Part shown: positions 1-49,943 of the stretch, piece by piece
Layout of the letters: each line of letters starts with the position of its first letter
How positions within the stretch are numbered: the first letter of the stretch is position 1
NCBI GenBank assembly: GCA_021829145.1
Contig: JAJZOE010000041.1
Coordinates: forward strand, 1-49,943
Length of the DNA stretch: 49,943 bases
From: a bacterium
Lineage (GTDB): Bacteria > Patescibacteriota > Saccharimonadia > Saccharimonadales > UBA4665
Direction of reading: 5' to 3'
Made by a program: the position numbers and the translations under genes
Notes under the pieces: model-generated
The model's database searches: none
Told to the model about the DNA's origin: nothing
Seen by the model: the letters and a program-made list of their open reading frames with translations, nothing else

Positions 1-506
1 GCATACAATCCAGGGTGTCCGAATAATTGGCCCAGTTCATAGCTAGAAAAGCCGTAAATATATCCACCCAACAAAGACGCTATATATTTCTTGGTCAGGT
101 AATAAATTAACAAGAAAGCACTTAATGCGGCCAACACCGGTGATAGAATCGCCACTAAATTAAATGATAAAATTGCTCCACCGAGCAGTGTAATTGGCGC
201 CATAATTAAAGCCAAAGATGGAATTGATGTCGACCAGCTTAAATTGTAACCGTTTGGGAACCAAGCATATTTAGAAATAAAGGGATTAAGATTATGGGTA
301 AGGGCATAAGGCCACCAATTGTAATACCAGATAAACTGTTGGGGGTCTCCCCCATTATTAAATATACTGTGACTTAGTTGAGTAATTGAGCTTGGTGCAA
401 AGTATACAAGACTTATAGCCAGATAAATAATAAAAGCGGATACGACTATTACCGACCATTTATAACGACGTTCTATGAAAAATATTACTCTATCTAGCTT
501 TAGCAT
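1..506 (-). CDS. Polytopic membrane protein, N-terminal part (partial)
   Basis: An open frame reads leftward from an ATG at 506 and leaves the window without a stop, giving 168 residues of the N-terminus. There is a membrane segment just after a short basic start (about residues 18-38), an extracytoplasmic stretch with the motif GGDPQQFIWYYNWWPYAL, then further hydrophobic segments. An early loop with an acidic residue followed by alternating helices resembles GT-C-type membrane glycosyltransferases that use polyprenyl-linked sugars, but no diagnostic motif is visible in the part present. Function is therefore not assigned beyond a multi-pass membrane protein. It is divergent from pyrB; 507-696 holds the pyrB promoter and nothing else I recognise. 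Confidence 0.7.
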   Translation of the reverse strand, partial: MLKLDRVIFFIERRYKWSVIVVSAFIIYLAISLVYFAPSSITQLSHSIFNNGGDPQQFIWYYNWWPYALTHNLNPFISKYAWFPNGYNLSWSTSIPSLALIMAPITLLGGAILSFNLVAILSPVLAALSAFLLIYYLTKKYIASLLGGYIYGFSSYELGQLFGHPGLY

Positions 507-657
507 TTATCTATATCAGTCTATACGCAGGCTTGAGTTCTTTCAATTAACAAAACTAGTATCTGCTAGTCATTCAGGAAGTGATATCTTGTACAAAGAG
601 AAGTCAAAGAAGCTTACATAATGTTCGTTGGCAATATGAGATTTTTATAAATTGTGC

Positions 658-687
658 TTGCTAATATGTCCAGGGGAGTAGTATATA
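658..687 (+). promoter_or_regulatory. Promoter of pyrB
   Basis: TTGCTA (658-663) and TATATA (682-687) are separated by 18 nt. A start about 7-10 nt after the -10 box falls on or just before the ATG at 697, so the transcript would be leaderless or nearly so. A purine-rich SD-like tract (672-679) lies upstream of the expected start and would not be transcribed. Confidence 0.5.
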
Positions 688-696
688 TATTTACGA

Positions 697-1635
697 ATGT
701 TTCATATACTATCTGCCGAGCAGATCGACCATAACGAGTTTGGCCAGCTGTTTGAAACTGCTGCTGAGTTTGAGAAGACTGACAAAAGGATTGATAGTAG
801 AAAAGAGGTAATGCAAAGGCGCTTCGGTCGGATCATGTTATCGATGTATTATGAGCCTTCTACCCGAACCAGATTTAGTTTCGAAATAGCAGCCAAAAAA
901 TTAGGAATAGAAGTAATAGGAACCGAAAACGCAGCAAAATTTTCTTCAGCCGCAAAAGGTGAAACTATCGAAGACACAATAAGAGTTCTTAATCATTACG
1001 GCGTTGACGCAATAAGTCTAAGAACAAAAGAAGATGGTCAAGCGGTAAGAGCTGCGAGTGTCAGCCGAGTTCCCATAATTAATGGCGGCGACGGTAAAGG
1101 TGAGCACCCCTCTCAAGCAATTTTGGATTTATATACTATTGAAAAAGAAATAGGCAGACTAAACAATCTTAATATAGTTATAGGCGGAGACCTAGCCAAT
1201 GGCAGGACCGCTCGTTCGTTAGCGCAGCTGGTTTCTAAATATCCTAAGAACCATATAAATTTTGTATCGACCCCTGAGCTACAAATCGGACAGGATATCA
1301 AAGCTAAGCTAGTACAAGATGGAACATCGTTTAGTGAAACGAGCGAGATGTACGATGCACTAAGAAATGCTGATGTTGTTTACTGGACAAGGCTGCAATT
1401 GGAACGAATGAGTGAGGATGAGAAGCTCAGTATCGGCCAGGAAAACTTTGTATTGGACGCTACAGCTCTTGAAGTCTTGCCACGGGAAGCGATTATACTT
1501 CATCCACTTCCTCGACAAGCTGAAATACCTGTTTCTACTGATTCGGACCCCCGTGCAAAGTATTTCTCACAAGCGGGCAATGGTTTATATATCAGAATGG
1601 CAATACTGGATACTATTATGTCTCAGCTAAGTTAG
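697..1635 (+). CDS. pyrB: Aspartate carbamoyltransferase, catalytic subunit
   Basis: Condenses carbamoyl phosphate with L-aspartate to N-carbamoylaspartate, the committed step of pyrimidine synthesis, in the cytosol. The 312-residue protein has the usual length. The carbamoyl-phosphate motif PSTRTR is at 54-59, a KGE lysine at about 87, GGDGKGEHPSQ at 130-140 and HPLPR near 269; the GDG..HPSQ form separates it from ornithine carbamoyltransferase. No pyrI regulatory chain or other pyrimidine gene is adjacent, so it stands alone here. The ATG at 697 is chosen because it sits immediately after a good promoter. An isolated pyrB could serve salvage of carbamoylaspartate precursors or belong to a pathway encoded elsewhere in the genome. 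Confidence 0.93.
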   Translation: MFHILSAEQIDHNEFGQLFETAAEFEKTDKRIDSRKEVMQRRFGRIMLSMYYEPSTRTRFSFEIAAKKLGIEVIGTENAAKFSSAAKGETIEDTIRVLNHYGVDAISLRTKEDGQAVRAASVSRVPIINGGDGKGEHPSQAILDLYTIEKEIGRLNNLNIVIGGDLANGRTARSLAQLVSKYPKNHINFVSTPELQIGQDIKAKLVQDGTSFSETSEMYDALRNADVVYWTRLQLERMSEDEKLSIGQENFVLDATALEVLPREAIILHPLPRQAEIPVSTDSDPRAKYFSQAGNGLYIRMAILDTIMSQLS

Positions 1636-1729
1636 CCTGTCAGGTTTATCGCCTCTGAGGAAATCCTGATTTTTGAAGATATACTGGTTGGCTTTCATTA
1701 ACATTTAACGTTAAACTAAATACTAGTAA

Positions 1730-2362
1730 ATGGAACACTTAGTAGTTTCAGAAATAACTCGACATGGCTATTTAGCTATTTTCTTTCTAATGGTTCTCGA
1801 GTCTACATGTATACCAGTGCCTAGTGAAGCGGTAATGATGTTTGGAGGAGCTCTAAGCGCTGGTATAACCGTAGCTGGAGTAACCTCGCATCTTAATATA
1901 TTTGCAGTAGCCATATTGGGAGCTTTAGGAAACATTGTTGGAGCTTTCATAGCATACTGGGTTGGTAGAACCGGTGGCAGAACCTTAGTGGAAAAATGGG
2001 GTAAGTATGTACTCCTACGCCACCAGGATTTAGACAGAGCAGAAGCCTACTTCAATAAACGGGGCGAGTGGGCCGTTTTAATTAGTAGAGTATTGCCTGT
2101 TGTAAGAACTTTTATAAGTTTTCCGGCAGGAGTGGCTGAGATGCCACAGTTTAAGTTTGGAATATTTACGCTTCTTGGTAGTATTCCCTGGACATTTGGA
2201 TTGGCCTATTTAGGAAGGGTTCTGGCGGGAAACTGGCAAAATGTTACTAAATACTTCACTCCTATAAGCATTCTATTCGCTATTATTATCATTGCTTTTA
2301 TTGTCCGTTGGTATATGAAGAGGCGGACAATAGTGATGACAGAAAAAGCACAAAACCAATAG
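1730..2362 (+). CDS. DedA family membrane protein (VTT/SNARE-associated domain)
   Basis: A 210-residue integral membrane protein of the DedA family, whose bacterial members are implicated in lipid-carrier (undecaprenyl phosphate) or phospholipid translocation. The N-terminal signature ESTCIPVPSEAVMMFGGAL (about residues 24-42), the GNIVGAFIAYWVGRTGG segment and the SRVLPVVRTFISFPAG re-entrant motif (about 123-138) are all present. It ends 3 nt before the end of the converging branching enzyme gene. A -10-like AATACT directly before the ATG suggests a very short leader. An envelope role fits the PAP2 and LCP genes nearby, but no specific substrate can be read from the sequence. Confidence 0.88.
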   Translation: MEHLVVSEITRHGYLAIFFLMVLESTCIPVPSEAVMMFGGALSAGITVAGVTSHLNIFAVAILGALGNIVGAFIAYWVGRTGGRTLVEKWGKYVLLRHQDLDRAEAYFNKRGEWAVLISRVLPVVRTFISFPAGVAEMPQFKFGIFTLLGSIPWTFGLAYLGRVLAGNWQNVTKYFTPISILFAIIIIAFIVRWYMKRRTIVMTEKAQNQ

Positions 2363-2365
2363 TTA

Positions 2366-4141
2366 TTAGTCCTGGGATAAAATTAGAGCGCAAGACGAAG
2401 GCATAGGTAATTTAGCCATGCCTTTTTTATCTACGTACACCTCCGATATATTCACTTCTTTAAAATCTTCGCTGTATCCAGACCAAGTTGAATTAAATCT
2501 TACTATCCATTTTCCGGAATGAGGAAAAGTTATGTCATATTCTTCATAAGTACGATCTCCAAAATTAATAATGACGACTACATCATCTTTGGGGCCTCCA
2601 TCTCTAAAACGATGATAAGCGATTACTTTATTATCTTGGTCAACATGAATAATATTTATATTAGCCCCTGTTAAGCCAACACTATTTCCATAGCTGTTAT
2701 GTCTTAATGCTATGAGGTGTTTATATGCTAGTACAATACCAGAAAACTTTTCCTGCCTTTCCCAGTCAAGCCCCTGCCAATCGTTGAACGTACCTTTCTG
2801 CATGAATTCTTGGCCTTGTAATATCATGGGGATACCAGGAGTGGTCATAACAATAGCCGCAGCAATTACGGTTTGTTGCCTAGCGAATACACTTGAAGTC
2901 TTCCTAGGAGCTATTAATTCTGGAAACCTCGCCGATCCGTTGGCGGCACTATCATGAGAGTCTACGAAAATCACTCTTTTAAAAGGATTATTCTCAAACC
3001 GCTTAGTTAACTGAGAAAAAATACTATCTAAAGAAACACGTTTGGGATCATTAGTAGACAGAGCTTCTCGGATAGCTTGCGGGAAATTTACTTCCCACTG
3101 CGAATCGAAACCTGCACCACCGTACTCCACCGGCTTCACAATATAGTCATTGACGGCTATGTCTTCTCCTACGACGAAAGAGTTGCTATTTATTTTCTTA
3201 GCTATATTGTTCAGTTGCTGCAGTAAGTGCCAACCATCAGCCAGATCATTATCCGGATCATCATTATTCCCTTTAGCATTTCTAATGTAGATCGTCGAAT
3301 CTACTCTTAGCCCATCCAAATGACAGTCCCATAACCACATCTTGATATTATCTAATAGGAATTGCTGGACTTCTGGTCTTCCATAATCAGGGCGTGTATC
3401 CCCCCATGGCGTATTACTACGCCAATCGTTATAAAAGTAGATTCCCCCTTTTTCGTTTTCGCTCCATCCATCAAACTGCCATAGATTTAGCATATTATCT
3501 ACAGCAAAGTGATTGTATACCACATCTAAAATTACCGATAATCCCTTTGCGTGAGCTGCTTTAATAAAGTTCAAGAACTGAAATCTGCCGCCGTAAAGAT
3601 TTTCAACGGAATAAATATACTCTGGCGTATACCCCCACCAGGCACGCTCCATCATCATGCCGCCAATAGGCATTAGCTCGATAGTTGTTATGCCAAGATC
3701 TCGTAAATAATCTAACTTGTCTGTAGCCGACTCAAACGTGCCTGTGGCAGCTGGATCCAGCCGGTTAAATGTACCGATGTGCATTTCATAAACCACTTGG
3801 TGTTCTAAAGGAATAGAGACCTGCTGATCTCCTTCCCAGTCAAAGTCAGTATCAACAATAACCGAGTTACCGGCTAGGGTTGTTACATTAAGTGACCGAG
3901 GATCATTACGATGGTATATTTTATCACCGTTCTTGATTACGTACTTGTACTCCTGGCCTGCTTCGGCGTTACGGATATTAATATGCCAATACCCATCTGC
4001 CTCATTGTCCATTGGGGTTTCTGACCAATCATTAAATGAACCACTTACTGAAACAGAGTCAGCGAAAGGCGCCCAAACACGGAATGATACACCTGAGTTT
4101 CTAACTATTGCCCCGACATCTTTTTTAGTTTTTCTGCCCAT
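2366..4141 (-). CDS. glgB: 1,4-alpha-glucan branching enzyme-like GH13 protein
   Basis: A cytosolic alpha-amylase-superfamily enzyme, probably forming alpha-1,6 branches in an alpha-1,4-glucan. An N-terminal CBM48/E-set domain (about residues 12-95, with SVSGSFNDWSETPM) precedes the GH13 barrel. The conserved regions are visible: DVVYNH (206-211), GLRVDST with nucleophile D281, VVGEDI with acid E326, and VDSHD (393-397) with transition-state Asp. A C-terminal beta domain closes the 591-residue chain, slightly shorter than classical GlgB of 620-730 residues. No glycogen synthase or phosphorylase gene is nearby, so branching versus another GH13 activity is family-level inference. It has its own promoter and is convergent with the DedA gene. 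Confidence 0.82.
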   Translation of the reverse strand: MGRKTKKDVGAIVRNSGVSFRVWAPFADSVSVSGSFNDWSETPMDNEADGYWHINIRNAEAGQEYKYVIKNGDKIYHRNDPRSLNVTTLAGNSVIVDTDFDWEGDQQVSIPLEHQVVYEMHIGTFNRLDPAATGTFESATDKLDYLRDLGITTIELMPIGGMMMERAWWGYTPEYIYSVENLYGGRFQFLNFIKAAHAKGLSVILDVVYNHFAVDNMLNLWQFDGWSENEKGGIYFYNDWRSNTPWGDTRPDYGRPEVQQFLLDNIKMWLWDCHLDGLRVDSTIYIRNAKGNNDDPDNDLADGWHLLQQLNNIAKKINSNSFVVGEDIAVNDYIVKPVEYGGAGFDSQWEVNFPQAIREALSTNDPKRVSLDSIFSQLTKRFENNPFKRVIFVDSHDSAANGSARFPELIAPRKTSSVFARQQTVIAAAIVMTTPGIPMILQGQEFMQKGTFNDWQGLDWERQEKFSGIVLAYKHLIALRHNSYGNSVGLTGANINIIHVDQDNKVIAYHRFRDGGPKDDVVVIINFGDRTYEEYDITFPHSGKWIVRFNSTWSGYSEDFKEVNISEVYVDKKGMAKLPMPSSCALILSQD

Positions 4142-4150
4142 CAGCTACTA

Positions 4151-4179
4151 ATTATGCTTAAGCTTCAATGTATTGGCAA
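4151..4179 (-). promoter_or_regulatory. Promoter of the branching enzyme gene
   Basis: On the minus strand, TTGCCA (4179-4174) and CATAAT (4156-4151) are spaced by 17 nt. The -10 box ends 9 nt before the ATG at 4141, so the leader is only a few nucleotides long. Confidence 0.5.
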
Positions 4180-4190
4180 CCTAAGAGAGA

Positions 4191-5342
4191 TTATGGTCCA
4201 TATAACAAGGTGTTAACAGCATTTTTAATCTGACTATAATCGTAAGTACCAGCTGCCGGAACCAAAGCATCCTGGCCGTCAACGTAATAATTAGAAAGCA
4301 GGTTGTTGCCGTTATAGTTGTTAATGGTAACTTGTTTAATATTATTGTTAGATATGGCTTTAGTGTCATTATAGAGTGTTTCCATTTGCCCGATATTAAG
4401 ATCGGTTTTTACATTATCGCCGACAGATTTAACCAATCGAATTATAGTCAGTGGATCTATTAAAGATGATAGCTGCGAGGCTTTGTCTTTTAGCGCTACC
4501 AACATCTGCTGTTGATGCCGTGTCCTAGTGAAATCACTATTGGGCAATCCGTAGGATATGTCTCCCGCCGCTGTATCCCCTCGGGCTCTTGCTAAATTCA
4601 AAGCCTCTTGTCCATTAAGTGTCACTTTCCCGTTAGCTAGCTTTAAATTAGTATAAGCGTCGTATATACCTCTCGGATCTGAACTGTGTATCGTTATATT
4701 TATGCCGCCAACTGCATTTACTGCATCTTTAAAGGCTGCGTAATTAATCAGGGCATAGTAGTTAAAATTAGCCCCGAAGTCATGACTAACCACCCTCTCC
4801 AGAAGCCCCATACCACCAGGAAAATACCCTTGCTCGTTAAAATGATTTACTTGACCATATTCATAAGCAGCATTGATCTTGTTATACCCATACCCGGGAA
4901 TGTTAACCCACATATCTCTCGGCACACTTATAATAGTGCCTGTCTTATTCTTAGGATTGATTGAAACTATCATTATAGAGTCGGTTAATTGGGCTCCAGG
5001 GTGGTTAGGATCGCCCACTGAATAACCCGCCAGTAGAATATTCACCCTCCCTCTAGTTTCAGCTAATGACTGCGGAAAAAGTTTTTGAAAGAGTTTTATC
5101 GGGTTATGCTGTCCGGTCAGGTTGGCAGCTGCTGAATAAAATTCCCACCCAAATACACCTAAAGCAACTAATATTATGACCCCGACCACCAATAATGCCT
5201 GCTTAATCCTTTTTTTAATTGTCGCATTTCCGAACTCCGGTTCAGACACTGACTGCTGCAAACCATTAATGCGATTACTCTCAGATGTAGTACCAAACGA
5301 GGGATTGGCAAATGTCATGCGTTTATTTTCACGCCTCTTCAT
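4191..5342 (-). CDS. LytR-CpsA-Psr (LCP) family glycopolymer ligase 1
   Basis: LCP enzymes move glycopolymers from a polyprenyl-pyrophosphate carrier onto peptidoglycan outside the membrane. The 383-residue protein starts with a short basic cytoplasmic segment, one membrane helix (about 48-72), then the LCP domain with VNILLAGYSVGDPNHPG, DSIMIVSINP, VPRDMWVNIPGYGYNKINAA and LNLARARGDTAAGDISYGL, which carry the conserved Asp/Arg residues that hold the pyrophosphate and metal. It lacks the C-terminal LytR_C domain found in the second copy at 17811-19589, which shares long similar stretches and is clearly a paralogue. It is preceded by a T-rich, promoter-like region near 5343-5400. Confidence 0.9.
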   Translation of the reverse strand: MKRRENKRMTFANPSFGTTSESNRINGLQQSVSEPEFGNATIKKRIKQALLVVGVIILVALGVFGWEFYSAAANLTGQHNPIKLFQKLFPQSLAETRGRVNILLAGYSVGDPNHPGAQLTDSIMIVSINPKNKTGTIISVPRDMWVNIPGYGYNKINAAYEYGQVNHFNEQGYFPGGMGLLERVVSHDFGANFNYYALINYAAFKDAVNAVGGINITIHSSDPRGIYDAYTNLKLANGKVTLNGQEALNLARARGDTAAGDISYGLPNSDFTRTRHQQQMLVALKDKASQLSSLIDPLTIIRLVKSVGDNVKTDLNIGQMETLYNDTKAISNNNIKQVTINNYNGNNLLSNYYVDGQDALVPAAGTYDYSQIKNAVNTLLYGP

Positions 5343-5497
5343 AAACTACAGTCTTCTCAATCATCTATTGAATTTAAACAAACATAGTTATACTTTTTTT
5401 GTTACTCTTCATAGTATAGAGGTGTTTGTAGATAGTTATAAGAGGAGACTGACATAAAATTTGTAATAGTATTCATCCCTGATAAGATATTTGTTAC

Positions 5498-5574
5498 GCC
5501 CTCTTAGCTCAGCGGATTAGAGCGTCTGTCTTCGGAACAGAAGGCCGCAGGTTCGAATCCTGCAGAGGGCACCA
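5498..5574 (+). tRNA. tRNA-Arg (anticodon TCG)
   Basis: A complete cloverleaf: seven-pair acceptor stem GCCCTCT/AGAGGGC, D stem GCTC/GAGC, anticodon stem TCTGT/ACAGA around loop CTTCGGA, T stem GCAGG/CCTGC with TTCGAAT, and an encoded CCA. The anticodon reads CGA-type arginine codons. Confidence 0.97.
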
Positions 5575-5628
5575 TTATTTAAAACTCAATCGCTTGCATA
5601 ATGTCTGACTTTATGTAATTATTCATTT

Positions 5629-5844
5629 ATGGCAAGCCCTGTAAGTGTACGAAATTTTGAAATAGCCGCTCTTCAAGCAAAGAATCTGGATCAAGCCAAA
5701 GTTTTAAGTGCATTTAGAGCTGCAAACTTAGCAATTGCTCGCACATTGCTCAGCGGTGAAGGCCAGGAACAAACTACGGCAATCGATCGTTATAACCAAG
5801 CTGCTGAGATCCTAGGGTTAGAGTTGACTCAAAAAGCTGTCTAA
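5629..5844 (+). CDS. Small helical protein of unknown function
   Basis: A 71-residue soluble, predominantly alpha-helical protein without a signal peptide, membrane segment or cysteine. It is rich in Ala, Leu and Gln, with a repeating A..A..L pattern that suggests a helical hairpin. I do not recognise the family. It follows tRNA-Arg(TCG) by about 55 nt and ends 2 nt before the stop of the convergent MMPL gene. Codon use looks normal and the frame is intact, so it is probably real. Confidence 0.55.
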   Translation: MASPVSVRNFEIAALQAKNLDQAKVLSAFRAANLAIARTLLSGEGQEQTTAIDRYNQAAEILGLELTQKAV

Positions 5845-5846
5845 GT

Positions 5847-8141
5847 TTATATATTCTTTGACGTATCCGCTAATTCACCGTGCTTAGTGGGCCACCAATT
5901 CCATTTACCAAGCAGCACAACCATAGATGGAACTAACAAGGTCCGGACCAGGAACGTATCCATTATTATACCCAAGGCCAAACCTACGCCAATATCACGA
6001 ATCTGACTCGAAGAGCCTCCACCAACAACCGCCAATACGCTAAATGTACCAGCCAGTACCATGCCAGCAGAAGTAACTGTAGTCCCTGTAGTCGAAAGAG
6101 CTTGAGACACTGCATTTCGCAAGGTTATAGTATGCGCCTCCTCTCTTATACGTGTCATAACTAAAATATTGTAGTCCTCGCCGAGAGCAAGCAAGAATAT
6201 AAACATAAGGAAAGGCAAGATGAAGTCCAATCCGCTGCCCTTGCCTATGTATATGAATATGATTACGGACAATCCAAAAGCTGCAAGGTATGACAGAGCT
6301 ACCGATACAATAAGGTAGATTGGAGCTACCATACTACGTAATAGAAAGCCGAGCAGCACTCCAATAACCAAAATTGCTATAGGTATAACCCTTATTAAAT
6401 CACCGTTAGAGATATTACTAACGTCATAAATGATAGGCGCCTCGCCTAATACACCCGAATCAGTAGCGGCAACACTAGAAGCTATGTGTCTTACTACATC
6501 TCTTATGTGGGGTATAGCATTCATGGCTGCCGTGGAGCTGGGATCACCGGCCGTTAACCCCACCGAATACTGCACAGTATGGCCGTCGGCGCTAATAAAA
6601 TTTGTCAGAATTTTATAGCTTCTGATGGCGCCTAAGGAATTAGCCAAAGCTTTTAATTTCTGCGGAGGGCCGAAATGCTTGTATAAGTTCACAATGTCCG
6701 TCCCGGTAAGCTGAATACCATTGGGATTTAATGGACCTGTAACATCATTAAAAGCAGAAGATGCTGCCAGCTCTTTTTGGATCACTTTAAGAGCTTCCGG
6801 ATTTTGCCAAACTGATTGGGACAATCTAAAGATAATCGCCGTAGGATTGGCACTACTTTTAGGATAATGTTCAGAAAGCAGTTTATTTCCTAAGGCCGAG
6901 TCGGAACCTGCCGGTGGATTAGTACCACTAGTAAAACCTCCGGCCTTATAACCAAACACGCCGATTGCCAAGCCACCAAAAAATATGACGCCAACAATTA
7001 AAACAGGGACCGGATGCTGAACAACAGATGAGCTAACCCTGCCCCAGAAACCCAGCTTACTGGCTGGCTTAATTTTTTTAGACGGCCAAAAAACAGCCCG
7101 GCCGAAAACCGCTAGCAAAGCAGGAAGCAAGGTCAAGCCTGCTAACAACATCAGGCCAATGCCTATAGCTAAGGGCTCTCCAAGGTTAGAGTACATTTGA
7201 AACGTGGCAAATAATAACGACAGTAGCGCTGCAATAACTGTCGCAGCAGAAAATGTTATTGATTCACCCACTCTACTCAGAGCCTTTACTATCGCTTCTC
7301 GTGGCTCGAGACCTGCTCTAATTTCTTCTCTGACACGAAAGATGAGAAATAAGCCGTAGTCAGTACCGGCACCAAGTACTAAAACAGTCAGTAATAACTG
7401 GGCAAGTGAAGAAACTTTTAGGCCATGGTGTGCTGCTTCTGCGATTAACGGGCCTGATAGTATAACAACCAGTAATGGCGGCAATAGTGTTATGAGTGGT
7501 GCTAACGGTGCTCTAAAAATTAAAAGCAAGAGAACTATAATAAACAAGACAGAACCAAACTGGAGTTCAGTATTTGTTGATCCGCTCTTTTTACTATTAT
7601 CCACCGCTGAGGCAATCTGTCCCGCTAAGTGTGCCTGCAAATCTGAGGGTAGTACAGATGAAGATATTGTGCTTCTGAGATTATTGATTAGCGGTGTTGG
7701 GTCGATGCCGGTAGTCCTGGCTATGACCAGAAGCTCGTAAGCCTGGCCGTCAGCCGATTCTCCAGCCGAACGTACACTTTTAACATCTTTTGTTTGGGCC
7801 AGTCTCGACTCTAGTGAAGCAATTACCGTTCTATCGGTAGCTGTCAATTTTTTGTTATTGGTTGTAGCTACTACCAAGGGAATCGGCTCCGCTCTACTAT
7901 TCTCTCCTAGTGATGACCCTAGCTGCATTGCTTTTTCACTGGGCGCACTTGAAGGCAAGAATGAAGAGTTGTCCGATTGAGTGACGCTAGACAGAGAAGG
8001 CAATCCTTTTACTACTAAAACGGTTCCCAACAACCAGACTATCAAAATTAGCCAGCGAAATTTTACAGTAAACCTGCCAATTGCCGCAAAAACTATAAAA
8101 CCACGTTGCTCTAAATCTAGACTATGCTTTTTACTAGCCAT
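5847..8141 (-). CDS. MMPL/RND family membrane transporter
   Basis: A 764-residue protein with the duplicated architecture of MMPL exporters: a membrane helix near the N-terminus, an extracytoplasmic domain (about 50-190), five or six helices containing GAGTDYGLFLIFRVREE (about 255-272), a second extracytoplasmic domain, and a second bundle with the matching ALGEDYNILVMTRIREE motif (about 655-671). The paired Asp-Tyr motifs are the expected proton-relay positions. MMPL proteins export lipids, siderophores or peptides; the substrate is unknown here. It is the promoter-distal gene of a minus-strand run with the PAP2 and DoxX-like genes (31 and 54 nt gaps). Confidence 0.9.
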   Translation of the reverse strand: MASKKHSLDLEQRGFIVFAAIGRFTVKFRWLILIVWLLGTVLVVKGLPSLSSVTQSDNSSFLPSSAPSEKAMQLGSSLGENSRAEPIPLVVATTNNKKLTATDRTVIASLESRLAQTKDVKSVRSAGESADGQAYELLVIARTTGIDPTPLINNLRSTISSSVLPSDLQAHLAGQIASAVDNSKKSGSTNTELQFGSVLFIIVLLLLIFRAPLAPLITLLPPLLVVILSGPLIAEAAHHGLKVSSLAQLLLTVLVLGAGTDYGLFLIFRVREEIRAGLEPREAIVKALSRVGESITFSAATVIAALLSLLFATFQMYSNLGEPLAIGIGLMLLAGLTLLPALLAVFGRAVFWPSKKIKPASKLGFWGRVSSSVVQHPVPVLIVGVIFFGGLAIGVFGYKAGGFTSGTNPPAGSDSALGNKLLSEHYPKSSANPTAIIFRLSQSVWQNPEALKVIQKELAASSAFNDVTGPLNPNGIQLTGTDIVNLYKHFGPPQKLKALANSLGAIRSYKILTNFISADGHTVQYSVGLTAGDPSSTAAMNAIPHIRDVVRHIASSVAATDSGVLGEAPIIYDVSNISNGDLIRVIPIAILVIGVLLGFLLRSMVAPIYLIVSVALSYLAAFGLSVIIFIYIGKGSGLDFILPFLMFIFLLALGEDYNILVMTRIREEAHTITLRNAVSQALSTTGTTVTSAGMVLAGTFSVLAVVGGGSSSQIRDIGVGLALGIIMDTFLVRTLLVPSMVVLLGKWNWWPTKHGELADTSKNI

Positions 8142-8172
8142 TGTTGTCCTTTATCATATTTAGTCGTTTGGC

Positions 8173-8709
8173 TTAGACCACTTTTTTTAATAAGGGTGTA
8201 GCCTGTGCTAGACGGACTAAGCTTGCCTGTAGCGATTTGCCCCAAGAAGTTGTCAAAATCCACTTAACTATATAAAAGCCAGCAAAAGCACCTATAATGC
8301 CGAATACCCAACCGCCAGCTATATCTAACGGCGAGTGCACTTTAGCCAGCACTCTTGCTACCCCAATAATTATCGTCAAGATCAACATCCAGTTTGCGTA
8401 CTTTTTGTAAAAAAAGTAAGTAATGGCCGTCAATGTACCGGTTAGCAATGCATGATCCGAAGGAAAACCATTGTCTGGCGCATGGGGTATTAGTGGTTTG
8501 ACATGTTCAGTCACAAATGGTCTAGGGTCATAAAAAAGTTTGCCAGCTATACGGGAGAGAATAAAGGCAATTATGCCGGCAACTATTATCGCTAGGACAA
8601 ATCGAACTTTGCTGCTAGCATCCTTATTTAACCAAAGTACAGCGACTAGCTGAAGTATTATAACTAATATAAACAAATAACTGGCACAAAAAACGATAAC
8701 TGCATCCAT
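8173..8709 (-). CDS. PAP2-family membrane phosphatase, likely undecaprenyl-diphosphatase
   Basis: An integral membrane acid phosphatase of 178 residues with about five helices. All three PAP2 motifs can be seen: KLFYDPRPF (K57, R63, P64), PSDH (83-86, the PSGH site with Asp in place of Gly) and ARVLAKVHSPLD (R119, catalytic H125, D129). Size and motif spacing resemble BcrC-type undecaprenyl pyrophosphate phosphatases, which recycle the lipid carrier for peptidoglycan and LCP substrates. It lies between the DoxX-like and MMPL genes in one apparent transcription unit. Confidence 0.85.
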   Translation of the reverse strand: MDAVIVFCASYLFILVIILQLVAVLWLNKDASSKVRFVLAIIVAGIIAFILSRIAGKLFYDPRPFVTEHVKPLIPHAPDNGFPSDHALLTGTLTAITYFFYKKYANWMLILTIIIGVARVLAKVHSPLDIAGGWVFGIIGAFAGFYIVKWILTTSWGKSLQASLVRLAQATPLLKKVV

Positions 8710-8763
8710 AGCTTGTTTTTATTCCTTATTAATTAATAGGTTGTTAAACTGAATTAATGCTTA

Positions 8764-9705
8764 TTATATGATAACCTGTTTTATTTTTAATCCTATAATC
8801 GCTAATTGTTTATCTATATCGGCAAAAAGTAGATAAACGCCCAGTAACATAAGCAAAGGAGCGGTATTTAAATCGGTCATAAGCCCAGTATAATAACCGC
8901 CGAGGCCTTGACCAATTACCCAAAAAATTGTCAATAAAATAATCCCGACAGCAATAGCTAATTTACGAACTGTAGTCTTTAGTAATACACCTATTCCAAC
9001 GAATAGTTCGGCCAGTCCTATTAGCAGAGTAAGCCAATAGTAGCTATTGTTGTTTCCTCCAGACGTAACCATCGCAGACATAGAATTATTAATGTGCCCA
9101 CCTTGACCGGCAATAAAACCGGCAACGTGGTTATCTATAGATGCCAACCAGCTGGGAGCCCCAATAGCACCTTGTCTAGCAATTGAAGCGGTGCTTGTTA
9201 TAGAGTGCTGATTAGTCATGAAAAACATGCCCCCAAGGATCCAAATACCTGACCAAATAAAGGCTAGCAAATATAACCGGTCTTCTTTTTTTGACGGAAA
9301 AGCAACCATGGCTAATAAAGAATAGGTAACTGCGGCCCCCGGAGCACCCATTAGAAGGCTATATTGGCCGCTAAAAATACCTCCGTAGCCTTCTCCGATT
9401 ATCCAGACGAGTAGGCCCCAGATTACCGATCCTATTAACCCAGCTTTAATTGTTCTCTTATTTAGTATTAATAGGCCAATACTTAATTGAATTATCACCA
9501 CTAAAGAGTTGAATAAGACTGGGCTCAGCAAAAACATACTAGCAAACCAATGCATCGGTAAACTTACGAAAGAAGGCTGACCGGTCGCAGCAGAAAGAAT
9601 CACCTTTTTAGCGAATACACCAGTAAACATATTTGGCTGCAACTGGAGTAATCCGTCTAATAACCAAAGTACGCCTAGAGCTATCTGAAGATGACGCTTA
9701 GTCAC
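8764..9705 (-). CDS. DoxX-like multi-pass membrane protein
   Basis: A 313-residue protein with roughly eight hydrophobic helices. The first half (ALGVLWLLDGLLQLQPNMF, then IIGEGYGGIFSGQYS) and the last quarter (LIGLAELFVGIGVLL, then VIGQGLGGYYTGLMTD) look like two related DoxX-type units, each with a helix, a G-rich loop and another helix. DoxX-like proteins are associated with quinone or thiol redox chemistry, but no cysteine pair or other active residue supports that here, so the call is structural only. It is the first gene of the minus-strand run leading to PAP2 and MMPL, and diverges from the methyltransferase-like gene. Confidence 0.6.
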   Translation of the reverse strand: MTKRHLQIALGVLWLLDGLLQLQPNMFTGVFAKKVILSAATGQPSFVSLPMHWFASMFLLSPVLFNSLVVIIQLSIGLLILNKRTIKAGLIGSVIWGLLVWIIGEGYGGIFSGQYSLLMGAPGAAVTYSLLAMVAFPSKKEDRLYLLAFIWSGIWILGGMFFMTNQHSITSTASIARQGAIGAPSWLASIDNHVAGFIAGQGGHINNSMSAMVTSGGNNNSYYWLTLLIGLAELFVGIGVLLKTTVRKLAIAVGIILLTIFWVIGQGLGGYYTGLMTDLNTAPLLMLLGVYLLFADIDKQLAIIGLKIKQVII

Positions 9706-9813
9706 TTAGATATATTACTAATAAATTACTTAGTATAATATTCCATATTTAGTAATATTATTTATATAAAAGGTATTTTATTAAGATACTAATGGATAAC
9801 GGGTGTACCTATA

Positions 9814-11007
9814 ATGGAAAAATTGTCTAATACAAGGCCGGAACTATCGCTTCTATCGTTAGTTATTGCAGGTCAAATTGACTCCCCGCCCAGCGGCGAC
9901 ACTCATATAGCTAGTATGTGGGCTGCTTTGTATGATCTTTTACCTAATTATCCTCAATTGCAGGATACTATGGATTTTTTTGCAAAAACTAGAAAAATAA
10001 ATGATGTTGAAAACCGACAGGTTGGCATAACTCCGTCAGAAGCTGCCGGTATCTTAAGGGCCGGAATACAAGCGGATCTTATTGAACATGTGCCTGATTT
10101 TCCTCATGGTTTCACTTATGAGCGGTACCTTGAAGAGCTTAGCCGTATGATTGAAGACCACGACCGCATCAGTATGGTAGAGAGCAATATAATAACTAGA
10201 AAAACTCAGACCACTATAGCCAGTAGGGGCTCTATATTGGACTTATATCTACAAGGAGTAAGTAAAGTATTAGATAAGAAGCTTAGGGTACTTGTAGTAG
10301 GTTGCGGAAATGGAATTATAGAAAAACAAATACTTCTTAAGCACCGCCCGGAATTTTATTTTGGTCATGTAGCAGTATCTCAAGGTAAGGGCCGTTCTGT
10401 ATTAGAAATAAAGATTAATGAAGATCTACTGAGACGTAACGCTGCAGATTATATAGATCAGTTTGTCGCCATTGATATTCAAAAGCCGACAGATCCGGTT
10501 ACACAACGCTGGTCCTTAGCCTCAATTAGGCCAAATGAGATGCTGGACGAAGGCTATATGGCTAGAGTAAGAGCACTTCTTAATGAGCCCATACCTGAAA
10601 ATCTAAACTATGAAGCTTTGAACATTTTGTTTGAAGAAGACCTGGCAAAGCTAAGAGAAAAATACCCAGGAAAATACGACGTAATACTCAATCCTACAAT
10701 GAGACATCAATTAACTCCTGATGAAGATTACCAGATGATGTTTTCTCAAGCCAGGTTACTTAATAATGGTGGGCGTATTGGCACTGCAGATTTTGCTTTT
10801 CTTCGTAAAGGTAAGATGTACTTTTATAACGACTGGTTTGCTAGTGATTTTCGCTATCGAATTATCGATTGGCAACCTCATAGCAGAGCTCCAATGGAAT
10901 TTTTACGCGCCAAAGATAGTCGCTGCGAAGAAATAAAACCGCATCTGGGTAAAGTAGCGATAGGTGGTGTTACTGAAAGAACAACTGACTTTTTGTTATC
11001 TTTATAA
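9814..11007 (+). CDS. Class I SAM-dependent methyltransferase-like protein
   Basis: A 397-residue soluble protein. The segment LRVLVVGCGNGIIEKQI (about residues 152-168) resembles motif I of class I methyltransferases, followed by YDVILNPTMRHQL (about 289-301) as a motif IV-like strand and a late strand around GGRIGTADFAF. The first 140 residues form a helical extension I cannot place. The substrate is unknown. It is long for a simple methyltransferase and the acidic residue at the end of strand 2 is not obvious, so a degenerate Rossmann protein is possible. Its 3' end overlaps the stop of the convergent GAF-like gene by 6 nt. Confidence 0.6.
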   Translation: MEKLSNTRPELSLLSLVIAGQIDSPPSGDTHIASMWAALYDLLPNYPQLQDTMDFFAKTRKINDVENRQVGITPSEAAGILRAGIQADLIEHVPDFPHGFTYERYLEELSRMIEDHDRISMVESNIITRKTQTTIASRGSILDLYLQGVSKVLDKKLRVLVVGCGNGIIEKQILLKHRPEFYFGHVAVSQGKGRSVLEIKINEDLLRRNAADYIDQFVAIDIQKPTDPVTQRWSLASIRPNEMLDEGYMARVRALLNEPIPENLNYEALNILFEEDLAKLREKYPGKYDVILNPTMRHQLTPDEDYQMMFSQARLLNNGGRIGTADFAFLRKGKMYFYNDWFASDFRYRIIDWQPHSRAPMEFLRAKDSRCEEIKPHLGKVAIGGVTERTTDFLLSL

Positions 11008-11565
11008 AAATCGTTTTAGTTCTTTAGATGCTATCGCCGTATATTCTTTCATAAACTTCTTCTGTGCTTCATTGAGCGTACCATCAAACTGGAAGAAGCT
11101 AAAAATAAGAGCTCCTCCACGAGTAATATCCAATGGAAAGATACAGCTGAGGCCAATACCACCACTGGCTTGGTTTATACGAGCCTGGTTTTCATTTAGC
11201 ACTGGCGAAAATAGATATTTCCAGTCACTAGTTACGTGAGGCTTATTAGACTTAATTGTTCTTGCAATAACATTGTCATCTGTATCATATGGGATTTTTA
11301 TCTTTGAAAAAGGTACCGTCGATACATCAGTAGTCTGTTTCGCCTGCTCCGTGTTCGAAAGCCTAACCCTATTAATAGTATTACTTTTATTATCAACTAA
11401 TAGCAATACAATAATGCCCAAAAAAAGAAAGGCCATATCGACAGTGTAAACAAAAGGAGCATTTACGATTGAATCGTATAACTTTTCCTTGTCATCAGCC
11501 GCACTTAGAGTCTCATTTAACTTAGCGGTGAGAAATTGGACATTATTTCCCTTATCACTTTTCAT
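11002..11565 (-). CDS. Membrane-anchored GAF-like protein
   Basis: A 187-residue protein with an N-terminal cytoplasmic segment of about 35 residues, one hydrophobic helix (about 38-57) and a C-terminal domain ending with GGALIFSFFQFDGTLNEAQK and a helix. This strand, aromatic strand and closing helix pattern is typical of the end of a GAF sensor domain, where a small ligand or redox signal is bound. No enzymatic output domain is attached, so it may act through a partner. The assignment is weak: it rests on pattern rather than conserved residues. Confidence 0.45.
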   Translation of the reverse strand: MKSDKGNNVQFLTAKLNETLSAADDKEKLYDSIVNAPFVYTVDMAFLFLGIIVLLLVDNKSNTINRVRLSNTEQAKQTTDVSTVPFSKIKIPYDTDDNVIARTIKSNKPHVTSDWKYLFSPVLNENQARINQASGGIGLSCIFPLDITRGGALIFSFFQFDGTLNEAQKKFMKEYTAIASKELKRFL

Positions 11566-11690
11566 TATCTTATACTATCAGTAGCTTCAAGTTTACAGAA
11601 GACGATAATTAGCCATACTTCATTGCCTTGCAATGGACATCTCTTTGGACATGGTGCCGTATGACATTATTTGCTAACATGTGCTTACTT

Positions 11691-11767
11691 GCGCCCGTAG
11701 CTCAGCTGGATAGAGCGTTGGTTTCCGGTACCAAAGGTCGGGGGTTCGACTCCCTTCGGGCGTACCA
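11691..11767 (+). tRNA. tRNA-Arg (anticodon CCG)
   Basis: Acceptor stem GCGCCCG/CGGGCGT with a terminal G-U, D stem GCTC/GAGC, anticodon stem TTGGT/ACCAA around TTCCGGT, T arm with TTCGACT and an encoded CCA. The metal-resistance cassette begins about 50 nt beyond its 3' end. Confidence 0.96.
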
Positions 11768-11817
11768 TATTTTTGTCCCTTTGGTAATTCAAAACCGTAC
11801 CCATGGATACTCCTATG

Positions 11818-11853
11818 GAACGCATACTGGGCGTATAATTTGAATATGCGTTC
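11818..11853 (+). promoter_or_regulatory. Putative ArsR operator overlapping -10 box and start codon
   Basis: A perfect 9-bp inverted repeat, GAACGCATA (11818-11826) and TATGCGTTC (11845-11853), flanks an 18-nt centre that contains the consensus -10 box TATAAT (11834-11839). The right arm includes the ATG at 11846. The -10 box ends 6 nt before that ATG, so transcription should start at the codon itself. A repressor bound here would block the promoter directly. No good -35 hexamer is visible. Confidence 0.6.
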
Positions 11854-12121
11854 TAGCATTCCACAAATAAAGTTAATATTGCAAAACAATAGAACTATCA
11901 AGCTATGCGTACGACAATGCAGTGTAATCGGTGACGAAACCAAGCTTAAAATTTGTTTCTTATTACGACACTACCCGGAACTGAGTGTTACTACGATTGC
12001 TGAACTAGTTGGAACAAGCGTGTCTAACGCTTCCCATAGCCTATATAAACTACGCACGGCGCGATTTGTAAAATTACGTAAAGAAGGAAGGATGCTTTTG
12101 GTGGTATTATCAGCATCATAG
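11846..12121 (+). CDS. ArsR/SmtB-family metal(loid)-responsive repressor
   Basis: A winged-helix regulator of about 91 residues. The core CSVIGDETKLKICFLLRHYP then ELSVTTIAELVGTSVSNASH gives the ArsR recognition-helix arrangement, followed by a LRTARFVKLRKEGRM wing. Cysteines near CVRQC and ICFLL may bind metal, but the classical ELCVCDL pair is absent (ELSVTTI instead). The protein stops shortly after the wing and lacks the usual C-terminal dimerisation helix. ATG 11846 is preferred over TTG 11840 because the -10 box at 11834-11839 leaves no room for a leader. It heads an operon with the Cys-rich protein and permease and should autorepress through the flanking inverted repeat. Confidence 0.8.
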   Translation: MRSSIPQIKLILQNNRTIKLCVRQCSVIGDETKLKICFLLRHYPELSVTTIAELVGTSVSNASHSLYKLRTARFVKLRKEGRMLLVVLSAS

Positions 12122-12130
12122 AAGGTCACT

Positions 12131-12301
12131 ATGCAAAGCAATAAAACGTTATATCGTTGTAGTGAATGTGGCTTAAATTATACTGGGAAAGAAATAGCAA
12201 AAGAATGTCAGTCATGGTGCCGTAAAAATAAAAGCTGCAACTTAGACATAGCAAAGTTATCCGTCGAAGTACAAAAGGTTAAGAATGGACGTAGTACATA
12301 G
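12131..12301 (+). CDS. Cys-rich small metal-binding-like protein
   Basis: A 56-residue ORF beginning 9 nt after the regulator's stop and overlapping the permease start by 17 nt. It has five cysteines arranged as CSECG, then CQSWC, then SCN, a spacing typical of a small zinc-ribbon or soft-metal-binding knuckle. The position between an ArsR-type regulator and an ArsP-type permease argues for a metal(loid) chaperone, a sensor cofactor or a sequestering peptide. I do not recognise a named family with certainty. Both overlap and context support it as a real gene despite its size. Confidence 0.72.
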   Translation: MQSNKTLYRCSECGLNYTGKEIAKECQSWCRKNKSCNLDIAKLSVEVQKVKNGRST

Positions 12302-13415
12302 TCTACTGCATGCTCTTTCCGTTGCTGGCATGATGACCTGGGATATTCTCTGGTCGCTTATTTTAGGCTTTACTCTGTCGGCCACCATCCAGGCTGTAGT
12401 GCGCAAGCAAGCTATAGCGAAACTACTAGGTGATATACAACCTAAAACCATAGCTCTAGCTACCGGGTTAGGGATCGCCAGCTCTTCCTGCTCCTATGCG
12501 GCCGTAGCCATATCACGTTCCCTATTCCAGAAAGGAGCATCCTTTGTTGCGGCGATGGTATTTGAAATCGCCAGCACTAACCTAGTTGTGGAACTCGGTA
12601 TTATTATGGCCTTGCTACTTGGATGGCAGTTTACATTAGCCGAATTCGTCGGAGGACCACTAATGATTATCTTCTTGGCAGTTTTTTATCGCATCTTTTT
12701 GCGTCAGAAAATACTGAAAGCCGCACGCATACAGGCTGCGGCTGGCGTTGCCGGTTCAATGGAAGGACATGCGGCAATGAATATGAGCAGTAGCGGCAAA
12801 GGTTCGGTCTGGCAGCAACTAGCTTCAACTGAAGGCATCACGAACATCAGCCATATATTTGTCATGGAAGTAGTAGCCGTATGGAAGGACATAGTCGGTG
12901 GGCTACTGTTAGCAGGTGCAGTGGCAGCCTGGATACCATCGGCCGTATTCCGTGTACTATTCTTTGCCGGTCATCCGCTTGCTTCAAGGCTCTGGGGGCC
13001 CATTATCGGGCCCCTCATTTCACTAATGTCGTTCGTTTGTTCAATTGGCAATGTTCCAATGGCGGCAGTATTATGGCATGACGGTATTAGCTTTGGGGGT
13101 GTAATGTCATTCATCTTTGCTGACCTCATCATCATTCCCATCTTACTTATTTACCGTAAATACTACGGCACTCGAATGATGCTATTCATTCTGGCGAGCT
13201 TTTATTTGAGTATGGTAATAGCTGGTTGGCTGACTGAGCTGCTATTTTATATTCTGGAATTAGTTCCTAAGTCGCACCAGCTAACAGCAATCACTACTCA
13301 TGTATCATTCAACTATACGACCGTGCTAAATATTGCTTTCTTGGGGCTAGGGACATTCATGCTAGTTCGCTTTATCCGTACTGGCGCACTACCAATGCTA
13401 AAAATGATGGATTGA
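12285..13415 (+). CDS. ArsP/DUF318-type permease (metal(loid) export)
   Basis: A 376-residue membrane protein with about ten helices in two halves. The two conserved repeats of the permease family (PF03773) are visible: ASSSCSYAAVAISRSLFQKG (about residues 65-84) and FVCSIGNVPMAAVLWHDG (about 248-265), each with a cysteine in a re-entrant helix. A hydrophilic, Met/His-containing loop (about 158-180) separates the halves. Members export organoarsenicals or other soft metal species; the actual substrate cannot be told from the sequence. It is translationally coupled to the Cys-rich protein and is the last gene of the cassette; the next gene converges 32 nt away. Confidence 0.85.
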   Translation: MDVVHSLLHALSVAGMMTWDILWSLILGFTLSATIQAVVRKQAIAKLLGDIQPKTIALATGLGIASSSCSYAAVAISRSLFQKGASFVAAMVFEIASTNLVVELGIIMALLLGWQFTLAEFVGGPLMIIFLAVFYRIFLRQKILKAARIQAAAGVAGSMEGHAAMNMSSSGKGSVWQQLASTEGITNISHIFVMEVVAVWKDIVGGLLLAGAVAAWIPSAVFRVLFFAGHPLASRLWGPIIGPLISLMSFVCSIGNVPMAAVLWHDGISFGGVMSFIFADLIIIPILLIYRKYYGTRMMLFILASFYLSMVIAGWLTELLFYILELVPKSHQLTAITTHVSFNYTTVLNIAFLGLGTFMLVRFIRTGALPMLKMMD

Positions 13416-13447
13416 AAGACAATATTCTAACCAAGCAAGCTTAATGA

Positions 13448-14017
13448 CTATCTGGCTAGCAGGCCGCCCCTTACCCTATATTTCCGATCCCTGCCATATT
13501 TATCTTTACTCCTAAATACTTCCCAATTTCCAGCCTTTTCTGCACTGTCGGCAGCAAGCTCAGCCTCGGCGTCTGCTAGTCTTTGTTTTTCTCTGTCTCG
13601 CTTTGAGCGTTCATCCCAAAGTTCAATTTTGCCCTTATCTACACCATAACGCAGCGCATCTAAGGCTACCTCGTCTCTTGTTCCTACTAATACTTTCGGT
13701 AAATCAGCCTTTCTAAGATGTTGGGGTAGAAATTGCTGCCACGTGCCGTCTGCGACAATATCATTACCAGTAGTCTCTATAACCAAATAGTCGTGTGTAG
13801 TTAAATCGCTACCAATATGAGTTTCCTGCTTAGCTCCGTAAGGGCCTAACTCCCTCACAGCTAGAGCGGCAAGTTTAGCACACATTGCGGCTTTATAAAT
13901 ATCGTCGCGTCTATAGCCTTCCGCCGTAAGTTTGTCCATAGCCCCAGCAATAGCTTCAGGAACTAAATGACGTGCCTGATCCTCTGTAACTAATAAATGT
14001 TCTGTTTGTGTTGTCAT
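13448..14017 (-). CDS. Unknown protein with a possible papain-fold Cys/His/Asp triad
   Basis: A protein of 189 residues when started at the ATG at 14017 (an in-frame ATG 21 nt upstream exists but is followed by a short hydrophobic stretch unlike a mature N-terminus). I do not recognise the family. C46 sits at the start of an alanine-rich helix (CAKLAALAVRELG), H75 opens a strand (THDYLVIETTG) and D90 lies in VADGTWQQFL; this order and spacing resembles the Cys-His-Asp core of papain/transglutaminase-like folds. The C-terminal third is charged, predicted helical and ends in a basic segment (KYGRDRKYRVRGG). No signal peptide is seen. Confidence 0.5.
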   Translation of the reverse strand: MTTQTEHLLVTEDQARHLVPEAIAGAMDKLTAEGYRRDDIYKAAMCAKLAALAVRELGPYGAKQETHIGSDLTTHDYLVIETTGNDIVADGTWQQFLPQHLRKADLPKVLVGTRDEVALDALRYGVDKGKIELWDERSKRDREKQRLADAEAELAADSAEKAGNWEVFRSKDKYGRDRKYRVRGGLLAR

Positions 14018-14111
14018 AATACTGATAATTAATACCATTATATGTACGTTTTGTCAATATTGCGTATTGGTTTGGCTTATACTTGATTGTTGATCTGGTA
14101 TTCTTAAGTTA

Positions 14112-15119
14112 ATGGGTGATAGGCTTATAAGAGGAGTAAACCTTGGCGGGTGGCTTTTATTAGAGAAATGGATTACTCCAAGTTTGTTTCAAGGTATTTC
14201 AGCAGTGGACGAGTTTAACTATTGCAAAATAGCTGATAATAAGCAGCTTAATGAACTGAAGAAATTTCGTGATTCTTTTATTAAAGAAGAGGACTTTAAG
14301 TGGTTGGCTGAGCATAAGATTAAAGCGCTTCGTTTACCAATTGGCTATTGGCTATTCGGAGATGAACCTCCATTTATCGGTACTATAGATTATGTTGATC
14401 AAGCCTTCATGTGGGCGGAAAAGTATGGCTTGAAGGTACTATTGGATTTACATGGCCTTAAAGGATCACAAAACGGACAAATGCATAGCGGCAAAATTGG
14501 AAAAACATTATGGCACAAAGACGAGAATAACATAGCGCAGTCTCTAAGTACGATAAGAAGAGTATCTCGCCGTTATTGTAACAACACCCAGCTACTTGGC
14601 ATCTCATTAGTTAATGAGCCTCACCCTATTATTCCTAAAGCGGTATTGGTTGGATTTTATAATGATGCCCATGCAATTATCCGGGACAACTGCAGTAAAG
14701 ATACTTGGGTAGTTATTAGCGATGGCTACCTCCCATCAAGATGGAATAAGGAAATGCCTATAGATAAATACCCCGGCGTATATATTGATACCCATCACTA
14801 CCAGACACACACTCCTTTTGATCGAATACTGACACCACAAATGAATCTAGCACGGGCGAAGTTTTATTTACCGTTAAAAATAAAAAGGCTGCAAGCACTG
14901 CACCCTGTAATTGTCGGTGAATGGAGCGTTGTCTTTGATGATAAAAAGATGAAAGTCAAGACTAAAGAAGAACAAGAGCAGATTTCGAAGACCTACGGGC
15001 GCGAACAATTAAAAGCCTTTGAGAGTGTAAGTGCCTGGTTTTATTGGACATATAAGACAGAAGCCGGCGATAATTGGAGTTTTCGGGACTGTATAGAAAA
15101 ACAAATTCTTAGTATTTGA
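14112..15119 (+). CDS. Glycoside hydrolase family 5, exo-1,3-beta-glucanase-like
   Basis: A 335-residue (beta/alpha)8 hydrolase. The N-terminal RGVNLGGWLLLEKWITPSLF (7-26) closely recalls fungal and yeast exo-beta-1,3-glucanases (GH5_9). RLP (74-76), the acid/base in SLVNEP (E169), the HHY strand (228-230) and the nucleophile in VGEWS (E270) are all in place. No signal peptide or membrane helix is present, so it appears cytosolic and may trim imported or endogenous beta-glucosides rather than attack external polymers. TATTCT at 14099-14104 ends 7 nt before the ATG, suggesting a leaderless mRNA. A small gap of about 145 nt separates it from the first Nudix gene. Confidence 0.85.
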   Translation: MGDRLIRGVNLGGWLLLEKWITPSLFQGISAVDEFNYCKIADNKQLNELKKFRDSFIKEEDFKWLAEHKIKALRLPIGYWLFGDEPPFIGTIDYVDQAFMWAEKYGLKVLLDLHGLKGSQNGQMHSGKIGKTLWHKDENNIAQSLSTIRRVSRRYCNNTQLLGISLVNEPHPIIPKAVLVGFYNDAHAIIRDNCSKDTWVVISDGYLPSRWNKEMPIDKYPGVYIDTHHYQTHTPFDRILTPQMNLARAKFYLPLKIKRLQALHPVIVGEWSVVFDDKKMKVKTKEEQEQISKTYGREQLKAFESVSAWFYWTYKTEAGDNWSFRDCIEKQILSI

Positions 15120-15264
15120 GATTTTAGACTATGACTTAATAAATATAGATGAACTTCATGAACCGACTAAGCACAAAGCCATATAGCCCACTAACAATGT
15201 TTAACTTCTTGAGAACTAATAAAACGAAGCATTATAGAATAACTTATATGCAAATCCACTAACT

Positions 15265-15708
15265 ATGAAGTATTTTTATAGAGCTTTATTTTACCCGGCA
15301 AGATTATATTGGTTTTTGGTTAAGCCTATCGTGTATGGTGTAGGGGCTATTATTGAAAAAGATGGCCAGCTTTTAATGGTAAGGCAAACATATGGAGACC
15401 GAAATATATGGCACTTTCCTGGTGGCGGTAAAAAACAAACAGAGAGCGCTCTGGACGCCGTAACTAGAGAAGTAAAAGAGGAATTAGGAATTGAGGCAAC
15501 ACTTGTAAAGTTAGGAGAATTTGAAGAAACTGCGGAACACAGACGAGTAAGAAGCACATGTTTCTATGGCATATATAACGGCGATACGATTATTATAGAT
15601 CCTAAAGAGATAGAAGAAGCTAAATGGTGCAGTATCCTAAATATGCCAGAAAATATGAGTCCTGTAGCCAAAGCTTCATTCAGGCTATACAGTAACCTTA
15701 TACGATAG
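15265..15708 (+). CDS. Nudix hydrolase with canonical Nudix box
   Basis: A 147-residue pyrophosphohydrolase. The Nudix box runs GGKKQTESALDAVTREVKEELG (about residues 53-74) with all catalytic residues (G, E, RE, EE). The first 25 residues are hydrophobic and aromatic (YFYRALFYPARLYWFLVKP), which could be an amphipathic membrane-associating helix. The substrate is a nucleoside diphosphate linked to an unknown moiety. A second, more divergent Nudix gene follows 63 nt downstream with its own -10 box. Confidence 0.9.
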   Translation: MKYFYRALFYPARLYWFLVKPIVYGVGAIIEKDGQLLMVRQTYGDRNIWHFPGGGKKQTESALDAVTREVKEELGIEATLVKLGEFEETAEHRRVRSTCFYGIYNGDTIIIDPKEIEEAKWCSILNMPENMSPVAKASFRLYSNLIR

Positions 15709-15771
15709 TCATTCTTAGAATAAAACTTAAACTTTCCTAACTATTTAATAGTTAGTCTATTATATTTATAA

Positions 15772-16215
15772 ATGAAAAAAGATTATTCGCTTAGTGCTCA
15801 GGAATTTAAATCTATATACTCAAAAGTCCCTCGTTTAACAGTAGAGCTCGTTTTAACCAGCGACAGCGGAATACTGTTAACCAAACGTGCAATTGAGCCC
15901 TGCAAAGGTCAATGGCATTTACCCGGAAGCACGGTTGTGTTTGCTGAATCTCTACTTGATGCAGTCAGAAGAACCGCAAAGCGCGAACTTGGAATCGAGA
16001 TCATTCAGACTAAAAATATAGGATATATAGAATACCCCAGCCACTATTTACATGGATTAGATACACCAATAGGTATAGTATTCGAATGCTCATTTGACGG
16101 CGACATAAGGCCTAATAATGAATCTCTCACTTATGGTTGGTTCAAAAAAATACCTAGGCCGATTCATGCCGATCAGGATCAATTCCTACTAAGTAAGGGT
16201 CTTCTAACAATATAA
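15772..16215 (+). CDS. Divergent Nudix protein, GDP-mannose hydrolase-like
   Basis: A 147-residue Nudix-fold protein. The segment GQWHLPGSTVVFAESLLDAV then RRTAKRELG (about residues 45-73) aligns with a Nudix box, but the second glycine is Ser, the catalytic RE dyad is RT, and EE is RE. Similar loss of the REUXEE glutamates is known in GDP-mannose mannosyl hydrolases, which use a different catalytic base, so a sugar-nucleotide substrate is a reasonable inference; a catalytically dead binding protein is the alternative. TATTAT (15758-15763) ends 8 nt before the ATG, so the mRNA should be leaderless. Confidence 0.75.
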   Translation: MKKDYSLSAQEFKSIYSKVPRLTVELVLTSDSGILLTKRAIEPCKGQWHLPGSTVVFAESLLDAVRRTAKRELGIEIIQTKNIGYIEYPSHYLHGLDTPIGIVFECSFDGDIRPNNESLTYGWFKKIPRPIHADQDQFLLSKGLLTI

Positions 16216-16232
16216 ATTTTAAGATAATTGGC

Positions 16233-16253
16233 GGCAGTAATCGTTTTACTGCC
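16233..16253. terminator. Stem-loop between convergent genes, likely bidirectional terminator
   Basis: GGCAGTAA (16233-16240) and TTACTGCC (16246-16253) form an 8-bp stem with a five-base loop between the stops of the second Nudix gene and the Rpf gene. The flanking T/A tracts are short, so strength is uncertain. Confidence 0.55.
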
Positions 16254-16280
16254 ACCTAATTAACCATTAACTACTCCCGG

Positions 16281-16979
16281 CTATAGTCCTAGCATTGCCG
16301 AACAAACTGGCCACGCTCCCCATCCCTGAATAGCCTGGAGCTTTTCAGCTCTTAGGATCTGTTCATTCCTACTAGCCTGGTTTGGGTATCCTATACCACC
16401 CACAGTCTGCCAACTAGACAGAGTAAATTGTAAGCCTCCGTAAAAACCGTTTCCGGTATTTATTGACCAGTTGCCTCCAGATTCACACTGCGCAAGCTGA
16501 TCCCATACACTTCCCGAACTGACATCTGGCGCCTGAGTTGATACCTGCGGTGCAGTAGGCGCAGTGTTAGTTGCAGGGGCAGACGTCGTTGGCTCTGTTG
16601 ATACATTATTCTGATCATCAGGATCAGGTGTCACTGGTGTCAAATTTGTTTGACTAGAAACAACTGTTACGTCCGACGAGTCACCAGGAATCGGCCGGCT
16701 AGGCAACTGCTCACTAGAAGCTGGGATCCTAAGTACTTCTCCAGGGTAAATAAGGTCTGGATTAGATATTTGCTCGTTTGCATCAAAAACTCGTACATAA
16801 GTAGTGCTATAGCTATTTGCTATACCGGAGAGGTCATCCCCCTCTTGTACGGTTACATAAGTTTGTGCCGGGCTAGTAGCACCGACGTTACTAGTAGTAT
16901 CAGCAAAAGCATGACCCTTGCCTAAAATTACTATTCCTACAACAGCCACAGCCGCTGCAGCGATTGCGTATAAACGCAT
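16281..16979 (-). CDS. LysM-Rpf secreted protein (resuscitation-promoting factor-like muralytic enzyme)
   Basis: A secreted peptidoglycan-active protein. From ATG 16979 the 232 residues begin with a signal segment (RLYAIAAAAVAVVGIVI to the AFA site near residue 26), a LysM domain (YVTVQEGDDLSGIANSYS to PGEVLRIP), a Thr/Pro-rich linker, and a C-terminal Rpf/transglycosylase-like domain (WDQLAQCESGGNWSIN, then GFYGGLQF) with the catalytic Glu in CESGG. This architecture is best known in actinobacteria and suggests wall remodelling of self or host. ATG 16979 is preferred over GTG 17003 because AGGAGGTGGA precedes it directly. A structured leader and strong promoter lie upstream. Confidence 0.88.
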   Translation of the reverse strand: MRLYAIAAAAVAVVGIVILGKGHAFADTTSNVGATSPAQTYVTVQEGDDLSGIANSYSTTYVRVFDANEQISNPDLIYPGEVLRIPASSEQLPSRPIPGDSSDVTVVSSQTNLTPVTPDPDDQNNVSTEPTTSAPATNTAPTAPQVSTQAPDVSSGSVWDQLAQCESGGNWSINTGNGFYGGLQFTLSSWQTVGGIGYPNQASRNEQILRAEKLQAIQGWGAWPVCSAMLGL

Positions 16980-17058
16980 TCCACCTCCTCTTTGCCCATT
17001 CACACCCTCTTAAATTGGTTAAATAATATATTTTGTTTTTGGTGAGCGTAAATAGACT

Positions 17059-17086
17059 TTGTGCCTGGTAATAACCGAAGACACAA
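17059..17086 (-). promoter_or_regulatory. 5' stem-loop in the rpf leader
   Basis: On the minus strand TTGTGTC and GGCACAA pair (six Watson-Crick pairs plus one G-U), enclosing a nested GGT/ACC hairpin. It begins where transcription from the promoter at 17093-17120 is expected to start, so the leader of about 105 nt opens with this hairpin. A T run is absent, which argues against a terminator. Confidence 0.45.
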
Positions 17087-17092
17087 GGTTTG

Positions 17093-17120
17093 ATGATACC
17101 AAATATAAATTTCCTGTCAA
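17093..17120 (-). promoter_or_regulatory. Strong sigma70-type promoter of the rpf gene
   Basis: On the minus strand TTGACA (17120-17115) and TATCAT (17098-17093) are spaced by 16 nt, the closest match to consensus in the region. The remainder of the 327-nt gap between 17004 and 17330 contains no convincing ORF; the 17121-17330 part is A/T-rich and shows nothing I can identify. Confidence 0.6.
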
Positions 17121-17330
17121 ATTTCCAATAGACAAAATAAGCAAATAAGCGTAACCGGAAAAAATATTAGTGTATAGCTATGCTTTTATATCAGGAGTGA
17201 TGTTAAATAATCGATTGTAGACTACAAACGTACATTTTTTCCTCAATAAAAAGAGAGTGAATAATAAAATTAATACGATGCCAAAAACACATCAATCATT
17301 AGTGCGATTGGTTAGCGTAACGAAGTATAT

Positions 17331-17651
17331 CTAAGCCAGTTTTTTAGATGAATCTTTATTGTACTCTGGGTGTTTTGACCATGCAGCTGCTAACAATAAA
17401 GAGCAGACTAAAGCTCCTACCGCAACCAATGAGAATGCCCTTAATAAATGCTGGTGCACGTTACCAAAATATAGCAACAGACCAGCGACAACAAAATTGA
17501 CCCAGCCCCAAATAACATTTACTAAAGCCGAAGACGGCCTGCCAAACGGAGTCTGGTGTTTTTCACCAGTAATACCTTTTATAAAACTAGGCAAGCCGTT
17601 TGCACCTAAAATTCCCGCTAGTATACTGTATACATATAGTTGCCAATGCAT
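17331..17651 (-). CDS. Small membrane protein of unknown function
   Basis: A 106-residue protein with three hydrophobic helices (about residues 5-22, 44-63 and 70-92), a conserved-looking loop SFIKGITGEKHQTPFGRPSS between the first two, and a basic C-terminal tail. I do not recognise a named family. It is expressed from its own region, with an A/G-rich ribosome binding site (AAGGAG) 6-10 nt before the ATG. It separates the LCP2 gene from the rpf gene, all on the minus strand, with large gaps that suggest separate transcription. Confidence 0.65.
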   Translation of the reverse strand: MHWQLYVYSILAGILGANGLPSFIKGITGEKHQTPFGRPSSALVNVIWGWVNFVVAGLLLYFGNVHQHLLRAFSLVAVGALVCSLLLAAAWSKHPEYNKDSSKKLA

Positions 17652-17810
17652 GATTTATATTTTCTCCTTAAGTTATAACCTGTATTATCAACCTATTTCC
17701 TAAAATATTCAATACGCTTATGCTAAAGAAAATATCCTCCTATTTAATCGGCCCACCAAATAACACTATAAGGATAGCTACGAGCTTCCCCTTTTTATGC
17801 GATGGAGCTA

Positions 17811-19589
17811 TCAGTTTTGAACAGGATTACCGTTAGTCTTGGTATTGTCCCAATCTTGACCCATAACTATTACAAAATCTGAGTTATAATTTATTGCCTC
17901 TTCAGCTTCCGTAGATCCGGCGACACTGTTAACAACTTGACCAGATATATCTTTCTTTAGTACGGCTAGAGAGTTTGGTTTCTGGCCATTAGAGTTATCA
18001 ACTATTAGACTGGTTGGGTATTCAGTGGTTGCATCAGAAATGGAAACAACATTAAATCCTTGCTTCTCAAGAACTTTTTTCTCCATAGATGCCAGACCGG
18101 ATACATTACTGCCATTAAGTAAGGTAACTGTAGGCGACTCCTTAGCAAGCGGGTTATTTGAAGACAGTTGCTTGTAGTATTGTTTTAACTGTGAAAAATT
18201 GTTTTCTCCCAGCGATGGGATTAGAGCCTCTTGTCCTGATGAAGAAAGATAGTTTTTTAGCAATGAGTTATTACCGCCAAAACTATAGGTTGCAGATGTC
18301 ATCTTAGACAAGTTAAGGCCATTAGAGACTTTAAGTAGAGATATTACATCTCCCAGGCTTAGGTCTGTTTTGATGTTGTTTCCCAGCACATTGAATAAGT
18401 CTGATATTTTGATTGGGTTAGATACAACGCCTATTGAAGATGCTTTCTTAAATAATGCTACGAGCATTTGCCTCTGATGTTCCGTTCTACTGAAATCACT
18501 GTTAGGTAGTCCGTAAGATACATCTCCGGCAACATTATCACCGCGTGCTCTTGCCAAATCCAGTGCCTGTTGACCGTCTAAATTTACCCAGCCGTTAGAA
18601 AGTTTCAAGTGAGTATAAGCATCATAAATACCTCTGGGGTCTGGACTATTAATATCTATCGATATTCCGCCTACGGTATTAACTGCATCTTTAAAGGCTG
18701 CATAGTCAATTAAAGTATAGTAGTCGATCGGTATACCCAGCTGAGTCTCGACTACCTTTTCCAGTGATCCCATTCCCCCTTGAGGATAGCCAGCTTCATT
18801 GAAATTTGACACATCATTTGCCGCGTTAATTTTCTGGTGTCCCATAGTAGGTACTTCAACCCAAAGATCCCTTGGTATACTTAAAATAAATCCAGACTTG
18901 CTGCTGGGATCAAAACTTAAAACCATAATTGAATCTGCTAATGAAGCGCCTTGATGATTCGGGTCTCCCTCTGAATCGCCTGCTAATAATATGTTAATCC
19001 GACCGCCGGATTCTTTAAGATTATCTCCACTGATAAGCGCATGGGCATCACTAAACACATTTCCATGAAATACTTTATTAATGTTCCCTATAATCGACGA
19101 TCCAAACCAAGCACCAAAACCAATAATAAAAACAGCTAGGGCAATAGCAACCCTCTTTGCAACGAATTTGGGCGTTCGCCATTTTGACTTACTCCGTTGT
19201 CTTTTATGTCTGGCAAACTCATTGATTGGCAGGGACGAACCTACCATTGAAACCGGGTTATTAACTGCTGGCGAGCTGGTGTTATGTGGTCCGGGCATAT
19301 TTGTACTTATTGGTGTATAAGTGTCTAACTCATCAACAGATGTTATGTGCCTAGGCTGGGCTAAACGATTAATACCGGGTCTTATAACTTCTTGAGGTCT
19401 AATAACTGGTCTAGTGACCTGGTCAATATTGGTTCTAGGCTGGAGAGATGGACTAACGGGCCTATAAGGCTGGAGCATTGGTTTAGGTATGGTTCTATTA
19501 AAACCACCATGTTGAGGCTTCGGCGGCATACTGCTGAAACCATCAATGCTACGACCGACCCTCGGTTTTTGTCTGTCCATATTGCTCAT
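17811..19589 (-). CDS. LytR-CpsA-Psr family glycopolymer ligase 2 with LytR_C domain
   Basis: A 592-residue protein: a long Pro-rich, basic cytoplasmic region (1-140), one membrane helix (about 147-168), an LCP domain (about 195-440) with INILLAGDSEGDPNHQG, IPRDLWVEVP, and LDLARARGDNVAGDVSYGL, and a C-terminal LytR_C domain (about 480-585, beginning SPTVTLLNGSNVSGLASM). It is a paralogue of the enzyme at 4191-5342 and likely attaches a wall polymer from a lipid carrier onto peptidoglycan. The unusually long proline-rich N-terminus could bind a cytoplasmic partner. A frame start at ATG 19589 precedes the Pro-rich region. Confidence 0.9.
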   Translation of the reverse strand: MSNMDRQKPRVGRSIDGFSSMPPKPQHGGFNRTIPKPMLQPYRPVSPSLQPRTNIDQVTRPVIRPQEVIRPGINRLAQPRHITSVDELDTYTPISTNMPGPHNTSSPAVNNPVSMVGSSLPINEFARHKRQRSKSKWRTPKFVAKRVAIALAVFIIGFGAWFGSSIIGNINKVFHGNVFSDAHALISGDNLKESGGRINILLAGDSEGDPNHQGASLADSIMVLSFDPSSKSGFILSIPRDLWVEVPTMGHQKINAANDVSNFNEAGYPQGGMGSLEKVVETQLGIPIDYYTLIDYAAFKDAVNTVGGISIDINSPDPRGIYDAYTHLKLSNGWVNLDGQQALDLARARGDNVAGDVSYGLPNSDFSRTEHQRQMLVALFKKASSIGVVSNPIKISDLFNVLGNNIKTDLSLGDVISLLKVSNGLNLSKMTSATYSFGGNNSLLKNYLSSSGQEALIPSLGENNFSQLKQYYKQLSSNNPLAKESPTVTLLNGSNVSGLASMEKKVLEKQGFNVVSISDATTEYPTSLIVDNSNGQKPNSLAVLKKDISGQVVNSVAGSTEAEEAINYNSDFVIVMGQDWDNTKTNGNPVQN

Positions 19590-19648
19590 TTCAGTATAAC
19601 AAAGGAGTCATTAGAAGAAAGGCAAAGACTAGTGTTTGTGGTTGTAAT

Positions 19649-22126
19649 TTAATCGACTTTTGAAGCTATGCTTGTCTTGTAAAACCAGACCTTGATAACG
19701 TCAAGAAAGATAAAGTACGCAAGTGTCATACCTAAGATAGTGGCTAGCATTACGAGGCTTAAAGGCCTAAAATCGAACAGTTGTTGTGTGGGCTTAAAAT
19801 ATACAATTGCTATAGTGATTAATAATATTACGCCGAACGATAACTTTAAAGCCCGCGACATTTTGATAGCTTGCCAAAAGTGACCCCTGTTGCGAACAGC
19901 TAAGATGACCACAAATCCTATAATTGTCAGATATAGGTAAAGACTGGTCTGGGTGACGGCAATAGAATGATGCCTGACCAAAGCGTAGAACAGAACTTCA
20001 AATATTGCAGTATAGCTTCCTAGCACCATCGACAAGAATATTAACGAATGCATGTTGTATCGACTGGGTCGTTGTAGATTTTCTGAATCAACATTATCAG
20101 TGGATATAGCCACTAAAGGAACATCGCCAAGCATATTGGTAAGTAGGAGTTGTACCGTTAATAACGGCAACTGAGCGCTAAGTAAAAATAACGCCGATAG
20201 GGCAAAGAAATTACCAAAGTTACCGATCATGGTGTAACGAATGTATTTATTAATATTGGCAAATATACCTCTGCCGTAATTTATACCGTTAATTACTACC
20301 CCCAGATCGTTTCTTAGCAGTAAAATGTCAGCACTATCTCTAGCAACATCAGTTGCATGGTTAACTGCTATGGCAACATCAGCTAGCTTTAATGAAGGAG
20401 CATCGTTGATACCATCTCCTTGATAGCCGACAACATTACCATTCATTTTAAGAATTTTTATTATTCTGTATTTTTGTTCAGGATCCAGCCTAGCAAAGGC
20501 GTTGTTTTTATCAACTATTTCCGCCAATTCAAGATCACTTACCTTAGACAGTTCTTCGCCTGTATAGACAATTTCGTTTGGTGATAACAGACCTACTTCT
20601 CTAGCCACATATCCCGTAACCTCTCGGCTATCTCCGGATAAAATTTTAATTGCAACCCCGAGTTTAGAGGCGGTTATGATAGTTTTTTTGGCTGACGGAT
20701 GAAGTGGATCCTGAAGAGCAATAAAGCCGGCAAACGTTAAGTCATATTCATGTTTTTTAAAGTCAAATTGGTTTTGTTCATTATAGTCAATTTCTTTATA
20801 CGCAATTCCTAAATGCCTAAGCCCCTGCTCGCCGTCTTCTTTGATGATTTTTAAGTAGTGGTCAGTTTGTACATCCTTGCACAGTTCAAGGATGGTCTCG
20901 ACTGACCCGACTTCTACCAGATATGTTGTTTCCCCGTCTCTATAAACGACCGTCCTCCTTCGAGCTATAGGATCAAACGGCAATTCCTCTAATCTTTCGA
21001 CCCTTTTACAAGAATCAAGTATATCTTTAGGTATAAATTCCACGAAGGCCTGATCAAAAGAAGTCATGTGGGTATGATGCTTGATGTCTGCTGTTTCTAA
21101 GCTGGAAGCTGCCAATCTCATGAATAACTGATCGTCTTTTGCCACAAGCTTTTGTATACTTTGCTTGTTTTGGGTAAGCGTACCCGTTTTATCGCTGCAT
21201 AATACATTAATATTTCCGAGGTCTTCAATGGCCGTCAAAGTTTTTGCAATGACATGCTTTTTTGCTAGTTTTAAAGCCCCGTTAGACAAAGTCACAGTAG
21301 CTATGACTGGCATAGCTTCAGGCACTACGGCAATTGAGAGGGCAATCATAAATATAGCCAACGTTGCCAAGTTATGTATATCACCATTAATGGCCAGTTT
21401 GGCGATAAAAATAATCGCCAAGGTAATAAAGGTAGCTTTTATAAGGAAACCACTGAACTCACTAAGTGATTTCTCATACTGAGTTATTCGGTTGGTGGTA
21501 GTGGAGAGATGAGCAATTTTTCCTAATTTTGTCGTTGTTCCGGTTGCATAAACTATTCCTCTTGCTTCACCCTGAACAACCGTGCTACCTGCAAAAACTA
21601 GGTTTTCATTCGGCTTGTTTGTTTTCGTTACATCAGTCGATTCTCCGGTAAGTACCGACTCATCCACCGCGAGGTCATCAGATTTAATTATTTGGATATC
21701 AGCAGGCACGATATCACCTTCTTTAAGAATAACTATGTCCCCCGGGACTAGTAGCCTCTCATCGATTAATGTCTGGACTGCATCACGTAATACAGCTACC
21801 TGCCTGGAAACCATTTTCTGTAAATTGGTCACTGCTTTTTCCGACTTGTATTCCTGAAAAAATCCAAGGCCAGTGTTGATTAACAGAACGGCCGCAATCA
21901 CCCCTGCATCAGATATATCTTTTAATAATACTGATAAGATGCAGGCTACAATCAGTAGATAAATTAAAGAGCTTTTAAACTGTTTTAAAAGCAACGACCA
22001 GGCAGATAGCTTAGATTCGCTATGAAGGACATTGGGGCCAATGGAAGCAAGCCTTGACTTTGCCTCTATAGATGACAACCCCTGGAAATCACTCTTTAGC
22101 TCAGTGATTCTATCTTCGACCGACAA
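19649..22126 (-). CDS. P-type cation-transporting ATPase (P2/P3 type)
   Basis: An 825-residue ATP-driven ion pump. A cation-ATPase N domain (1-60) is followed by TGES (160-163), the membrane motif VVPEAMPVIATV (268-279), the phosphorylation site SDKTGTLT (D312) and the hinge GDGINDAPSLKLADVAIAV. PEAMP replaces the PEGLP of typical calcium pumps and is nearer to proton or magnesium pumps of the P3 group, so the ion is uncertain. About ten helices are predicted. The NRAMP-like transporter gene lies 32 nt upstream on the same strand, suggesting one transcription unit for cation homeostasis. Confidence 0.9.
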   Translation of the reverse strand: MSVEDRITELKSDFQGLSSIEAKSRLASIGPNVLHSESKLSAWSLLLKQFKSSLIYLLIVACILSVLLKDISDAGVIAAVLLINTGLGFFQEYKSEKAVTNLQKMVSRQVAVLRDAVQTLIDERLLVPGDIVILKEGDIVPADIQIIKSDDLAVDESVLTGESTDVTKTNKPNENLVFAGSTVVQGEARGIVYATGTTTKLGKIAHLSTTTNRITQYEKSLSEFSGFLIKATFITLAIIFIAKLAINGDIHNLATLAIFMIALSIAVVPEAMPVIATVTLSNGALKLAKKHVIAKTLTAIEDLGNINVLCSDKTGTLTQNKQSIQKLVAKDDQLFMRLAASSLETADIKHHTHMTSFDQAFVEFIPKDILDSCKRVERLEELPFDPIARRRTVVYRDGETTYLVEVGSVETILELCKDVQTDHYLKIIKEDGEQGLRHLGIAYKEIDYNEQNQFDFKKHEYDLTFAGFIALQDPLHPSAKKTIITASKLGVAIKILSGDSREVTGYVAREVGLLSPNEIVYTGEELSKVSDLELAEIVDKNNAFARLDPEQKYRIIKILKMNGNVVGYQGDGINDAPSLKLADVAIAVNHATDVARDSADILLLRNDLGVVINGINYGRGIFANINKYIRYTMIGNFGNFFALSALFLLSAQLPLLTVQLLLTNMLGDVPLVAISTDNVDSENLQRPSRYNMHSLIFLSMVLGSYTAIFEVLFYALVRHHSIAVTQTSLYLYLTIIGFVVILAVRNRGHFWQAIKMSRALKLSFGVILLITIAIVYFKPTQQLFDFRPLSLVMLATILGMTLAYFIFLDVIKVWFYKTSIASKVD

Positions 22127-22158
22127 ATGTTCCGTTTTGATTATTTCCTCCGATCGAT

Positions 22159-23517
22159 CTAAGTCAGACTAATGATAGCCGCAATTCCGGAAAGAGTCAT
22201 GAGACCAACTAATATCCATCCCAAGAAACCACTTACTTTGCCATTTTTCCATTCACCCATTGTGTGCTTGTTTCTGGCAATCATCATTATTAAAACCAAT
22301 ATGACAGGTGCAACAATACCGTTTGCCACGGCCGAATATATCAGCGCCTTTATTGGATTAAGACCAACAAAATTTAGGCTTAAGCCAACCAGCATGGAAA
22401 TGATTATGACTCCATAAAAAGCGTAACCTTGCTTAAGCTTGGAATTTAAACCTTGACGTTTTCCTAGGCTCTCACTGATAGCATAAGCACTAGATCCGGC
22501 CAAAACAGGAATTGCCAGGAGACCCATGCCAATTATCCCTGCAGCAAATAAGAAATAAGAAGCTTGTCCGGCGAAAGGCCTTAAGGCTTTAGCGGCCTGA
22601 GCCGCCGTTTGGATATTGGTGATACCATGAGTGAATAGCACGCTGGCGCAGGCGGCAATAATGAAAAACATCACGACGTTAGACAACAACATGCCGGACC
22701 AGACATCTATTCTCATATTTTTCATTTCTTCTCGATTAGAGCCCCGCCTCGATTCAATAGTAACTTTTCCGTTAGATATCTCATCTTCAATTTCTTGAGA
22801 CGTTTGCCAGAAGAATAAGTAGGGAGTAATGGTTGTGCCTAAGACGGCGCAGAGTATCAAGAACTCGCTTTTACTCCAAACAATATGTGGAATTACGGCA
22901 TGCTTCATGACACTACCCCAGTCAGGATGAGCCAATACGGCAGACAATATATATGCAAACAGTACCAGGGCTAACCATTTTAGATATTTGGCATAACGGG
23001 CATAAGGAGTAAATATCTGAAGCAGAAGAATAAGTGCAGTAATCGAGATAACCAAAAAGGCTGTATTTATCGGACTCAGCAGCTGGATAGCATTAGCCAT
23101 TGCTCCTATATCCGCCCCGATATTAAAGGCATTAGCCGCAAAAAGAAGAGTGCTGCTGAAATAGAGAATTTTCTTACCGAAGTGAAGCCGAATATTAGCA
23201 GCCAGTCCCCTACCAGTTACAAGCCCGACCCGCGCGCACATTTCCTGAACTATGGCCATTAACGGAAAAGTCAACGCCGCAGTCCACAGTAAACCGAAGC
23301 CATTTTGTGCACCAGCCTGTGAATAGGTAGCTATACCCGATGGATCATCGTCCGAAGCTCCTGTTGTTAGACCAGGCCCTAAAACATACCAGTAGTTTTT
23401 GGCTTTTTGCAACGGTTTGTATTTAATGTTTTTGGTTATTTTTTGACCGCCCTCAATGCCAAGCTCCAGTGCCTGGGCCGGAGCTTCGATGGTACGCTCA
23501 ACAATGCTTTTTTTCAT
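22159..23517 (-). CDS. NRAMP (SLC11)-like transporter with non-canonical metal site
   Basis: A 452-residue polytopic transporter with the NRAMP fold. The first helix carries GASDDDPSGIATYSQAGA (53-70), where canonical Mn/Fe transporters have DPGN; here N is replaced by G and two extra Asp precede the site. Helix 6 has LGTTITPYLFFWQTSQE (226-242) instead of the MPH motif: the metal-selecting methionine is Thr and the histidine is Tyr. These changes recall NRAMP relatives that carry other ions such as magnesium, which is inference. It is the first gene of a probable pair with the P-type ATPase. Confidence 0.82.
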   Translation of the reverse strand: MKKSIVERTIEAPAQALELGIEGGQKITKNIKYKPLQKAKNYWYVLGPGLTTGASDDDPSGIATYSQAGAQNGFGLLWTAALTFPLMAIVQEMCARVGLVTGRGLAANIRLHFGKKILYFSSTLLFAANAFNIGADIGAMANAIQLLSPINTAFLVISITALILLLQIFTPYARYAKYLKWLALVLFAYILSAVLAHPDWGSVMKHAVIPHIVWSKSEFLILCAVLGTTITPYLFFWQTSQEIEDEISNGKVTIESRRGSNREEMKNMRIDVWSGMLLSNVVMFFIIAACASVLFTHGITNIQTAAQAAKALRPFAGQASYFLFAAGIIGMGLLAIPVLAGSSAYAISESLGKRQGLNSKLKQGYAFYGVIIISMLVGLSLNFVGLNPIKALIYSAVANGIVAPVILVLIMMIARNKHTMGEWKNGKVSGFLGWILVGLMTLSGIAAIISLT

Positions 23518-23571
23518 TTTTATTAAATACTAACTAGCATAATAATCTAAACACTTGTGCTTTTCCAGCTT

Positions 23572-24333
23572 TTATCTTGTATTATCGTCAGCAGTTATTT
23601 CCTGCAAAGAAACTTCCGAGCAACCGCTGAGTAAATCATTATTAATGTCGCCTCCCTTCTGACTAACGATTATTAGGTTTTGCGGGAACCAGTCGATATT
23701 ATTATTGCTGGCTAAAACAACTCTTACCTTGCCTATAGCCGAATAGGCTTGAACTAGTTGCCTTAAGGGTACGGCCTGCGCTCCGGTAATTCCCGAGATA
23801 CAATTGGTTATAACAGTTCCATGATTTTTAAGTACTCTACTTAACTGGTGGGCGAATAAAGTTTCCCTAAACGGCTGGGGGATAGTGAAGTTGTTATATA
23901 TATCCGTAATAATTAAATCGAATTCGACCCTCGCCTGCTTAACATAATTTAGCGCATCATCTATTACCAAAACCAACCTATTATCCGGCTTATATTCAAA
24001 GTATTTTTCAGCTATATCTATTAGGTCCTTATTAACTTCTACTACTGTAACCTTAGTTTTTGGCAAATAACGCAAAATTGCCATTGGCAACGTCATAGTA
24101 CCACCACCTAGTATTAATATCCACTTAGGGTTAAGAATCATCGCCATTTCTAGTAGACGCCGGTTATAGTCAAAAAGTAGCCTTGGATCGTCATCAAGCG
24201 GGATGCCTGACTGGGCCGCATGCAGTGGACCGCTAAAAAGAACTCTCGCGGGTCGACCTTCATAGTCCAACTCTTCAACATAAAAGTTACCAAATTGGTT
24301 TTTCACTTGGTAAATAACAGTTTTGCCAAACAT
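23572..24333 (-). CDS. Spermidine synthase-like protein
   Basis: A 253-residue Rossmann protein of the polyamine synthase / methyltransferase superfamily. ILILGGGTMTLPMAI (about residues 73-87) is the nucleotide-binding glycine loop, VTVVEVNKDLI (about 95-105) ends strand 2 with the acidic ribose ligand, and DLIITDIYNNFTIPQPFRET (about 139-158) corresponds to the catalytic loop. The usual DxxD/YxD pattern of true spermidine synthases appears as D-I-Y, so aminopropyl transfer is possible but not assured. An N-terminal beta domain with SGIPLDDDPRLLFDYNRRL resembles spermidine-synthase-like proteins. No speD is adjacent. Confidence 0.75.
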   Translation of the reverse strand: MFGKTVIYQVKNQFGNFYVEELDYEGRPARVLFSGPLHAAQSGIPLDDDPRLLFDYNRRLLEMAMILNPKWILILGGGTMTLPMAILRYLPKTKVTVVEVNKDLIDIAEKYFEYKPDNRLVLVIDDALNYVKQARVEFDLIITDIYNNFTIPQPFRETLFAHQLSRVLKNHGTVITNCISGITGAQAVPLRQLVQAYSAIGKVRVVLASNNNIDWFPQNLIIVSQKGGDINNDLLSGCSEVSLQEITADDNTR

Positions 24334-24419
24334 CCAGGCACAGTATACGCCAAAAGTCTAGTAATAATCATTAGGTTCTTAACCATTTATTAAGTTAGAT
24401 ATTATATTTTTCTTATAAA

Positions 24420-25508
24420 ATGGAAAAAATTGCAACGCTTAGAGATAAAATAATAAAGACTGACTGGCTGTTAGCTTTGGCGATAACTGTCTGCTATATT
24501 GTGGCAGCATTGTTCATTGGCTATTATTCAAATTTGACTATACCAGGAAACAGTGATCCGTTAGCCAGATACTCGCAGGAACCTGCAACCCATCTGGACT
24601 TTATGTCTGAGTGGGACGGTCCACACTATCTAGCAATTGCTAGCCATGGCTATAGCAATAACTCGCTGACAGCCTTCTTCCCGCTTTATCCGCTATTGAT
24701 TCGAATTGTTATGATAGTGGTTCGCTCGCCGCTAATAAGTGCCCTTATAGTAAGCTGGGCAGCCTTAACAGGAGCAGTGTATTTTTATATCAAAATAATC
24801 CGCGAGCTAATATCTAAAAATATCAACGATATAATACTGGGACTTTTTTTGTTTTTATTCTTTCCTACCGGTATTTTCTTGGCAGCTACCTATACCGAAA
24901 GTTTGTTCGCATTCTTAGGCCTTGGGGCCTTGTTCTACGGACTAAAAGGAAGAGTACTGCCTGCGGCATTATTTACTGCCATGGCTACAGCAGCCCATCC
25001 TGAAGGAATATTTGTCATACCTTTAGTGGCTCTGCTTCTATGGGAAGCAGGAGTAAATGTAAAAAAGATTAGTCTCACTGCATTATTAGGTTTTAGCGGA
25101 ATTGCAGGCTATATATGTTACTTATGGATAGCCAAGGGGAGACCGCTTGATTTTGTCGCAGCTCAACGGCAAAGCAATTGGTTAAGCTCTAATTACTTCT
25201 CTATAATACGTAGCTCAATTACTACGATCGACGTACTACTTCTCGCCTTGGTCGGATTGTCCGTAGTTTATTGGTGGAGCCGGCGAAAAAGTTTGTCGAT
25301 ATATAGTTTCTTATTTTTTGTCTTACCCTTAATTGGCGGTAACTTCGCGGGCTATAGCCGCTATGTATTAATGGCTTTTCCGACTCAATTTATGTTAGCC
25401 GACAAGTTAAAGCATAAAAAAACAGCCTACGTAACGGTTATAATTACTAGTACCATGTTGTGGTCATATTTTGTAATTCATTATGCCGCGGGCTATACCG
25501 GTGGTTAG
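24420..25508 (+). CDS. PIG-V-like membrane mannosyltransferase (GT-C)
   Basis: A 362-residue multi-pass protein with about nine helices. The first periplasmic loop holds EWDGPHYLAIASHGY (about residues 62-76), then FFPLYPLLIR (about 84-93), the signature of PIG-V / GPI mannosyltransferase 2-type enzymes, where the WD acidic residue is the likely catalytic base. A second motif, FFPTGIFLAATYTESLFAF (about 142-160), also matches this family. It would use polyprenyl-phosphate-mannose and add mannose to an envelope glycan or lipid. TATATT (24403-24408) ends 11 nt before the ATG, so the leader is at most a few bases. A small membrane protein follows 34 nt downstream. Confidence 0.82.
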   Translation: MEKIATLRDKIIKTDWLLALAITVCYIVAALFIGYYSNLTIPGNSDPLARYSQEPATHLDFMSEWDGPHYLAIASHGYSNNSLTAFFPLYPLLIRIVMIVVRSPLISALIVSWAALTGAVYFYIKIIRELISKNINDIILGLFLFLFFPTGIFLAATYTESLFAFLGLGALFYGLKGRVLPAALFTAMATAAHPEGIFVIPLVALLLWEAGVNVKKISLTALLGFSGIAGYICYLWIAKGRPLDFVAAQRQSNWLSSNYFSIIRSSITTIDVLLLALVGLSVVYWWSRRKSLSIYSFLFFVLPLIGGNFAGYSRYVLMAFPTQFMLADKLKHKKTAYVTVIITSTMLWSYFVIHYAAGYTGG

Positions 25509-25542
25509 AGGTTTTACCCAGTTTTTGTTATTATAACCACCA

Positions 25543-25980
25543 ATGGAAGAAATTAAGAAAGTACGAATAAGCATACCCTCCTGGTGGGCTGTTATTTATA
25601 TAGCAATATCATTATTTATGATCCCATGGACAGTCTTCCTGGGATTTCACTTACCATCAAAGCATATTACTCGAAACTGGGACATTACATGGGTTGGCCT
25701 TGATGCGTTTTTAATTGTGTCGCTGTTAGTTACAGGAATCCTAGCTAAGATGAACTCAATATATATGGTTTTATCAGCAATTATAACCGGCACGCTGTTT
25801 ATGACAGATGCCTGGTTTGATGTTTTAGGTTACAAAGTCGGCTCATTTGGATTCTCCGAGGCAATGCTAACAGCATTCTTCGGCGAATTGCCAATGGCTT
25901 TTATGAGTTATGGTCTTGCTATTCACGCCCTAAGACGGCTGTACGCCGAAAAAGAGGTTAAGACAGAAAGTTCTGGTTAA
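25543..25980 (+). CDS. Four-helix membrane protein of unknown function
   Basis: A 145-residue membrane protein with four hydrophobic segments (about residues 14-34, 50-68, 74-92 and 108-126) and a charged C-terminal tail. The motif RNWDITWVGLDAFL and a later DAWFDVLG sit at membrane edges. I recognise this as a pattern seen in uncharacterised small membrane proteins but cannot name a function. It follows the mannosyltransferase by 34 nt on the same strand and may be co-transcribed. Confidence 0.65.
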   Translation: MEEIKKVRISIPSWWAVIYIAISLFMIPWTVFLGFHLPSKHITRNWDITWVGLDAFLIVSLLVTGILAKMNSIYMVLSAIITGTLFMTDAWFDVLGYKVGSFGFSEAMLTAFFGELPMAFMSYGLAIHALRRLYAEKEVKTESSG

Positions 25981-25990
25981 AATGATTTTT

Positions 25991-26077
25991 TTAGGTTTTT
26001 TTAATGGGTTTGCCGTTGTTGGGTGATGACTTCTCAGCCATCTGGTGAAGCCCACTAAGCATTTGTTCTATTGTCAT
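25991..26077 (-). CDS. Possible 28-residue peptide
   Basis: An ORF starting MTIEQMLSGL and ending with a lysine-rich tail. A perfect TTGACA lies upstream on the minus strand (near 26137) but its -10 partner is weak, and AGGGAAAAG precedes the ATG at a long distance. It lies between two convergent genes. It could be a real small protein, or chance. It accounts for part of the gap 25981-26175; I see nothing else there. Confidence 0.25.
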   Translation of the reverse strand: MTIEQMLSGLHQMAEKSSPNNGKPIKKT

Positions 26078-26175
26078 AATTGTTCTTTTCCCTGTTTGAT
26101 TGCCCCTAAAATCAGCTTTAGAAGAAACAACTGTCAAAGAATAATTCTTATATTTATATATAACAGTAAGATTTC

Positions 26176-26727
26176 TTACTTTACGCTGCCCGGGGGTAGC
26201 AGGTTTTGGCTCTGTCCGAACTTAGCATAAGTTAACGCAATACCGAGAGCCTTCATAACTTCTTCAGCCTGATCGTAGCTCATTCCCAGTCTTGAAACGG
26301 GCATTACCTTATTTTGGGCAGTTGACTGAGTAAACGTAATCTGAAGACCGCTCTTATTGCAATCTATACTGACACCATCGGTATAGATAGTACGACCGTC
26401 TGTTGCCAAGACCATAATTAGCTGTTTTGCAGCTGCCATAGCCTCTTCAATTATGATAGATTCCTCCTGAAGTCTCTCGGTTGTGTAACCGGCTAACTCC
26501 CATAGCTTATTAGCGTGTCCGTCTTTCAACCTGTAATGGCTGATAAGCAAATTAAGCATCTCCTCATCAGGCCGGTCAACACCTGCCTCGTAACGCGCCA
26601 GTATATTTTCTTCTATTTCTACAGCACCGGAAACTTCTGCCAAGCTTTCCTTGTTTGTCTGACGAAGGTTTTTCAGGTGTTCACCCAATTCCTCATAGGG
26701 TTTCGGACCAATTGGTGGTTGGCTCAT
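26176..26727 (-). CDS. XRE-family regulator with a C-terminal beta-rich domain
   Basis: A 183-residue protein. Residues about 12-70 form a Cro/C1 helix-turn-helix (LGEHLKNLRQTNKESLAEVS, then ENILARYEAGVDRPDEEML). After a helical linker, residues about 105-170 (TIYTDGVSIDCNKSGLQITF, then VSRLGMSYDQAEEVMKALG) resemble DUF3467-like small domains, possibly a ligand-sensing module. It is divergent from murB, with 70 nt between the two starts, so the two genes share regulatory DNA and it may control murB. That link is positional inference. Confidence 0.75.
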   Translation of the reverse strand: MSQPPIGPKPYEELGEHLKNLRQTNKESLAEVSGAVEIEENILARYEAGVDRPDEEMLNLLISHYRLKDGHANKLWELAGYTTERLQEESIIIEEAMAAAKQLIMVLATDGRTIYTDGVSIDCNKSGLQITFTQSTAQNKVMPVSRLGMSYDQAEEVMKALGIALTYAKFGQSQNLLPPGSVK

Positions 26728-26780
26728 ACTTTCAATGGTATCGCTATTACGAGAACTAATGCAAGTAGTTTTAAAGAGAT

Positions 26781-26789
26781 TGTTATACT
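26781..26789 (+). promoter_or_regulatory. Extended -10 promoter of murB
   Basis: TG-T-TATACT (26781-26789) is an extended -10 element. It ends 8 nt before the ATG at 26798, which predicts a leaderless murB transcript. No Shine-Dalgarno sequence is present. Confidence 0.55.
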
Positions 26790-26797
26790 ACATATAA

Positions 26798-27826
26798 ATG
26801 CAACTACAACAAAACGTCCCCCTAGCTATTTATTCCACTATGCGTCTTGGAGGACATGCAGCATATCTTTTAGAAGTCACTGACTCTCAAACGCTAGTAG
26901 AGGCGGTTAAGATGGCTCAAGGATACAACCTGCCGGTAATAATAGTCGGATACGGTAGTAACATTATTTGGCGCGACGAAGGCTTTCCTGGGCTGGTATT
27001 AGTTAACCGTATAGCAGGATTTGAAATAACTACCCAAGATAACCAAAGTGCATACATAACTGTAGGCGCTGGAGAAAACTGGGACTCCGTAGTACAAAGA
27101 ACGGTAGAAATGGGTCTATCTGGCATAGAATGCTTGAGTCTTATACCAGGCACTGCTGGCGCTACACCAATTCAAAACGTTGGAGCATACGGACAAGACA
27201 TATCGCAAGTATTGATGACTCTTACCGCCTATGATTCAAAAGCTAAGAATATGGTTACTCTAAAGGCATCTGATTGTAATTTCAACTACAGGAAAAGTAT
27301 TTTCAATACAACGGAAAAAGGAAGATACTTAATTACTTCAATCACACTTCTTTTATCAAAGAACAGTCCCATGCCGCCTTTTTACCCGGCAGTAACATCT
27401 TACTTAGAAAAGCATAAGATAACTTCTTATAATCCGATGGCGTTAAGGCAAGCGGTAGTAGATATTAGGACCAGTAAACTACCCGACCCAAATGTAATAG
27501 CAAACAGTGGTTCTTTTTTCGCCAACCCTATTGTTGACCGTGCTATATATTACCAGTTAGAAGAAGAATACCCCAATATACCTCACTGGATGACAAATGA
27601 AGGTCAGGTAAAACTATCTGCTGCCTGGCTTATAGATCAAGTTGGTTTCCATGATTATTTTGATGAAGAGACGGGGATGGCTACTTGGTCTCTTCAGTCC
27701 TTAGTGTTTGTTAACCATTCCGCTAAATCTACGACTGATTTACTTAAGTTTGCCGATAAAGTAAAGACTAAGGTAAAACAGATATTCAATATCGACTTAG
27801 TCCAAGAACCATTGCTTATTCCTTAA
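26798..27826 (+). CDS. murB: UDP-N-acetylenolpyruvoylglucosamine reductase
   Basis: Reduces the enolpyruvyl product of MurA to UDP-N-acetylmuramate with NADPH, using FAD, in the cytosol. The 342-residue chain has the FAD-binding core (VIIVGYGSNIIWRD, about residues 47-60; LIPGTAGATPIQNVGAYGQ, about 112-130), the proton-donor serine in NSGSFFANP (about 230-238) and the distal glutamate in QEPLLIP at the end. The extra loop containing the tyrosine region and the VNHSAKSTTDLL segment classify it as type I (E. coli-like). Its stop codon overlaps that of the convergent glyA. Confidence 0.95.
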   Translation: MQLQQNVPLAIYSTMRLGGHAAYLLEVTDSQTLVEAVKMAQGYNLPVIIVGYGSNIIWRDEGFPGLVLVNRIAGFEITTQDNQSAYITVGAGENWDSVVQRTVEMGLSGIECLSLIPGTAGATPIQNVGAYGQDISQVLMTLTAYDSKAKNMVTLKASDCNFNYRKSIFNTTEKGRYLITSITLLLSKNSPMPPFYPAVTSYLEKHKITSYNPMALRQAVVDIRTSKLPDPNVIANSGSFFANPIVDRAIYYQLEEEYPNIPHWMTNEGQVKLSAAWLIDQVGFHDYFDEETGMATWSLQSLVFVNHSAKSTTDLLKFADKVKTKVKQIFNIDLVQEPLLIP

Positions 27827-29100
27827 AGGTCGCTTGGCAAGGGAAAACTTGAAGCAAATTGTTTCACTTCCTTGGATAATTTATCCAATTTAGCCTCATC
27901 GTCTTTACTCATTAATGCTTGCTGCATCCATTGAGCAATTAAGATCATATGTTCTTCTCTTAGCCCTCGTGTTGTTAAAGCTGGCGTTCCCAGCCGCACA
28001 CCGCTCGGACGGTATGGCGGAAGCGGATCATCAGGTATTACATTCTTATTAAGAGTTAGCCCAATCCGGTCCAGAGTCTTCTCGGCTACCTGGCCGTCAA
28101 ATCCAAAGCTCGTTTGAATGTCTGCAACCATCATGTGATTATCTGTACCATTGGTGATAAGCTTAAACCCGCTCTTCATTAACGCCTCGCTAAGAGCCTT
28201 GGCGTTGGCTAAAACCTGTAGACAATATTCGTGAAAACTAGGCTGTGAGGCCTCATAAAAGGCTACCGCTTTAGCCGCTATACTGTGCATATGCGGTCCC
28301 CCCTGAAGTCCAGGGAATACAGTTCGATCGATAAGCGTCGGTAAGTTTTCTACCGTCTTTTCTACTTCTTTAAGAGGGTTACCCACCCTTCCTTTGGATA
28401 AAATCATAGCTCCTCTCGGCCCTCTCAGTGTCTTATGGGTAGTAGTAGTTATTACATGAAAGCCATAATCAAAAGGATTAGCTAGAACCCCGCCTGCTAT
28501 TAAACCGGCAATATGTGCCATGTCAGCCATCAACACAGCCCCGACTTCATCTGCAATCGTTTGGAATTTTCCATAATCCAGCTCTCTAGGGTACGAAGAA
28601 AAGCCAGCTAGGATAATCTTGGGTTTGGTCTTAAGAGCCAGCTCTTGCATTACGTTATAATCTAGTTCTCCCGTCTCAATGTCTTTTATTCCATAACGGA
28701 CGAAGTTAAATAGTTTCGCTGATATAGTTCCAGGCCGTCCATGCGTCAAGTGACCACCGTGGCTTAGCTCCATACCCATAATTGTTTCCCCTGGCTCGAG
28801 CCAGGCATGGTACACAGCTTCATTAGCTGGAGCTCCTGAATGCGGCTGCACATTAGCGTGGTCGGCCTTAAATAAAGCCTTGGCTCTATCTATAGCCAAC
28901 TGCTCAATTTGATCCGTGTTGATCTGTCCCCCATAGTAACGGCGACCCGGATAACCTTCAGAGTACTTATTTGTAAATACACTGCCCAGAGCGTCGAGCA
29001 CCCCACGACTGACGTAATTTTCACTTGGTATTAGCTCTAGACCGTTTCTTTGCCGTTTTTCCTCTTGCGCTATCAGTTTGGCTACCGCTTTGTCGTCCAT
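27823..29100 (-). CDS. glyA: Serine hydroxymethyltransferase
   Basis: Interconverts serine and glycine with transfer of a one-carbon unit to tetrahydrofolate, a PLP-dependent cytosolic enzyme. The 425-residue protein has the full family length. ELIPSENYVS (21-30), PGRRYYGG, NVQPHSGAPAN, the aspartate strand AVLMADMAHIAGLIAGG, and the PLP-lysine motif TTTTHKTLRGPRGAM are all intact. The SD sequence GGAG stands 9 nt before the ATG at 29100, with a TACAAT -10 box further upstream, so this gene has a conventional leader. It is convergent with murB, sharing a 4-nt TTAA at the stops. Confidence 0.97.
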   Translation of the reverse strand: MDDKAVAKLIAQEEKRQRNGLELIPSENYVSRGVLDALGSVFTNKYSEGYPGRRYYGGQINTDQIEQLAIDRAKALFKADHANVQPHSGAPANEAVYHAWLEPGETIMGMELSHGGHLTHGRPGTISAKLFNFVRYGIKDIETGELDYNVMQELALKTKPKIILAGFSSYPRELDYGKFQTIADEVGAVLMADMAHIAGLIAGGVLANPFDYGFHVITTTTHKTLRGPRGAMILSKGRVGNPLKEVEKTVENLPTLIDRTVFPGLQGGPHMHSIAAKAVAFYEASQPSFHEYCLQVLANAKALSEALMKSGFKLITNGTDNHMMVADIQTSFGFDGQVAEKTLDRIGLTLNKNVIPDDPLPPYRPSGVRLGTPALTTRGLREEHMILIAQWMQQALMSKDDEAKLDKLSKEVKQFASSFPLPSDL

Positions 29101-29186
29101 AAACAGACTCCGAATTATTTAAAGCTATTGTAGCAAGGTACTTAACGTGATTAAAATAGTCTTGTTACTCAAAAACAAAAAAGCGG

Positions 29187-29216
29187 TTGCATGCATAACG
29201 CCATATATGATATAAA
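29187..29216 (+). promoter_or_regulatory. Promoter of the HTH-murA gene
   Basis: TTGCAT (29187-29192) and TATAAA (29211-29216) are spaced by 18 nt. Transcription should start near 29222, which excludes the upstream ATG at 29191 and supports ATG 29227 with a leader of a few bases. Confidence 0.5.
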
Positions 29217-29226
29217 AGGTTCAGAT

Positions 29227-30750
29227 ATGATTACGACCAATGAACAAATTGGCCAGCTTATTGCTCAAATTAGACAAGAACGCGGGCTTACACAAAGCGA
29301 ATTTGCTAAACGGCTTTCTACATCCCAATCTGCCGTTAACCGTATGGAACACGGAAGACAAAATCTTAGCTTAGAAACACTGGGAAGAATTAGTGAAGTC
29401 TTAAATAAACAGTTAATTAGCGTAACTGGAGTTGCGGTCAATTTAAGAATCGAAGGCGGGCATGAGTTAAAAGGTGAGATAACGCTAAAAACCAGCAAAA
29501 ACGCAGCCGTAGGGTTAATTTGTGCCAGCTTGCTTAACAAAGGAACTACCTTACTTAAAAATGTTCCTCGGATTGAAGAGGTTAATAGACTAATAGAAGT
29601 TCTACAAAGCATAGGAGTAAACGTAAAATGGCAAGGGGCAAACGATCTTAGTATAAAAGTTCCCAATAAATTGAATCTAGAAAACATAAACCATGAGTCT
29701 GCTAAGAAGACGAGAAGTGTCCTAATGTTTATCGGACCTCTCATTCATCGATCAAAGTCATTTATTATTCCTTATGCCGGAGGTTGTGACCTGGGTAGAC
29801 GCACAGTACTACCTCATCTTTATGCATTAGAAGAATTTGGAGCCGAGGTAGAGACAAAATCCGGGCACTACGAAGTAAAGGCCAAGCTACATTTACCCAA
29901 GCGGGACGTAGTTCTGTATGAGTCAGGCGATACTACCACGGAAAATATTCTGATGGCAGCAGCGCTAACCCCAGGAACTACTGTTATTAAGATGGCCAGC
30001 GCTAACTATATGGTTCAGGACTTGTGTTATTTCTTAGAGAAACTGGGCGTTAGGATAGATGGCATTGGAAGTTCTTCCTTAACTGTCCATGGTATATCTG
30101 AAGCCAATAAAAACGTAACCTACTCTCCAAGCGAAGATCCAGTCGAGGCAATGACTTTCATCGCAGCAGCCATTACTACCAATTCTTCAATAACAATTAA
30201 ACGCGCACCAATAGAGTTTCTGGAGCTGGAGCTTTTAAAGCTTGAGAAAATGGGGCTTAAATACGAAGCTAGTGCAAAATATAAGGCAAATAACAGCAAA
30301 ACCGATCTCGTAGATATACGCTTACACAAACACGACGGAAAGCTAGTTGCACCAGCAGAGAAAATCCACCCAAACGTCTTCCCAGGCCTTAATATTGACC
30401 ATCTACCCTATTTTGTACCAATTGCCGCCGTAGCTCACGGAAGGACACTCATACATGACTGGGTTTACGAAGATAGAGCACTTATGTATACAGAAATGAA
30501 AAAAATAGGGGTTAACTTGGAGCTAGCCGATCCTCACCGTATTTTTATCACTGGTCCTACTAGATTTAAGGCCGCGGATCTTGTTTGTCCAAGCGGCATT
30601 AGACCTGCAGTTATGCTTTTAATTGGGATGCTGGCAGCGCCGGGGATGTCCATTCTGCGCAATGTCTATACTATTAACAGGGGCTATGAAGACTTGGCTC
30701 AAAGGCTTAATTACCTCGGGGCGCACATAACAGTTTTAAATGAAGTTTAG
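29227..30750 (+). CDS. murA: HTH-MurA fusion: UDP-GlcNAc 1-carboxyvinyltransferase with N-terminal XRE domain
   Basis: Transfers enolpyruvate from PEP to UDP-GlcNAc, the first step of peptidoglycan synthesis. From ATG 29227 the 507 residues start with a Cro/C1-type helix-turn-helix (about 6-62: IGQLIAQIRQERGLTQSEFA, then STSQSAVNRMEHG), followed directly by the EPT-fold enzyme (about 70-507). Catalytic KNAA (91-94) and the active-site cysteine in AGGCDLGRR (C187) are present, as is GDTTTENILMAAAL. The enzyme alone would be about 430 residues, the usual size, so the HTH is an addition. A frame extension to ATG 29191 exists but lies inside the promoter. The DNA-binding domain may allow autoregulation; this is inference. 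Confidence 0.92.
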   Translation: MITTNEQIGQLIAQIRQERGLTQSEFAKRLSTSQSAVNRMEHGRQNLSLETLGRISEVLNKQLISVTGVAVNLRIEGGHELKGEITLKTSKNAAVGLICASLLNKGTTLLKNVPRIEEVNRLIEVLQSIGVNVKWQGANDLSIKVPNKLNLENINHESAKKTRSVLMFIGPLIHRSKSFIIPYAGGCDLGRRTVLPHLYALEEFGAEVETKSGHYEVKAKLHLPKRDVVLYESGDTTTENILMAAALTPGTTVIKMASANYMVQDLCYFLEKLGVRIDGIGSSSLTVHGISEANKNVTYSPSEDPVEAMTFIAAAITTNSSITIKRAPIEFLELELLKLEKMGLKYEASAKYKANNSKTDLVDIRLHKHDGKLVAPAEKIHPNVFPGLNIDHLPYFVPIAAVAHGRTLIHDWVYEDRALMYTEMKKIGVNLELADPHRIFITGPTRFKAADLVCPSGIRPAVMLLIGMLAAPGMSILRNVYTINRGYEDLAQRLNYLGAHITVLNEV

Positions 30751-30793
30751 CCAAAAATAGCTAAACAATGATATAATCGCCTCTGTTAAAAAT

Positions 30794-30868
30794 GCGGGTG
30801 TGGTATAACGGCTATTATACCAACCTTCCAAGTTGGTGACGGGAGTTCGACTCTCCCCACCCGCACCA
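30794..30868 (+). tRNA. tRNA-Gly (anticodon TCC)
   Basis: Acceptor stem GCGGGTG/CACCCGC, anticodon stem CCAAC/GTTGG around loop CTTCCAA, T arm GGGAG/CTCCC with TTCGACT, encoded CCA. It is followed 5 nt later by tRNA-Arg(TCT), so both are probably processed from one transcript. Confidence 0.96.
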
Positions 30869-30873
30869 TAAGT

Positions 30874-30950
30874 GCCCCGGTAGCTCAGCTGGATAGAGCA
30901 GAGGACTTCTAAGCCTAAGGTCGTTGGTTCGAATCCATCCCGGGGCACCA
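30874..30950 (+). tRNA. tRNA-Arg (anticodon TCT) with mismatched anticodon stem
   Basis: Acceptor stem GCCCCGG/CCGGGGC and D stem GCTC/GAGC are perfect, and CCA is encoded. The anticodon loop CTTCTAA gives TCT. The anticodon stem GAGGA/GCCTA has only the three central pairs (G-A at 27-43 and A-G at 31-39 mismatched), and the T stem GTTGG/CCATC has a U-U. It is still likely functional since AGA is a common codon in this window. Confidence 0.88.
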
Positions 30951-31046
30951 TTAATTATGGCTATAATAGGATTGATACCCGAAATAAGCATTATATATTG
31001 TTAATACTTTCTCACGGCGCCAATACGGTTAATCAGATTACATTCT

Positions 31047-31079
31047 CTAGTTTATCCACTATTTATACACAGAAACTAG
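31047..31079 (+). promoter_or_regulatory. Two DnaA-box-like sites inside an inverted repeat
   Basis: TTATCCACT (31052-31060, one mismatch to TTATNCACA) and TTATACACA (31063-31071, exact) lie in the same orientation 2 nt apart. They are enclosed by CTAGTTT (31047-31053) and AAACTAG (31073-31079). The sites end 17 nt upstream of the -35 box of the small RNA. No dnaA or dnaN gene is nearby, so this is not an obvious origin. Confidence 0.35.
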
Positions 31080-31088
31080 TGAAGGGTC

Positions 31089-31117
31089 TTGCATTAATCG
31101 GCTTCGACTAATATATT
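31089..31117 (+). promoter_or_regulatory. Promoter of the candidate small RNA
   Basis: TTGCAT (31089-31094) and TATATT (31112-31117) with a 17-nt spacer. The predicted start is near 31124, directly before the first stem-loop. Confidence 0.55.
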
Positions 31118-31123
31118 AATAAA

Positions 31124-31219
31124 TACCATCGTTGAGGTGGCTGTCATCGAAAGATGACGAGTAAATCAGAGATGATTTATTCAAGCAAATAAGCCTGGAA
31201 ACAGGCTTTTTGCTTTTTA
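31124..31219 (+). ncRNA. Candidate structured small RNA with four stem-loops
   Basis: A stretch of about 95 nt with its own promoter and an intrinsic terminator. Stem 1 is CCATC/GGTGG (31126-31140, one G-U), stem 2 is GTCATC/GATGAC closed by a GAAA tetraloop (31143-31158), stem 3 is a 10-bp helix around TAAATCA/TGATTTA with a GAGA loop (31159-31182), and stem 4 is AAGCCTG/CAGGCTT with a GAAA loop (31191-31208) followed by a T-rich tail, the terminator. No ORF is present. The downstream gene has a separate promoter after the terminator, which argues for an independent RNA gene and not an attenuator. I do not match it to a known class. Confidence 0.6.
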
Positions 31220-31239
31220 TGACTTATCTATTTGAGCTA

Positions 31240-31268
31240 TTGAAATTTCGTCCATTTTGTTGTACTAT
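31240..31268 (+). promoter_or_regulatory. Promoter of the hypothetical gene at 31275
   Basis: TTGAAA (31240-31245) and TACTAT (31263-31268) with an ideal 17-nt spacer. The -10 box ends 6 nt before ATG 31275, so the transcript starts at the start codon. Confidence 0.55.
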
Positions 31269-31274
31269 ATTAAT

Positions 31275-31943
31275 ATGCATCCTGGTGAAGTACTTGAATG
31301 GATTGAAACTGGTAATCCAATCGACCGACGTACCAGCTTCGAAGCCCTAAAGCTGGAGTTAGGCATAGACAGTGGTCTGCCAATGACTCATAGCGAGCGA
31401 GTCGATACGGTCAGGAATGCCATTGGTCTAGCCTATCTCAAACATTATATATGTCAACGAGGCGAAGCATCCGACGAAAACCCTAACTCTATAACAGACA
31501 GAGATCTAACCAGAGAAGGGCTCTCACAGCTCGGATTATTAGCTGTAGTGATACCAGGTGCCGGTAGTGAGAATGATAGATACATTTCCCAACATGAATA
31601 CGGAATTATTGGGGAGAAAGCAAATATGCACTCGGAGATTAAGATTACGATTAATTCCTTAACTATGCTTTGGAATGACCTCAGAAGACGTTACGTTAAG
31701 TTCGAGAGATTCAGGGAGAATATGTCACTAAATCCAACTTTATCAAGCGTTGATAGCTATCTTAAACATCGGTATTGGGAAGGACTATTTAGTCCTCAAG
31801 GCCTCATTTCTTTACATAAGATCATACCGGCAATCGAGAGCATAGGAGCCAATTCCCCTACATATATTCGGAATAAATCATTACAGGCCGGTTTAACAAT
31901 AGTTAAATTTATGAAAGATACTAATTTCCTCGGACAGCAATGA
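31275..31943 (+). CDS. Soluble protein of unknown function
   Basis: A 222-residue protein without signal peptide, membrane helix or cysteine cluster. I do not recognise the family. The composition is mixed charged, predicted mostly helical, with a Glu-rich middle (EYGIIGEKANMHSEIKI, about residues 113-129) and several conserved-looking aromatic/Arg pairs (WNDLRRRYVKFERFRE). ATG 31275 is chosen over TTG 31257 because of the promoter position. It sits alone between a small RNA gene and tRNA-His, surrounded by tRNA genes, a common address for mobile or lineage-specific genes. Confidence 0.55.
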   Translation: MHPGEVLEWIETGNPIDRRTSFEALKLELGIDSGLPMTHSERVDTVRNAIGLAYLKHYICQRGEASDENPNSITDRDLTREGLSQLGLLAVVIPGAGSENDRYISQHEYGIIGEKANMHSEIKITINSLTMLWNDLRRRYVKFERFRENMSLNPTLSSVDSYLKHRYWEGLFSPQGLISLHKIIPAIESIGANSPTYIRNKSLQAGLTIVKFMKDTNFLGQQ

Positions 31944-32003
31944 CTTGCTCAAAGTAGATTTCTCTCGTATAATCACCCCTGTTATTGGTACCAATTGTTT
32001 TAC

Positions 32004-32081
32004 GGCGAATGTAGCTCAGTAGGTTAGAGCGCTGGATTGTGGTCCCGGAGGTCGTGGGTTCGAGCCCCATCATTCGCCCCA
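32004..32081 (+). tRNA. tRNA-His (anticodon GTG)
   Basis: Acceptor stem GCGAATG pairs with CATTCGC, with the extra G at -1 opposite C73 that marks tRNA-His. The anticodon loop is TTGTGGT and the T arm GTGGG/CCCCA carries TTCGAGC; CCA is encoded. The anticodon stem has one A-C mismatch at its loop end. Confidence 0.95.
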
Positions 32082-32105
32082 ATTTATAATAAAGAGGGTA
32101 TTAGC

Positions 32106-33944
32106 TTGAAAAAACTGAAAATAACTTTTGCGTATATTAAAACCTATAAGCTTTTAGCGCTAGCTATATTAGCTCTAGTTGCCGGGGTGGTACTTTACTC
32201 TACCAATCTTCAGAGTATAGGCCGTTGGGTTATGGGCTCTGTTGCCATCATCGAATGTCTGCCAATCATTAAATCGATGTGGGATGACATAAAAAGCGGT
32301 GCTTACGGCATAGACCTCTTGGCACTCACCGCTATTATCACTTCAGTTATCCTTAAGCAGGACTTCACTGCGATGGTTATCGTTATTATGTTGACAGGAG
32401 GAGAAAGCCTCGAGGACTATGCAGAAAAAAGAGCCCATAGCGAACTAGACGCACTTCTAAAGGGTTCGCCCCAAAAAGCACACCTACTTAGAGGAAGAAA
32501 GACTATCGACGTAGCGGCTAGTGAGGTTAAAGTCGGCGATAAGATTATTATCAAGCCAGGTGAGATAGTGCCGGTTGATGCGACAATCTTAGAAGGTGAA
32601 AGTAGCTTTGATGAAGCAAGCCTGACAGGAGAGAGCCTGCCAGTTTCCCATGGCGTAGGCGATCAGATTTTAAGCGGCTCAATTAATAGCGACGCGCCAA
32701 TTACGGCTAAGGCAATTCATAGTGCTGAGGATAGTCAGTACCAACAGATTGTTAGACTAGTTAAGAATGCGGCATCTTCACAGGCTCCTTTTGTCAGATT
32801 AGCCGACAGATACAGTATTCCTTTTACCATAGCCGCTTATGCCATAGCTATAGCAGTATGGGCAATCAGCGGTCATGCCATACGCTTTTTGGAAGTAATC
32901 GTGGTTGCTACTCCCTGCCCTCTGCTATTAGCAGCACCTATAGCCCTTATCTCCGGAATGAGCCGATCCAGCAAATATGGGATCATTGTAAAAACTGGCT
33001 CTGCACTAGAAAAACTAGCAGAAGCAAAAACAATAATCTTTGATAAAACAGGAACACTGACCACTGGCGAACTGGGCCTAGATAGTATTACTGCTTTTGA
33101 TCCCTATAGCAAAGATGAAGTACTGGCCATTGCCGCCAGTACTGAGCAAAACTCAACGCACGTAATTGCCCAGGCTATCGTTAAGGCTGCCGACAAGAAA
33201 AAAATGAGACTAACTAAGGTTAAGGGTGTTAAGGAGACTCCCGGCCAAGGCTTAATCGCTAGCTTTAAAGGAGATCAGCTAATTTTAGGTAGGGCTGACT
33301 TCTTAAAGAGTCATAAAGTAAAGATACCGGAGAAAACTATAAGTGCCAAGACTACCGTATATATAGCAATTGATGGCAAACTGGCTGGCATAATATATCT
33401 TAGTGATCATTTAAGAAGTGAAGCCGAGGAAACTATCAGTCAAATAAAGCAATTAGGTATTTTTAAAACAGTGATGATTACCGGAGATAATAAAGAAGCG
33501 GCGAATTATATAGCCAAGAAAGTCGGTATTAAAACGGTATATGCTGAAACTCTACCCGGAGAAAAGCTGCACGCGCTTGAAGACATTAAGGAACGTCCGG
33601 CAATTTTTGTAGGTGATGGCGTTAACGATGCGCCTGTTTTAACCGGTTCCGACATAGGCATAGCATTAGGTGCTAAGGGTTCAACTGCTGCTAGTGAATC
33701 CGCAGATCTGGTCATTTTGGAAGACGACCTAGGAAGAGTCGCAACTTCAATTTATATCGCTAAAAGGACATTTACTATTGCCAAACAGAGTATATTAGTC
33801 GGAATAGGCTTAAGTGTCATATTAATGGTGATCTTTGCTACCGGTAAATTCCCGCCGATATACGGAGCAATCATTCAAGAGTTAGTTGACGTAGTAGTTA
33901 TCTTTAACGCCCTCAGAGCTCACGGAATTAAGATCAAAGTCTAG
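32106..33944 (+). CDS. P1B-type heavy-metal-transporting ATPase with TPC motif
   Basis: A 612-residue metal pump when started at TTG 32106, behind AAAGAGGG; an in-frame start further upstream would lie inside tRNA-His and is rejected. There is no N-terminal metal-binding domain. Two or more helices precede the A domain (TGES near residue 174), then VVATPCPLLLAAPIALISG (about 266-284) with TPC in the metal path, DKTGTLT (about 313) and GDGVNDAP. The HP dipeptide normally found in the N domain reads STHVIAQAIV, a change seen in some TPC-type members. The metal is unknown. It overlaps the convergent lipid-kinase-like gene by 11 nt. Confidence 0.88.
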   Translation: MKKLKITFAYIKTYKLLALAILALVAGVVLYSTNLQSIGRWVMGSVAIIECLPIIKSMWDDIKSGAYGIDLLALTAIITSVILKQDFTAMVIVIMLTGGESLEDYAEKRAHSELDALLKGSPQKAHLLRGRKTIDVAASEVKVGDKIIIKPGEIVPVDATILEGESSFDEASLTGESLPVSHGVGDQILSGSINSDAPITAKAIHSAEDSQYQQIVRLVKNAASSQAPFVRLADRYSIPFTIAAYAIAIAVWAISGHAIRFLEVIVVATPCPLLLAAPIALISGMSRSSKYGIIVKTGSALEKLAEAKTIIFDKTGTLTTGELGLDSITAFDPYSKDEVLAIAASTEQNSTHVIAQAIVKAADKKKMRLTKVKGVKETPGQGLIASFKGDQLILGRADFLKSHKVKIPEKTISAKTTVYIAIDGKLAGIIYLSDHLRSEAEETISQIKQLGIFKTVMITGDNKEAANYIAKKVGIKTVYAETLPGEKLHALEDIKERPAIFVGDGVNDAPVLTGSDIGIALGAKGSTAASESADLVILEDDLGRVATSIYIAKRTFTIAKQSILVGIGLSVILMVIFATGKFPPIYGAIIQELVDVVVIFNALRAHGIKIKV

Positions 33945-34569
33945 TCAGAATAAGAGCCGATACCAGCGGTATAAGTAAATTGTCAAATCCGTAAACCGCT
34001 GTATTTTCAACCATAGTAATTAAGGCGGACACTCCCAACAAAACCCAAAAAGACACTTCAGCGGACGCGATGTAGTTTATTATCGAGAAGATAACTATCG
34101 AAACGATGAAAAAGGCTAAAGTTCCGGCTATGCTCTTTTTAGCACCGAACACTTTATAGCTATTTTTTCGGCCAAAATGGACACCAATAATAGCCGCAAG
34201 CCCGTCAGCTAGACTCATCTGTAGTAAAGCGGCCGTATAGATCCAATCAGTTTTAGTAGCATAAGTGATAAGCCCTACCGCCAAAGCAAAGCTTATTTCC
34301 CCCACACTAAAACGCTCAACCTCGTGAATGGAAGCAAAGATATTAAGTATTTTTGAAACGGCTACCACGATCAAGAATGCCAAGCTTATTAGTCTTATTT
34401 CATTCCAGCTTAGGTAGTATGGCCAAAGTGACACAAAAACACCGACTAACATATGTACAGCTTTTCGATAGTGTTCTTTATGCCCTGACTTATGCCGCCA
34501 GACGGACTCGTTGGCTATGAGAATAAAAGCTATAGCGGATAGGCTAATTAATACATATAGATATGTCAT
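33934..34569 (-). CDS. CTP-dependent dolichol/phytol kinase-like membrane protein
   Basis: A 211-residue protein with about six or seven helices related to the SEC59/phytol kinase and CDP-diglyceride synthetase superfamily. RKAVHMLVGVFVSLWPY (about residues 35-51), SLADGLAAIIGVHFGRK (about 118-134) and KSIAGTLAFF (about 144-153) are the CTP-binding and catalytic segments of this group. It would phosphorylate a polyprenol or similar lipid alcohol, which could recycle lipid carriers for envelope glycans. It diverges from nothing nearby and overlaps the P1B ATPase stop. Confidence 0.78.
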   Translation of the reverse strand: MTYLYVLISLSAIAFILIANESVWRHKSGHKEHYRKAVHMLVGVFVSLWPYYLSWNEIRLISLAFLIVVAVSKILNIFASIHEVERFSVGEISFALAVGLITYATKTDWIYTAALLQMSLADGLAAIIGVHFGRKNSYKVFGAKKSIAGTLAFFIVSIVIFSIINYIASAEVSFWVLLGVSALITMVENTAVYGFDNLLIPLVSALILTRL

Positions 34570-34668
34570 AGTACCTTGTGCTAGCTTAGTTTATTAGTCA
34601 GTTTCTGTATAGTATCTAGAGCAGGCTCAAGTTGCCCTTTTCGCTAGACTCAATTGGTACTTGCTTTT

Positions 34669-34745
34669 TGGTCGGGGTGATCCGATTTGAACGGACGACC
34701 TCAGCGTCCCGAACGCTGCGCGCTACCAAGCTGCGCCACACCCCG
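34669..34745 (-). tRNA. tRNA-Pro (anticodon CGG)
   Basis: On the minus strand, acceptor stem CGGGGTG/CACCCCG, anticodon stem CAGCG/CGCTG around loop TTCGGGA, T loop TTCAAAT, and an encoded CCA. Its 3' end TGGTCGGGG (as read on the plus strand) is repeated at the 3' end of tRNA-Pro(TGG), 3.2 kb away, in the same orientation. Confidence 0.96.
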
Positions 34746-34789
34746 TTATTTTTCTTGCTCAACAAAGTATATCACCTTGCCTTATCTGT

Positions 34790-35215
34790 TCAATGACCTG
34801 TTCGTTCGAGAAACCTGCCCTCACAAAACAAAATCTGGCCTGCCTTATTTGAGAACTCGACAAAATTTGACCTTGTAAGAACTGCTGCAGCCTTTTCATT
34901 CTCTTCAGGCACTGTTGCGTACAGCGCATCATAATCACCGTACTTAACCATAGCTCGAACAGCCAAAGTTGCATAACCTTTCCCTGTCTGACCCTCTTCT
35001 AGCCAGAAGCCTATCTCTGCCGCGCCATAATTATCGGGTAATAACCTTATGCCTCCTACCTTATATCCATTTCTACAGATAGCAAATACAAGGTCTTGGG
35101 CGGTTGCTGATGCTCTGGCTTGTGTTCCATTAGAGCCTGGAAATGAGTTTAATTCAGTCAGGACCAAACCCTTCCTGTCAGTAGGGAAAGATGTAATAAA
35201 CTTCTCCATAGGCAT
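34790..35215 (-). CDS. GNAT-family N-acetyltransferase
   Basis: A 141-residue acetyl-CoA-dependent transferase, RimL-like. The acetyl-CoA loop and following helix are seen in EIGFWLEEGQTGKGYATLAV (about residues 67-86), and NEKAAAVLTRSNFVEF (about 105-120) is the typical closing helix-strand of RimJ/RimL proteins. It is somewhat short at the N-terminus compared with the 170-180 residues of RimL. The acceptor could be a protein N-terminus or a small amine. It lies just beyond tRNA-Pro(CGG), inside the interval bounded by the two tRNA-Pro genes. Confidence 0.8.
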   Translation of the reverse strand: MPMEKFITSFPTDRKGLVLTELNSFPGSNGTQARASATAQDLVFAICRNGYKVGGIRLLPDNYGAAEIGFWLEEGQTGKGYATLAVRAMVKYGDYDALYATVPEENEKAAAVLTRSNFVEFSNKAGQILFCEGRFLERTGH

Positions 35216-35315
35216 ATATTCTACTCTTTAACTTTGATACGGGCCAGCGTGTGTAAGAAACTTTAATTAATTATCATTCAATCTTCATACCATCCTACAA
35301 AAGAAGACGCAATAA

Positions 35316-36212
35316 ATGTATTTTAATCATGAGGCAAAAATAAGGCGAAGAATAAATAGAGCATTGATAAGGTGGAAGGTTGGTCCGCTGATAAAAAGAC
35401 ATTTTAACTTTTCAAAAAATAGTGTATCCTATTTTCGAGCATTAGCTTTAACAAAGAAAGCCAAATTAATAAAAATGAGTAGAGTTTATGGGCCCACTTT
35501 AGTGGGCAATGATATGGTCATTAACCGAGGAAGGCCCGCATACGGCAAAAGAGTCTACGCGGATCGGATCAGTTCATCACACCCAATTAATTCCCCAAAG
35601 CCTAAAGCCGAGGAAAAGAAAAGCCTTCCCTACTTGTTTAAGTATATGCTTGAGGCTACACCTGAGCTTCCAGCTACTAGCCCTCCGACCGTTTCCGATA
35701 CTTTAATGGCTTACGACAGCAGTAATCTGGGAGTTAGCAATAGAAAGAAACTACACATCAACAAGGCATTATTAGTAGGCCTTTTAACTGTTGTTGCGGT
35801 AGGTGGCCTGACGGCAACAGGTCTAACTTATAAAAGCCAGATCGTTACAGCCGTAGATGATATAAAGACCGTAGTGGCTAATCATAATACCCTTGCAAAG
35901 CCAAATCCGACGCAAATTGTCATTCATAGTGCTGACTATAGTAATGCAATTACGGCATTAATGACCCAACAGATAGCTATCAATATATCAGGTAATACGG
36001 ATACTGTTAGTCCTAATACCATAGTTAGTTGGCTAAGTATAAAAAAAGCCGGAGCTTCTACCTATATATCTGTTAAAACAAACCAAGTATCTGCATATAT
36101 TAATAATCTAGCAAGTGGCGCCGGCGGTATCCAAGAAGCTAGCATCAAGGCAGCAGCCGAAAAATTGTCCAATAATCTGCTAAATGCCAGCGGCATAACG
36201 ATAAACCTATAA
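35316..36212 (+). CDS. Single-pass membrane protein with a PG-binding_4/VanW-like domain
   Basis: A 298-residue protein with a basic, Pro-containing cytoplasmic region (1-145), one membrane helix (about 150-171), and an extracytoplasmic domain (about 195-298). In the latter, QIAINISGNTDTVSPNTIVSW and later ISVKTNQVSAYINNLA follow the pattern of the putative peptidoglycan-binding domain (PF12229) found before VanW domains; the VanW part itself is missing. It may tether the membrane to peptidoglycan. Note two positively charged N-terminal blocks (RRRINRALIRW and KKAKLIKMSR). The domain call is pattern-based. Confidence 0.6.
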   Translation: MYFNHEAKIRRRINRALIRWKVGPLIKRHFNFSKNSVSYFRALALTKKAKLIKMSRVYGPTLVGNDMVINRGRPAYGKRVYADRISSSHPINSPKPKAEEKKSLPYLFKYMLEATPELPATSPPTVSDTLMAYDSSNLGVSNRKKLHINKALLVGLLTVVAVGGLTATGLTYKSQIVTAVDDIKTVVANHNTLAKPNPTQIVIHSADYSNAITALMTQQIAINISGNTDTVSPNTIVSWLSIKKAGASTYISVKTNQVSAYINNLASGAGGIQEASIKAAAEKLSNNLLNASGITINL

Positions 36213-36268
36213 GTATCATCTTCTAAAATAAAGCCCAATAACTCATTGAGAGTCTGATAGGCATTTAG

Positions 36269-36610
36269 TGCAAGATAAGTAATGGTCGGCAGACTAATAC
36301 TGCTGACGAACCTATATTACTACAGATATTTGAAGCCTTACTAAATCACAAGAGCTTCAAAGAAAGTTTAGACAGCCTCAACCACTTAGTAGAAACACTA
36401 AGTCCACATGGCATTACACCTGAAAAACAGTTTCTGATATGATTAAAGTATGCAGGTGACTCTGACAGTAACAACAGCCCTAGTATTAACTCTGATGAAC
36501 CAGCAAAGCCAGAGTCCCCACCCTATACTGCACCTGACGGACGCGAGCATATATTAGATTTTGATGATGAGAAAATTAACACCAAATCAACCTCAGGCAA
36601 AAAATACTAA
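36269..36610 (+). pseudogene. Broken ORF with one in-frame TGA, product unknown
   Basis: A continuous frame runs from 36269 to TAA 36608-36610, interrupted only by TGA at 36440-36442. The first part has a helical, Leu-rich composition (ILLQIFEALLNHKSFKESLD), the second is acidic and Pro/Ser-rich (KPESPPYTAPDGREHILDFD). The frame has no ATG start and is preceded by TAG, so the 5' end is lost too. The gap 36213-36697 holds nothing else I recognise. Decay is more likely than TGA recoding, because intact genes here end in TGA. Confidence 0.45.
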
Positions 36611-36697
36611 ATAGCCGGTCATAGTATAAACAATAAAGTGTAGAACCTATATTGGTAAGTCTAAATAGGTGATTAAGTAGAAGAACCAGTTAAAGTT

Positions 36698-37405
36698 TTA
36701 CTGTACTGCTTCAAACTTAGAAGCAAGAGGTTTAACTAACGGCTCTACGACATTGTATTCAGAAACCCAATTACTGCACCCAGCAGGAACAGTATCTGCA
36801 AGGGCTTTAGTTGAGGTATTGATTGAAACAGCACCTTGACCACCCCATGCTGCACCAATTTCAGCAAAGGCATAGGTGTAGCCTCCTATTTGGGTATATT
36901 GACCTGGATTTGCAGCAGTCCATTGTGCAACAGGCACATAACCCGCACCGCTTGTTTCACCGTAGTTATCGTTAGCTCCCATTCTGTAGAAATATCCCAC
37001 TGTGCCAGTAGCTCTATTTGATTGACAGCTACCGACTGAATTAGCTAGGTCTTGAGAATTAATGTCCACTTGGCAACCAAGATTTACTGTATCACCAGCA
37101 GCGTCCCCTTTTTCAGCACAGGTCTGGTTAGTAGTAGTCAGAGTATCACTACCGCTATAGGGTACACGAACACCCCATGCTGATATAGTTATGTACTTTT
37201 GCGTTGGCTGAGTGGTCGTGGTTGTAGAGGTCTTAGCTGCGGTTGCTGGTTTATTAGCAGATGTATTTGTCGTAGTAACTGTTTTGGTCTTGTGGTCATT
37301 ATGGTAAACCATGTAGCCTACTGCACCTATAACTACCCAGATTAATACGATTAACAAGCCTTCTACTATTGTGAAGCCTTCTTGATTATTCTGTAACTTG
37401 CCCAC
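36698..37405 (-). CDS. Type IV prepilin-like protein with Thr-rich stalk
   Basis: A 235-residue protein with a prepilin leader: basic start, cleavage site before FTIVE (EG/FTIVEGLLIVLIWVVIG, about residues 10-28) and a hydrophobic helix. A Thr-rich linker (about 40-66) follows, then a C-terminal globular domain with four cysteines (CAEKG, GCQVD, SCQSN, GCSNW) that could form disulfides. A separate minor pilin or pseudopilin outside the main operon is likely; it would need PilD and the machinery encoded at 43797-49943. It lies inside the tRNA-Pro-bounded interval. AAAGGAATAA ahead of the ATG at 37405 provides an SD sequence. Confidence 0.8.
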   Translation of the reverse strand: MGKLQNNQEGFTIVEGLLIVLIWVVIGAVGYMVYHNDHKTKTVTTTNTSANKPATAAKTSTTTTTQPTQKYITISAWGVRVPYSGSDTLTTTNQTCAEKGDAAGDTVNLGCQVDINSQDLANSVGSCQSNRATGTVGYFYRMGANDNYGETSGAGYVPVAQWTAANPGQYTQIGGYTYAFAEIGAAWGGQGAVSINTSTKALADTVPAGCSNWVSEYNVVEPLVKPLASKFEAVQ

Positions 37406-37512
37406 TTTAGTTATTCCTTTGTTTGTAATTATGCTCTTAGTATTGATGTTTTTCTATTATTTGCCACAGGTTTGCAGTTACTCACTATATCGTGGATACT
37501 TCGGCTCTTTGA

Positions 37513-37848
37513 ATAGTTATACCTAATGTAGCACAGAATTCTTGGATAGAAACCGAACTTAAAGGCATGAAGAAAGATCTAGAGAAGCTAGTAAATAGAC
37601 GAAAGCACTTAAAACAGGCTACTTTGACGTATTCCGAATATCTCGAACTTTTTAAAGATATAAGAGTTAATTTGGCTAATACGCACGACATTTCGCTTTT
37701 GGACGAAACAGTGCGAAAGTTCTTCTCGAACTTTACTGTTAAACCTAAAACAAGTGGCGATAAACGGGGGTACATAATAACCCACGAGCTTCGGGAACCG
37801 TGGGCAAAGTTTGTCAAAGACCGTAATTTCGAACGTGGTCGGGGATAG
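37513..37848 (+). pseudogene. C-terminal remnant of a serine site-specific recombinase
   Basis: An open frame of about 111 codons begins right after TGA (37510-37512). Coding character continues upstream of the first ATG (37567), so the true start is lost. The sequence (DLEKLVNRRKHLKQATLTYS, then YLELF, then LLDETVRKFFSNFTV) matches the coiled-coil and C-terminal part of large serine recombinases common in CPR genomes; the catalytic resolvase domain is missing. The frame stops within the 3' end of tRNA-Pro(TGG). It is probably the last trace of an integrated element. Confidence 0.65.
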
Positions 37849-37912
37849 AGGACTCGAACCTCCGACCTCCGCGTCCCAAACGCGGCGCGCTAGCCAACTG
37901 CGCCAATCCCCG
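37836..37912 (-). tRNA. tRNA-Pro (anticodon TGG)
   Basis: On the minus strand, acceptor stem CGGGGAT/ATCCCCG, anticodon stem CCGCG/CGCGG around loop TTTGGGA, T arm GGAGG/CCTCT with TTCGAGT, encoded CCA. Its 3' end overlaps the recombinase remnant by 13 nt. Confidence 0.96.
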
Positions 37913-37958
37913 ATGTTAACAGGGGAAGTATACCTAAAGTTACTTAAAATGACCAGTG

Positions 37959-38771
37959 TTATTCATATATTCTGTTGACCTGTTCGGCATTTAACGCCAA
38001 GCCTGATGATAAATCAATGTCAAACATTAAACCGTTGAGTTGCCAAGGTCCATTGCTATCCAGTTCATTAGGGACTATTTGCCCGTCTCGCCATCGTTTC
38101 AAAATTACCGATACTTTAACACCGAGGCTGGCATTCAAAACACCCACCATGCCAACATCGGTAATATGCGCAGTTCCCTTATCCAGCAAGCGACCGTCAG
38201 CTGTAGGCACATGCCAGTGATCGCCGATTACAGCTGTTACTCGGCCGTTTAGATAGTGTCCAATAACTACTTTTTCGCTACTATAGTCACCATGAAAATT
38301 AACTATGGTAGCTACCTTGTCTACACTTTCCTGCTCTTCTAGGATTTTGTCTATCCTATTAAGTGGATTATCTAACTGTAATTTACTATCTCTACCGACA
38401 GTTTTGCCAATAAGACTTACGAGGAGTACTTTGCCATAGCTGCTATCTAGGTATTTCCAACCGAGGCCTGGAGTCCCTTCGGGATAGTTGGCTGGACGAA
38501 TAATAGGCTGATTAGGGTCATTCAGCTGAGGATATATTGATTTCTCCCATAGAGTCCAGTTTCCACCGGTACAAAAGTCTACGCCGGCTTTTTTAAGACG
38601 GCTAAAGTCTTCAGGTGTGCAGCCTCTTCCGTTGCTAACATTCTCTGCTTGAGCAATGACAATATTTATACCTAATTCAGCTTTTAGTTTTGCAAGATTT
38701 CTCTCCACCAGGGTGAGCCCTGGCTCACCCATAATGTCGCCAAGATAGAAGAATCTAGCCTTATTTTGCAA
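37959..38771 (-). CDS. ymdB: YmdB-family metallophosphoesterase
   Basis: A 270-residue member of the YmdB family (2',3'-cyclic-nucleotide phosphodiesterase in Bacillus). Metal-ligand positions visible are D12 (LGDIMG), E43-N44 (QAENVSNG), N71, H160 (VNFHGD), H185 and H187 (GDHWHVPTAD). The conserved GNH of the family is GNW here (W72), so the usual catalytic histidine is lost. The flanking motifs are otherwise well kept, including TAHITDVGMVG. The gene overlaps the 3' end of rny by 11 nt, matching the Firmicutes rny-ymdB pair, so a role in RNA turnover is likely. Confidence 0.9.
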   Translation of the reverse strand: MQNKARFFYLGDIMGEPGLTLVERNLAKLKAELGINIVIAQAENVSNGRGCTPEDFSRLKKAGVDFCTGGNWTLWEKSIYPQLNDPNQPIIRPANYPEGTPGLGWKYLDSSYGKVLLVSLIGKTVGRDSKLQLDNPLNRIDKILEEQESVDKVATIVNFHGDYSSEKVVIGHYLNGRVTAVIGDHWHVPTADGRLLDKGTAHITDVGMVGVLNASLGVKVSVILKRWRDGQIVPNELDSNGPWQLNGLMFDIDLSSGLALNAEQVNRIYE

Positions 38772-40275
38772 ACTCGATTGCCCTAGTTTCTCTAATTACG
38801 TTAATCTTTATTGTTCCGGGGTACTGCATTGAGGATTCAATCTTAGTGGCTATATCTCGCGCTAGTCTTATTGCAGTTAAATCGTCAATTTGCTGAGGTC
38901 TAACAAACACCCTTACTTCACGACCGGCACTAATAGCATAGCTTTTATCTATACCGTCAAAACTGTTAGCAATATTCTCAAGATCCTTCATTCGCTCAGC
39001 AAAGTTCTCGGCGCTAATATTTCTTGCACCTGGGCGACTGGCGCTAATAGCGTCTACAACTCGGATTATAAGCGCTTCGACACTTGTTGCTTCGACATCG
39101 TCATGATGCTGTTCGGCTGCCAGAGCCACTTCTTCAGGGGCACCGTATTTACGTAGCATTTCCCCTGATATATGGTGATGCTTGCCTTCCATTTTGTGAG
39201 TCAATGCCTTACCCAGGTCATGAACTAAGGCAGCATACTTTGCTGTCTTAACATCAGCACCTACTTCTTCAGCTATCATGCCTGCCAGGTGAGCCATTTC
39301 AGTAGAATGCTTAAGTACATTCTGCCCGTAACTTGTTCGATACTTAAGCTCACCAAGTAAATGAAGAATTTCTTTTGGAATGCCGATAATACCTACCTCG
39401 CGCGCCGCATCCTCTCCTGCCCTAACTACATCTTTCTCGACGTTCTTTTGAGCCTTATCTACTACTTCTTCAATTCTTCCTGGATGAATCCGGCCATCTT
39501 TCATCAACATTTCAAGAGCTTGCCGAGCCACTTCCCGCCTAACCGGATCAAAAGAACTTAGGACAATATATCCTGGAGTGTCGTCAACCATAATGTCTAC
39601 GCCGGTAGCTCTTTGTAAAGCTTGGATATTTCGACCCTCTTTGCCAATAATACGCCCCTTCATTTCCTCATCTTCAAGCTTAACGGATGTGACAGTTCTC
39701 TCTGCGGTAACCTCGCTACTCATCCTCTCCATAGCAGTCGTAATGATAAGGCCGGCGGCTTCCTCGGCATTTTCCCTGGCCTCGTTTTGCAGCTTAGCTA
39801 CCAAACCCACCAGATCACCTCGAATATCCCGCTCAGTCATCTGCATTAATTTTTCGGCAGCTTCAGCTTTAGTTAGCTTGGCTATTTTTTCTAGCTTATC
39901 TTGTTGTTTGATTCTAATGTCTCTGATTTCATCCTTGAGTTTCTCAATTTCGTCTTCACTGTCTCTAAGTTTCTGGGTGCGCTTATCTAAGTCGTCCAAT
40001 TTCTTGTCAAGTGATTCTTCCCGGACTACCAAACGATTTTCCAGCTCTTTTAGCTCCTTGCGCCTGGTTTGTTCGTCTCTTCTGGCTTCATCTGCTAGTT
40101 TGGCAGCTTCTTCTCTTGCTTGACTTATCAGTTTCTCAGTTTCTTTTTCTGCTTTTTGTCTTTCTTTCTCGGCCTTTGCCGCTAAATCCCCTTGGCGCTT
40201 TTTGGTAACTACACTGTTGGCTCCAAAGCCAACACCAAGGCCAACCACAGCGAGAACTATGGATAATATGACCAT
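38761..40275 (-). CDS. rny: Ribonuclease Y
   Basis: A membrane-anchored endoribonuclease that starts mRNA decay. The 504 residues comprise an N-terminal helix (about 2-22), a long charged coiled coil (about 25-170), a KH domain (GRIIGKEGRNIQALQRATGV, near 208-227) and an HD domain (LAGMIAEEVGADVKTAKY, then AALVHDLGKAL) with metal-binding HD near 365. Length and order match the family. The SD sequence AAAGGA is 6 nt before the ATG. ymdB is translated from the same message with an 11-nt overlap. Confidence 0.97.
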   Translation of the reverse strand: MVILSIVLAVVGLGVGFGANSVVTKKRQGDLAAKAEKERQKAEKETEKLISQAREEAAKLADEARRDEQTRRKELKELENRLVVREESLDKKLDDLDKRTQKLRDSEDEIEKLKDEIRDIRIKQQDKLEKIAKLTKAEAAEKLMQMTERDIRGDLVGLVAKLQNEARENAEEAAGLIITTAMERMSSEVTAERTVTSVKLEDEEMKGRIIGKEGRNIQALQRATGVDIMVDDTPGYIVLSSFDPVRREVARQALEMLMKDGRIHPGRIEEVVDKAQKNVEKDVVRAGEDAAREVGIIGIPKEILHLLGELKYRTSYGQNVLKHSTEMAHLAGMIAEEVGADVKTAKYAALVHDLGKALTHKMEGKHHHISGEMLRKYGAPEEVALAAEQHHDDVEATSVEALIIRVVDAISASRPGARNISAENFAERMKDLENIANSFDGIDKSYAISAGREVRVFVRPQQIDDLTAIRLARDIATKIESSMQYPGTIKINVIRETRAIEFAK

Positions 40276-40435
40276 ACTATTCCTTTCTTGTTTGCTTTTG
40301 GTGTCTCAAGCACAAACTCAACAATCTTACACTAAACAATCGCTATCACTTCACTAGCTTAGCTATAGATTATGTTGTCGATGCCTGGTCCCAAATTCTT
40401 TAATCACAGTTATATAAAATCAAATCGCTCGAAAT

Positions 40436-40450
40436 TAGAGAGTCTCTCTA
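40436..40450. promoter_or_regulatory. Palindrome next to an orphan -10 box
   Basis: TAGAGAG-T-CTCTCTA (40436-40450) is a perfect odd palindrome. TATAAT (40449-40454) overlaps its right arm on the plus strand, but no plus-strand gene follows. The gap 40276-40504 separates tsaB from rny, both minus strand; I see only this site and the rny ribosome binding site there. Confidence 0.3.
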
Positions 40451-40504
40451 TAATCAAGCTTCAATAACTATAACCCCTCTATGTTCTTCAGGTCAATTTT
40501 CTAT

Positions 40505-40897
40505 TCACTTCCGTGGCTTAGTGATCCGGACCGGCGAACCGTAATGAGGCAGGGCGATTTTTTCATCATCCCCAGCTAAAAGCTTGGTTATTGCATCCTT
40601 TATCCAATTTTCGCTACTAGTAGCTATGATGGGCAATTTTAAACTATACGATAAAGCATTAGCCACACTGTGGCCGATTCTGAGACCTGTAAAACTGCCT
40701 GGCCCGTTATAGACCGCTATAGCATTAAGGTCCGAAAGGCTCTTGCCTGATTTATTCAGCAGACTGGCAATTTCTAGATGTATCGATTCGGCTAGTTTTC
40801 TATCAGCCTGCCATATCTTTTCACAGACTTTATCCTTATCCTGATATAAGTAAAGCTCAGCTGTTGGCTGATCGGTTTTTATCAGCAAGATATTCAT
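40505..40897 (-). CDS. tsaB: Short TsaB, tRNA threonylcarbamoyladenosine partner protein
   Basis: TsaB supports TsaD in making t6A37 on tRNAs. This copy is only 130 residues against about 230 in E. coli. The N-terminal ASKHA lobe is recognisable: ILLIKTDQPTAELYLY (3-18), then AVYNGPGSFTGLRIGHSVAN (about 62-81), the family signature. The C-terminal lobe is missing and the chain ends with a basic tail. Reduced TsaB proteins are plausible in small-genome CPR bacteria; the frame is clean, so I call it a functional short form and not a pseudogene. It overlaps tsaE by 4 nt (ATGA), a translationally coupled pair. TsaD and TsaC are not in the window. Confidence 0.85.
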   Translation of the reverse strand: MNILLIKTDQPTAELYLYQDKDKVCEKIWQADRKLAESIHLEIASLLNKSGKSLSDLNAIAVYNGPGSFTGLRIGHSVANALSYSLKLPIIATSSENWIKDAITKLLAGDDEKIALPHYGSPVRITKPRK

Positions 40898-41364
40898 GCT
40901 TGACCACCGGCGAAAAGATAAGCAAATCTTGGCGGATATTCTATGTTTATATCTCGTGAACTTTCACTTGTTACTTTTAGTTCAATTCTAACTTGCTCCG
41001 GGGGCAAAATGTCATCAACTACTTCCGGCCATTCTATTATTACTGTCGTTTTCGGGTCAACGGCCGCTTCGGCCAGCATGTCCCTAATAATTCCCAGATC
41101 GCTTAGGCGGTAAAAGTCAAAATGAGCAATAGTTAAATCCTTTGACTGGTAATCATTTCGGATGGTAAAGCTAGGGCTAGAAACATGATCACTACTACCC
41201 GCCCCCTGTACTAGACCACGTACAAAAGTTGTCTTTCCTGCGCCTAGATCACCAATCAGCCTTATAACTTCACCGCCTTTTATTCTTTCTCCAACACTAG
41301 AAGCGTAGCTTATAACTGATCCGACACTATCTAAATTAAGTTTAAGATTAAACTTCTTGTCCAT
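40894..41364 (-). CDS. tsaE: TsaE, tRNA t6A synthesis ATPase
   Basis: A 156-residue P-loop ATPase that regulates the TsaB-TsaD complex in t6A formation. The Walker A motif is GDLGAGKTT (38-46). The switch-like segment SSPSFTIRNDY, the strand IAHFDFYRL and VIIEWPEVVDDILP, which includes the conserved E-W-P, are all in the expected order. The protein length is normal. It precedes tsaB with a 4-nt overlap. The upstream region holds a -10-like GATAAT about 10 nt before the ATG, so its mRNA may also have a very short leader. Confidence 0.95.
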   Translation of the reverse strand: MDKKFNLKLNLDSVGSVISYASSVGERIKGGEVIRLIGDLGAGKTTFVRGLVQGAGSSDHVSSPSFTIRNDYQSKDLTIAHFDFYRLSDLGIIRDMLAEAAVDPKTTVIIEWPEVVDDILPPEQVRIELKVTSESSRDINIEYPPRFAYLFAGGQA

Positions 41365-41400
41365 CTTACATAGGATTATCTGATAGGTTGGCTTAAAAAA

Positions 41401-41438
41401 CCAGCATACTGGTGGGTTATTGGCTACCAGTCTATACT
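41401..41438 (+). promoter_or_regulatory. Promoter of the PRC-barrel gene with overlapping dyad repeats
   Basis: The -10 box TATACT (41433-41438) ends 8 nt before ATG 41447. Upstream, CCAG-CATA-CTGG (41401-41412) and ACTGGT-N12-ACCAGT (41408-41431) form overlapping dyads that cover the -35 region. Three half-sites suggest a repressor or activator site shared with the divergent tsaE gene. Confidence 0.35.
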
Positions 41439-41446
41439 TGATGTAG

Positions 41447-41965
41447 ATGCTTCAACTTAGTGCGACCCTAATCAATAAGCCAGTTTTATCCCTAAGAGCC
41501 GGATCTCCGGTTGCCACTGCTAATTCTACTTTAATTAATCCAGATGTTTTAAAGATAGAAGGTTTTTATTGCAGCGACGGATATAACAATCATCAACTAA
41601 TACTTCTTTTTCAGGATATTAGGGAAATAATAGACAAGGGTTATATTGTCAATGACCACGACGTACTGGTAGAACCTGAAGAACTTGTCAGACTTAAAGA
41701 CATCATAAAAATAAACTACGACTTAATCGGTAAGCCGGTCTATACCACCTCCAAAGAAAAAGTGGGCAAAGTTAGCGATTATGCCGTAGAAGCTGAAACT
41801 ATGTTTATCCAGAAATTATATGTATCCCAGTCACTGCTAAAGAACTTTACCGGAGGGACGTTAAGTATCGACCGCTCGCAAATACACGAAGTAACAGATA
41901 AAAAAGTAATCATTAATGATCTGCTTAAAGGCAGTACGATTACCGCTCCGATGACTGTCAGCTAA
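41447..41965 (+). CDS. PRC-barrel domain protein
   Basis: A 172-residue soluble protein with two PRC-barrel-like units. The first (about residues 2-85) begins LSATLINKPVLSLRAGSPVA; the second (about 90-165) has LIGKPVYTTSKEKVGKVSDY, then IQKLYVSQSL. PRC barrels occur in RimM, photosynthetic reaction centres and many uncharacterised bacterial proteins, usually as small scaffolds or RNA/protein binders. No other domain is attached and the function cannot be deduced. It is divergent from tsaE and its stop overlaps that of recX by 8 nt. Confidence 0.78.
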   Translation: MLQLSATLINKPVLSLRAGSPVATANSTLINPDVLKIEGFYCSDGYNNHQLILLFQDIREIIDKGYIVNDHDVLVEPEELVRLKDIIKINYDLIGKPVYTTSKEKVGKVSDYAVEAETMFIQKLYVSQSLLKNFTGGTLSIDRSQIHEVTDKKVIINDLLKGSTITAPMTVS

Positions 41966-42569
41966 ATTTTGGCCGGCCTATCCTGTCGGCTATGTCTTCG
42001 TAGCTGAACCCTTTGCTTAATAAATAGCGGAAGAGTTTTGGTTGGTTTTTAGTATAGGCGCTTAGCTGGCTTTTTTTAGCAATTAACTGATCAAGAGCTT
42101 GTCCGTCGTCATAATTGGCCTTGCTGAGTTCTTCTTCAATCAGAGCAGTATCTATCCGTTTTTGTTTTAGCTTTAGTTCCAACTCCCGCCTCGATTTAGG
42201 ACGTCCAATAGAAGCATCATGCACATAAGCCTGAGCTACCTTTTTCTCGTCAATTAATCCCGACCGCTGGAGCCGACTGATTATATCGATGGTCATATCA
42301 GGTTCACAGCCACGGTTGTTTAGATAGCGCTCTGTCTCGGCTCTTGTTCTAAGTCGTCTGTCGACATAACGAAGCGCATCGGAATAATACGAGCGGTATT
42401 TAACCTTGACCAGCAACTGAGAGTAGCTATTGTTTTCAATTTCTTTGTTAATCACTAAGCCCAGTTCAAAAATGTCATCGGCGCTGACATAACCAACCGG
42501 CTTGTCGTCAACAGATATTCGGTATGAACCAGGCTTGCCAACCAGGGCACGAATATCTGTTATCCTCAT
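41958..42569 (-). CDS. recX: RecX family regulatory protein
   Basis: RecX caps and disassembles RecA filaments. The 203-residue protein is at the upper end of family length, with three tandem three-helix repeats: ALRYVDRRLRTRAETERYLN (about 65-84), LIDEKKVAQAYVHDASIGRP (about 106-125) and a C-terminal repeat ending FSYEDIADRIG. An N-terminal beta-rich extension of about 60 residues resembles that of Firmicutes RecX proteins. It begins 5 nt after the recA stop and is surely co-transcribed. Confidence 0.92.
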   Translation of the reverse strand: MRITDIRALVGKPGSYRISVDDKPVGYVSADDIFELGLVINKEIENNSYSQLLVKVKYRSYYSDALRYVDRRLRTRAETERYLNNRGCEPDMTIDIISRLQRSGLIDEKKVAQAYVHDASIGRPKSRRELELKLKQKRIDTALIEEELSKANYDDGQALDQLIAKKSQLSAYTKNQPKLFRYLLSKGFSYEDIADRIGRPKFS

Positions 42570-42574
42570 AGAAA

Positions 42575-43609
42575 TTACTCTTCTTGTTCTTTAGAAACGA
42601 TGGCTTTGGCAACCTCATCCATAACTTTAGGGTTGTCCTTGAGATATGTTTTCGCAGCTTCACGACCTTGGGCTATCTTCTCTCCTTTGTATGAATACCA
42701 AGCCCCAGCTTTTTCAACAATTCCTTTTTGGGCGGCAAGGTCAATTAGGTCTCCGGACTTACTTATTCCCTCGTTATACATAATGTCAAACTCAGCTTCC
42801 CTAAACGGCGGGGCAATCTTGTTTTTGACTACTTTGACGCGGGTACGGTTGCCAATAATGCTTTCGCCCTGCTTGATCTGACCGATACGACGGATATCCA
42901 TCCGAACACTGGAGTAAAATTTCAGAGCATTACCGCCTGTAGTAGTCTCCGGGTTGCCAAACATTACTCCTATTTTCATTCTTATCTGGTTAATAAATAT
43001 TACCGTCGCTTTAGACCGGGATATAACTCCGGTTAGCTTACGAAGAGCCTGGCTCATTAATCTGGCCTGAAGACCTGGTAAGCTATCTCCCATGTCGCCT
43101 TCTATTTCAGCCCTTGGCACTAAAGCTGCTACCGAGTCCACTACTATTACGTCTACCGCATTAGAGCGCACAAGAGTTTCGGTTATTTCTAACGCCTGTT
43201 CGCCATTATCCGGCTGGCTGAGCAGTAAATTAGCCACATCTACGCCTATCCTTTTGGCATAGTTAGGGTCCAGAGCATGCTCAGCGTCAATAAAGGCAGC
43301 CGTACCGCCACGTTTTTGTACCTCGGCTATGACGTGCAGGGTTAAAGTTGTCTTGCCTGAAGACTCGGGACCATAAATCTCTACTACTCTTCCCCTCGGA
43401 ATGCCGCCTCCCAAAGCCAAATCTAGAGACAGACAACCGGTAGGAGTAAATTCAACGTTGCCTGAAGTATGGTTTTCCCCAAGCTTCATGATGGCACCCT
43501 TGCCGAACTGTTTCTCTATCTGATCGAGTGCTACTCCTAGGGCTTTCGCTCTGCCCTCAGTTGCCGCTGAGTCGCTATCTGTCTTAGTAGCGATTTTAGT
43601 TTGAGCCAT
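42575..43609 (-). CDS. recA: Recombinase RecA
   Basis: The central homologous-recombination ATPase. The 344-residue protein contains Walker [10 protein letters not shown] (80-88), [10 protein letters not shown], Walker [19 protein letters not shown], loop 2 ([20 protein letters not shown]) and the C-terminal domain. The acidic C-terminal tail is very short. The leader of roughly 44 nt contains AAAGGA with a 10-nt spacer. No LexA-type box is obvious near the promoter. Together with recX it could serve repair and, given the pilus operon next door, processing of DNA taken up by natural transformation. Confidence 0.99.
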
Positions 43610-43659
43610 ATAAGATAAATCCTTTCCCCTGAACCCTCTTTAATCTAATCCTACATACT

Positions 43660-43687
43660 ACTATAGCTGTGCTTACCTGGAAGTAAA
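43660..43687 (-). promoter_or_regulatory. Promoter of recA-recX
   Basis: On the minus strand TTTACT (43687-43682) and TATAGT (43665-43660) with a 16-nt spacer. The start would lie near 43653, giving a leader long enough to include the SD sequence at 43620-43625. A SOS-type operator is not apparent. Confidence 0.45.
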
Positions 43688-43746
43688 AATACATCGGCTA
43701 TAAAAAACACAACTATTTAATATTTGATGATTTTTTAACTGACCAT

Positions 43747-43755
43747 TGCTATACT
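43747..43755 (+). promoter_or_regulatory. Extended -10 promoter of the pilus operon
   Basis: TG-C-TATACT (43747-43755) is an extended -10 element 41 nt before the pilB ATG. A second -10-like sequence TATAAC close to the ATG could give a leaderless message instead. Confidence 0.4.
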
Positions 43756-43796
43756 AAAGACTAAAGGTAAGTGGGCGAAAACATCCTATAACAAAA

Positions 43797-45614
43797 ATGC
43801 GCATAGCAGATAAAACAGTCGAGGAGTTTTTAGAGAAGAGCGGCAAAGTTAATGCCGAGCAACTAACAACGCTTCAAGATCAGGAAAAGTCGGAAAAGCG
43901 ACCACTGCAAGATCTGGTAATTTCCAACAACCTGATTAGTGAAAAAGAACTGACAAAGATGTATGCCGACTCGGTTGACGTTCCTTATGTTGAATTTAGC
44001 CCCAAAGATATAAAGCGCGAAGTCCTAATGGAGCTTCCTGAAAGAATAGCGCGGCAATATAACACGGTTGTTTTCGATGTAGATGAGGACGGAGTCAAAT
44101 ATATTGCCATGGCAGACCCTGACGATGTTCAGGCACTAAACTTCATGCAAAAGCAGCTCGGGCCTAAACTCAGAGTTTTTGTAGCTCCGGAAAGTCAAAT
44201 TAACGCTACTCTTGATTCTTACCGAGCAAATATAGCCGGCGAACTAACCAAAGTTATCTCTAGCGATGAACTGGCGGCCGAAGATGCCGATAATGAAGAG
44301 GTTGACGAAAGCGACCTGGCTGAAGACTCCCCCATAGCTCAAACAGTTAATTTAATAATCGAGTATGGCATTAAAGCTGGTGCTAGCGATATCCATATCG
44401 AACCGAGAGAAAAATTTGTTGTTGTTCGCTACCGAATTGACGGCATCTTAAGAGAGGCTAACAAACTACCCAAAAAAGTATTGGCTGCCCTAACCAGTCG
44501 TATCAAGATTCTGTCCAACTTGAAGATTGATGAACATAGAGCACCACAGGACGGTCGGTTTAAAATTGCAGTCGGCAGCCAGATGTATGCCCTTAGGGTC
44601 TCCACTCTACCTATTATCGATGGCGAGAAGGTAGTAATGAGAATCTTGAACGAATCCGTTAAGGCAGCAGCTTTTGATGAGTTGGGATTCTGGGGTAATG
44701 CTTTAAAAATATTGCAGCAAGCTATAGTGCAGCCTAACGGCATGGTTCTAGTAACCGGACCGACAGGATCAGGCAAATCAACCACTCTTTTCAGCGTGTT
44801 ATCAATGTTAAATACGCCTAATGTAAATATATCAACGATAGAAGACCCGGTTGAGTACCGCATAGTAGGAGTAAACCAAACTCAGGTTAATCCGATAGCC
44901 GGTATGACTTTTGCCAACGGATTAAGGTCGCTGTTAAGGCAAGACCCGAATATTATCATGGTTGGGGAGATACGTGACACGGAAACTGCAGATTTAGCGA
45001 TTCAAGCCGCCTTAACCGGCCACCTAGTCTTCTCAACACTGCATACCAGCGATGCAGCTACTAGCTTGCCCAGGCTATTAGATATGGGCGTAGAGCCATT
45101 CTTAATAGCCAGCACCGTCAGGGCAGTGATAGCACAGCGTCTGGTTCGCCGCCTCTGCCCAGACTGCAAAGAGGTATTCACGCCTGATACTGGTGTTTTA
45201 GAGAGAATAAAGAGTGCCTTTGATTTACATTCTGCCGAAGACTTTGCGCATATTAACCAGCTGGAATCCGATGCACTCAAGGATGGGGTAGGCCTAGAAG
45301 ATGGCGGCAAAGGCAAGGGTTCTGTAAATGAACTGTCCAGCACTGAAAAATCAATATTACGACTATGGAAAACTCATGAAGATGGCTGCAATAACTGTAA
45401 CCACACCGGATACAAGGGCCGTATAGGAATATACGAAGTTCTCGATAACGATCAAACTATCCAAAAGTCTATTGTTAACAACAGCTCAAGTGAAGACCTG
45501 GAAGCACTGGCCCTAAGTAAGGGCATGGTTTCCATGCACATTGATGGACTGATTAAATGTCTGAGGGGCGAGACTACTATAGAGGAAGTAATGCGCGTAA
45601 CAAGCGATCGCTAA
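43797..45614 (+). CDS. pilB: Type IV pilus assembly ATPase PilB/GspE
   Basis: The cytoplasmic hexameric motor that drives pilus extension. Of 605 residues, 1-150 form a MshEN/GSPII_E N-terminal domain (LLEKS-type helix, EKELTKMYADSVDVPYVEF). The ATPase domain has Walker A GPTGSGKSTT (about 320-329), the Asp box, Walker B VGEIRDTETA (about 390) and the His box TLHTSDAATSLPRL. A tetracysteine zinc site is split between CPDC (about 455) and CNNC (about 530), with an inserted loop of about 60 residues, longer than in most PilB. pilC follows 4 nt downstream. Confidence 0.95.
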   Translation: MRIADKTVEEFLEKSGKVNAEQLTTLQDQEKSEKRPLQDLVISNNLISEKELTKMYADSVDVPYVEFSPKDIKREVLMELPERIARQYNTVVFDVDEDGVKYIAMADPDDVQALNFMQKQLGPKLRVFVAPESQINATLDSYRANIAGELTKVISSDELAAEDADNEEVDESDLAEDSPIAQTVNLIIEYGIKAGASDIHIEPREKFVVVRYRIDGILREANKLPKKVLAALTSRIKILSNLKIDEHRAPQDGRFKIAVGSQMYALRVSTLPIIDGEKVVMRILNESVKAAAFDELGFWGNALKILQQAIVQPNGMVLVTGPTGSGKSTTLFSVLSMLNTPNVNISTIEDPVEYRIVGVNQTQVNPIAGMTFANGLRSLLRQDPNIIMVGEIRDTETADLAIQAALTGHLVFSTLHTSDAATSLPRLLDMGVEPFLIASTVRAVIAQRLVRRLCPDCKEVFTPDTGVLERIKSAFDLHSAEDFAHINQLESDALKDGVGLEDGGKGKGSVNELSSTEKSILRLWKTHEDGCNNCNHTGYKGRIGIYEVLDNDQTIQKSIVNNSSSEDLEALALSKGMVSMHIDGLIKCLRGETTIEEVMRVTSDR

Positions 45615-45618
45615 AGCT

Positions 45619-46884
45619 ATGCCTGATTTTGATTTCACTGCCCACTTAAAAAACGGCCAAATACAAAAAGGTACTATTTTTGCTCACGACAAAAGCGCTG
45701 CCATGGAAGCTCTTAAGTCGAAGGATCTTATTCCTATTCTGGTAACCGAAGTACAAAAAAGCCACGGCCTTAACATGGAAATTCCTCTTCCCGGATCTAA
45801 AAAAGTTAAATCAAAGGATCTGGTTATCTTCACCCGACAGTTCGCTACCATGGTTAATGCCGGTGTGCCGATATTAAGATCCCTTTCTCTTCTAAAAGAC
45901 CAGAGCGAATCTTTATCGCTCAAGAAGGCTTTAGAGGCTGTAGTTAAAGACGTTCAGGGAGGTCTTAACCTGAGCGACTCGTTAGCTAAACACCCGACCA
46001 TATTCTCGCCAATCTATATCAACATGGTCCATGCCGGAGAAGAAGGCGGTATTCTGGACAAAGTTTTAAATAACCTGGCTTTCCAGCAGGAGAAAGACTC
46101 AACAATTAAAAGCAAGATTAAGGGTGCCATGATTTATCCGGCAGTGATTTTTGTAATCACCATCGTAGCTTTCTTTGTACTAATGACGTTCATTGTGCCT
46201 AAAATTGGCAGCATACTAACCTCACTCAGTAATGGTAAGGCTAAGCTGCCGATATATACTCGAGCACTTCTAGCTATCAGTCACGATATGCAGCAACTGT
46301 GGTTTATTATCTTAGTTCTAGTGGTCATACCTGTACTTGTCATTACCTTCCGCAAAGTAATAAAAACACCTAGGGGTCGCTATCGCTGGCATGCCCTTCT
46401 GCTACGTATACCATCCGTTAGATCATTAATAACTAAAACTGCTGTGGCCAGGTTTTCTCGGATTTTTGCCTCGCTGATGGGTGCCGGCGTAGCAATAGTT
46501 GATGCCATTAACATTACAGCAGGTGCAATCGGCAATGCCGTAATTGAGAGAGAGTTAACTAACAGCGCGAAAGCGGTACAGGCCGGAAACCCTCTATCAT
46601 CTGAATTGGAGAAGAGCCCTTACTTCCCACCGATAGTAGTTCAGATGTTAGCCGTTGGTGAGGAGACTGGTAAAACAGATGAAGTAATTATTAAAGTGGC
46701 TGAGTTTTATGAGCAGGAAGTTGATATTGCTGTCGCGGCCATATCTTCAATCATTGAGCCCGTGACTATAATTCTGCTCGGAGGAATGGTTGGAATAATA
46801 GCTCTAAGCGTATTCGGCCCAATTACTCAATTGTCCACCAGTGTTTCCGGAATTCTAGCCATACCCAGATTATTGTTTATATAA
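45619..46884 (+). CDS. pilC: Type IV pilus inner membrane platform protein PilC/GspF
   Basis: The polytopic platform on which pilins are assembled, coupled to PilB. The 421-residue protein has an N-terminal domain, two T2SF domains (about 65-190 and 265-390) each with helices, and three hydrophobic segments near 172-196, 225-245 and 375-397. The motif VTRQFATMVNAGVPIL reads FTRQFATMVNAGVPILRSLS (about 71-90) and its repeat FSRIFASLMGAGVAIVDAI (about 279-297), showing the internal duplication. It follows pilB by 4 nt and precedes the major pilin by about 95 nt, where a T-rich stretch may allow differential expression. Confidence 0.95.
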   Translation: MPDFDFTAHLKNGQIQKGTIFAHDKSAAMEALKSKDLIPILVTEVQKSHGLNMEIPLPGSKKVKSKDLVIFTRQFATMVNAGVPILRSLSLLKDQSESLSLKKALEAVVKDVQGGLNLSDSLAKHPTIFSPIYINMVHAGEEGGILDKVLNNLAFQQEKDSTIKSKIKGAMIYPAVIFVITIVAFFVLMTFIVPKIGSILTSLSNGKAKLPIYTRALLAISHDMQQLWFIILVLVVIPVLVITFRKVIKTPRGRYRWHALLLRIPSVRSLITKTAVARFSRIFASLMGAGVAIVDAINITAGAIGNAVIERELTNSAKAVQAGNPLSSELEKSPYFPPIVVQMLAVGEETGKTDEVIIKVAEFYEQEVDIAVAAISSIIEPVTIILLGGMVGIIALSVFGPITQLSTSVSGILAIPRLLFI

Positions 46885-46978
46885 CAGAAGTGTTGACTTT
46901 TTTCTAAGCATAAGAAATAATGATCTCATCATGCAGAAACTGAAATAAAAACCAAAATTTAGAAAGGTGGGCAACAGC

Positions 46979-47425
46979 ATGTACAAAAAATTAAATTCGA
47001 AGGGTTTCACTCTTATCGAATTACTTATAGTAATTATCATCATCGGCATATTGGCGGCGATTGCTTTCGTTGCTTATAGCGGAGCGACAAATAAGGCACA
47101 CGAAGCGGCCGCTCAGTCAGAAATAGCTGAAATTAAGAATAAGATGGCTGAATACTATGCTGATAACAGTAGCTATCCAGCTACACAAGCAAGCCTTGAT
47201 AACTGGCTAGCTAGCAGTGCTGGAGGCAACAACCAAACAATGGCCTCAACATTCGTTCAAAACACCACTAATACAGCTTATGGATATAGTGTGACACCAT
47301 CGGGCTGTGGTGATACGGTTGCAGCCGGCGGTGCTATTACGGCAGGCACAACAGCTTGTACCGGTTTCACATTAACTGCGGGCTCAGCTGTAGCTCCAAC
47401 CGGGAATATAACAGTTACTAACTAG
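46979..47425 (+). CDS. pilA: Type IV major pilin-like protein
   Basis: A structural pilin of about 148 residues when started at ATG 46979, which has AAAGGTGG 8 nt upstream; the earlier GTG 46967 overlaps that SD sequence and is less likely. The leader ends SKG/FTLIELLIVIIIIGILAA, the canonical cleavage site for PilD with Glu at position 5. The mature helix is followed by a globular domain with two cysteines that could form the usual C-terminal disulfide (GCGDT and ACTGF). A terminator follows, making this the likely high-expression unit of the operon. Confidence 0.92.
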   Translation: MYKKLNSKGFTLIELLIVIIIIGILAAIAFVAYSGATNKAHEAAAQSEIAEIKNKMAEYYADNSSYPATQASLDNWLASSAGGNNQTMASTFVQNTTNTAYGYSVTPSGCGDTVAAGGAITAGTTACTGFTLTAGSAVAPTGNITVTN

Positions 47426-47446
47426 CTCGTATCCGTAACAAAAAAT

Positions 47447-47479
47447 AAAACCGCTTTTGCATCAAGCTTAAGCGGTTTT
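47447..47479 (+). terminator. Intrinsic terminator after the major pilin
   Basis: AAAACCGCTT (47447-47456) and AAGCGGTTTT (47470-47479) form a 10-bp stem with a 13-base loop that contains an AAGCTT. The T's of the right arm are followed by ATAATATTT. It may be a partial terminator that sets the ratio of major to minor pilins. Confidence 0.7.
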
Positions 47480-47493
47480 ATAATATTTATCAG

Positions 47494-47916
47494 ATGAAGA
47501 AAAGCAAATCAAAAAATAAACAGATTGTAAATGAATGTGGATTTACGCTAATCGAACTTCTGATCACAATCATAGTATTAGGCATAGTTATCACTACTTT
47601 TGCAGGCATGTACTATATTTCTCAAATTGCTCAAATTAAAACAGCTCATTATGATACTGCTGTCAGGGCTGCAAGAACTGAAATAGAAGAATTACGCAAT
47701 GAGGGTTATAGCTCACTAACCCCTGGAACCACTTTTTCTTTTACTTCAGCCCTACCTTCATCTTTGCCTTCTAACAAGACCGGCACAGTTGTAGTAAGCG
47801 AACCCTTTCAGGGTCTACGCAGAGTTGATGTAACAATTAACTACAGCGAATTCGGTAGTACTCAAACCGTTACTTTAAGCTCGGAGATAGGAATAATTGG
47901 TATATCCCAGTCATGA
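47494..47916 (+). CDS. Type IV minor prepilin, PilV-like
   Basis: A 140-residue prepilin. The leader is basic (KKSKSKNKQIVNECG) and cleaved before FTLIELLITIIVLGIVI, with Glu5 present. The mature domain is small, beta-rich (VVVSEPFQGLRRVDVTINYS) and contains the ARTEIEELRNEGYSSL helix end. It starts 15 nt past the terminator and overlaps the next prepilin gene by 4 nt (ATGA), indicating tight coupling. Its role is presumably to form the pilus tip-priming complex with the next two proteins. Confidence 0.85.
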   Translation: MKKSKSKNKQIVNECGFTLIELLITIIVLGIVITTFAGMYYISQIAQIKTAHYDTAVRAARTEIEELRNEGYSSLTPGTTFSFTSALPSSLPSNKTGTVVVSEPFQGLRRVDVTINYSEFGSTQTVTLSSEIGIIGISQS

Positions 47917-48584
47917 AAATACCAACCGAGCAACGTCAAGCGGGATTTACGTTAATTGAGCTTCTTATAGTGATGGTAATTATGAGCATTCTATCTTTAA
48001 CTTTAGCCAATTTTATATTTGGCTGGATGGCTACGGCCGGTCTTCAGCAAGCAAGAGCCAACTTACAATATGACGCACAGTACGCACTCAGTACCATCAA
48101 TACAGATATAATGCTGTCTGGAAGTGTCGATGGCACAAACCGCTGGCCCGATCCTAATGGACCTGGAGGGAATCCATATGGGTGGCAATCAAGCAGTACT
48201 GTACTTATACTTGCAAAAGTAGCCACAGACAGTAGTGGTAACCCTATTTTTATTGATACTTCAAATTATGTTACACAAAAAGATGATGAGATATATTACT
48301 TATCAGGCACAACTCTATATAGACGGACACTTGCTTCAAACAGCTCCAATGACGCAGCCGTCACTACCTGCCCATCTTCTGATGCTACTTCATCCTGTCC
48401 ACCAGATAAGACAATAGCAACAGGTGTTTCCGCATGGTCTGTAGCATACTATGATGCAAATAATAATAATGTTAGCCCTGAGTATGCTCGTTCGGTCCAA
48501 ACATCGATTACTCTAACCGGTAAATATGGATCAGAGCCAATAAGCGCCAGTTATACTACAAGAATGGTATTTCGAAATGACTAA
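47913..48584 (+). CDS. Type IV minor prepilin, PilW/PulJ-like
   Basis: A 223-residue prepilin with cleavage at QAG/FTLIELLIVMVIMSILS. The mature domain has a region of QARANLQYDAQYALSTINTD helix typical of PilW/GspJ, then a variable domain with two cysteines (TCPSSDATSSCPP) and a C-terminal beta part. It is larger than the neighbouring PilV-like pilin, in agreement with J/W-type minor pilins. It overlaps the preceding gene by 4 nt and the following gene by 8 nt. Confidence 0.85.
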   Translation: MKIPTEQRQAGFTLIELLIVMVIMSILSLTLANFIFGWMATAGLQQARANLQYDAQYALSTINTDIMLSGSVDGTNRWPDPNGPGGNPYGWQSSSTVLILAKVATDSSGNPIFIDTSNYVTQKDDEIYYLSGTTLYRRTLASNSSNDAAVTTCPSSDATSSCPPDKTIATGVSAWSVAYYDANNNNVSPEYARSVQTSITLTGKYGSEPISASYTTRMVFRND

Positions 48585-49943
48585 ACTAAAGAATGCTATA
48601 GCAATTAAAAACCTCAAAATCAGTAATGGTAATGGTTGGTTTTTAGTGTCTGCAATTGTAATGATTATGTTCCTAACAGCAATAGGCATAACCATTACTG
48701 CCTTAATAGCTTCACAATACCAACACGCCAAAAGAGAGGAATACACCCAAAACGCCCAACTAACAGCTGAAGCCGGCATAGAACAATCAGTCTACGAAGT
48801 TAACGCAAATAGTTCTTTCACTGGTTATTCTACCCCACAGGTATTCTTTAATAACTCTACCCAAGGTAAAGGAGTATTCACTACTACCATTTCCACGAAC
48901 TCAACAGGAAAGTTAAAAACCGTTATATCTATTGGTACAGTTTATCTACCTAATAACGACACGACACCGTATGTTACTCGTGGCGTTAAGGTGACGTTAG
49001 TGGGTACCTCAGGGAATTACTCTGTTTATACCGGGCCAGGTGGATTAATTATGTCTGGGAACTCCATCTTGACTAATTCCAACGTGTATGTTAGCGGGAA
49101 CATTGCGATGAGTGGTAATTCACAAATTGGCACATACAATCAACCGTCTACTGTAGAGGCGGGAAATTATGCCTGCCCAGTTCCGCCGAACTCAACTTAT
49201 CCTTCGCTTTGTACCAGTAGTAGCAATCCGGCTATAACCTTTAACTCATCAAATTCAATCATATATGGAACTGTATGTGCTAACAATCAAACTTCTACAG
49301 GTCCCAATAATAATATTCAAACAGGAAATGGGGGTCAGGGGCTTAATCCTGGATCACCTTATTGCCCATCACCTGTTCCTTACACTCCGCCAACAGTTTA
49401 TAATCGGATGGGTCAAATTAACGCAGTAACCCAAACTCAGGACGGTAGTAATGCCTGCAACGGATCTACGTGGAGCGCAAACACTGAATTCACAGGCAAT
49501 GTAACCCTTGGCGGTCAATGCAACATTACTATTGATGGCAATGTTTATATAACTGGTAATCTGTCAATCGGCGGGTCTTCAACTTTAACTGTAGCAAATA
49601 GTTTGGGCACGACTCAACCGGTCGTTTTAGTAGACGGAACGATCACCGTCAACGGTTCGGCTCAAATGATAGCTAATTCAGATGGTACGGGCATTGAATT
49701 TATCACTTTTAAAAGTGCGGATGGCTGCACAACATCAAACAGTGATTATTGTTCAAGCATAACCGGATCAGACTTATATAATTCACAGTCAGAACAAAAT
49801 ATCGTCGTTAATGGCCGGGTGAACCTTCCGGGAATGGTATTTGATGCTCAGTGGAGTGAGGTTGTTATATCTGGTTCAGGCAATATGGGCGCTGCTACCG
49901 GACAAACTGTCAATTTAGACGGGGGAGGATCAGTCCTTTTTGG
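48577..49943 (+). CDS. PilX-like minor pilin with beta-helix/polymer-forming-like C-terminus (partial)
   Basis: Begins at ATG 48577 and runs off the window, over 455 residues so far. The N-terminus has an amphipathic helix and a membrane segment (NGWFLVSAIVMIMFLTAIGI, about 25-44) with Trp replacing the usual Phe after the glycine, as in PilX-type proteins, then AEAGIEQSVYEVN. The rest is rich in Gly, Ser, Asn and Thr, with repeats like GGLIMSGNSILTNSNVYVSG and TIDGNVYITGNLSIGG that resemble a right-handed beta-helix or polymer-forming (bactofilin-like) fold. Several Cys-containing loops are inserted. This could be the adhesive tip pilin; that is inference. Confidence 0.8.
   Translation, partial: MTKLKNAIAIKNLKISNGNGWFLVSAIVMIMFLTAIGITITALIASQYQHAKREEYTQNAQLTAEAGIEQSVYEVNANSSFTGYSTPQVFFNNSTQGKGVFTTTISTNSTGKLKTVISIGTVYLPNNDTTPYVTRGVKVTLVGTSGNYSVYTGPGGLIMSGNSILTNSNVYVSGNIAMSGNSQIGTYNQPSTVEAGNYACPVPPNSTYPSLCTSSSNPAITFNSSNSIIYGTVCANNQTSTGPNNNIQTGNGGQGLNPGSPYCPSPVPYTPPTVYNRMGQINAVTQTQDGSNACNGSTWSANTEFTGNVTLGGQCNITIDGNVYITGNLSIGGSSTLTVANSLGTTQPVVLVDGTITVNGSAQMIANSDGTGIEFITFKSADGCTTSNSDYCSSITGSDLYNSQSEQNIVVNGRVNLPGMVFDAQWSEVVISGSGNMGAATGQTVNLDGGGSVLF

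Follow-up and report, generated by a model that had tools for sequence, protein, structure and literature searches.

A conserved small RNA gene with DnaA boxes upstream of its promoter in Saccharibacteria

In Bacillus subtilis, the small RNA ArrA is an antisense RNA that overlaps the dnaA leader and is repressed by DnaA (PMC12112137), and it is the only DnaA-controlled small RNA that our literature search found. DnaA may also act positively; at Escherichia coli nrdAB, DnaA bound at promoter boxes can activate transcription by stabilising RNA polymerase (PMC8203912). A review devoted to DnaA in its role as transcription factor makes no mention of small RNAs (PMC8203912), and literature searches for small RNAs of Saccharibacteria gave no description of a small-RNA regulator. 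Here, we analysed a stretch of 49,943 nucleotides from a member of the Saccharimonadales (UBA4665; assembly GCA_021829145.1, contig JAJZOE010000041.1), hereafter called the window. The sequence evidence indicates that it holds a real, independent and previously uncatalogued small RNA gene, with a predicted transcript (Table 1).

Table 1. Coordinates of the small RNA gene, its hairpins and its promoter region in the window
Feature	Position	Strand	Basis
DnaA-box-like site 1, TTATCCACT, which differs from TTATCCACA at one position	31052–31060	+	Same register as the strict boxes that relatives of the genus have at about −72
DnaA box 2, TTATACACA	31063–31071	+	Strict TTWTNCACA match; position −60/−61 shared with relatives
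−35 hexamer, TTGCAT	31089–31094	+	TTG- here in 39 of 41 loci
−10 hexamer, TATATT	31112–31117	+	Ends 6 nt before the predicted RNA start
Small RNA, predicted full length	31124–31220	+	Match to covariance model R1, E 3e-15 (by construction, the window sequence itself being among the model members)
Hairpin 1, ACCATC-GTTGA-GGTGGC	31125–31141	+	Class-wide conserved module
Hairpin 2, GTCATC-GAAA-GATGAC	31143–31158	+	Fold; compensatory change at two pairs
Hairpin 3, GAGTAAATCA-GAGA-TGATTTATTC	31159–31182	+	9 of 10 pairs changed on both sides in relatives
Hairpin 4, the intrinsic terminator, GAAA loop and T tail	31183–31218	+	Terminator scan; 10 of 14 pairs changed on both sides

Fold and conservation of the small RNA

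The RNA strand between 31118 and 31222 folds with an energy of −43.2 kcal/mol, as against −18.6 ± 3.2 kcal/mol for shuffled sequences (z −7.75), and none of 200 shuffles was as good. A first-pass annotation of the sequence had described four stem-loops, three of them closed by GAAA or GAGA. All four do fold, with the loops GTTGA, GAAA, GAGA and GAAA in order; the fourth stem-loop, however, is the intrinsic terminator itself, which leaves three stem-loops plus a terminator hairpin. The outermost A-C of hairpin 1 is left unpaired in the window, and the terminator hairpin spans 31183–31215 ahead of its T tail, with a core at 31191–31208 in the terminator scan. The element is uncovered by any ORF in the window, as had been claimed. 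Among relatives, no start codon occurs at a constant position downstream of the RNA, and a small ORF initiated from the GAGGTG motif was rejected because a start codon at constant distance was not found there.

At the gathering threshold, Rfam returned tRNAs only for the whole window, and at a relaxed threshold it gave nothing credible at the locus, which agrees with the earlier failure to match the element to tmRNA, SRP RNA, 6S RNA, RNase P or a riboswitch. Two known types of RNA were considered and rejected. The 6S RNA family (RF00013) gave sub-threshold matches in relatives that fall elsewhere in their genomes. As for an ArrA-like antisense RNA of dnaA, the energies of duplexes with the dnaA leader were no better than those of shuffles in 12 genomes.

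Clear relatives were found by DNA search in 14 of the 18 other genomes of the genus, and a covariance-model search, of the kind that the first-pass annotation had suggested, detected the RNA in 15 of 19 genomes, the window counted. The four genomes of the genus with no match are 63–85% complete. The counts of RNA-bearing genomes are lower bounds, because genome-wide searches ran with speed filters. The E-values of the models built here are rough, and sequences used for building a model match it by construction. In the genus alignment, 21 of 37 pairs have changed on both sides, a number that none of 500 shuffles reached, and 91% of the cells are paired, compared with 83% in shuffles and less than 50% in slid versions. 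The earlier reading had been tied to conservation of the stems and to compensatory changes in stems 2–4; the stems are conserved in relatives, and such changes occur mainly in stems 3 and 4, with some in stem 2. None occurs in stem 1, where the sequence hardly varies within the genus.

Another model, run alongside an exact-pattern search, extended the set of relatives to other genera and other families of the class, as well as to two genomes from other orders within it. In distant members, hairpin 1 takes the form NNCAYYGUGAGGUGNN and is followed by one or two stem-loops and then by the terminator. This hairpin is nearly invariant across lineages (CAYY-GUGA-GGUG), with GUUGA replacing GUGA in the genus of the window. 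Among 22 sequences from outside the genus, its loop and 3′ arm GUGAGGUG are invariant, its 5′ arm has two variable positions at which the letters still pair, and its two outer pairs covary. The RNA is not universal in the class, given that family f35, the largest sampled, yielded no convincing copy and that the matches inspected there were ordinary terminators. Its occurrence outside the class was rejected as well: of 69 pattern matches in named genomes, the 43 from other phyla had weak model E-values (best 0.026), and a strict DnaA box lay upstream of none of the 43, compared with 17 of the 26 Saccharibacterial records.

Genome G190 has the RNA twice, in two differing versions separated by about 46 kb (L260 1497–1516 and L244 ~1500; G190:C7). 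The idea that extra genomic copies of the hairpin might point to a protein-binding site was also considered and discarded; save for the true second copy in G190, the inspected matches were coding or due to chance.

Promoter and DnaA boxes

The promoter TTGCAT-N17-TATATT was correctly read at first pass, and it is of the sigma-70 type. In 39 of 41 loci, a TTG- hexamer is followed at a spacing of 16–18 nt by a −10 hexamer, and 7% of random windows fit the same arrangement. The distance from the end of the −10 hexamer to hairpin 1 is 6 nt in 32 of the 41 loci and 5–8 nt in all of them, and it is this fixed distance that makes it very probable that the RNA begins with hairpin 1. Together, the compensatory changes, the promoter fixed in 39 of 41 loci and the lack of an Rfam match support the original proposal of an independent small RNA gene.

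The first reading had missed the DnaA boxes (TTATNCACA) just upstream of the promoter, often present as a tandem pair 11–12 bp apart (11 bp start to start between site 1 and box 2 in the window). The consensus TTATCCACA is the published DnaA box (PMC8203912). Each of the 15 loci of the genus has a tandem pair at about −72 and −60, with one mismatch allowed in some, as do four loci from outside it (L045, L048, L053 and L054), while L039 shows a more degenerate version. The position of box 2 (−60/−61) is kept in the same 15 loci, in some with one mismatch, and in those four.

When a strict box was defined as TTWTNCACA, 48 were counted in the 5.3 kb just upstream of the promoter and 4 in the remaining 110.8 kb of locus sequence, a density about 250-fold higher. 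At least one strict box lies just upstream in 28 of 39 loci; about a quarter of the loci have none, so DnaA control would not be universal. When k-mers were counted with no prior motif, TATCCACA/GTGGATAA ranked among the most enriched words in the genus and also in the loci beyond it. The same type of box is found upstream of dnaA in most dnaA loci examined, and the density of boxes along the long contigs examined is about 0.01–0.1 per kb. A strict tandem pair was detected in 7 of 21 genomes searched, and 6 of these 7 genomes have no such pair anywhere but at this RNA; the window is not counted among them because one of its boxes is degenerate and the other strict. The box motif at the promoter suggests that the RNA gene is probably regulated by DnaA.

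The −35 hexamer begins with TTGC in 18 of 19 loci with an in-register box pair (four of five lineages), whereas it is mostly TTGAC in promoters without such a pair, and consensus TTGACA in some box-less lineages; this association between weak −35 and boxes is confounded by shared ancestry, with about five independent lineages.

Other elements were observed in the upstream regions. A third, inverted DnaA box lies at about −137 to −149 from hairpin 1 in eight same-genus loci (L003–L006, L008, L009, L013 and L014), and the word ACAGAT is repeated upstream in 10 of the 15 loci of the genus. Loci of family f37 (L059, L070, L071 and L260) share the element ACTACAACATT, or a similar one, about 60–75 nt upstream of hairpin 1, where it adjoins a weak or single DnaA box.

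Proposed mechanism and alternative explanations

In many loci of the genus, murA, tRNA-Gly and tRNA-Arg lie upstream of the RNA, and tRNA-His and a P-type ATPase lie downstream in nearly all of them; lineages outside the genus have other neighbourhoods. These differences argue for an action of the RNA in trans. They also agree with the first-pass view that the element is not a simple leader, as do six same-genus loci with no ORF of at least 80 codons between the RNA and tRNA-His. In the window, positions 29191–30750 encode a MurA-type enolpyruvyl transferase (EPSP_synthase domain) that carries a Cro/C1-type helix-turn-helix domain fused to its N terminus, and the downstream ORF (31276–31943) has no Pfam match.

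The RNA gene is conserved, and its structure, promoter and boxes are evident in the loci described above. We consider it fairly likely that its product is a stand-alone, fully folded, trans-acting RNA of about 95 nt, which is activated by the DnaA pair upstream of the −35 and works through hairpin 1. DnaA would bind the box pair just upstream of the −35, setting the activity of the sigma-70-type promoter. DnaA would most likely activate transcription, given that the pair stands at a position typical of an upstream activator and that promoters with an in-register pair mostly have a weak −35 (TTGC). The RNA, probably acting in trans, would use the loop and 3′ arm GUGAGGUG of its 5′ hairpin to contact a fixed partner, which may be a protein, the ribosome or an mRNA, and the remaining stem-loops and the terminator may be mainly a stabilising scaffold. 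Almost all of the RNA is folded, and invariance is confined to the loop and 3′ side of hairpin 1; binding to a fixed partner therefore seems likelier than classical seed pairing. With its DnaA boxes, the gene would probably link an RNA regulator to the replication state of the cell. Saccharibacterial genomes are small, and a widespread RNA with a near-invariant hairpin and a DnaA-box promoter offers a testable link between the initiator and an RNA regulator. A bolder extension, which we hold to be rather doubtful, is a branch of replication control that operates through RNA throughout the lineage, in which a DnaA-activated RNA would bring its GUGAGGUG hairpin to bear on the translation machinery or on a dedicated protein. 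If true, replication licensing would be coupled to protein synthesis by an RNA in very reduced genomes.

It is unlikely, though well conceivable, that the RNA is real but that the TTATNCACA sites are used by a different regulator, or that DnaA represses the gene, with a role unrelated to replication. The existence of box-less lineages with a consensus TTGACA promoter, the second conserved element ACTACAACATT in family f37 and the ability of DnaA to repress, as it does ArrA in B. subtilis (PMC12112137), are consistent with this possibility. However, unbiased counting arrived at the DnaA consensus, a word that these genomes also have at dnaA, and the boxes are located upstream of the −35, not across the promoter.

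Since the tandem DnaA boxes are unique in several genomes, the locus could instead be a DNA element of replication control, that is, an origin or a site of DnaA titration or reactivation, with hairpins that act at the DNA level or arose by chance. This we regard as very improbable. The compensatory changes are consistent with an RNA that has a promoter and a terminator in one direction, and dnaA, with boxes of its own, sits on other contigs. The GC skew keeps a constant sign around the RNA in G013 and G075, and no clear reversal is seen in the window. In G033, the RNA (L046, G033:C2 99495) lies about 10 kb from the maximum of the cumulative GC skew, a terminus-like position, and not at the minimum, near which dnaA is found; G013, G075 and the window showed no such terminus-like placement of the RNA. 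A replication origin was rejected: the evidence of the long contigs and the location of dnaA at a separate locus speak against it, and no skew minimum with a neighbouring dnaA was found at the RNA.

We give little credence to a Shine-Dalgarno mimic, in which the invariant GAGGUG would pair with the anti-Shine-Dalgarno CACCUC of 16S rRNA and slow translation initiation. The 3′ end of 16S rRNA is GGATCACCTCCT in G033, G360 and G356, and the pattern of variation in hairpin 1, with an invariant loop and 3′ arm and a 5′ arm that varies at two positions within pairing, would suit such a role, but GGUG is locked inside the stem, a start codon at fixed distance is absent, and the match, a lead noticed after the fact, is only 6–7 nt long.

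Least credible is the view that the element serves the downstream gene as a leader or attenuator, for although a same-strand ORF follows in the window, the element ends in a strong terminator and the ORF directly after the RNA differs or is missing among relatives. The promoter that the first-pass annotation had assigned to this ORF is present as TTGAAA-17-TACTAT (31240–31268), with 9 of 12 matching positions, but a match of this quality is no better than chance often gives.

Comparison with known systems

Like 6S RNA (RF00013), the Saccharibacterial RNA is a small structured bacterial RNA, but the locus has no 6S match. With terminated trans-acting bacterial small RNAs it shares its own promoter, stem-loops, a terminator and the lack of an ORF; it differs from them in that no free single-stranded seed is apparent and the conserved part is a folded hairpin. 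Both ArrA and this RNA are small RNAs with a DnaA-controlled promoter, a control that the boxes suggest in the present case, whereas the Saccharibacterial RNA is unlinked to dnaA, highly folded and without complementarity to the dnaA leader. As in nrdAB, the DnaA boxes are placed in the promoter region; nrdAB, however, is a protein-coding operon, and the product here is a small RNA.
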